Source of the DNA: Roseofilum halophilum BLCC-M91
GTDB taxonomy: Bacteria > Cyanobacteriota > Cyanobacteriia > Cyanobacteriales > Desertifilaceae
Length of the DNA: 33,712 nucleotides
Direction: 5' to 3'
Assembly: GCF_030068445.1 (NCBI RefSeq)
Contig: NZ_JAQPOK010000095.1
Location: forward strand, 1-33,712
Below the pieces are notes generated by a model, which was given only the letters and a program-made list of their open reading frames with translations, searched no databases and was not told where the DNA came from. Shown here one piece after another: positions 1-33,712 of this stretch (position 1 is its first letter; every line of letters starts with the position of its first letter). Position numbers and translations under genes: made by a program.

Positions 1-2
1 TA

Positions 3-125
3 GGGCATACGGGAACTTTTGGGATAGACCCAATAAACGCTTGGGGAGAGAATACCTCTACTTTTTCAGAAGTGATTTTGTCTAAGCAAGTAATCTCAAT
101 GAACCAAGAATCCCCGTCTCTTTAG
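3..125 (+). CDS. tnpB: TnpB (IS200/IS605-type RNA-guided nuclease), C-terminal end only
   Basis: The reading frame is open from the left edge to a TAG at 123-125 and gives about 40 residues, including GHTGT, NAWGE and a final NQESPSL. From memory, this is the usual tail of cyanobacterial TnpB proteins of the IS200/IS605 group. These are RuvC-like nucleases guided by an RNA made from the element's right end. The catalytic residues lie outside the window, so integrity cannot be judged. The stop codon falls inside the right-end hairpin (112-132), a normal arrangement for these elements. The rest of the gene, any tnpA and the left end should lie just left of base 1. Confidence 0.75.
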   Translation, partial: GHTGTFGIDPINAWGENTSTFSEVILSKQVISMNQESPSL

Positions 126-140
126 AGCGGGGAGTGTCAA
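112..140 (+). mobile_element. Right end of IS200/IS605-type element
   Basis: CCCCG-CTC pairs with GAG-CGGGG around a TTTA loop, with one bulged T. The hairpin is followed by GAGTGTCAA. A subterminal hairpin followed by a TCAA-like cleavage site is how right ends of this transposon group look, and the tnpB frame ends inside it. The element most likely ends at base 140. Confidence 0.65.
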
Positions 141-196
141 CCAATTGCTTTGGTAAACTAGGGAGTGACCCCCTTGAGTAGGATAGAGTCGATTCT

Positions 197-379
197 ATGG
201 GACGCAAAGCTAAACTGAAACATCAACGCCATCACTCCCAGTCCCCAAAACCTAAACCGGAGTCTGGGCCTTTAGAGACGACTGATTTTGTCCAGGAGAT
301 TCAGCAGCAAGGCTATCAGCTCAAACAGAGTAAAACCGCTCCAGAGATTCCCCAGAATCAGATTAAACCCCAGTTGTAA
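197..379 (+). CDS. Small hypothetical protein, basic N terminus
   Basis: This gene encodes 60 residues. The basic N terminus (MGRKAKLKHQRHH) is followed by a polar stretch rich in Pro, Lys and Gln, with no membrane segment and no cysteine. A weak purine-rich AGGA lies about 12 bases before the ATG. The start resembles MGRKAKLK-type small proteins that I believe recur in cyanobacteria, but I know no function. The basic tract could bind nucleic acid; that is only a guess. It lies 57 bp after the IS right end, so the insertion may have displaced its original promoter region. Confidence 0.55.
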   Translation: MGRKAKLKHQRHHSQSPKPKPESGPLETTDFVQEIQQQGYQLKQSKTAPEIPQNQIKPQL

Positions 380-491
380 CAGAGAAAGCAGTGGCAGCAT
401 GGCCGGGTTATATCCAGTCCGTTTAGCTGTAGTTTAATGGATGACCCAGAGTTGATATTAAAAACTTAATCACTAAAAAGAAATATTGCGC

Positions 492-497
492 TATAAT
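492..497 (+). promoter_or_regulatory. Possible -10 box for the AhpD-like gene
   Basis: TATAAT lies 52 bases before the likely ATG at 549. No good -35 is seen at the right distance; TTAATC at 466-471 is too far (20-base spacer). Weak evidence. Confidence 0.3.
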
Positions 498-548
498 TAT
501 ACTTGAACCCTTCAGTCAACCTGATTAAGATTCCCAGGAGATAACGTG

Positions 549-893
549 ATGAAAAACTATCCCGAAATCAGCAAACACTTTATGGCCGGGAGTAAAGAGC
601 TGGCAAAAGCAGAGCCAGACACCATGAAAGCGTTTAAGACCTTAATTATGGCTACAACGGCTAAAGAGGGAGCGCTCTCCCCCAAAGTCAAAGAATTAAT
701 TGCTCTGGCTCTGGGTATCGCGGCCCGATGTGATGGTTGTATCGCCCATCACACAGAAGCTTGCATTAAAGCCGGGGTAACCCGTGAAGAACTGGTAGAA
801 ATGATCGGCGTTTGCCAACTGATGGGGGGAGGGCCTTCAACGGTTTATGGTGCAGAGGCCTTGATGGCTTATGACCAGTTTATGGCAAAATAA
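549..893 (+). CDS. AhpD-like carboxymuconolactone decarboxylase (CMD) family protein
   Basis: This gene encodes 114 residues in one CMD/AhpD domain. The core shows CDGC-IAHH-TEAC around residues 60-70, the CxxC plus nearby His pattern of AhpD-type thiol peroxidase-like proteins. PKVKELIALALGIA before it and the Gly-rich GGGPSTVYGAEAL after it also fit the family. Such proteins usually reduce peroxides or transfer disulfides in the cytoplasm, but the substrate here is unknown. GTG 546 directly precedes ATG 549. I prefer ATG because AGGAG (536-540) is 8 bases away, against 5 for GTG. The gene stands alone and ends in a good terminator. Confidence 0.85.
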   Translation: MKNYPEISKHFMAGSKELAKAEPDTMKAFKTLIMATTAKEGALSPKVKELIALALGIAARCDGCIAHHTEACIKAGVTREELVEMIGVCQLMGGGPSTVYGAEALMAYDQFMAK

Positions 894-918
894 TCTTAAC
901 ATTTAACGCAATTGAAAG

Positions 919-949
919 TCCCTCGCCGAAAGTTAGCAGAGGGATTTTT
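919..949 (+). terminator. Rho-independent terminator after the AhpD-like gene
   Basis: A TCCCTC / GAGGGA stem (919-924 with 939-944) is followed immediately by TTTTT. It sits 26 bases after the stop codon, between convergent genes. Confidence 0.75.
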
Positions 950-974
950 CACAAGTCCGAAGCGCTCTCATGTT

Positions 975-2666
975 TTAATGATGGATGAGAGGATTTCCAA
1001 CGACGTTAGCTCTCGGTGAAATTGGAGTTTTAGGGGTTCCGTTATACAGTTGGGTCTCTCGATCTAAAACAGAAATTACTTTTTGATAACAGAGTTCACA
1101 TTGGGCTAAGGAATCACCGATATTGGTTAATCCTAGTTTACCGAATTCTGATAAGGTTCCCATTAAGTGAAATACGGTTCCGGTTTCGGTTCCGGTGTCG
1201 AAATGTAGATTATGATGGGCGATAATATCGATTAAATCGTGGGGCAATAGTCCGTGATAGGATTTTCTCTGTAAATTATCGCTTGCTAAATAATATTTGG
1301 GTCGCCCTTTTTGGCTATAAAATAAGCCATCTTCAGAATTATAAAATCCTCCAGTCAAATATTGTAAGGTCATAAATGGATGGGTTGTGCCACCACAGCG
1401 CAGATTGATTTCAATGGCGAATACATCCCAATCCGAGGAAGAGCTGTTAGTAGAAGGGATGGCGATAAAATCAACAGAAAAGCGCTCTAACGCTCCTTTT
1501 TCGGCTAAGTTCTGGCCAATTAAGCGGCCATATTCCTGGATTTTAAGGCGATAGGGTTCGTCGGCGGGAAATTGACAGCCGAGATAAATTTGGCCATCGG
1601 GGCCGCCTAAAATTTGGTCATGGGTCGATAGGATTTCTACGGTTCCTAGGGGAGTGATTTGGGCTTGGACGCTGGGCGATCGCTTGTTGTCTCCTTCAAT
1701 AAAGGCTTCGACAATGGCTCCCAATTCGGGAATACGGGAGCCAAAGGTGGGCCAGGTTTCTCCGGGGCCTTGAAATCTGAGGTGCTGAAACTGGTTTTTG
1801 ATGGCGCGGAGGCGATCGCCGTGGGACGCTTTTCCGGGTTGATAATCAGCAATGGGATTTAAATGGAGTAAGGCATTGCCTTCACCGGAAAATCCTTCAT
1901 TGAGTTTAATCACCATCCGCTTCAGGTGCGGTTGTCGCTCCCATAAATCAGCCGATGCTTCCGCTAAGTCTTGGGCATTCCACACCGAATGGCAGCCATC
2001 GGGATGGGGAATGTTGCATTGGGCAAAAATTTCCCGACTGCCCGATTTCGTACCCCAGTAGAGTAGTTCCGGATCGCAAGCAAACAGGGGAAGCTGTAAT
2101 CTGACTGATAATTCCCGCTCCCAGGATGTGGCGTTGAAGCAAACCATATAAGAGTTTTGGGAACGGAGCGATCGCCGAATTCGCTCAATTAAGCGAGGAC
2201 GGTCTAAAATTTTTTCCGTTAGAGATTTACACGAGCGATCGTAAGCCGAGAACAATAATAGGCGATCGCGAGCATGGGAAAAGGGAATACCGGGTAAAAG
2301 GTGGAGATAATAATCAACAATAATCTCTGGTAGGGGTTCGGAGGTAACATAAACTAAGCGAGTGCGAGGATTTTTTAATCGAATCAGGGAAAACAGCATC
2401 CGCTCTTCGTAGTGCATGACCCCTTCAACTTTCTGAAGTTCTTGTTGATCCAACGTCAGGGAGGGAATAACCAAGATATCATAATCATCAGGTTCGGTTA
2501 TGGGGGAAGTGTGCCAATTCGGGGCGATCTCACTTTGATCCAGGAGTTGGGGTAACTCACAACTTTGATGACAGAGTGAATTTCGCCACTGAGTTTGAAG
2601 ATATCGAAATTGGTCAATGACATCCGGTCGATCTTTACATTCGATTCCGTGTCTGGAGTGGTGCAT
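975..2666 (-). CDS. PGM1-like ATP-grasp peptide/carboxylate-amine ligase
   Basis: This gene encodes 563 residues. The first 240 residues are variable. The ATP-grasp core follows, with IKLNEGFSGEGNAL (lysine 254 and a Gly-rich ATP loop) and EAFIEG around 320. FSVDFIAI and FAIEINLRCGGTTHP (D399, E419, N421) look like the magnesium-binding residues. The C-terminal stretch with FHLMGTLSEFGKLGLTNIGDS resembles the C-terminal domain of PGM1, the peptide ligase of pheganomycin biosynthesis. ATP-grasp ligases of this type activate a carboxylate as acyl phosphate and join it to an amine. The substrate is unknown, and no peptide-precursor gene or other biosynthetic gene lies nearby. It is divergent from the CheA gene across a 129-bp gap. 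Family assignment is fairly sure; role unknown. Confidence 0.75.
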   Translation of the reverse strand: MHHSRHGIECKDRPDVIDQFRYLQTQWRNSLCHQSCELPQLLDQSEIAPNWHTSPITEPDDYDILVIPSLTLDQQELQKVEGVMHYEERMLFSLIRLKNPRTRLVYVTSEPLPEIIVDYYLHLLPGIPFSHARDRLLLFSAYDRSCKSLTEKILDRPRLIERIRRSLRSQNSYMVCFNATSWERELSVRLQLPLFACDPELLYWGTKSGSREIFAQCNIPHPDGCHSVWNAQDLAEASADLWERQPHLKRMVIKLNEGFSGEGNALLHLNPIADYQPGKASHGDRLRAIKNQFQHLRFQGPGETWPTFGSRIPELGAIVEAFIEGDNKRSPSVQAQITPLGTVEILSTHDQILGGPDGQIYLGCQFPADEPYRLKIQEYGRLIGQNLAEKGALERFSVDFIAIPSTNSSSSDWDVFAIEINLRCGGTTHPFMTLQYLTGGFYNSEDGLFYSQKGRPKYYLASDNLQRKSYHGLLPHDLIDIIAHHNLHFDTGTETGTVFHLMGTLSEFGKLGLTNIGDSLAQCELCYQKVISVLDRETQLYNGTPKTPISPRANVVGNPLIHH

Positions 2667-2795
2667 TCGGTCAACCCACTATAACATCTATATAATAAAA
2701 CCTTATCAGATTAGATGTCTCCTATTTGATGAATAATCTTTGAGCAACTACCGGCCTTTCACAGTTAAGTCCTTTGAGTCAATCCCAGGTGAATC

Positions 2796-5285
2796 ATGAT
2801 CATCGAAGATGAAGAACTGCGGCAACTTTATAAAGTCTCTAGCGAGGAACACCTGCAAAATCTAGAGGCAGGTATTTTGCACCTAGAGCAACATCCAGAC
2901 GATGGGGAAAAACTCCAAGAAGTTCTCCGAGAAGCTCATACCCTCAAAGGAGACTCTCGGATGTTGGGGGTTAAGGACGTGGAATCCCTGGCCCATCAAA
3001 TTGAGCAAGTGGTCGGTAAACTCAAAGAGGATACGAAGGCCCTTGAGGGGGGAATGGACGATCGCCTCTATTATGGCTTAGATGCCATTCGCCAAGTTGT
3101 CCATGAAGCCGTCACCGGCGAACCTTCAGGCATTGAAGCCTACAAAGTCTTAGCCGTCCTCATGGGGGCGAATATCCCGAACCATTCTACTCCACAAGCT
3201 GAACCGGTGGCCGAGCCACCCCCAGAGGAGTCCCTTCCCGAACCGGCAGAACCCCAGCCAGCAGAGCCAGCAGAGGCCACATCGGCAGCAGAGGAGTCCC
3301 TTCCCAAACCGGAACCCGAACCCCAGCCAGAGGAGCCAGCAGAGCCAGCAGAGGCCACATCAGCAGCAGAGGAGTCCCTTCCCAAACCGGAGCCAGTAGT
3401 ACAGGAGCCACCAGAGTCTGTAAAACCCATCTCCGCGTCCCCGCGTCCCCCTGTCCCCGTTTCCCCATCTCCTCCACCTGTGCCTGAAAAGACCGACTCG
3501 AAGACCGCAGCACCAGTAATGGGAGCGAATTATCGGATTGAGAGTGTGCGGGTTGCCACTCAAAATCTAGATGATTTGATGACGCAAACCGGAGAGTTAA
3601 CCGTCAGTAAAATCCGCATGGCTCACCATATTAGTACCATGAACGATATGGTCAATTTGTGGGAAGAGTGGAACCGGCAAACCTATGGCAATCTTAGTTT
3701 TGAGCAGAGTGTGGATAAGTTGCAAGCGCTCAAACAACGCCATGAAGAATATTTACAAGAGATGGGCAAACTGTTAAATCAGTTGCGATCGCGAGCTTCC
3801 GAAGATGTGGCTCGTTTAGAGGCGATCGCCAATCAACTCGATTCTGGCATTCGCACCCTACGCCTATTGCCCTTATCCACCATTTTTAACCTATTTGGGC
3901 GCTTAGTTCGAGATTTAGCCAAACAACAAGGAAAACAAATCAACTTAATCCTAGAAGGCGCAGAAACCAAAGCCGATAAACGCATTTTAGAAGAAATGAA
4001 AGACCCCTTAATGCACATGATCCGCAATAGTGTCGATCATGGCATTGAAACCCCTGCCGAACGCATCGCCCAAGGGAAACCCCCCCAAGCAACCGTTCAT
4101 CTGAAAGGGTCTCAAATTGGCAATAGTATTATTATTGAACTTAAGGATGACGGGCAAGGCTTAAACGTAGAAAACATTAAAAGCACAGCCAAAAACAAGG
4201 GACTGCGACGACCCGAAGAACTCGAAGCCATGACCGAGGCACAAATTCAATCCCTAATTTTTGCCCCTGGATTTTCCACTCGTAAGTTAGTCACTGAAGT
4301 TTCTGGGCGCGGTGTTGGATTAGACGTGGTACGCACCAATGTGGAACATTTAAAGGGAAGTATCCATGTGGAATCCACTCCCGGTAAAGGCTGTAAATTT
4401 ACCATTCAACTGAGTACCAGTTTAGCCACTGCTTCCGTTTTATTGGTATCGGTTCAGGGTGCAACCTATGCTATTCCAGTAGAATTTGTCAAGACAACTT
4501 TACTTATTCCAGAGCATCAAATTTTTGCGATCGAGGGTCGAGATACTTATGCCATGGATCAAGAACCCATTTCCATTGCTCGGCTGGAAGAAATTTTAGA
4601 ATTATCCTCTGCTTCTGAATCTGAGGGTGAGTCTGGAAAAACCAAAAATATAGAACTTTTACCTTGTATTATCTTGCAAGTTGGAACAGAATTATTAGGA
4701 GTGATTGTGGATGAACTGCTCGATCAACAGGATATTATTCTCAAACCCCAAAGTCGTCTTTTGCAACGGGTTCGGAATGTCTCTGGGGCAACCATTTTAG
4801 GGACAGGTGAAGTCTGTATGGTCTTAAATCCTCAAGATTTAGTCAAGTCAGTCCAGAGGAAAAATATCCAACGAAAAATCGAGTCTTCTGAGTCCATCAA
4901 AAAGCCAGAGGATAATGGTAAACAAGCCGTTTTGCTATTAGCAGAGGATTCGATCGCCACCCGTACTCAAGAAAAACGAATTTTGGAAAGTGCAGGTTAT
5001 GAGGTAGTGACGGCTGTAGATGGCTTAGATGCCTATAATAAGTTAAAAACTCGTCAGTTTGATGGCGTGATTTCTGATGTACAAATGCCCAATTTAGATG
5101 GGTTATCGTTAACTGCAAAAATTCGGGAGCATAAGGAATATGAAGACCTGCCAATTATTTTAGTCACCTCTTTGGCTTCTGATGAAGATAAACATCGGGG
5201 CGCAGAAGCCGGGGCAAGTGCCTATTTAACCAAGGGAGGATTTAGTCAGGAGTTATTATTAGAAACGGTACGCCGTTTAGTGTAG
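2796..5285 (+). CDS. CheA-type hybrid histidine kinase (HPt-HATPase-CheW-REC)
   Basis: This gene encodes 829 residues. An HPt domain carries the phosphorylated His48 in EAHTLKGDSRMLG. A Pro/Glu/Ala-rich linker (about 130-245) contains an in-frame 78-bp repeat. A dimerisation helix region is followed by the HATPase domain (N-box DPLMHMIRNSVDHGIE near 403, DDGQGL near 450, GRGVGLDVV near 503). A CheW-like domain spans about 545-690, and a C-terminal receiver domain has phospho-acceptor Asp761 in SDVQMPNLDG. This is the cyanobacterial CheA/PilL-like arrangement that drives type IV pilus motility or phototaxis. No mcp, cheW or response regulator genes adjoin it, so the signalling output cannot be read from context. 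The ATG has a weak AGG 8 bases upstream. All key residues I looked for are present. Confidence 0.88.
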   Translation: MIIEDEELRQLYKVSSEEHLQNLEAGILHLEQHPDDGEKLQEVLREAHTLKGDSRMLGVKDVESLAHQIEQVVGKLKEDTKALEGGMDDRLYYGLDAIRQVVHEAVTGEPSGIEAYKVLAVLMGANIPNHSTPQAEPVAEPPPEESLPEPAEPQPAEPAEATSAAEESLPKPEPEPQPEEPAEPAEATSAAEESLPKPEPVVQEPPESVKPISASPRPPVPVSPSPPPVPEKTDSKTAAPVMGANYRIESVRVATQNLDDLMTQTGELTVSKIRMAHHISTMNDMVNLWEEWNRQTYGNLSFEQSVDKLQALKQRHEEYLQEMGKLLNQLRSRASEDVARLEAIANQLDSGIRTLRLLPLSTIFNLFGRLVRDLAKQQGKQINLILEGAETKADKRILEEMKDPLMHMIRNSVDHGIETPAERIAQGKPPQATVHLKGSQIGNSIIIELKDDGQGLNVENIKSTAKNKGLRRPEELEAMTEAQIQSLIFAPGFSTRKLVTEVSGRGVGLDVVRTNVEHLKGSIHVESTPGKGCKFTIQLSTSLATASVLLVSVQGATYAIPVEFVKTTLLIPEHQIFAIEGRDTYAMDQEPISIARLEEILELSSASESEGESGKTKNIELLPCIILQVGTELLGVIVDELLDQQDIILKPQSRLLQRVRNVSGATILGTGEVCMVLNPQDLVKSVQRKNIQRKIESSESIKKPEDNGKQAVLLLAEDSIATRTQEKRILESAGYEVVTAVDGLDAYNKLKTRQFDGVISDVQMPNLDGLSLTAKIREHKEYEDLPIILVTSLASDEDKHRGAEAGASAYLTKGGFSQELLLETVRRLV
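3226..3400 (+). repeat. In-frame 78-bp tandem repeat in the CheA linker
   Basis: A CAGAGGCCACATC-centred unit recurs with a 78-bp (26-codon) period (3271 and 3349). A further partial copy is recognisable by GAGGAGTCCCTTCCC at 3226. It encodes EATSAAEESLPKPEP-type segments in the HPt-kinase linker. The linker then runs into a Pro-rich stretch (3435-3480, CCGCGTCCCC-like) resembling the GTGTCTCC repeats near 19760. Confidence 0.8.
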
Positions 5286-5332
5286 TTTCTCTTAACCTAA
5301 AACCTACCCTCGCCCTGAACGTCATCAAAGGG

Positions 5333-5359
5333 CATTACCCTTCTGCCGCGCGAAGCGCT
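5333..5359 (+). repeat. 27-bp dispersed repeat, copy A
   Basis: This sequence starts CATTACCCTTC and ends GCGAAGCGCT. Its exact reverse complement is at 29829-29855. The copy ends 8 bases before the ATG of the large membrane protein, where a ribosome binding site would be expected; none is seen. Confidence 0.85.
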
Positions 5360-5367
5360 ATAAAACT

Positions 5368-8300
5368 ATGGCTCCTGTTCCTGAGTCGATCATTGAAATT
5401 GAGCTAGATCCAGCCTTACCTATCAATTCTGTACTGGAAGGGTTGAAACTTTGGCAAGATTTGGGAATTTTAACCGAGGATTCCGTCTATCTCTGCTTGA
5501 AAGTGGATACCCGTCATCCCCGTTTCTTAGAAGGGTTAGAAATTGGCTTACGTTTAGGTTTAATCGATCCCTTACGGGTAAAACAGATTGCCCATAATTA
5601 TCTGTGTTGTACGATTCCAGAACCCCAAAAGATCGCGCCCCAGGTGATTGCGCCACCGGTTGCAGAACAACCCCCGATACTATCAACACCGGTTTTAAGG
5701 ACTGCCCCCACGGTTTTTAAACCCAGTTGGATCGGGCAACGCTTAGAGTCTTTGAAAGCAGAATTAAGCGTGCGCTGGTTATTATTTTTAGGGCTATTTC
5801 TCGTCGTTCTCTCTTCTGGGGTATTTGCTGCCAGTCAATGGGAAAATTTCCCTGCCATAGCCCAATATGGGGTGCTGTTAGGATATACGTCTTTGTTTTG
5901 GTTGATTAGTCGTTTAGCCAGTCAGAAAGAGAATTTAGAATTAACCTCACAAGCCCTAAAATTGGTTACATTGCTTTTAATTCCGGTCAATTTTTGGGCA
6001 ATGGATGACTTTGGGTTATGGAGTCATCCTGTTAATGGTTTAGCGAGTCTGGGATCGGCGGTATATTTAACGGTTATGGCTGGCTCCCTCTGGCAGACTA
6101 AAACTAGGGTTTCTTTGGGCTTCCCGATTTATCTTCTTGCCAGCTATCTCCATTGGGGTTGGGGTGTCCCAAATTTTCCCATTTTTTCGGTTTATTTGGC
6201 AACTCTGGGCAGCTTAGGATTCTATGTCTATCAGTTCCAAAATCTGCAAAATTCTTTGAAACAAACGCTGCGACTGAGCCGCTTAAGTCTTTATGCGATC
6301 GGTATTCTACTGTTTCGTGCGATTTTTGTGCAAGGGGTTGTTTTACCTCATTTAGGTTTAGCGATCGCTCTCTGTGGAACTTTCACCGTTTGGCTGTCTT
6401 TCACCCGTCGCTCCCAATACCATAAACCGATCAATCGCCTGGGTTTAACTCTGCTATTTTTTGCCTGGTTTGTCTCTATCTGGGTAACATTTCCTTGGCA
6501 AGGGGTAGTTATTAGTTTAATTGCGACACAAATCTACCAGCAATTTATTGCTCGCTGGCAACATCGGCGCGATCTGGCGATCCTGTGGTTGATTGGGGTG
6601 CAGATGTCTCTGCTGCTGTGGAGCTTTGTTCCTGAGATGTTACAATCGCAGATTATCGCCACAGCAGTAGAGATTACCCAAGCGCAAGAGGTGCCGATCG
6701 CTCTCATCAGTGCGATCGGATTGCCTTACCTCATCTGGATCGTTCATATGGGCGATCGCTTCTATCGACGGGAAAAACCGAAACTCGCCCATTTTTCCGA
6801 GTTTGTTGCTCTGGGGTTAGGCATTAGCTTACTGATTTTCAGTTTTCCTAATGCCATTTTACGGATTTTCTGTTTAACTAATTTGGTGTTTCTGCTGATG
6901 TGGGTAACCAAGCGGCGATACGATCTGCACATTCTGCATTCGTTTCACTTGCTTGTCTACCTGAATCACTGCACCGGATTAGCCCTTCTTTTAAGCCTGA
7001 TTCATTATGTCAACTCTAACTTAAGCTTAAACACTTGGGCGCTGATTTTGCTGGCAATGACGGTTATGGAATGGTGGTTTTCCGATCTGCGTCGTTCCCT
7101 AGAACCGAGTGAGTATGAAAAGATTTGGCAACAAAGCGCTTGGTTGATTGGATTTGGGTTAGGGGCGATCGCCTATTTACTCCTGTTCTCTACCCTAAAA
7201 GAGTATACTTTTACTTTCGCCCATCTCCCTTGGCTCGCCATCCCTGCAACCCTTACCCTGATTAGCTATTCCCCCCACTCCCATAAACAAGATCTCGCGC
7301 CTAAATTGAGTATCGTGATGCTCTTTTTAGCTCAAGCCTTGGTGTTGGAAACTCCAGGATGGCGCGTTTTCGGGCTGGCAGTGGCTACCCTCATCATGGT
7401 GTTCAATACCCGTAAACTGCCCCATATTGCCACTGCTACCCTTACCATGGGTTGTGCCTTAAGTGCCCTAGGATTAATTTTGTGGGATCTGGTTCCGGGA
7501 ATGCCTCCTGCGATCGATCCCCTGTGGTTAATGCTGGGGGCGATCGCCGCTTCCCCATTGTGGGGAATCCGTCATTATACGTTACGCAAAAGTATTCCCC
7601 ATTACACTCAAGCGCTGGATATTTGGGCGATCGCCCTCTGTGGCACAGTTCTCACCCTCCAGGGCATTTGGGTAAGTCAAGAACTGCTCACTCCCACTTA
7701 TCTCTCCATCAGTACCAGTATGCTCCTCAGTGGTGCAACCGCCTATCGCAGTTGGTATCCGAAACCCAAACCCACCGCCATCGGATGGAGTAGCGCGGCT
7801 GTCATGGTGGCGGTTTTACCGACGATGAAGGTTTTCGATCTCAGGTGTTTAAGTTTACTGGTTGCTACCTTTATCTTCATCGGTCATAGTCGCTATTCTC
7901 GTCAACTGTACCTCACTGCCATGACCGTTGGCTTAGGATTAGTCACCGAGCGCGTCATTTTATCCGATTGGATCGACATTCCCTCAACCACTTGGTGGAT
8001 CGTCGGTGCAGTCAATGTTCTCGGATTATGGATCGGAGCCAAACACCTGCGCTTAGGTAAAGCACAATGGCAGCGCCAGTTAACCCGACTTTATCGTAAA
8101 AGTTTCCATGGATGGGCGATCGCCCTCTGTCTCTTTTGCTTAACCCTCCTCACCCTCCATTCCGTCCTCGTTTACATCAACACCATCCCCCCCCAAATCA
8201 CCGTTTTTATCAGCTTAATTCTGCTCTTTATCGCCCTTCTCTACAGTCAGAAAACCCGCCCCCATCACCCCCTAGGGGCGGGTTTATTCAGATTTTGGGA

Positions 8301-10179
8301 AAACAGCCAAACAACTGGTGAACCCGCCCCGTATAGTCAAACCCAAAACCCCCGTCATTCCCTAGGGGCGGGTTTATTCAGACTTGGGGAAAACAGCCAA
8401 ACAACTGGTGAACCCGCCCCGTATAGTCAAACCCAAAACCCCCGTCATTCCCTAGGGGCGGGTTTATTCAGACTTGGGGAAAACAGCCAAACAACTGGTG
8501 AACCCGCCCCTACTATCACCAACTGGAAATTATTGGCGATCGCATGGACAATTGAACTGTTAGCCGTAGAAACCCTAGCCAGTTTTGACTCACCCATTAT
8601 TAACCTTGCCCTAGTTAACCTCATTTTGGGCTTATGCGCTCAACTGTTCGGCGACTGGTGGAGTTCAAAACAGCCCAGCGAATCCCAAAATCTTCGGGCA
8701 GCTTGGCATATTATCCCCCTAGCTTATGGCATTTTAGGGGCGCTGCTTCGTTGGGGAACCGTTTCCAGTTGGACAGGAGTCACCACCCTAGCCCTAGCGA
8801 TTATTATCCTCGGTATCGGCAAGCGATCGCCGAAATTTAAACCCCTCATTTATCTTGCCCTCGCTGGAGTTACCGCATGTGCCTACGAACTGCTCTTTTA
8901 CCAACTCTCTTTACAACCCTCTGGAGCAACCGGAGATGGACTCATTCTCATGGCAACCCTAGGAAGCGGTATCCTCTACGCCTATCGCCTACTAGGGAAA
9001 TTTTTACGCCCCTATTTCCAATTGACCTCTAGAGAATTTCGCTCGATTTGTCATCTCCATTGGTTCGCCTCTAGCCTACTCCTAATCATCGCCACTTTTA
9101 ACCCCATTCAACAAGGAATGACCCTAGGATTTGCCACCGGTGCAACCCTAGTTCTCTACGCCATCAGTCAAGGTCGCAGAGCAAACTCTCCCGTGTCTAT
9201 AGCCCCCTCTCCCGTGGGAGAGGGGGTTGGGGGAGAGGGCACATCTCCCGTGGGAGAGGGGGTTGGGGGAGAGGGCACATCTCCCACAGGAGAGGGGGTT
9301 GGGGGAGAGGGCACATCTCCCGTGGGAGAGGGGGTTGGGGGAGAGGGCACACCTCCCACAGGAGAGGTCAAACCCCAAGAATTATGGGTCTATCTCGGAT
9401 TTTTAGAAGCCCTAGGAATGCGCATTTACTGGCTCAATACCCCCATCGCCCAACTCTTAGGGGGGCCGTTAGTGGCTTGGAAAGGAGCCATTGCTACCCT
9501 GTTTGCCTACTTTCTCTACTTCCTTCCTTGGCAAACCTGGGGATGGTCAAAACGCCCCTGGCAACTGGCTGGCATTGCGATTCCCCTGTATGCCATGGTC
9601 GAGAATCCCACTATTTTGAACCAAGCCAGTCTGGTGGTAATTGCAGCTTACTATATCGGATTGGCGATCGCCAGCAAACAAATTCGCTTTACCTACCTCA
9701 CCGTAGCCGTCCTCAACTGGATCATCTGGCGATATTTTCTCGAAATTTCCATTACCGAAATCTTCTGGTACGCCCTCACCATCAGCCTTTCCCTCCTCTA
9801 CATTATCCAAGTCGATCCCCTCTTAAAATCCACCCAAAACCGCAAACTTCGCCATAACCTGCGTACCCTAATTTCTGTCATCATCAGTTTAACCTCCTTT
9901 ACTGCCCAACAATGGATCGGCACACTCACCGGAACCCTCAGTTTACTCACTATTTTTGCCGGACTCTCCCTCAAAACCCGCGCCTTTCTCTATGTTGGAA
10001 CCACCACCTTTTTACTCAACATTTTCTATCAGTTAGGAATCCTCATTTTTGACTATCCCTTCTCCAAATGGTTAGTCGCCCTAGGAGTTGGCATTTCCCT
10101 CATCTGGATTGCCGCCACCTTTGAAACCCGGCGCGAACAAATTCAAGCCTGGTTCCAAGAATTACAACACTGGGAGTAA
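5368..10179 (+). CDS. Giant multi-span membrane protein (DUF2157-like)
   Basis: This gene encodes 1603 residues. The N-terminal 125 residues are soluble (ENSVLEG-like helices, then a Pro-rich hinge). After that come very many hydrophobic helices, probably more than 30, to the end. The opening RWLLFLGLFLVVLSSGVFAASQWENFPAIAQYGVLLGY resembles the start of DUF2157-type membrane proteins, of which cyanobacteria have very long versions. No catalytic motif is seen and I do not know its function. Two hydrophilic loops (about residues 960-1047 and 1277-1333) are built from tandem DNA repeats kept in frame (30- and 12-residue units). The start ATG follows a 27-bp dispersed repeat and lacks a clear Shine-Dalgarno. 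It may be read with the upstream CheA gene (82-bp gap, same strand), but nothing proves a functional link. Confidence 0.75.
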   Translation: MAPVPESIIEIELDPALPINSVLEGLKLWQDLGILTEDSVYLCLKVDTRHPRFLEGLEIGLRLGLIDPLRVKQIAHNYLCCTIPEPQKIAPQVIAPPVAEQPPILSTPVLRTAPTVFKPSWIGQRLESLKAELSVRWLLFLGLFLVVLSSGVFAASQWENFPAIAQYGVLLGYTSLFWLISRLASQKENLELTSQALKLVTLLLIPVNFWAMDDFGLWSHPVNGLASLGSAVYLTVMAGSLWQTKTRVSLGFPIYLLASYLHWGWGVPNFPIFSVYLATLGSLGFYVYQFQNLQNSLKQTLRLSRLSLYAIGILLFRAIFVQGVVLPHLGLAIALCGTFTVWLSFTRRSQYHKPINRLGLTLLFFAWFVSIWVTFPWQGVVISLIATQIYQQFIARWQHRRDLAILWLIGVQMSLLLWSFVPEMLQSQIIATAVEITQAQEVPIALISAIGLPYLIWIVHMGDRFYRREKPKLAHFSEFVALGLGISLLIFSFPNAILRIFCLTNLVFLLMWVTKRRYDLHILHSFHLLVYLNHCTGLALLLSLIHYVNSNLSLNTWALILLAMTVMEWWFSDLRRSLEPSEYEKIWQQSAWLIGFGLGAIAYLLLFSTLKEYTFTFAHLPWLAIPATLTLISYSPHSHKQDLAPKLSIVMLFLAQALVLETPGWRVFGLAVATLIMVFNTRKLPHIATATLTMGCALSALGLILWDLVPGMPPAIDPLWLMLGAIAASPLWGIRHYTLRKSIPHYTQALDIWAIALCGTVLTLQGIWVSQELLTPTYLSISTSMLLSGATAYRSWYPKPKPTAIGWSSAAVMVAVLPTMKVFDLRCLSLLVATFIFIGHSRYSRQLYLTAMTVGLGLVTERVILSDWIDIPSTTWWIVGAVNVLGLWIGAKHLRLGKAQWQRQLTRLYRKSFHGWAIALCLFCLTLLTLHSVLVYINTIPPQITVFISLILLFIALLYSQKTRPHHPLGAGLFRFWENSQTTGEPAPYSQTQNPRHSLGAGLFRLGENSQTTGEPAPYSQTQNPRHSLGAGLFRLGENSQTTGEPAPTITNWKLLAIAWTIELLAVETLASFDSPIINLALVNLILGLCAQLFGDWWSSKQPSESQNLRAAWHIIPLAYGILGALLRWGTVSSWTGVTTLALAIIILGIGKRSPKFKPLIYLALAGVTACAYELLFYQLSLQPSGATGDGLILMATLGSGILYAYRLLGKFLRPYFQLTSREFRSICHLHWFASSLLLIIATFNPIQQGMTLGFATGATLVLYAISQGRRANSPVSIAPSPVGEGVGGEGTSPVGEGVGGEGTSPTGEGVGGEGTSPVGEGVGGEGTPPTGEVKPQELWVYLGFLEALGMRIYWLNTPIAQLLGGPLVAWKGAIATLFAYFLYFLPWQTWGWSKRPWQLAGIAIPLYAMVENPTILNQASLVVIAAYYIGLAIASKQIRFTYLTVAVLNWIIWRYFLEISITEIFWYALTISLSLLYIIQVDPLLKSTQNRKLRHNLRTLISVIISLTSFTAQQWIGTLTGTLSLLTIFAGLSLKTRAFLYVGTTTFLLNIFYQLGILIFDYPFSKWLVALGVGISLIWIAATFETRREQIQAWFQELQHWE
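8245..8510 (+). repeat. In-frame 90-bp tandem repeat with GGGGCGGGTT palindromes
   Basis: Copies start with CCTAGGGGCG at 8271, 8361 and 8451, an exact 90-bp (30-codon) period. Each holds a 56-bp palindromic-ended core, GGGGCGGGTT...AACCCGCCCC (for example 8275-8330). It codes for GAGLFRLGENSQTTGEPAP-type units in a loop between two membrane helices. Confidence 0.9.
9208..9366 (+). repeat. In-frame 36-bp tandem repeat (CTCCCGTGGGAG type)
   Basis: Units start at 9208, 9244, 9280, 9316 and 9352 (the last partial), a 36-bp period. Each has CTCCC..GGGAG dyad symmetry (CCGT or CACA centre) followed by GGGGGTTGGGGGAGAGGG. It encodes 12-residue SPVGEGVGGEGT repeats in a loop of the giant membrane protein. 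Confidence 0.9.
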
Positions 10180-10217
10180 CTTTAATCTTATAATTGTGAA
10201 AAGGTATGGAGTAAACC

Positions 10218-11561
10218 ATGAAAATCCAACAAATTTCTATTACAGGCTTATTTGGTGTCTTCGATCATGTCATCCCTCTAAATCAAGAGGATCGCATCAC
10301 TATCATTCACGGCCCCAACGGTTTTGGCAAAACATCAATTCTCAGGTTAATAGATGGATTATTTAATGCCAAATATTCTGTTTTGAATAGTATCCCTTTT
10401 AGCACTTTTAAGCTCAATTTCAATGATGGAAATACACTCGAAGTATCAAAAAAAGATATCGATCATAACCCTGAGTCTAAACTTTGCATTTTTTCTTCTT
10501 TAAGTGAAGAGCCATTTTATCCAAAATCCATAAAATCTAACCTTGAAATGCCTGGTGATATCTTAGAAGATGTTCTGCCAGAAATTAAGAGAATCAGTAG
10601 AGACGAATGGCTATACACCCCAACCCATGATATTCTGTCGCTTGAAGAAATTATTTATCGATTTGCAAAACATAGAATCCCTGAAGGTTTTTTGAAGGAT
10701 ATCAAAAATCCAGAGTGGCTAGAAAAAATTCAAGAAAATATTCCTGTAAAATTAGTCAAATCTCAGCGATTATCATCATTTTATTCTTATAATAATTCTA
10801 AAAAAATGAATCAAGAATTTGGGATGGAATCGACCATTGTACAATATTCTGAAAATTTAGCAAGTTCAATTCAACATGCGCGGAGTGAATATGGTAGAGT
10901 ATCACAATCTTTAGACAGAACATTTCCAGCCAGATTAGTTAACCAAGACAGTGAACCTAAATTTACCAAACAGGAGCTACAAGATCAATTGGATAGACTA
11001 GAAAAATATCGCTCGCATTTAATAAGTTTGGGATTACTGGATAGGGCTGAAGATACTGAATTCCAGATCCCGCAAGGAGAGATAGATGAAAGCACTCAAA
11101 GTGTTTTATCAGTTTATATTGAAGATGTGAATAGCAAGCTAGGCGTTTTTCAAGAAATTGCAAATAAAATAGAACTACTCAGGAAAGTCATAAACCATAA
11201 ATTTCAATATTCTTATAAAAAAATAGAGTTTAATCAAAAGGATGGATTTGTGGTTAGCTTATTCGATCATCCCTTATCTTATGATGACAATGGGAAATAT
11301 TTAGAACTCACGGAATTGTCCTCTGGTGAACAACATGAATTGGTCTTACTTTATGAGCTTTTATTCAAAGTAAAACCTAACTCTTTGGTTTTAATTGACG
11401 AACCTGAACTCTCTCTCCATGTGGGATGGCAATCTGAGTTTTTAGAAGATTTGCAAGAAATTATTAAGCTTGCAGATATAGATATTCTGATGGCAACTCA
11501 CTCACCCGATATTATCCAAGATCGTTGGGATTGGACGGTAGAACTAAAAAGACCAAAATAA
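10218..11561 (+). CDS. AAA/ABC-type ATPase, AriA-like partner of a DUF4435 protein
   Basis: This gene encodes 447 residues. Walker A is GPNGFGKTS (32-40), the ABC signature LSSGEQ (367-372), Walker B LVLIDEP (390-396), and the switch histidine is in MATHSPDII (H428). The middle is a long helical insert without clear motifs. This is the compact AAA_15/AAA_21 (OLD/SMC-like) type of ATPase. The next gene starts inside its stop codon (TAATG, 1-base overlap) and is a DUF4435 TOPRIM-like protein. That pair is the layout of PARIS, where the ATPase AriA holds and releases the AriB effector on sensing a phage anti-restriction protein. GGAG (10208-10211) precedes the ATG by 6 bases. The gene is AT-rich and has no GCGATCGC octamer, unlike its neighbours, which suggests transfer. 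The PARIS link is an inference from domain pairing. Confidence 0.8.
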   Translation: MKIQQISITGLFGVFDHVIPLNQEDRITIIHGPNGFGKTSILRLIDGLFNAKYSVLNSIPFSTFKLNFNDGNTLEVSKKDIDHNPESKLCIFSSLSEEPFYPKSIKSNLEMPGDILEDVLPEIKRISRDEWLYTPTHDILSLEEIIYRFAKHRIPEGFLKDIKNPEWLEKIQENIPVKLVKSQRLSSFYSYNNSKKMNQEFGMESTIVQYSENLASSIQHARSEYGRVSQSLDRTFPARLVNQDSEPKFTKQELQDQLDRLEKYRSHLISLGLLDRAEDTEFQIPQGEIDESTQSVLSVYIEDVNSKLGVFQEIANKIELLRKVINHKFQYSYKKIEFNQKDGFVVSLFDHPLSYDDNGKYLELTELSSGEQHELVLLYELLFKVKPNSLVLIDEPELSLHVGWQSEFLEDLQEIIKLADIDILMATHSPDIIQDRWDWTVELKRPK

Positions 11562-12197
11562 TGAGAGATCAACTTACTCCCGATCGTGAGGCTAATGCGA
11601 TTCGGCTTAAACGCCAAACGTTTACCGGTGCTTTTTTATTGGTGGAAGGAGGATCGGATAAGAAGTTTTACCAACGTTTTACCCATAAAAATTGTGAAAT
11701 TGAAGTGGTTTCAGGTAAGCCTTCCAGTAAACAGCGAGTGATACAAGTTTTGCAAATTTTGGAAAACGATAATTTTGCAGGAATTTTAGCTATTGTCGAT
11801 GCCGATTTCGATCGCCTGGATAATCTTGAATTTTCTAGTCCAAATCTGTTGCGTACTGATACCCACGATTTAGAAACGATGCTAAGAAGTGATTAATAAG
11901 TCGAAATTGTATTCACTAAAAGTTTCAGAGTTACAGGAACGTCTGAATCAACAGAAAAGTGACGATCATGATCCTTGGCAAGTCTGCTGTGGACATCACT
12001 TAGTGGAAATTCTTTCCTTAGCCTTATGCAAAGCGATTGGCAATCAAAAGCAGACGGAGGTAAAAGCCGATCGCTTGGAGATTTGCTTACGGTTGGCTTA
12101 TGAAGAGGATTATTTTCAAGAGACTCAACTTTACCTCAAGATTTGTGCTTGGGAAAGGGATAATAAAAATTTTACGATCGCACGAAGATTTTGTTAA
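11561..12197 (+). pseudogene. DUF4435 (TOPRIM-like, AriB-type) gene, broken by frameshift/deletion
   Basis: The first frame (111 codons from ATG 11561) carries LLVEGGSDKKFY (E29), SGKPSSKQRV and AIVDADFD (D80, D82), the acidic residues of a TOPRIM-like fold. It then reads HDLETMLRSD and stops at 11894-11896. The +1 frame reopens at 11889 and gives the matching family end: DPWQVCCGHHLVEILSLAL, LRLAYEEDYFQETQLY and AWERDN. The two halves are one gene. Family members, as I remember them, have several tens of residues between these motifs that are missing here, so an internal deletion with frame loss near 11884-11896 is likely. A two-base alternative, programmed frameshifting or a sequencing error, would explain the frame but not the short length. 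It is coupled to the ATPase gene by TAATG. Confidence 0.75.
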
Positions 12198-12232
12198 GAT
12201 TGGGAATACTCTGCTGCCTGCCCCCTGCTGTC

Positions 12233-12934
12233 ATGATTCCCATCCGCGATACCCAAGTCATCTCTCGCCCATCACCGATCTGTTATGGTTTAATCGGGTT
12301 AATGTTGGTAGTTTTCATAGCAGAAATTCACTGGGATTTTACTGGAGAATTGTCCGATTGGGTGAGCTATTGGGGCATGATTCCCAGGGAGATCGCCAGA
12401 TTGGGGCAAGAGGCAATTATCAGTGATAATCCGGCGGTATGGGTAGTGTTTATCTGGCGATGCTTTGCTATTCTACCAGCGATATTTCTCCATGGTAGCT
12501 ATGCCCAAATTTTGGGGAATTTAATCTTCTTATTTGTGTTTGGCAGACGGCTCGAAAGTGTAATGGGGCGATGGAAATTTCTGGGGTTTTACCTGCTCAG
12601 TGGTGTGGTGATGGGTTTGATCCGAGTTTTCCTCGATCCGGATGTGGCTTTACCGATTATTGGTGCAAATGGGGCGATCGCCGCTCTCCTCGGTGCGTAT
12701 GTTATCCGGTTTCCTAAAGCGAAAATAGAAACCCTGCTGCCCTTGCTGATTGTGTTTATCCCCATTGAACTCCCAGCCCCATCTTATCTGTTTTGGTGGT
12801 TCTTGCAGCAGTTTTCCTACGGTATTGGCTCGTTAAACGTGCAGGTTAACCCCCTCACCCCTGGCTATGTGCTGCAACAAATGCTGGCGATGGGTTGGGG
12901 AATGGCGATCGCCTTCACTCGGCGTTTAACGTAA
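12233..12934 (+). CDS. Rhomboid-family membrane protein lacking the catalytic serine
   Basis: This gene encodes 233 residues from ATG 12233. MIPIRDTQVISRPSP matches the usual rhomboid beginning, so the upstream 14 in-frame codons are left out. HGSYAQILGNLIFLFVFGRRLESVMGRWKFLGFYLLSG is the typical TM2-TM3 region with its conserved His and Asn. The active-site motif GxSG is replaced by GANG (144-147, Asn146). The last helix has no histidine where active rhomboids have the base. It therefore looks like a pseudoprotease, perhaps a binding or chaperone protein in the inner membrane. About six helices are visible. Its 3' end overlaps the convergent ParB-like gene by 9 bases. Confidence 0.8.
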   Translation: MIPIRDTQVISRPSPICYGLIGLMLVVFIAEIHWDFTGELSDWVSYWGMIPREIARLGQEAIISDNPAVWVVFIWRCFAILPAIFLHGSYAQILGNLIFLFVFGRRLESVMGRWKFLGFYLLSGVVMGLIRVFLDPDVALPIIGANGAIAALLGAYVIRFPKAKIETLLPLLIVFIPIELPAPSYLFWWFLQQFSYGIGSLNVQVNPLTPGYVLQQMLAMGWGMAIAFTRRLT

Positions 12935-13618
12935 CCAATCAATTAACTCTCCTTTCTTCAGCTTAGAATAGCCCGATAATCCCCGTTCTTTAGCAATTTT
13001 CTTCAACTGGGAAACGGTTAAACTGTTGAGATCCGTCGGCTGCATCTCCTCCTGCGGTTCCTGCATGGTGCTACTGGCTTGAGCAGACAGATAAAAAACC
13101 TCCTTAAACGCATTCAGCTTTGCCCCTTTGGTGATGCCGCACTTGAGCTGAGTTACGTCCCTTAAACTCGGTTTCCAGGTTGGGCGCGGCGCTTCAAAAA
13201 TGCGACTGGTGGCAACTGGCAGTTTTACCCCCTTTAAGGGATTAACAGCACGATGGATTAAGTAATCTAACCCCCGGTGAATGTCGTCAACCGTTGCCGT
13301 GGCTAAGTCAATTTTTGGTAAGCGCTCTTGCGAAAGTAACTCGCAGGCGGTTTGAGTGGCTTCTGAATCGTCAGCAATGATACACCAGACTTTTTCTAAG
13401 CCCGCTTCTTCAGCCACGGCATAGGCGAACATATTACTAATAACTTGGTAGCGATCTTGACCCATTTGTTTGACGATGATGGGGAGCCAGTTGCGATCGC
13501 CTGCTCGACTGACTGCCTTAGCCGTTTCCTTAATCAAAAACTCATGGATCTTTACCGGTTCTCCCGGCTCAATTTCCTCTAAATAGAGATAGATGAGAGC
13601 GCCAATTTCCTGTTTCAT
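12926..13618 (-). CDS. ParB-like protein with C-terminal SAP/Rho-N motif
   Basis: This gene encodes 230 residues. The stretch LPIIVKQMGQDRYQVISNMFAYAVAEEAGLEKVWCIIADD (45-84) has the shape of a ParB/sulfiredoxin-like N domain. It lacks the arginine-rich GERR box that binds CTP or cuts in ParB relatives. The end, LNSLTVSQLKKIAKERGLSGYSKLKKGELIDWL (198-229), is a clear SAP/Rho-N helix-extended motif, which usually binds DNA or RNA. The ATG overlaps the stop of the ParA gene (TAATG), so the two are co-translated and probably work together. I cannot assign an exact job; a DNA-binding partner of the ParA fusion is the natural reading. Confidence 0.65.
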   Translation of the reverse strand: MKQEIGALIYLYLEEIEPGEPVKIHEFLIKETAKAVSRAGDRNWLPIIVKQMGQDRYQVISNMFAYAVAEEAGLEKVWCIIADDSEATQTACELLSQERLPKIDLATATVDDIHRGLDYLIHRAVNPLKGVKLPVATSRIFEAPRPTWKPSLRDVTQLKCGITKGAKLNAFKEVFYLSAQASSTMQEPQEEMQPTDLNSLTVSQLKKIAKERGLSGYSKLKKGELIDWLR

Positions 13619-14976
13619 TAGATAAAATACTCCTGAACTAATTCCTTATAAGAAGCCAACACTTCCTTATTGATATATGCCGCCGGTTTACGCTTAAATA
13701 CCGCATTGGAAATATGGGCATGATTTTTAAGCAAAAACACATCCATATTTTTAGTCGATGAAGTGTATTTTGGGAAAAAATAGGGCTGTAAATCTGAACC
13801 AAAGTCTTTTTTGTGAGATTTAATAATTCTGATAATAGCATTCTGAGCCTGTCTTTGTTGGGCATCCGTCATCGTTTCTCCATTATAAAAGATAGGTAAA
13901 GCCGTAGGGTTATCCGCATCCGGGGATAAAATATCTCGCCTGCGGTTGCCCACCTCTGGCAAAAATTGAGAGATGGCTAAAGCCGCATTTTCTAAAGAAG
14001 CTAAATTATTATGTTTCGTCGGAATTAATACCACATCAGCCGCCATCACTGCCTCTTGGCTAAACAGTTGCCAATTGGGAGGAGAATCAATAAAAATATA
14101 ATCATACTCATTCCGCAGGGTTTGCAAAACTTGTCTTAGTCTCCCCCTAGTCACTTTTGCCGTTAACTCCTGTTCTTTCAAGCGTAGAAACATTTCATCG
14201 GCAGGAATGAGATCAAAACCCAATTCTTTTCCCGACTTGAGTTTCTGTCGATACTGGGCGATCGCCTCTTTGATATGATGGTTTCTATAATCTTCTAAAC
14301 ACTGATATAATCGAGTCGAAGCAGGCTGTATTTCTAAGCTATGGGTTAAATCTCTTTGGTTCGGATCAAAATCGATCGCCAATACCTTTCTCTGCGATAA
14401 ACTCAAGGCAGCAGCAACATTGAGAGTCGTTGTGGTTTTGCCTACTCCGCCTTTATTATTATAACAAACCACAAATAGCGCCCTAGCCGTCTGTTTCAAG
14501 TGTTGTTTAATATCTGCTACTTTTTGATCGATATTTTCGGCATTTAAGGGCGTAAGTTGGGTAACCGGAAAAACTACTTTTCCATGTTTACGAAAGAGTT
14601 GAATCGCGTCTCCATTGGTAATGATTCCCCAGCGCACGGATTTACAGTTAGTGGCATCCGGAGAAAGATAACGCTTAAGTTGATTCACCGTTGCCTGATA
14701 TCGGGTAGACTGGTTAAAGTTAACTTCTCTGCCTTTAATTTCAATCAGTAAAAAAGGGTCTTGAGGCTTGTCTAAAAAACTCTGATTGTTTTTATTCTTA
14801 CGAGCAGCAAAATCAACTTTATCATTGCCCCTACCCGTCGGATATTCGGGATAATACTCATGATTGCCAAATCCTAGGGCATCTAATAAAACGGGCATGA
14901 AGTTATGGTTAACAATGGATTCTTGAGCGTTTTGGGGAAGGGATAACCAAGCCTTCTGGAGTGCAGATTGGGTCAT
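13618..14976 (-). CDS. ParA-type ATPase fused to an N-terminal HsdR_N-like nuclease domain
   Basis: This gene encodes 452 residues. The first 160 look like the PD-(D/E)XK domain of type I restriction subunits (HSDR_N): VLLDALGF, YPEYPTGRGNDKVDFAAR (D55) and PFLLIEIKG (E79-x-K81), then WGIITNGDAIQLFRK. The rest is a ParA/MinD-type P-loop ATPase with YNNKGGVGKTTTTLN (deviant Walker A, 175-183), LAIDFDPNQRDLT, DYIFIDSPPNWQLFS and a C-terminal helical region. ParA proteins normally form DNA-bound gradients for segregation. Joined to a nuclease-like domain and to a ParB-like SAP partner, this looks more like a defence or plasmid-control device than housekeeping partition. Both GKT and the nuclease triad look intact. 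Confidence 0.75.
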   Translation of the reverse strand: MTQSALQKAWLSLPQNAQESIVNHNFMPVLLDALGFGNHEYYPEYPTGRGNDKVDFAARKNKNNQSFLDKPQDPFLLIEIKGREVNFNQSTRYQATVNQLKRYLSPDATNCKSVRWGIITNGDAIQLFRKHGKVVFPVTQLTPLNAENIDQKVADIKQHLKQTARALFVVCYNNKGGVGKTTTTLNVAAALSLSQRKVLAIDFDPNQRDLTHSLEIQPASTRLYQCLEDYRNHHIKEAIAQYRQKLKSGKELGFDLIPADEMFLRLKEQELTAKVTRGRLRQVLQTLRNEYDYIFIDSPPNWQLFSQEAVMAADVVLIPTKHNNLASLENAALAISQFLPEVGNRRRDILSPDADNPTALPIFYNGETMTDAQQRQAQNAIIRIIKSHKKDFGSDLQPYFFPKYTSSTKNMDVFLLKNHAHISNAVFKRKPAAYINKEVLASYKELVQEYFI

Positions 14977-14992
14977 AACGTCAGGACTGTAA

Positions 14993-15021
14993 GTATAATA
15001 GATTCACATTCAGGATTGTAA
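14993..15021 (-). promoter_or_regulatory. Putative sigma70 promoter of the ParA-fusion operon
   Basis: On the minus strand, TTACAA (15021-15016) and TTATAC (14998-14993) are 17 bases apart. The -10 lies 16 bases before the ATG at 14976. The implied leader is very short. Confidence 0.4.
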
Positions 15022-15293
15022 CTTACTTAGATGTTAAAGTCTAATTTTTAATCAAAGTGTTTTATTTCTTTACATAAATATACAGGGGTTGGAGTCCGCT
15101 CTACTTCAGTATTGATTGGAAAATCATAGTAAAATGGGAAGGTTGTCTGAAAAGCGATCGCCAAATTGTGCAAGCACTGCAAACTGTATCAACATAAAGA
15201 GCAAGCGAGCGAGACGCTCGCACTCCTCAGAATCTAAGATCCATTGTTTCCGCGATCGCCGACATGAAAATTGTTAATTGTTCATTTATATCT
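15022..15293. other. Intergenic region with hairpin and heptamer repeat
   Basis: This is the gap between the divergent ParA-fusion operon and the M23 gene. It holds a perfect hairpin, GCGAGCG-AGA-CGCTCGC (15205-15221), and a HIP1-like GCGATCGCC (15253). At 15269-15289 there is a run of the ATTGTTA/ATTGTTC heptamer repeat also seen at 27.3-28.1 kb and 29.7 kb. I see no RNA gene in it. Confidence 0.6.
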
Positions 15294-16322
15294 ATGAAGT
15301 TCCTCAAACTGAACCGTATATCCACTATATTACTTGTCTTTCTGGGCGTAATCCTCTTTACCAGTTGTGGACTGTTGAGTAATAGTAACGCCCAAACCCA
15401 AACTTGGCCAAAATTTGCCCAACCCATTCAGTGTTCTTTAGGAGAAGATTGTTATATTCTCCGCTATGTAGACCGCGACCCAGGGCCGGGGTATGTGGAT
15501 GTGGGATGCGGTCGGATGACCGATGATGGCCACTCTGGAACGGATTTTGGTATCCCCGATGAATGGGCGATGGAGCAAGGTGTACCGGTGCTTGCGGCGG
15601 CTCCTGGACGGGTGTTGCGGGTGCGGGATGGGGTGGAAGATCGGCGGATTACCTCTCAGGCAGAGTTAGAGGCGATTGAAGGTATGAATTGTGGCAATGG
15701 CATGGTCATCGATCATGGTGAAGGTTGGGAAACCCAATATTGTCATCTGCGCCAGGGAAGTGTGGCGGTGCAACCGGGAACGGAGGTCAAAACGGGCACA
15801 ATGTTGGGGATGGTGGGGTCGTCTGGGGAGTCTTCCTTTCCCCATGTGCATTTGACGGTTCGCTATCAGGGGAATGTGGTCGATCCCTTTGTGGGGCCGG
15901 AAGCGGGGCCGGGATGTAATGTTTCAGGTAATTCTCTGTGGAGTCAGGAAATCAAATATACTCCAACGGGGTTAATTCGGGCGGGTTTTGCCAGTGAAGT
16001 GCCGGATCTCGACCGGGTGTGGTCGGGTGAGTTTCGCAACGAGCAGTTATCCTTGCAGGGGGGAGCCTTGGTGTTCTGGGTGCATGGGTTTGGGGTGTTA
16101 CAGGGAGATGAGGAATACTTGCGAGTGGTCGATCCCCAGGGTCAGACGATCGCCGAAAACAAGACAGTGCGCGATCGCCCCAATCGCATCATCTTAGCCT
16201 ATGCGGGCAAGAAAAACACCCCAGATCGCCCCCTCATTCCCGGCACTTGGCGCGGCGAATATCACCTTAAACGGGGCGATAAAACCCTAATTAACGTGAC
16301 TCAAACCGTTGAAGTCAAGTAG
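15294..16322 (+). CDS. M23-family metallopeptidase, probable lipoprotein
   Basis: This gene encodes 342 residues from ATG 15294. The upstream in-frame ATG (15264) would add 10 residues encoded by heptamer repeat DNA, so the inner start is preferred. The signal peptide ends in LFTSC (Cys25), a lipobox-like site. The zinc-peptidase motifs are complete: H80-SGT-D84 (HxxxD), Y149-C-H151, and PHVH with H184 and H186. The C-terminal half (from about 215) is a beta-rich extra domain of unknown type. M23 enzymes cut peptidoglycan cross-bridges, and an active one anchored in the envelope would act in wall remodelling or division. An extended insert before NGMVIDHG (residues 107-133) is longer than usual. 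A strong terminator follows. Confidence 0.85.
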   Translation: MKFLKLNRISTILLVFLGVILFTSCGLLSNSNAQTQTWPKFAQPIQCSLGEDCYILRYVDRDPGPGYVDVGCGRMTDDGHSGTDFGIPDEWAMEQGVPVLAAAPGRVLRVRDGVEDRRITSQAELEAIEGMNCGNGMVIDHGEGWETQYCHLRQGSVAVQPGTEVKTGTMLGMVGSSGESSFPHVHLTVRYQGNVVDPFVGPEAGPGCNVSGNSLWSQEIKYTPTGLIRAGFASEVPDLDRVWSGEFRNEQLSLQGGALVFWVHGFGVLQGDEEYLRVVDPQGQTIAENKTVRDRPNRIILAYAGKKNTPDRPLIPGTWRGEYHLKRGDKTLINVTQTVEVK

Positions 16323-16324
16323 TA

Positions 16325-16339
16325 TAGCGCTTCGCGCTA
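16325..16339 (+). repeat. Short hairpin TAGCGC-TTC-GCGCTA
   Basis: A perfect 6-bp stem with a TTC loop starts 2 bases after the M23 stop codon. Its AGCGCTTCGCGC core is shared with the 27-bp dispersed repeats at 5333 and 29829. Confidence 0.6.
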
Positions 16340-16370
16340 GGGAATAGGGAATACACTTCTGAGTGCGAGC

Positions 16371-16407
16371 ATCTTGCTCGCTACTTTCTCTAGCGAGCAA
16401 GATTTTT
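16371..16407 (+). terminator. Rho-independent terminator after the M23 gene
   Basis: ATCTTGCTCGCT (16371-16382) pairs perfectly with AGCGAGCAAGAT (16392-16403) around a 9-base loop and runs into TTTTT. It points rightwards. Confidence 0.75.
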
Positions 16408-16411
16408 GTCC

Positions 16412-16451
16412 TGCGGACATGAAGCGGACACGCTACGCTTTCATGTCCGCA
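16412..16451. repeat. Long inverted repeat TGCGGACATGAA..
   Basis: TGCGGACATGAA-GCG (16412-16426) pairs with CGCTTTCATGTCCGCA (16436-16451), a stem of about 15 bp with one bulge. It lies between the convergent M23 and RND genes. No T-run follows on either side, so it looks more like a mobile palindromic repeat than a terminator. Confidence 0.7.
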
Positions 16452-16486
16452 AAGCCAATACCCAATACGGACTTGATATTACTCCG

Positions 16487-19400
16487 TTAATTCAACTGAC
16501 TTTCTTTCCCTTCGGAAGAGAGCGCCAGGCGAGGTCGTCGAGAGGGTTTACCTTGGATTAACCGCAACAGCAAGCGACCGAACCCATGGATATAGGTAAA
16601 CAAGGTGGGGACAACCACCAGGGTTAATAACGTCGCTGTCGTCATGCCGCCAATTACAGAAATGGCTAGGGGCGATCGCACTTGAGAGCCTGCCCCCAAC
16701 TCTAGGGCGATCGGAGTCATCCCCGCAATCGTGGAGAACGTGGTCATAAAAATCGGTCGCAGACGGGACACCCCCGCAGACATTACCGCCGGTTTCAGGC
16801 GCATTCCTTGGCCCTGCATATTCGCCAAGGAACAATCCACCAGCAGAATCGCATTTTTAGTCACCAATCCCATCAGCAGCACAATCCCAATCAGGGCAAA
16901 CAAGCCCAACTCCTTCTGAGTAATCATCAGGGCGAGCAGTGCGCCACCCACAGATAGGGGAAGAGCCGCCATAATCGTCAGGGGATAGATAAAATTGTTA
17001 TACAACAGAACCAAAATCGCGTAGATTCCCAGAACCGCTAGACCCAGGGAACTGGCAAACCGGGAGAAAATATCCCGCATAATCTCCGCATCTCCAGAGG
17101 GTTGCTGTTGCACATCTGGGGGGAGATTGGTCTCTAACCATTCATTAATCGGTTCCATGGCTTGCCCCAGGGACAGCCCTTGTAAATTCCCTTCTAGGGA
17201 CACTTGACGCAGGCGATCAAAGCGGTCAATTTGGGAGGGGCCGCTACCGATATGGATATCCGCCACCGCCATCAGGGGAACCACGCCCCCATTTTGGCTG
17301 GGAACGCGCAAATTCCGCAGGGTCTCCATATCATTGCGAGATTCTGTAGCAATTTGGACGCGGATAGGAATTTGGCGATCGGGGAGATTAAACTTAGCCA
17401 GGGAAGCATCATTATCGCCAATCGTAGCTAAAGAAGCTGTGCGGGCGATCGCCTCCACGGAGACCCCCAAATCTGCCGCCCGTTTCGGGTCTGGAGTAAT
17501 CAACAACTCCGGTTTCACCAAACTGGCACTCGAAGAAACCTCTACCAAACCGGGAAGACCCCGCATAAAGCCCTCTAACTCATCAGCCGTACTCTTAAGT
17601 AACTCTGGATTTTCACTATTGAGAACCACCGACACATCCTTCGTATTCCCCGCCGCACCTTGGGATTGGAAACTCACCCTAGCGCCCGGAATTTGCACAA
17701 GCTTCTCGCGCATCTCCTGCTCAAACTCTTTCTGAGAAACCTCCCGCTCTTCCTGGGGCAGAAGATTAACCGTAATCAACGCTTCATTAATTCCCGAATC
17801 TCCCCCTCCAGCACTAGCCAAAGCACTCTTAAACGCCCGATGGTCTTGCAGAATCTCTGTTGTTTTCTGCATCACCTGGTCAGTTAACGCCAGAGGAGAC
17901 CCAGGGGGCAACTCCACGGTAACCCGACTCAACCCCCGGTCATACCCCGCAAATAATCCTGTGGGAATCAGGGGAACCAATTGCAAAGATCCGACAAAGA
18001 AAGCCATTGCTATCATCAGGGTCACCATGCGATGGGACAAGGCCCAACCCAGCAGTCCTCGATAGGGGTGAAATGTCTTTTGACCCCAACGAAAACCCCG
18101 ATGAGCTAAGTCTGAATCCAGGAGACCATCGGGAGTGTTGCCGGTCTCTTCGAGGGTTGATGCGCTGGCTTTGACTGCCTTGCCTTTCAATAAGTAGGCT
18201 GCCAACATGGGGGTCATAGTTGTGGCGACCAAGGTGGAAAATAGGGTAGCCACAGAAACGGTAATGGCGAACGGTTGGAAAAATTTACCGGGAATTCCAC
18301 CCATAAAGGCAACGGGCAGAAATACAGCCACAATGGTGGCGGTTGTTGCTAAAACGGCTAACCCAATCTCATTGGCTGCATCTAAGGCTGCTTGGAAGGG
18401 ACGCTTACCCATCTGAATATGCTGGGTAATATTTTCAATCATACAGATGGCATCATCGACCAAGTTTCCCATGGCTAGGGCAAACCCCAATAAGGTCATA
18501 TCATTAAGGGTATATCCTAGGAGACGGATGGCCATGAATGTAGGCACAATGGATAACGGTAAGGCCAGGGCTGTAATCAAGGTGGCTCGCCAATCCCTTA
18601 AAAAGATACCGACTACGATGACTGTCAGCAGTGAGCCTAAGACTAGGGCATCAATGGAGGCTTGATAGGAGAGGCGAATATAATCGGCGTTGGTAAAGAT
18701 TAGTTCCAGTTGGATATCTTCGGGTAGGGTTTCTCGCAGTTGGGCGACTTTTTTCTGCACTCCTTCTTCGACGCTCACTAGGGTGGAGCCGCTACTGCGC
18801 CAGACGGAGAAGCCAACGACTGGCGCTTGTTGAACGTCTGTATCGCCTTTGAGGGTTAACCGGGAGAGCTGACGGGGTTCGGCAAATCCATCATGAACGT
18901 CTCCTAAGCTGGTGAGGGGCACATCTTCGCCATTGGGGAGAACGATGCGGTAGGTTTTCAGGGTGTCTAGGGTGGCAGCACTGCCCAAGGTGCGGATGCT
19001 TTTTTCTGTACCGCCAGTTTGCGATCGCCCTCCAGGGAGGTTAATGTTAAAGGCGCGAATTTGTTGGTTGACTTCGCTGGCGGTAATGCCCAAGGCTTGC
19101 AACCGTGCAGGATTGAGATCGATGCGGATTTCTTCATCAACGCCCCCAATCCGGTCTACCCTAGCCACACCGGGAACGGAGAGCAAGGAACGGCCAATGT
19201 TCCGGTCTACCAAGTCGCTCAGTTCTTCCACGGAGCGCTTGGGAGAGGTGACCGCGTAGCTGATCACCGCCTGACCGATAAAGTTAATTTTTTGGACAAC
19301 GGGGTCTTCGATGTCTTGGGGTAGGGTTTGGCGAATTTGGGCGATCGCATTGCGAACGTCGTTGGTCGCTGTGTCGCTGTTGACTTCCAGTTCAAAGGCA

Positions 19401-19684
19401 ATGGAGGTCGTGGACTGACCATCGGTCACCGTGGAGCGAATATCATCGACTCCTTCTAGGGAGGCGACGGCATCTTCGACTTTTTTGGTGACTTCGGTCT
19501 CTAGTTCCGTGGGCCCGGCTCCGGGTTGGACAATGGTGACGGAAACAAAGGGGACATCAATATTGGGATTTTCATCAATACCCAATTGGGTAAAGGAGAA
19601 GAAACCGACTATTCCTAAAATTAGGAATAGAACCAGGGTGGGAACGGGTTTGTGTATTGACCAGGAGGAGATTTTGAAAGACAT
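16487..19684 (-). CDS. RND-family efflux transporter permease (AcrB/HAE1 type)
   Basis: This gene encodes 1065 residues, the usual AcrB-class length. It starts with the first helix (TLVLFLILGIVGFFSF), followed by porter domain sequence. The TM4 proton-relay pair is Asp410-Asp411 in GNLVDDAICMIENI. The second half repeats the pattern (FALIGIVLLMGLVTKNAILLVD and RLRPIFMTTFSTIAGMTPIAL). Such pumps work as trimers in the inner membrane and export drugs, dyes or lipids through an adaptor and an outer-membrane channel. The adaptor gene lies 134 bp upstream on the same strand; no TolC gene is present. The start codon is preceded by a CCCCCATT octamer array instead of a Shine-Dalgarno. The substrate cannot be predicted. 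Confidence 0.92.
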   Translation of the reverse strand: MSFKISSWSIHKPVPTLVLFLILGIVGFFSFTQLGIDENPNIDVPFVSVTIVQPGAGPTELETEVTKKVEDAVASLEGVDDIRSTVTDGQSTTSIAFELEVNSDTATNDVRNAIAQIRQTLPQDIEDPVVQKINFIGQAVISYAVTSPKRSVEELSDLVDRNIGRSLLSVPGVARVDRIGGVDEEIRIDLNPARLQALGITASEVNQQIRAFNINLPGGRSQTGGTEKSIRTLGSAATLDTLKTYRIVLPNGEDVPLTSLGDVHDGFAEPRQLSRLTLKGDTDVQQAPVVGFSVWRSSGSTLVSVEEGVQKKVAQLRETLPEDIQLELIFTNADYIRLSYQASIDALVLGSLLTVIVVGIFLRDWRATLITALALPLSIVPTFMAIRLLGYTLNDMTLLGFALAMGNLVDDAICMIENITQHIQMGKRPFQAALDAANEIGLAVLATTATIVAVFLPVAFMGGIPGKFFQPFAITVSVATLFSTLVATTMTPMLAAYLLKGKAVKASASTLEETGNTPDGLLDSDLAHRGFRWGQKTFHPYRGLLGWALSHRMVTLMIAMAFFVGSLQLVPLIPTGLFAGYDRGLSRVTVELPPGSPLALTDQVMQKTTEILQDHRAFKSALASAGGGDSGINEALITVNLLPQEEREVSQKEFEQEMREKLVQIPGARVSFQSQGAAGNTKDVSVVLNSENPELLKSTADELEGFMRGLPGLVEVSSSASLVKPELLITPDPKRAADLGVSVEAIARTASLATIGDNDASLAKFNLPDRQIPIRVQIATESRNDMETLRNLRVPSQNGGVVPLMAVADIHIGSGPSQIDRFDRLRQVSLEGNLQGLSLGQAMEPINEWLETNLPPDVQQQPSGDAEIMRDIFSRFASSLGLAVLGIYAILVLLYNNFIYPLTIMAALPLSVGGALLALMITQKELGLFALIGIVLLMGLVTKNAILLVDCSLANMQGQGMRLKPAVMSAGVSRLRPIFMTTFSTIAGMTPIALELGAGSQVRSPLAISVIGGMTTATLLTLVVVPTLFTYIHGFGRLLLRLIQGKPSRRPRLALSSEGKESQLN

Positions 19685-19688
19685 TGCT

Positions 19689-19752
19689 GGGGGAATGGGG
19701 GAATGGGGGAATGGGGGAATGGGGGAGTGGGGGAATGGGGGAATGGGGGAAA
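19689..19752. repeat. GGGGGAAT octamer microsatellite, 8 units
   Basis: Eight consecutive 8-bp units (one AGT variant, last unit ending in AAA) lie 5 bases upstream of the RND start codon, in the adaptor-RND intergenic gap. The rest of the gap (19753-19818) holds GTGTCTCC/CCTGTC low-complexity repeats. Confidence 0.9.
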
Positions 19753-19818
19753 ATATCCCCGTGTCTCCGTGTCTCCCTGTCTCCGTGTCCGGAACGTCTC
19801 CCTGTCAGGAGCGTCTCA

Positions 19819-21324
19819 CTAATTCACAGTCGGATTAAGGGCGCTGCTGTCAGCGATGCGGACGATATCACCTTCTTTGATAAATCCTGCACCTAAAACG
19901 ACGATGCGATCGCCGACATTCAAGCCTTGTTTAATTTCGACATGGGTGGAGTCTCCGCCGACGGGTGAACCGACTTCGACCCTGCGGGCGATCGCCTGAT
20001 TGTTCTCATCCACTTGATACACAATGGCGCTACCATCGGCTTGGGGTTGCAGAGCTTCGGCCGGAATCACTAACCCTTGCACCATTTGCGCCGTAATACT
20101 CGCTTGTAAAAACATCCCCGGTCGCAACAGGGCAGACGACGGCAGGTCAATCTTCACCGTGGCTTGGCGAGTATTGGCATCCACGAGGGGGGCCACTTCT
20201 CGAATCGTGCCCTTGATATTGATCCGACTATCAGCATCCGAGGTTAACGTTACTGGGGCCCCAATGTTCACCTGACTCAGTTGGGTTTCTGGGATTTTCA
20301 GTTCCAGTTCCAAAGCACCCTGATTAATAATGCGGAATAGGGGCGTTTGCGGACTAACCACATCTCCCACCCGTGCTGTACGTTCGCTGACCCTACCACT
20401 CGATGGGGCACTCACTTTAGTTTGGGCCAGATAGGTTTTCTGTTGTTTGACCCTGGCTTGTTGGCTTTGCAGTTGAGCTAGGGCCGTATTCACATTTGCC
20501 GTCATACTGCCGATGGTGGCTTGGGCGCTGTTCACATTGGCCATCGCACTGCTGATTCTGGCTTCGGCGCTATTCACGTTTGCCTTAGCGACTTGTACCG
20601 CTTCGATCGCATTTTTAGCTTTCGTGCGGCTTAAATCCACTTCTTGGTTACTGATGGCTCCTTCAGCCGCTAGGGTTTCTGAGCGCTCTAAATCCCGTTC
20701 CGCTTGTTCGAGTTCCGCTTGCGCTTGGGCTAAAGAGGCGATCGCCTGCTGTTTGCCCGCTTCTGCTTCCGCTTTCGCCGCCAATGCTCCTTGGAGAGCT
20801 GATTTCGCCTGCTCCACTGCCGCTTGACGCTCTTGCACCACCGCCCGACTCGCTTCTACATCCGCCTGAGCCTGACTAATTTGGGTTTGCAGAACCGAAT
20901 CATCTAATACCACCATCAATTGCCCTTTTTCCACCCAATCCCCTTCATCCACCAAGACTTGACGAATTTGCAAGTCCATAACCTGAGAAACCACAGGTAA
21001 TAAATCATAGGCTTCTATCGTACCTGTAGCCGTGAAAGTGCGGGGGAATCTCGCCAAGTCTACCGTAGCTAGGGTAACCGTTTGCACGGGATCGGTCGAT
21101 TGAGAGGTACTCACCGGTTGGACGGCAGTCGGTTCAGAGCGGTTCAGGGCAGTCAGGGTATAGGTTGCCAATGCGCCTGCGGCTAGGCCAATACCCAAAC
21201 CCACCAGCAATCCCGGTTTTCCTGCCCTTATCTTTTGAGGACTTATGTTTTCAGTCATTGGAGTTTCTTGGGGTTCAGTTGGTTTGGATGAATTGTCAAT
21301 CTCACTGACTGGGTGTTCGCTCAT
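19819..21324 (-). CDS. RND efflux periplasmic adaptor (membrane fusion protein)
   Basis: This gene encodes 501 residues. A short cytoplasmic tail and one membrane anchor (LLVGLGIGLAAGALATYTL, about 39-57) come first. The first lipoyl half is VLVDEGDWVEKGQLMVVLDD, followed by a long Ala/Gln/Glu coiled-coil hairpin (about 145-300) and the second lipoyl half KVSAPSSGRVSERTARVGDVV. Beta-barrel and membrane-proximal domains complete it. It bridges the RND pump and an outer-membrane channel across the periplasm. The hairpin carries several repeated ANVNSAEA / ANVNTALA motifs, making it longer than in classical AcrA. GGAGG lies 6 bases before the ATG. It is the first gene of an operon with the permease downstream. 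Confidence 0.9.
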   Translation of the reverse strand: MSEHPVSEIDNSSKPTEPQETPMTENISPQKIRAGKPGLLVGLGIGLAAGALATYTLTALNRSEPTAVQPVSTSQSTDPVQTVTLATVDLARFPRTFTATGTIEAYDLLPVVSQVMDLQIRQVLVDEGDWVEKGQLMVVLDDSVLQTQISQAQADVEASRAVVQERQAAVEQAKSALQGALAAKAEAEAGKQQAIASLAQAQAELEQAERDLERSETLAAEGAISNQEVDLSRTKAKNAIEAVQVAKANVNSAEARISSAMANVNSAQATIGSMTANVNTALAQLQSQQARVKQQKTYLAQTKVSAPSSGRVSERTARVGDVVSPQTPLFRIINQGALELELKIPETQLSQVNIGAPVTLTSDADSRINIKGTIREVAPLVDANTRQATVKIDLPSSALLRPGMFLQASITAQMVQGLVIPAEALQPQADGSAIVYQVDENNQAIARRVEVGSPVGGDSTHVEIKQGLNVGDRIVVLGAGFIKEGDIVRIADSSALNPTVN

Positions 21325-21352
21325 GTATCCCTCCGATTTGGACGCTTTGGGT

Positions 21353-21373
21353 CTAGGCTTTGGCCTTGCCTAG
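21353..21373. promoter_or_regulatory. Palindrome upstream of the efflux operon, possible operator
   Basis: CTAGGC and GCCTAG flank a 9-base centre that itself contains GGCC. It lies 29 bases before the adaptor start codon, between it and an AT-rich promoter-like stretch (TAATAATATAAA on the minus strand, about 21397-21408). Efflux operons are often controlled by TetR or MarR repressors at such sites. No regulator gene is adjacent. Confidence 0.4.
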
Positions 21374-21434
21374 GGTCGAGTAGTCTTTATCTCTCCTTTA
21401 TATTATTACGCATTGTAAAGCTTGTGGTGCAACT

Positions 21435-21779
21435 CTATCTCGTTCTATCCTGAAGCATTTGATTAATCGTCGGTCTCAAGAGTGGAAGATCATCTTGCAC
21501 CGTATCCCATAAAACCTGAGTATCAACCCCAAAGTATTCATGAACCACTTTATCGCGCATTCCCGATATACTGCGCCAGGGAACAGCCGGATATTGGTCT
21601 CGAACCGATTGCGGAATACTTTTCGTTGCTTCACCAATAATTTCCAGAGCGCGTGTTACGGCATAAATCGTCCGTCGATCTTCTCGAAATTGCGCGTAAC
21701 TTAAATCAACTAGAAATTCTTGGGCAATATCAATATTCTCTAAGATATCCTCTAGATAATCAATAATATCTCGACTCAT
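21435..21779 (-). CDS. hepT: HepT-like toxin (DUF86)
   Basis: This gene encodes 114 residues, all helical. It carries the HEPN RNase signature RDKVVHEYF (R75-x4-H80-x-Y82) and the family phrases TRALEIIGEATKSIP and WRSISGMRDK. HepT toxins are HEPN-fold RNases that form dimers. Their activity is blocked when the partner nucleotidyltransferase attaches AMP residues to the tyrosine of this motif. The gene overlaps the upstream MntA gene by 4 bases (ATGA), as is usual for these pairs. All signature residues are present, so the toxin looks functional. Confidence 0.9.
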   Translation of the reverse strand: MSRDIIDYLEDILENIDIAQEFLVDLSYAQFREDRRTIYAVTRALEIIGEATKSIPQSVRDQYPAVPWRSISGMRDKVVHEYFGVDTQVLWDTVQDDLPLLRPTINQMLQDRTR

Positions 21780-22093
21780 AGATAACAGACCTCAGCTAAT
21801 ATCCGTTCGCCAATACGTGGCTTCAATCCAGTTTTCATCACCAAATCAACCTTCACCCCCAGATAATCCGTTAGCTTGTTTTCCAATTCACAAAACCCAA
21901 TCAACCCCAAACGATAATCTGGGTCAAATTCCACCAACACATCCAGATCGCTCTGTGCCGTTTGCTCACCCCGAACATAGGAACCAAACACCCCAAGCTG
22001 CCGAATTCGATACTCCGTCTTCAGATCGGGTAAGGTTTCGTGTAATCGTTTCACCAGATCATTGAACACAGGTAATGAAGTTTGATCGTCCAT
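21776..22093 (-). CDS. mntA: MntA-like nucleotidyltransferase antitoxin
   Basis: This gene encodes 105 residues from ATG 22093. An in-frame ATG at 22111 would add six residues, but GGAG lies 8 bases before the inner ATG, so that is preferred. The minimal nucleotidyltransferase motif GS-x10-DxD is complete (G37 S38 ... D49, D51 in FGSYVRGEQTAQSDLDVLVEF). MntA transfers AMP to the HepT toxin and so neutralises it. It is the first gene of a two-gene cassette and lies divergently from the permease gene. Confidence 0.9.
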   Translation of the reverse strand: MDDQTSLPVFNDLVKRLHETLPDLKTEYRIRQLGVFGSYVRGEQTAQSDLDVLVEFDPDYRLGLIGFCELENKLTDYLGVKVDLVMKTGLKPRIGERILAEVCYL

Positions 22094-22207
22094 CTGATTG
22101 GCTCCATCCATTTTTCATCGATCAGTCTCTACTTTACGATTAATATAGCCATGCTCTTGGGTCAATCCGTGGCACAATAGGAAATCCAGAGGTCAAGAGG
22201 TACAGCC

Positions 22208-23275
22208 GTGGATTGGTGGAAGAAACTACGCAAAAATCCCCTTGCTCAGGTGGGAGCGGTGATTCTGATGATGTTCTATATTGTGGTGATTGGTGCGGGT
22301 TTTTTTGCCCCTTATAGTCCCTACAGTTCTCAGCTCGATGGCTCTGTGTTGCCACCCACGCCGATTGAGTGGTTTGATGAGGGACACTTTGCGCCGCGAG
22401 TCTATCCGGTAACCCAGGGAGCAACAGATTTAGATACGGGCGATCGCCCCCTCATTATAGACCGCAGCCGTCCCTCACCTCTACGCCTTTTTATCCAGGG
22501 AGAGAACTACAAAATCCTGGGCATTATTCCTGCCAATGTCCATCTATTCGGCACAGAAGGAGAAGGGCGGATTAACCTCTTAGGCACAGATCGCCAAGCC
22601 AGAGACCAGTTTAGTCGTCTCCTCTACGGCGGTCAAATTAGCCTCAGTATCGGTTTAGTGGGAATTTTGATCTCGTTTCCCTTGGGCATGATTGTCGGGG
22701 GCATATCGGGCTATTTTGGCGGTTGGATCGATGCAATTTTAATGCGCCTGGTGGAAGTGTTAATGACCATACCCGGTATTTATCTCTTGGTTGCCCTAGC
22801 TGCGGTGATTCCCCCCCAACTCACTAGCGGTCAACGGTTTCTGTTGATTGTGATGATTACTTCATTTATCAGTTGGTCAGGACTGGCACGGGTGATCCGA
22901 GGTCAAGTGCTATCGCTTAAAGAGCAACCTTTTGTGCAAGCTGCCAAAGCGATGGGAGCTAATCCGTTTTATATTATTGTCCGTCATGTCTTGCCCCAAA
23001 CGGCCACCTATGTGATCATTTCTGCAACCTTGGCTATCCCTGGGTTTATTGTGGCGGAATCGGTGTTAAGTCTGATTGGCTTAGGTATTCAAGAACCCGA
23101 CCCCTCTTGGGGTAATCTGTTATCAGCCGGAACGAATGCCTCGATTTTGGTCTTGCAACCTTGGTTAGTTTGGCCTCCGGCGATCTTGATTATTTTAACG
23201 GTTCTCTCGTTTAACCTTTTGGGGGATGGGTTGCGCGATGCCCTCGATCCTAGAAGTTTACGGGAGTTTAATTAA
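22208..23275 (+). CDS. ABC transporter permease, OppC/DppC type
   Basis: This gene encodes 355 residues from GTG 22208, with AGAGG (22196-22200) 7 bases before it. One N-terminal helix, then a roughly 90-residue periplasmic insert typical of the OppC branch, then the BPD_transp_1 domain. The EAA loop reads EQPFVQAAKAMGANPFYIIVRHVLPQ. The end, NLLGDGLRDALDPRSL, is diagnostic of OppC/DppC. It imports oligopeptides or related solutes with a second permease, ATPases and a binding protein, none of which is nearby. Scattered subunits are usual for cyanobacteria. Confidence 0.88.
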   Translation: MDWWKKLRKNPLAQVGAVILMMFYIVVIGAGFFAPYSPYSSQLDGSVLPPTPIEWFDEGHFAPRVYPVTQGATDLDTGDRPLIIDRSRPSPLRLFIQGENYKILGIIPANVHLFGTEGEGRINLLGTDRQARDQFSRLLYGGQISLSIGLVGILISFPLGMIVGGISGYFGGWIDAILMRLVEVLMTIPGIYLLVALAAVIPPQLTSGQRFLLIVMITSFISWSGLARVIRGQVLSLKEQPFVQAAKAMGANPFYIIVRHVLPQTATYVIISATLAIPGFIVAESVLSLIGLGIQEPDPSWGNLLSAGTNASILVLQPWLVWPPAILIILTVLSFNLLGDGLRDALDPRSLREFN

Positions 23276-23280
23276 GTTCC

Positions 23281-23310
23281 AAAAAGGAGGGCTAACCTGT
23301 CTCTAGCCCT
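23281..23310 (-). terminator. Terminator for the leftward DUF3352 gene
   Basis: Read leftwards, AGGGCTA (23310-23304) pairs with TAGCCCT (23294-23288) and is followed by CCTTTTT. It lies just after the permease stop codon, so it may also stop rightward transcription weakly. Confidence 0.55.
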
Positions 23311-23313
23311 GGC

Positions 23314-23390
23314 GCGATAATGCTCCGCATCGCTGGCGGCGATAATGCTCCGCATCGCTGGCGGCGATAATGCTCCGCATCGCTGGAGCG
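23314..23390. repeat. 25-bp tandem repeat, three units
   Basis: GATAATGCTCCGCATCGCTG begins at 23316, 23341 and 23366 (exact 25-bp period). The third unit runs into GAGCGATCGCC. The array fills the gap between two convergent genes. Confidence 0.9.
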
Positions 23391-23397
23391 ATCGCCT

Positions 23398-25185
23398 TTA
23401 TTCTTCTGAATCTCCTTCCGAGGGGTCTGGAGACGCTTCTGGAGAGGGTTCTGGAGTCGGTGAGGGGTTCAAACTCGGAGAGGGTAGGGGGCCAGGGTCT
23501 TGTCCTTTTTTCAGCCGCACCAGCAGGTCGTACCGGGTGGTACGGGGGCTAGTAATGGCAGAGGTAACGCCGATAGAATTAAAGGCCTTAAAGAGATTAT
23601 CTTGATCGGGGGGCATGATAATCGGTAGGGGCAGGTTTTGGTTAAACAGGCGCTCGATATCGGCGTAAAAATAGCCACTTTGCTGGCTCAGACCTTCGGG
23701 AATACTGGTGTTAAAGGCTTCGTTGGTTGCGAGGGAATCTTCAGGAGGGGCGATCAGGCGGTTGGCGATCGCCGCACCAAAGGTCATCATTACTAAGTCA
23801 TCCCTTAACCACCCTCGGCTAATATCAATAATGCCAAAGGGGAGCTGCCATTGGGTGACTTCTGTTTCGCCTATGGTTTCCGAGTTAATTTCTACTTGAT
23901 ATTTATCTTGCATCACCCGATCGAGGCTGGCAAAGGTTTGCTCTGCCCTTTCCCGATCGCCCGTATTCACCATTACCGCAAAGCCAAAGGGAATGGGAGA
24001 AGCGCTTCCATCGGCAGGAACCATGGCGATCGCAAATGGCCCATCCATCCACTCGAGTAAATCCTCTTCTAAATTGAGTCCCGTGGTATCCAATAAGCCT
24101 TGTTTTAAGCCTTCTGGATTTAGGGGTGCTAAAGGATTACCCTCTACACCCGTCGTATACTGATTCCAGACCTGATTGAAATTACTGCCCGTGAGCATCA
24201 TTAACGTATCGCTGGGTACATATTCACCGAGATCCAAGCTCAGGCTCTCAGGAGTTAATTTCTGATCGGCTTGGTTACTGAGCCAAGTAATGCCCTTAAA
24301 CAATAAACCATTGGAGACCACTTCTACGGTTGCTGCTAATCCCTGATTGGTTTCCAACTGTTCTAACTCTTCTGGGGCGATCGGTCGTACCGAATTCGCT
24401 GCTGCGACTTTGGTGGCTTCGGGAACATTAACATACACACGAGCCAAGGCTGAAGAAGTACCAAGCTGTTCCAACGCATTTTTATATCCCGGAGTCGAAG
24501 CCACAGAAGCTTCTCCCTTAAAGGTATCAATCACCCGATCCGTGGCATCTGGAGCGCTACTGATGACCAAATATCGGCCTTCCAAAACTGTGGAAGAAAA
24601 CACCACCTCGGCATTGGGTTTGCTCTCTTGAATTTCAATCTCCTTATAGGTGCGTTTGGTCAGTTCCTGATCGACCAATTTCCCGGAAATTTCTTGGGCT
24701 TTCAAGGGATTAGCAATGGGAACAATCATCACCCAAGAGGGTTGTTCGAGCATCACCATCCGCTCTTCTTCCGAGAGAGTTTCATCTTCGGCGATATCTG
24801 GCGCTAAATAGGCCCAGGTGACTTCTTGTCCCACCCAAGGCTGAATATCTTTGAGATAGTCTAGTTTCGTTTGCGTTTGGAATTGATCCCGCAGTTGGGC
24901 TAAACTTTGGTCTAAGGCCGCTTGAGTATTGGGCGTGCCAAAGGAGCGTAAATTGTCCCATTGCCGCTCATTGGTCGAGAGGGAAATGGTCATCAGGGAA
25001 TTTTGGGGAACTACATTGGCTCCCAGTTGCATATCTTTGGGAACTTGAGTCCGTCCGACAAAGAGCCAATAGGCGAGGCTACCGGTTGCCCCCAGGATGA
25101 CGATTCCAGCGATCGCCAATAACCCCAGTTTTTTCTGGGAATCTGAAAATTTTTGCAGCACAGTTGGAGGTGTTTTAGTAGACAC
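23398..25185 (-). CDS. DUF3352 domain protein, membrane-anchored
   Basis: This gene encodes 595 residues. One N-terminal anchor (LGLLAIAGIVILGATGSLAYWLFV, about 20-43) precedes a large extracytoplasmic region. That region matches, as I recall it, DUF3352 (VPQNSLMTISLSTNERQWDNLRSFGTP, TYKEIEIQES, VLEGRYLVISSAPDATDRVIDTFKG). The tail is Pro/Ser/Glu-rich (PSPSLNPSPTPEPSPEASPD) and disordered. The family is mostly cyanobacterial and has no established role that I know of. The 3' end abuts a 25-bp repeat array, and a terminator lies beyond. It is separated from the next upstream gene by 118 bp, so it probably has its own promoter. Confidence 0.8.
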   Translation of the reverse strand: MSTKTPPTVLQKFSDSQKKLGLLAIAGIVILGATGSLAYWLFVGRTQVPKDMQLGANVVPQNSLMTISLSTNERQWDNLRSFGTPNTQAALDQSLAQLRDQFQTQTKLDYLKDIQPWVGQEVTWAYLAPDIAEDETLSEEERMVMLEQPSWVMIVPIANPLKAQEISGKLVDQELTKRTYKEIEIQESKPNAEVVFSSTVLEGRYLVISSAPDATDRVIDTFKGEASVASTPGYKNALEQLGTSSALARVYVNVPEATKVAAANSVRPIAPEELEQLETNQGLAATVEVVSNGLLFKGITWLSNQADQKLTPESLSLDLGEYVPSDTLMMLTGSNFNQVWNQYTTGVEGNPLAPLNPEGLKQGLLDTTGLNLEEDLLEWMDGPFAIAMVPADGSASPIPFGFAVMVNTGDRERAEQTFASLDRVMQDKYQVEINSETIGETEVTQWQLPFGIIDISRGWLRDDLVMMTFGAAIANRLIAPPEDSLATNEAFNTSIPEGLSQQSGYFYADIERLFNQNLPLPIIMPPDQDNLFKAFNSIGVTSAITSPRTTRYDLLVRLKKGQDPGPLPSPSLNPSPTPEPSPEASPDPSEGDSEE

Positions 25186-25303
25186 TGCTTACAGTTTACT
25201 TCAATGATGACCTCCGTGAGAAGGGGCAAGATCGAGAAAATAATTGTGACTCGACTCCATAGACTCACGCGATCGCTCTACCTCCGTCGAGCATCACATT
25301 CCC

Positions 25304-26578
25304 CTAATTCTCTGGAGACATGGTAAACAAATAGGGCAACAAAAAGCCAATCACTGCCGCAGCAAAAGACAACGCTGCCGTAATTTGATCCGGAGTCAGA
25401 TAACGACTCAGCCAACTGGCATTTAACGTTTGCACCGGATAATCTGGATCGAGTCCTACCGCCAACTTCTTGCTTTTTCCCGCTAACCTGACTTGCACCC
25501 CTACCCCTTCGTCCGGATCGGAATTAAGGGTAAAATAGCGCAATTTCTCAATATCCTGAGCATCTGCTGCGATCAAAAATTGATGTTCTTGTAGGATTAG
25601 GGTTTTAGACTTCATGCGAACTTCCCCTTTAATAACAGAAGAGCGGGGTAGATCATTCTGAATATCCCCTGTTCGCTCCAACCAAGTTAAATTAACATCC
25701 GTGACGGGTAAATTTCCCCTGATCCAGTCCCGTTTGGGTTGCGTATTTTCGGCAAAAGTGAGGGCTAACTGGGTCGGAGAAAACAGAGAAATTTGACGGG
25801 TAAGGGGAGCATTGGGGGTGAATTGCAGCTCGGTAACGGGGAGATCTAGGTTTTCAATTTTAACATTTTCTAGTCCTAATGTAAAGGCTTCTGGATTGAG
25901 TTTGAGTTGCAGAGTCGCCAGGGATTCTGTTGCCTCTTTTTCCGTAGAAGTTAACCGGAGATTCAGTTGAGTTTCAGGGGGATAAGCAAGATAACTGAGG
26001 TTGATTTGAAGGATGGATTTTAAGGTCAGCTCAGGAAGGGCTAAACCTTGGGGAGTTGCAGGATAGACGAAGAGGTGACTGTTGGATTCGGGAAAGGTGA
26101 AAGAGAGTTCGGTTTTTTGGCTTAAAATGGAATTGATTTGAGGATTATCTGGGCTGCTGAAGCTTCCCCTTAAGGTGAGAGTCTCTGAGGGGGTTTGTAA
26201 GTCTAAGGACGTTAGGCGATCTATATTTTGCAGGAAAAAGCGCGAGTTGGGTTCGGGGGTGATAAATTGAATATGACTGACGAGTAAGTTGGCTTCAAAG
26301 GGTTGGGTTCCAGGAACAATAAATTCGCCAATCACGATGACAAAAGCCATGCAAAATAGAATAAATGCCGCTAACATATCTTTCCGACTTTTAATACGCT
26401 CGAAGGGAATAGGCGAGAGTTTGGCAAGGATAAGAATGAGTTTGAAAAGCGCAATTGGCAAATATAAAATTAGCCAAATTATCCAGGAAAGAGCAACAAC
26501 AATATGAGACCAAGTTTGGCGTTTTGATTCGGATTTTGAGGAAGTTTTTTGTTTAGGCTTACGATTACGAGAGTTCAT
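25304..26578 (-). CDS. Hypothetical membrane protein
   Basis: This gene encodes 424 residues. It has a basic N terminus, then two hydrophobic helices (about 25-52 and 67-90), a 300-residue beta-rich extracytoplasmic region, and a final helix (about 398-418). The middle is full of short alternating hydrophobic strands and repeated LTL/LQL patterns, suggesting a beta sandwich or repeat fold. I recognise no family. It lies 25 bp downstream of the secreted protein gene at 26604-27341 on the same strand and is probably its operon partner, so a cell-envelope role is likely. Confidence 0.7.
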   Translation of the reverse strand: MNSRNRKPKQKTSSKSESKRQTWSHIVVALSWIIWLILYLPIALFKLILILAKLSPIPFERIKSRKDMLAAFILFCMAFVIVIGEFIVPGTQPFEANLLVSHIQFITPEPNSRFFLQNIDRLTSLDLQTPSETLTLRGSFSSPDNPQINSILSQKTELSFTFPESNSHLFVYPATPQGLALPELTLKSILQINLSYLAYPPETQLNLRLTSTEKEATESLATLQLKLNPEAFTLGLENVKIENLDLPVTELQFTPNAPLTRQISLFSPTQLALTFAENTQPKRDWIRGNLPVTDVNLTWLERTGDIQNDLPRSSVIKGEVRMKSKTLILQEHQFLIAADAQDIEKLRYFTLNSDPDEGVGVQVRLAGKSKKLAVGLDPDYPVQTLNASWLSRYLTPDQITAALSFAAAVIGFLLPYLFTMSPEN

Positions 26579-26603
26579 CTAACATTTATGCTAAAATTAG
26601 GTA

Positions 26604-27341
26604 TTAAAACCAGGCTGGGTTATGGTAAAATGGAATAATTCGGATATCTTTTTTTTGGGGTTGTCCCCGTCGTTGTTGTTCGATCGCCATATAAAGTTCG
26701 TAGCGTCCCGCAGGCGCATTGCCAAAATTCCAACTGAAGCGAACTTCTCCCGTTTTGGGGATGGTTTGGGATGCATTGTAATAAATTCGACCATCTTTGC
26801 GGATTTGTAAAGTGGGGAACGTGGTACGTGCATTACTACCGGCAAATAGGGTGAATTCGTAGCGTTGAGAAGAGGGGTTAAGGATAACCGGATAGTAGAT
26901 ATTTTCGCTTTTTTGGGTCAGATAAGCAACCGCTCGCAGACTCTGGGGTGGAACATTACCTTCTTGTAGGACAGGTTGAGTATTTAAGTAATATTCCATA
27001 CTATTATTGATGAACCGGACAGCCCTAGGACTGAGATTGTCGAGTAGGTAACCGCGAAGAAAAGACTGCATCTTAAATTGGGGCATTTGGTTAATCCCAG
27101 GAATGCGGAGGATGAGGCGGTTGGGATATTCCGCAGGTGCGCCCGTGGTAAAAGAGACCAAGCGAATGCTGGCACTAATGGAGTGATTGATTAAGCCTTC
27201 GCAGCGATCGCCCCTGTCGATATATGCTAGGCTATCGGGGTTACCCCTGGGACAAGCCAAAGCCGGTGTAGCGCTGAGGGCAACCGAGAGAGACAGGAGC
27301 GTTAGGAAGATTTTGGCATTTCTGTAAGCGGACATCAACAT
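26604..27341 (-). CDS. Hypothetical secreted protein
   Basis: This gene encodes 245 residues with a clear signal peptide (FLTLLSLSVALSATPALA, cleavage near residue 29). The mature part is beta-rich with two cysteines near the start (ACPRGN, DRCEGL). It ends in WNFGNAPAGRYELYMAIEQQRRGQ, a sandwich-like domain. No enzyme motif is visible. GAGGG lies 7 bases before ATG 27341. It is the first gene of a likely two-gene operon with the membrane protein at 25304. The region upstream is occupied by repeats, with the heptamer array starting 17 bases before the start codon, so its promoter must lie within or beyond repeats. Confidence 0.7.
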   Translation of the reverse strand: MLMSAYRNAKIFLTLLSLSVALSATPALACPRGNPDSLAYIDRGDRCEGLINHSISASIRLVSFTTGAPAEYPNRLILRIPGINQMPQFKMQSFLRGYLLDNLSPRAVRFINNSMEYYLNTQPVLQEGNVPPQSLRAVAYLTQKSENIYYPVILNPSSQRYEFTLFAGSNARTTFPTLQIRKDGRIYYNASQTIPKTGEVRFSWNFGNAPAGRYELYMAIEQQRRGQPQKKDIRIIPFYHNPAWF

Positions 27342-27357
27342 GATTTAGCCCTCAGAT

Positions 27358-27404
27358 ATAATGAACAATGAACAATTAACAATTAACAATGAACAATTAA
27401 CAAT
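27358..27404. repeat. Heptamer repeat (AACAATG/AACAATT)
   Basis: About six heptamers of AATGAAC/AATTAAC type form the reverse complement of the ATTGTTA/ATTGTTC runs inside the 112-bp array. Confidence 0.85.
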
Positions 27405-27471
27405 TTTTTACGGATTATCCTATTATAGGAACTCTAGGGGGCGGGTTTCGCTGTTAATCGATCGCCCTGTA

Positions 27472-27528
27472 GGGGCGGGTTATACCCAAATCTAGGATAC
27501 CAAGCCATCAATGAACTGAACCCGCCCC
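27472..27528. repeat. Solitary GGGGCGGGTT palindromic element
   Basis: GGGGCGGGTT (27472-27481) and AACCCGCCCC (27519-27528) enclose 37 bases that differ from those of the neighbouring array. The length of 57 bp matches the cores in the giant membrane gene (56 bp) and the array (54-55 bp). A GGGGCGGGTT-like half-site also lies at 27437-27446. Confidence 0.75.
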
Positions 27529-27536
27529 CACCCCTT

Positions 27537-28096
27537 GATGTCGAGTTGGGCGGGTTTACAAAGGTGTTTGGTGGGTGTTCTGGTTATTGGTGAACCCGCC
27601 CCTACAAATCCATTGTTAATTGTTAATTGTTCATTGTTCATTAGTTTCGATGTCGAGTTGGGCGGGTTCACAGAGGTGTTTGGTGGGTGTTCTGGTTATT
27701 GGTGAACCCGCCCCTACAAATCCATTGTTAATTGTTAATTGTTCATTGTTCATTAGTTTCGATGTCGAGTTGGGCGGGTTCACAAAGGTTATTGGTGGGT
27801 GTTCTGGTTATTGGTGAACCCGCCCCTACAAATCCATTGTTAATTGTTAATTGTTCACTGTTCATTAGTTTCGATGTCGAGTTGGGCGGGTTTACAGAGG
27901 TGTTTGGTGGGTGTTCTGGTTATTGGTGAACCCGCCCCTACAAATCCATTGTTAATTGTTAATTGTTAATTGTTCATTAGTTTCGATGTCGAGTTGGGCG
28001 GGTTTACAGAGGTGTTTGGTGGGTGTTCTGGTTATTGGTGAACCCGCCCCTACAAATCCATTGTTAATTGTTAATTGTTAATTGTTAATTGATCAC
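27537..28096. repeat. 112-bp tandem repeat array, five units
   Basis: The landmark GATGTCGAGTTGGGCGGGTT starts at 27537, 27649, 27761, 27873 and 27985, an exact 112-bp period. Each unit has a palindromic-ended core (GGGCGGGTT...AACCCGCCC, for example 27548-27601), then CTACAAATCCATTG and four to five ATTGTTA/ATTGTTC heptamers. Copies differ at only a few positions. With 27342-27536 it makes a gene-free stretch of about 740 bases between two leftward genes; open frames in it only translate the repeat. The last heptamers touch the stop codon of the TPR-protease gene. Confidence 0.95.
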
Positions 28097-29656
28097 CCGC
28101 CAGCGCCGCAACTGTTCAACTACCGAATCAATGGGGTGGCCGAAACCGAAACCCCGCGTTGCTATGGCATTGGCGGGGATGTCTGGTGTGGCGATATTGG
28201 GGTCGGTTTGGATATCTTGGCTAGTAGTCAGACTGACTACAATACCGATCACTTCCTTGGTTTCCGCGTTGAGAATGGGGCCGCCAGAATTGCCAGAAGC
28301 GAGGTTTGCGTCTAGGGTCATCCTATGGCTATTGAGGTTAACATTCGTGACGTTGCCGGTGACCACATTCCAGGAGTCAGCCAGATTATTGGGATGACCG
28401 ATAATCGTCACCGGTTGGGCGCGGGGAATGTAACCCGAATGGAGTTTCAGGGGGCGGATGGTTTTGTCGTCCTCTCGGATGCCTTCGACTTTAATTACGG
28501 CTAGGTCGAGGGGGTCGTTAGGGGGGGTGATATGTACCAGAGTCCCTGGGTAGCGGAGACGTTGGTTATAGCCTAGGGTGCTGAAAAACTCGACTTCAAT
28601 AGTGTCGCTGGGACGGTTTGCACCATGGGGTTGGAGGACATGGCGGTTGGTCATAATCCAGATGGTCTCTCCTTCGCGCTTGAAGATCCAACCCGTGCCA
28701 GAGTCTGCACCAAGTGCCCCTGGTGCGGTGCTTTCGGCGATTATGATGCGAACCGTGGAGCGCATTTCATAGACCAGGGGTTCGTCATCTGGGCTGGGAA
28801 CATTGGCCAGGTCGCTGGGAGGAGGGGGGGTGCGCTGTTGGGCCAGGAGGCGCTCGGCTTCCCGGAGGTTGTTTTGGGCGGTGGTGTAGTTGGGGTCGAG
28901 TTGAATGGCTTTGTTATATTCGGCAATGGCGGCTTGTAGGTTGCCTTGTTGTTGCAGGGTATAGCCGAGAGCATTGTGAGCCAGGGTATGGGTGCTGGCT
29001 GGTGTTGCTTTTTCGTCGGGTAAACTGAGGGCGCGGCCATAGGACTGCTCCGCCTCCCTCAGTTTCCCTTGGTCGTAGAAGACAAGGCCCAGGTTGTTGT
29101 GAGCGAGGGCAAATTCGGGGTCAAGTTCCAGGGCGCGGCGATAGGACTGCTCCGCCTCCCTCAGGTTCCCTTGGTCGTAGAAGACATTGCCCAGGTTGTT
29201 GTAAATACCAGCTTCTTCTGGCTTCAGTTCAATCGCTCGTTTATAGGCTTGCACGGCATCTGTGAATTTACCTTGCTCTCTGAGAGCATTACCAAGACCA
29301 ACATAAGCCAAATCATACTGGGAATCCAGTTGAATCGCTTTCCGGTAAGCAGTGATTGCCTCATCTAATCTATGTTGGTCACGTAAACGATTACCTAAGC
29401 CAAAATATGCTGGTGCGTTATTTGGGTCAAGTTGAATGATTCTCCGCCAAATAGTTTCAGCTTGTGCATAATTTCCAAGGCGACGAGCTTCTTCTGCCTG
29501 TCGAAAAAGTTCTTCTAGAGATGCTTGGGCATAGTTGCCAGCACTGTGGGCTGCGCTGCCCTGTTTCCATAACTCCTCAATCGTCTGTGCAACCGTGGCT
29601 TGGGGAGTGACGACCACGGCGAGCGTTAACCAAAATGCCCAGAATTTGCGAAACAC
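28085..29656 (-). CDS. Secreted TPR-repeat trypsin-like serine protease
   Basis: This gene encodes 523 residues from GTG 29656. The frame also opens 12 codons earlier at ATG 29692, but those codons are heptamer repeat DNA. The GTG start gives a clean signal peptide (FRKFWAFWLTLAVVVTPQATVAQ). Five to six TPRs follow (about 45-270, typical AYFGLGN, EAITAYRKAIQLD units), then a Pro linker. The trypsin-like domain has His339 (TNRHVL), Asp384 (DLAVIK) and Ser457 (ASGNSGGPI). There is no PDZ domain, unlike HtrA. It should act outside the inner membrane, with the TPRs choosing partners. All triad residues are present. Paralogues of this layout are common in filamentous cyanobacteria. Confidence 0.85.
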   Translation of the reverse strand: MFRKFWAFWLTLAVVVTPQATVAQTIEELWKQGSAAHSAGNYAQASLEELFRQAEEARRLGNYAQAETIWRRIIQLDPNNAPAYFGLGNRLRDQHRLDEAITAYRKAIQLDSQYDLAYVGLGNALREQGKFTDAVQAYKRAIELKPEEAGIYNNLGNVFYDQGNLREAEQSYRRALELDPEFALAHNNLGLVFYDQGKLREAEQSYGRALSLPDEKATPASTHTLAHNALGYTLQQQGNLQAAIAEYNKAIQLDPNYTTAQNNLREAERLLAQQRTPPPPSDLANVPSPDDEPLVYEMRSTVRIIIAESTAPGALGADSGTGWIFKREGETIWIMTNRHVLQPHGANRPSDTIEVEFFSTLGYNQRLRYPGTLVHITPPNDPLDLAVIKVEGIREDDKTIRPLKLHSGYIPRAQPVTIIGHPNNLADSWNVVTGNVTNVNLNSHRMTLDANLASGNSGGPILNAETKEVIGIVVSLTTSQDIQTDPNIATPDIPANAIATRGFGFGHPIDSVVEQLRRWRVIN

Positions 29657-29751
29657 GGTATCAATTAACAATGAACAATGAACAATTAACAATGAACAAT
29701 GGGGGGTTGATACTTATTGTAGTGGATTTTTTGGGGGTTGGGTGGGGTTTG

Positions 29752-29784
29752 AGAAGCCAGGTTGCTTGAAGCAACCCGGCTTCT
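29752..29784. repeat. Hairpin repeat AGAAGCC-GGTTGC
   Basis: AGAAGCC/GGCTTCT and GGTTGC/GCAACC form two stacked stems with one A-C mismatch and a TTGAA loop. It resembles the GAAGCCGGGTTGC-type dispersed hairpins of filamentous cyanobacteria. Confidence 0.7.
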
Positions 29785-29828
29785 GGCTGCCACGGGAGAA
29801 GTAGCGGGTAAGAGGAGCAGGGGGATAC

Positions 29829-29855
29829 AGCGCTTCGCGCGGCAGAAGGGTAATG
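29829..29855 (-). repeat. 27-bp dispersed repeat, copy B (inverted)
   Basis: Exact reverse complement of 5333-5359. It contains the palindromic AGCGCTTCGCGC core. Confidence 0.85.
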
Positions 29856-29956
29856 GGTTTCGATTACTGTACCTCATAACATCGAAAAACGCTGTAAGGG
29901 CAACCTAGAACTGATTTAGAATTGGAAGATGAATCAATCATCGCTCAATGGGGTAA

Positions 29957-32394
<2,438 letters not shown>

Positions 32395-32587
32395 CTTTAT
32401 TTTCCTCCACTCACCACACTATTCTAGACGGTTTTATACTTTCTTCAGGATTCCATCAGATTTTCTAGATTGATCGAGGGATTACCATACTTCAAACCAA
32501 TGAATTAGGCTCCAGCCTAAGAGCATCTTTTCAGAAATACAGTATACCAGGACACATTCAAACTAACCCAAGTCTGATTTCTAGCCC
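32395..32587. other. Intergenic gap with one palindrome
   Basis: TTAGGCT-CC-AGCCTAA (32505-32520) is a perfect palindrome between two leftward genes. It could be an operator or a weak stem. Nothing else is recognised here. Confidence 0.4.
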
Positions 32588-32800
32588 TTAGTTCACTTGC
32601 CACCAGCCAAAACCCGGGCCAATGAACCGAACCGTTAGCCATACGGCAATCATAATCCCAATCCCAATCCAAGCCCCCGTACTTGTCCACTTGACAAACT
32701 GATCCGCTTGTGATCTTGTGATTGGCAACCAGGGCAAGATAGTCTTTTCCTGGCCATACTTTTCTCCTAGAGCTGCTTTACGGCGTTTCGCTTCACCCAT
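32588..32800 (-). CDS. DUF2839-like small membrane protein
   Basis: This gene encodes 70 residues from ATG 32800. An upstream in-frame TTG (32815) is less likely because relatives begin MGEAKRRK. The N terminus is basic and soluble (MGEAKRRKAALGEKYGQEK), then ILPWLPITRSQADQFVKWT and one membrane helix (GAWIGIGIMIAVWLTVRFI), ending GPGFGWWQVN. I recall this sequence as DUF2839, conserved across cyanobacteria with unknown function. A single-span protein of this kind would sit in the thylakoid or plasma membrane with its basic end in the cytoplasm. Confidence 0.8.
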   Translation of the reverse strand: MGEAKRRKAALGEKYGQEKTILPWLPITRSQADQFVKWTSTGAWIGIGIMIAVWLTVRFIGPGFGWWQVN

Positions 32801-32991
32801 AACTGATTCGCGCAATACCTATTAACTAAACTAACCTAGACTCCGATAATAGCCTTTTCTAAGAAATTCCTGCCACTGTGTTGACAAAACAATAAGAAAC
32901 GATACGTTTTGCGATATTTGCCTCAAAGTCCCCCTAAAATCCGCCCTCCATGAAGGAACGGCACTTTAAACCCCAAACTTGGGGTAACGCA

Positions 32992-33546
32992 CTAACGTCT
33001 AATCGCAAAACCAGCATAGGCTAACTCGCTCACCGCGTGCCAACTAAAAATATCGGCTTGGAACTCGATCCAAGACCCATAAACCTCTTGAAAAGAAGAA
33101 TCTTCACTAGCTTGTTGCTCCAATAGTTCCTGAGTCGCTTGACGACAAGCCGTCAAAATTTCTGGACTGAAGGGCTGTAACTGCGTGCCTCCATCCCTAA
33201 GCCGTTTCAATGCCTGGGGGTTCAGGGTATCATAGCGAGCCAAACAGTGAACATTCGTATCGGCTGTCGCGCTCTCAATCGCATCCTGATACTCTTTCGG
33301 CAACTGATTCCACTGGTCTACATTCACCTGTAACTCAAACGTAGAACCCGGTTCCCACCAACCCGGATAATAATAGTATTGGGCAGCCTGATTCAAGCCC
33401 AATTTCTCATCATCATAGGGGCCCACCCATTCAGCCGCATCAATCGCCCCCCGCTCCAAAGCCAGGAAAATTTCTCCTCCGGGTAACACCTGCACATTCA
33501 CGCCTAAATTGGCTAAAACCTTACCCCCAAACCCAGGAATTCTCAT
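32992..33546 (-). pseudogene. TRAP transporter substrate-binding protein (DctP family), 3' fragment
   Basis: This fragment encodes 184 residues matching only the C-terminal half of a roughly 360-residue DctP-type binding protein. It has RIPGFGGKVLANLGVNV, LPGGEIFLALERGAIDAAEWVGPYDDEKLG (the loop whose Arg/Trp hold the carboxylate ligand), AQYYYYPGWWEPG, and the closing WHAVSELAY. It has no signal peptide. The homologous sequence breaks just upstream of the Met at 33546, where DNA with IS left-end features begins (33547 on). The gene therefore appears split by an insertion, and its 5' half may lie beyond the right edge. No DctQ/DctM genes adjoin it within the window. TRAP proteins import organic acids or taurine-like compounds. 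Confidence 0.75.
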
Positions 33547-33712
33547 CAGAATTTTGGGTCTGAAACCCCGTCCTTCTAGGACGGCTTTGTGGTATAATAG
33601 GGTTGGTCAATGACCCACCCGCGACGCAGACGTAACAGAAAGCCTTTACGTGACGAAATCGGGTTTCAACCCGTGGCGCATAGAGCTGCGGTAGACCGGG
33701 AAAAGAGGATAG
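33547..33712 (+). mobile_element. Left-end-like region of an IS200/IS605-type element (incomplete)
   Basis: CCGTCC-TTCTA-GGACGG (33568-33584) is a perfect subterminal hairpin whose CCCCGTC edge resembles the right-end hairpin at 112-132. An extended -10, TGGTATAAT (33590-33598), follows and points right. Then come four hairpins: 33600-33620, 33630-33651, 33660-33673 and 33677-33690. The interrupted TRAP gene on its left supports an inserted element. The transposase gene would lie past the edge. No target motif or right end can be checked. Confidence 0.5.

Follow-up and report, generated by a model that had tools for sequence, protein, structure and literature searches.

A coupled gene pair on the minus strand

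The stretch of DNA analysed here, 33,712 nucleotides of Roseofilum halophilum BLCC-M91 (contig NZ_JAQPOK010000095.1; hereafter the window), carries two coupled genes on its minus strand. One (13618–14976) encodes a nuclease–ParA fusion of 452 residues, as judged by ORF calling and Pfam matches to HSDR_N_2 and AAA_31; the other (12926–13618) encodes a ParB-like partner of 230 residues, as judged by ORF calling, Pfam and homologous partners in relatives. Inspection of the ORFs reveals a TAATG junction, in which the fusion stop and the partner start overlap by 1 nt. This is the layout described in the initial annotation of this DNA.

Residues 1–160 of the fusion (14497–14976, minus strand) are assigned to a PD-(D/E)XK domain of the HsdR_N type, based on profiles, a residue tetrad and predicted topology. 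Pfam places HSDR_N_2 on residues 19–130 (E = 1.7e-5; 25.3 bits against a cut-off of 25), and MmeI_N matches under its cut-off (E = 1.4e-4). At E ≤ 0.01, HSDR_N_2 is detected in 21/29 and HSDR_N in 15/29 N-domains of the family. Across an alignment of 29 homologues, reaching down to about 20% identity with the window protein, just seven N-domain positions never vary: E19, G35, D55, E79, K81, G117 and N121. Codons for the tetrad EDEK lie at 14920–14922 (E19), 14812–14814 (D55), 14740–14742 (E79) and 14734–14736 (K81), all on the minus strand. AlphaFold2 modelling of the fusion with seven sequences gave a mean pLDDT of 75 for the best of five models (57–69 for the others). The N-domain, with pLDDT values of about 80–95, is predicted to follow the order HHH-EEE-H-EEE, with D55 in the second strand and E79/K81 where the third strand ends, and alignment and model together show E...D...ExK in the alpha-beta-beta-beta-alpha-beta order of PD-(D/E)XK enzymes. 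The initial annotation had recognized an HSDR_N-like N terminus with D55, E79 and K81 and had called for a structure prediction of the nuclease core; the three residues hold, E19 joins them, and the predicted domain shows the expected order of strands and helices. When the whole fusion was searched with Foldseek, the best 50 of 1478 matches were all ParA/MinD-type ATPases, with no nuclease among those listed, and comparison of the N-domain with PDB sequences gave no confident match.

Of 75 distinct homologues whose N-domain is nearly complete (window copy counted in), 74 have the tetrad intact, although most other N-domain columns vary. This pattern argues against the N-domain being a mere DNA-binding relic, a reading that we regard as very improbable. 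In its favour is the sole exception, the natural member L148, which has G at D55 and T at K81 yet retains ParA and partner. N-domain dN/dS against Roseofilum relatives is 0.07–0.19 in 4/5 pairs (dS exceeds 1 in two of the four and is not computable in the fifth); as far as substitution ratios indicate, the N-domain and the pair are under purifying selection.

HsdR and MmeI share with the fusion the HSDR_N_2/HSDR_N/MmeI_N matches and the E-D-ExK set, but there the N-terminal domain accompanies a helicase motor or a methyltransferase, whereas here it is joined to ParA. Nothing else resembles Type I restriction: only ParA follows the N-domain, with no helicase motor, and Pfam scans of four ORFs beside the fusion (AAA_15, DUF4435, rhomboid and the partner) revealed no hsdM or hsdS.

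The remainder of the fusion, residues 161–452 (13621–14496, minus strand), comprises a ParA-type ATPase and C-terminal region, assigned from AAA_31, Foldseek and invariant residues. AAA_31 covers residues 169–326 (E = 4.3e-32), the deviant Walker A motif KGGVGKT is intact, starting at K175, and K175, K180, D204 and D297 are invariant in the 29 homologues. Foldseek matches of the model include McdA, Soj and pNOB8 ParA, at E values of about 1e-10. In the partner, Pfam detects Rho_N (7.5e-9), SAP (3.9e-6) and, under its cut-off, ParB_N (1.2e-4). The ParB_N-like fold spans residues 31–94 (13337–13528, minus strand), based on the ParB_N match, Foldseek and an alignment with Spo0J, and the Rho_N/SAP motif occupies the C-terminus (residues 196–226; 12941–13033, minus strand). 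A model built with six sequences (pLDDT 81, pTM 0.46) matches structures of ParB, Noc, KorB and PadC, with a best E value of 1.9e-6. The GERRxR box of ParB binds CTP. This arginine box is absent from the partner, since GERRYR of Spo0J pairs with NMFAYA (a weak match, E = 0.048). Both the ParA assignment and the view of the partner as a ParB-type fold with no arginine box and a Rho_N/SAP end, as put forward in the initial annotation, are borne out, and domain profiles support the proposed composition of both proteins.

Like ParABS systems (Soj/Spo0J, plasmid ParA/ParB), the pair combines a ParA carrying the deviant Walker A with a ParB-fold gene coupled downstream. Unlike them, it has an extra N-terminal nuclease domain and is often chromosomal and accessory, and the partner has neither GERRxR nor a Pfam HTH match, ending instead in SAP (HhH in relatives). 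PARIS (AriA–AriB) and the fusion module are alike in joining an ATPase to an effector. They differ in both ATPase and effector family, and AriA and AriB match neither the fusion nor the partner, only genes adjoining the pair in the window. Wadjet/JetABCD is similar in idea, setting a chromosome-organizing ATPase and a nuclease against plasmids, but uses an SMC-type motor and another nuclease, and homology is not expected. In PADLOC-DB 2.0, no profile covers most of the fusion and none matches the partner. The ParA-like ATPase part of PDC-M28B, which starts about 120 residues into that model, weakly matches the Walker A stretch (E = 7e-7 here; 1e-9 and 1e-5 in relatives), over about 35–46 ParA residues and with nothing on the nuclease domain or partner. 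The matches of the two proteins in Pfam, PADLOC, NCBIfam and PHROGs point to no named system built in this way, in keeping with the initial annotation, and no description of a nuclease–ParA fusion was found in the open-access literature searched. Nor is the fusion described in the passages of PMC5379612 and PMC5512222 that were consulted.

Distribution and genomic sites

By sequence comparison, the fusion and its partner are a two-gene module forming a cyanobacterial family. At E ≤ 1e-40, the profile of the window's class has matches in 45 of the 386 cyanobacterial genomes searched, some of these matches being partial or containing a stop. A homologous partner (one cluster) lies downstream of the fusion at 68/74 testable loci, and five class-A loci have no partner. 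Nuclease-less versions of the module also exist, including in this genome. Carriers comprise chromosomes and some plasmids: 18 of 42 regions around class-A profile matches lie on contigs of 1.7–6.8 Mb, so that homologues are not confined to plasmids; the initial annotation would have counted confinement to plasmids with parS sites, together with a role in partition only, against its proposal. In the tree, plasmid copies group with chromosomal copies.

All six Roseofilum genomes have the pair, with an M23 peptidase adjacent in five, among the matches listed. In genus g52, it is present in 10/12 species, amid shared housekeeping-type genes. In the pair-less g52 genome G420, the site is contiguous without the segment L173:6904-10833, and its flanks are 97% identical; the missing 3.9 kb corresponds to the pair plus about 1.5 kb more. 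ATP synthase genes are no more than about 9 kb away from the pair in three genera.

Searches elsewhere were largely negative. A class-C query gave no match in 72,556 plasmids at E ≤ 1e-30. Among 50,697 phage records, nothing covered the N-domain or matched the partner, and nine matched the fusion in its ParA part alone; viral contigs yielded no match to patterns of either protein. The main ORFs of 47 non-cyanobacterial loci (L041–L087), which were collected via their ParA part, gave no N-domain match at E ≤ 10. Split class-C copies in G068, G320 and G334 were considered as separate nuclease and ParA genes but are read as broken genes, because the breaks lie inside the ParA part (by model positions).

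Neighbouring genes and related plasmids

The initial annotation had drawn attention to a PARIS-like pair beside the operon. The AriA-like ORF (10218–11561) is whole, but the AriB gene is broken, with two ORFs matching residues 1–120 and 201–302 of a 302-residue relative. PARIS-like pairs occur in 2/6 Roseofilum genomes, among the matches listed. The argument for a defence island is weakened, because homologues of the window AriA/AriB were found in the fetched flanks of just 1/5 Roseofilum relatives (G005), among the matches listed, and because AriB is broken. Elsewhere, the G195 copy has HEC-01A/B matches alongside, and at L034 the module has another ATPase-type pair, of a different kind, some 4 kb away.

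We surveyed up to five nearest proteins per locus (100–700 residues, partner excluded) at 30 class-A profile loci, with 19 regions 100–200 kb away within the carrier genomes as controls. On each side, 148 of 153 chosen proteins were included (all picks from case locus L038 and control region L210 and two from control region L209 being left out). These matched 117 PADLOC families for the cases and 122 for the controls, so this weak test, proposed in the initial annotation as a check for defence enrichment, shows no clear excess near the pair. One caveat here is that the survey yields lists of families, read from the top 25 on each side, rather than proteins with a match. The top control families include CRISPR genes, and the 148 neighbour proteins include one MTase_II and one mREase_IV match.

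Plasmids offer a different comparison. Nostoc sp. UHCC 0870, a single strain, harbours three co-resident plasmids with the pair whose Rep, ParM and relaxase proteins are 92–96%, 96–98% and 93–96% identical, respectively. Between unnamed4 and unnamed9, fusion and partner are just 53% and 58% identical, and between either of these and unnamed10, identities fall to 25–29% and 32–33%; the next lowest shared genes stand at 71–80%. Of 16 related Nostocales plasmids, three carry the pair and six others carry R-M genes (methyltransferase only in two). In each case, the pair or R-M genes lie 0.2–5.4 kb from an annotated integrase, i.e. in the same cargo region. ParM and/or ParA is annotated on 8 of the 13 pair-less plasmids.

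Proposed replicon interference and its alternatives

The pair is likely a ParA/ParB-type DNA-positioning module armed with an HsdR-type PD-(D/E)XK nuclease. With a probability of about 0.4, we favour its being a replicon-interference (exclusion) module over a role in partition. We infer DNA binding, cleavage, dimer-gated activity and partner-directed targeting, as well as what would count as foreign. The partner would bind DNA via its SAP or helix-hairpin-helix end and recruit an ATP-bound ParA dimer, which would set two nuclease domains on the DNA. Replicon DNA not recognized as own would be cut, and partner-stimulated ATP hydrolysis would let the complex leave tolerated DNA. The repeat scan upstream revealed no sign of how a target is chosen.

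Two observations speak for interference or exclusion. On sibling plasmids, R-M genes occupy the cargo region in which the pair is found, and in UHCC 0870 the pair diverges amid near-identical backbones. We also count for it the accessory behaviour implied by patchy occurrence and the empty site in G420, and the ATPase–effector pairs of defence type beside the window and G195 copies. Counted against it are the nuclease-less versions and the partnerless class-A loci, as well as the stable place in Roseofilum and g52 under purifying selection, which is unlike fast-moving defence islands.

A partition or incompatibility module, in which ParA and partner segregate or position DNA and the nuclease processes it during segregation, e.g. 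by nicking entangled copies, is possible if doubtful. It would suit the ParA and ParB-type folds and the persistence of modules without nuclease, and the UHCC 0870 divergence fits an incompatibility determinant equally as well as interference. On plasmid ABRG53g, moreover, which also has a CyRepA1 gene, a class-B pair is the only annotated ParA-type gene, suggesting partition. However, the majority of pair-less related plasmids manage with annotated ParM and/or ParA, the CTP arginine box is lost, and a partition ATPase has no need of a conserved nuclease tetrad. Upstream (14900–15400), the scan for a parS-like array found no direct repeat and one short palindrome, although single sites may still occur. 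Because many copies are chromosomal, we reject plasmid-only partition as a general reading. Host genome maintenance, with the pair serving repair or the handling of genome copies in polyploid cyanobacteria rather than conflict, seems unlikely. A stable location in both Roseofilum and g52, the low dN/dS, the lack of a class-C match among the plasmids searched and proximity to ATP synthase genes speak for such a role, but most searched genomes lack a match, G420 has an empty site, and broken copies and plasmid-borne forms occur. Less likely still is a classic anti-phage system of defence islands. The HsdR-type nuclease domain, the PARIS-like and HEC-01-like neighbours and the two restriction-type matches in the survey point in that direction, against which stand the control comparison, the sporadic and, in the window, broken PARIS-like pair, and the phage records. 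The defence or plasmid-interference function originally suggested for this operon draws some support, as interference or exclusion, from the cargo regions, co-resident plasmids and empty site, but not from its PARIS neighbour or the survey.

Returning to replicon interference, one tentative idea is that ParA surveys DNA with its own nuclease while the ParB-like adaptor marks tolerated or target DNA, amounting to self/non-self discrimination. It is likewise conceivable, though we would not lean on it, that a segregation machine thereby picks which plasmids or chromosomes persist; it would be borne by chromosomes and by rival plasmids of one cell. Should the nuclease prove active, ParA/ParB modules would rank alongside SMC complexes among the segregation machineries that have become weapons. 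The pair would then be a fairly common, unnamed cyanobacterial system that may determine the host range of plasmids and which of them coexist, with a bearing on keeping foreign DNA in the cyanobacteria of biotechnology.

Architecture and conserved residues of the two proteins

The operon lies on the minus strand at 12926-14976, and its two genes overlap at TAATG. The upstream gene (13618-14976) encodes a 452-aa fusion in which Pfam HSDR_N_2 matches residues 19-130 just over the cut-off (25.3 bits, cut-off 25) and the ParA family AAA_31 matches residues 169-326 (E = 4e-32), bearing out the HsdR_N-type N terminus and ParA portion proposed in the initial annotation. The downstream gene (12926-13618) encodes a 230-aa partner with a ParB_N-like part below cut-off (E = 1.2e-4) and, as also proposed, a C-terminal SAP/Rho-N region (Rho_N, 7.5e-9; SAP, 3.9e-6). 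Besides this full-length fusion, a search of the same genome found three matches limited to the ParA part. The fusion of Roseofilum acuticapitatum (L034) is 97% identical. Identity between locus L006 and 12926-14976 is 98% in the nuclease domain, 90% in ParA, 75% at the C-terminus and 99% in the partner, a mosaic that suggests recombination of the ParA C-terminal part.

Across 29 family members (lowest identity to the window protein about 20%), the only invariant columns of the N-terminal domain (residues 1-160) are E19, G35, D55, E79, K81, G117 and N121. A set of 75 distinct homologues, each with the domain nearly complete, shows no variation at E19 or E79; D55 and K81 are retained by 74 of them, and L148 (from genome G195) has lost both. 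Pfam matches for the 29 domains (E ≤ 0.01) are to HSDR_N_2 (21), HSDR_N (15), MmeI_N (5) and PDDEXK_3 (4). AlphaFold2, run with seven sequences, gave five models, of which the best has a mean pLDDT of 75 (the other four, 57-69). In this domain its pLDDT is about 80-95; D55 lies in the second strand, and the third ends with E79/K81. This predicted placement is the motif order typical of PD-(D/E)XK nucleases, in line with the core expected of the domain. Each of the best 50 of 1478 Foldseek rows for the fusion model is a ParA/MinD-type ATPase, and a PDB sequence search with the N-terminal domain gave no confident match. dN/dS for the domain is 0.07-0.19 in four of five Roseofilum pairs, with dS above 1 in two of those four.

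The partner model (six sequences; pLDDT 81, pTM 0.46) matches ParB, Noc, KorB and PadC structures (best E 1.9e-6). Its NMFAYA aligns opposite GERRYR of Spo0J, and a canonical CTP switch therefore seems unlikely; both results agree with the suggested ParB-N-like fold lacking an arginine box. When six partners from other family members were scanned at Pfam cut-offs, ParB_N was exceeded in two class-C partners (38.6 and 26.9 bits) and Rho_N in two, helix-hairpin-helix matches stayed below cut-off, and those of L187 and L092 had no domain match. A partner is present at 68 of the 74 loci with enough downstream sequence (L036, which ends at a contig edge, is left out), and all 68 form one BLAST single-linkage cluster. 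By class, the counts are 38/43 for A (the window's own), 20/20 for C and 10/11 for others; the loci lacking it are L143/L166, L183, L184-L186 and L129.

Distribution and chromosomal setting

Of 386 cyanobacterial genomes, 45 matched the class-A profile (E ≤ 1e-40); at least five matches are partial or carry a stop, and a few are more distant relatives. The class-C profile matched 58 of 373 (E ≤ 1e-60), some without the nuclease domain, and the class-C query had no match at E ≤ 1e-30 among 72,556 plasmid records. Six plasmid records matched the class-B query (E ≤ 1e-20): five cover at least 80% of it (two are strains of one species), and one is a class-A plasmid. Confinement of homologues to plasmids, which the initial annotation had considered, is not seen, as the contig is 1.7-6.8 Mb long for 18 of 42 regions around class-A profile matches and shorter for the others.

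A tree built from 106 ParA domains (arbitrarily rooted, with the long branch L018 unsure and a few rows maybe cut short) places several nuclease-less cyanobacterial relatives within clades of nuclease-bearing fusions; the nuclease domain was therefore probably lost more than once. R. halophilum itself has a nuclease-less pair (L211:4031-5601), whose partner scores 39.6 bits for ParB_N, above cut-off. Within L211:4031-7610 (contig C12), after the 285-aa ParA and the 236-aa ParB-like partner, which has a weak HhH match, comes an ORF of 390 aa that by eye resembles a cytosine methyltransferase; a convergent 264-aa ORF has no Pfam match.

All six Roseofilum genomes carry the pair, with an M23 peptidase adjoining in five; in G005 the opposite flank (rhomboid and PARIS-like genes) matches the window. 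In genus group g52 it is found in 10 of 12 species, once with a stop, among genes common to the species. G420, which lacks it, has 97% identical flanks that join directly where L173:6904-10833 (the whole pair plus about 1.5 kb) is absent, and in G421, also without it, the region is rearranged. The partner is the neighbour in 30 of 34 locus groups drawn roughly by genus, the next commonest gene in five, and there is no other general neighbour. The pair is accessory but settled in place. At L167, L169, L170, L171, L175 and L190 (genera g45, g61 and g52), no more than about 9 kb separates a class-A pair from ATP synthase genes (recognised by eye from sequence), and this place may be ancestral or a hot spot. 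In two g52 genomes (L171 and L173), ORFs starting MARVPVISKDGKPLMPTKPSRARRW adjoin the pair; these presumably resemble IscB-type proteins.

Defence genes near the pair

The defence enrichment that might have been anticipated did not clearly emerge: a PADLOC scan of 148 neighbours and 148 controls gave no clear excess (117 versus 122 families matched). Among the top 25 families listed, neighbours include AriA-type ATPases (two proteins, one the window's), a single MTase_II and a single mREase_IV, and controls include CRISPR genes. The PARIS-like neighbour noted initially does stand beside the pair, but at 10218-12197 only the AriA-like ORF (10218-11561) is whole. The AriB-like gene is split into two ORFs, one matching residues 1-120 and the other residues 201-302 of a relative intact at 302 aa; the part for 121-200 is missing, and this PARIS-like pair occurs in two of six Roseofilum genomes. 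At L170:9826-11600, an AAA_21 ATPase and DUF4276 pair (best PADLOC match HEC-01A/B) adjoins the G195 copy, the one whose nuclease active site is lost.

L034:2355-4257, about 4 kb from the R. acuticapitatum pair, holds an AAA_21 ATPase gene and a 255-aa ORF without a match, a layout similar to that of ATPase-effector defence pairs. A 1603-aa ORF at 5368-10179 contains in-frame repeats (ENSQTTGEPAPYSQTQNPRHSLGAGLFRLG; SPVGEGVGGEGT) that look like an expansion of repetitive DNA within the gene.

Plasmid context and possible role

The most telling evidence on role comes from plasmids. Three in Nostoc sp. UHCC 0870 bear the pair. Plasmids unnamed4 and unnamed9 share 94% identity in Rep and 96% in both ParM and relaxase, versus 53% in the fusion and 58% in the partner. 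Compared with these two, unnamed10 (class B) has a similar backbone (Rep 92-96%, ParM 96-98%, relaxase 93%) and values of 25-29% for the fusion and 32-33% for the partner; the next lowest common genes are 71-80% identical. In the tree, the unnamed9 copy groups with that of G408 (on a 7.6-kb contig) and the unnamed4 copy with that of G118 (near ATP synthase genes), making movement between plasmid and chromosome likely.

The comparison covered 16 plasmids of this group, taken from the 32 records with a 597-aa backbone gene (14) and the 39 with Rep (2); some were read in part, and the gene table is incomplete. The pair is present on three, R-M genes are present on six (unnamed8, unnamed6, unnamed5 and pCENA543d; pCENA543e and PCC 7712 unnamed13 have the methyltransferase only), and the remaining seven have neither within the stretch read. 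Distances from the annotated integrase are 0.5-2.4 kb for the pair and 0.2-5.4 kb for R-M genes, so both occupy a common cargo region rather than one exact slot. Annotated ParM and/or ParA genes are present in 8 of the 13 plasmids without the pair, which would therefore not generally be required for plasmid upkeep.

The best-fitting role, to which we give a probability of about 40%, would be a replicon-interference or exclusion module, given the retained catalytic residues, regular pairing, accessory distribution, the cargo region it has in common with R-M genes and its divergence among plasmids of one cell. Counting against it, the co-resident evidence comes from a single strain, and on the 12.6-kb ABRG53g plasmid the class-B pair is the only annotated ParA-type gene. 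A function in partition or incompatibility, which accounts for the co-resident plasmids equally well, we regard as somewhat less likely; host maintenance is less likely still, and plain anti-phage defence is quite improbable.

According to the initial annotation, no named system is known to have this exact layout, and scans of the two proteins against Pfam, PADLOC, NCBIfam and PHROGs and searches of open-access papers likewise gave none. The parts of the pair are known; what appears to be new is their combination in one conserved module of cyanobacteria.
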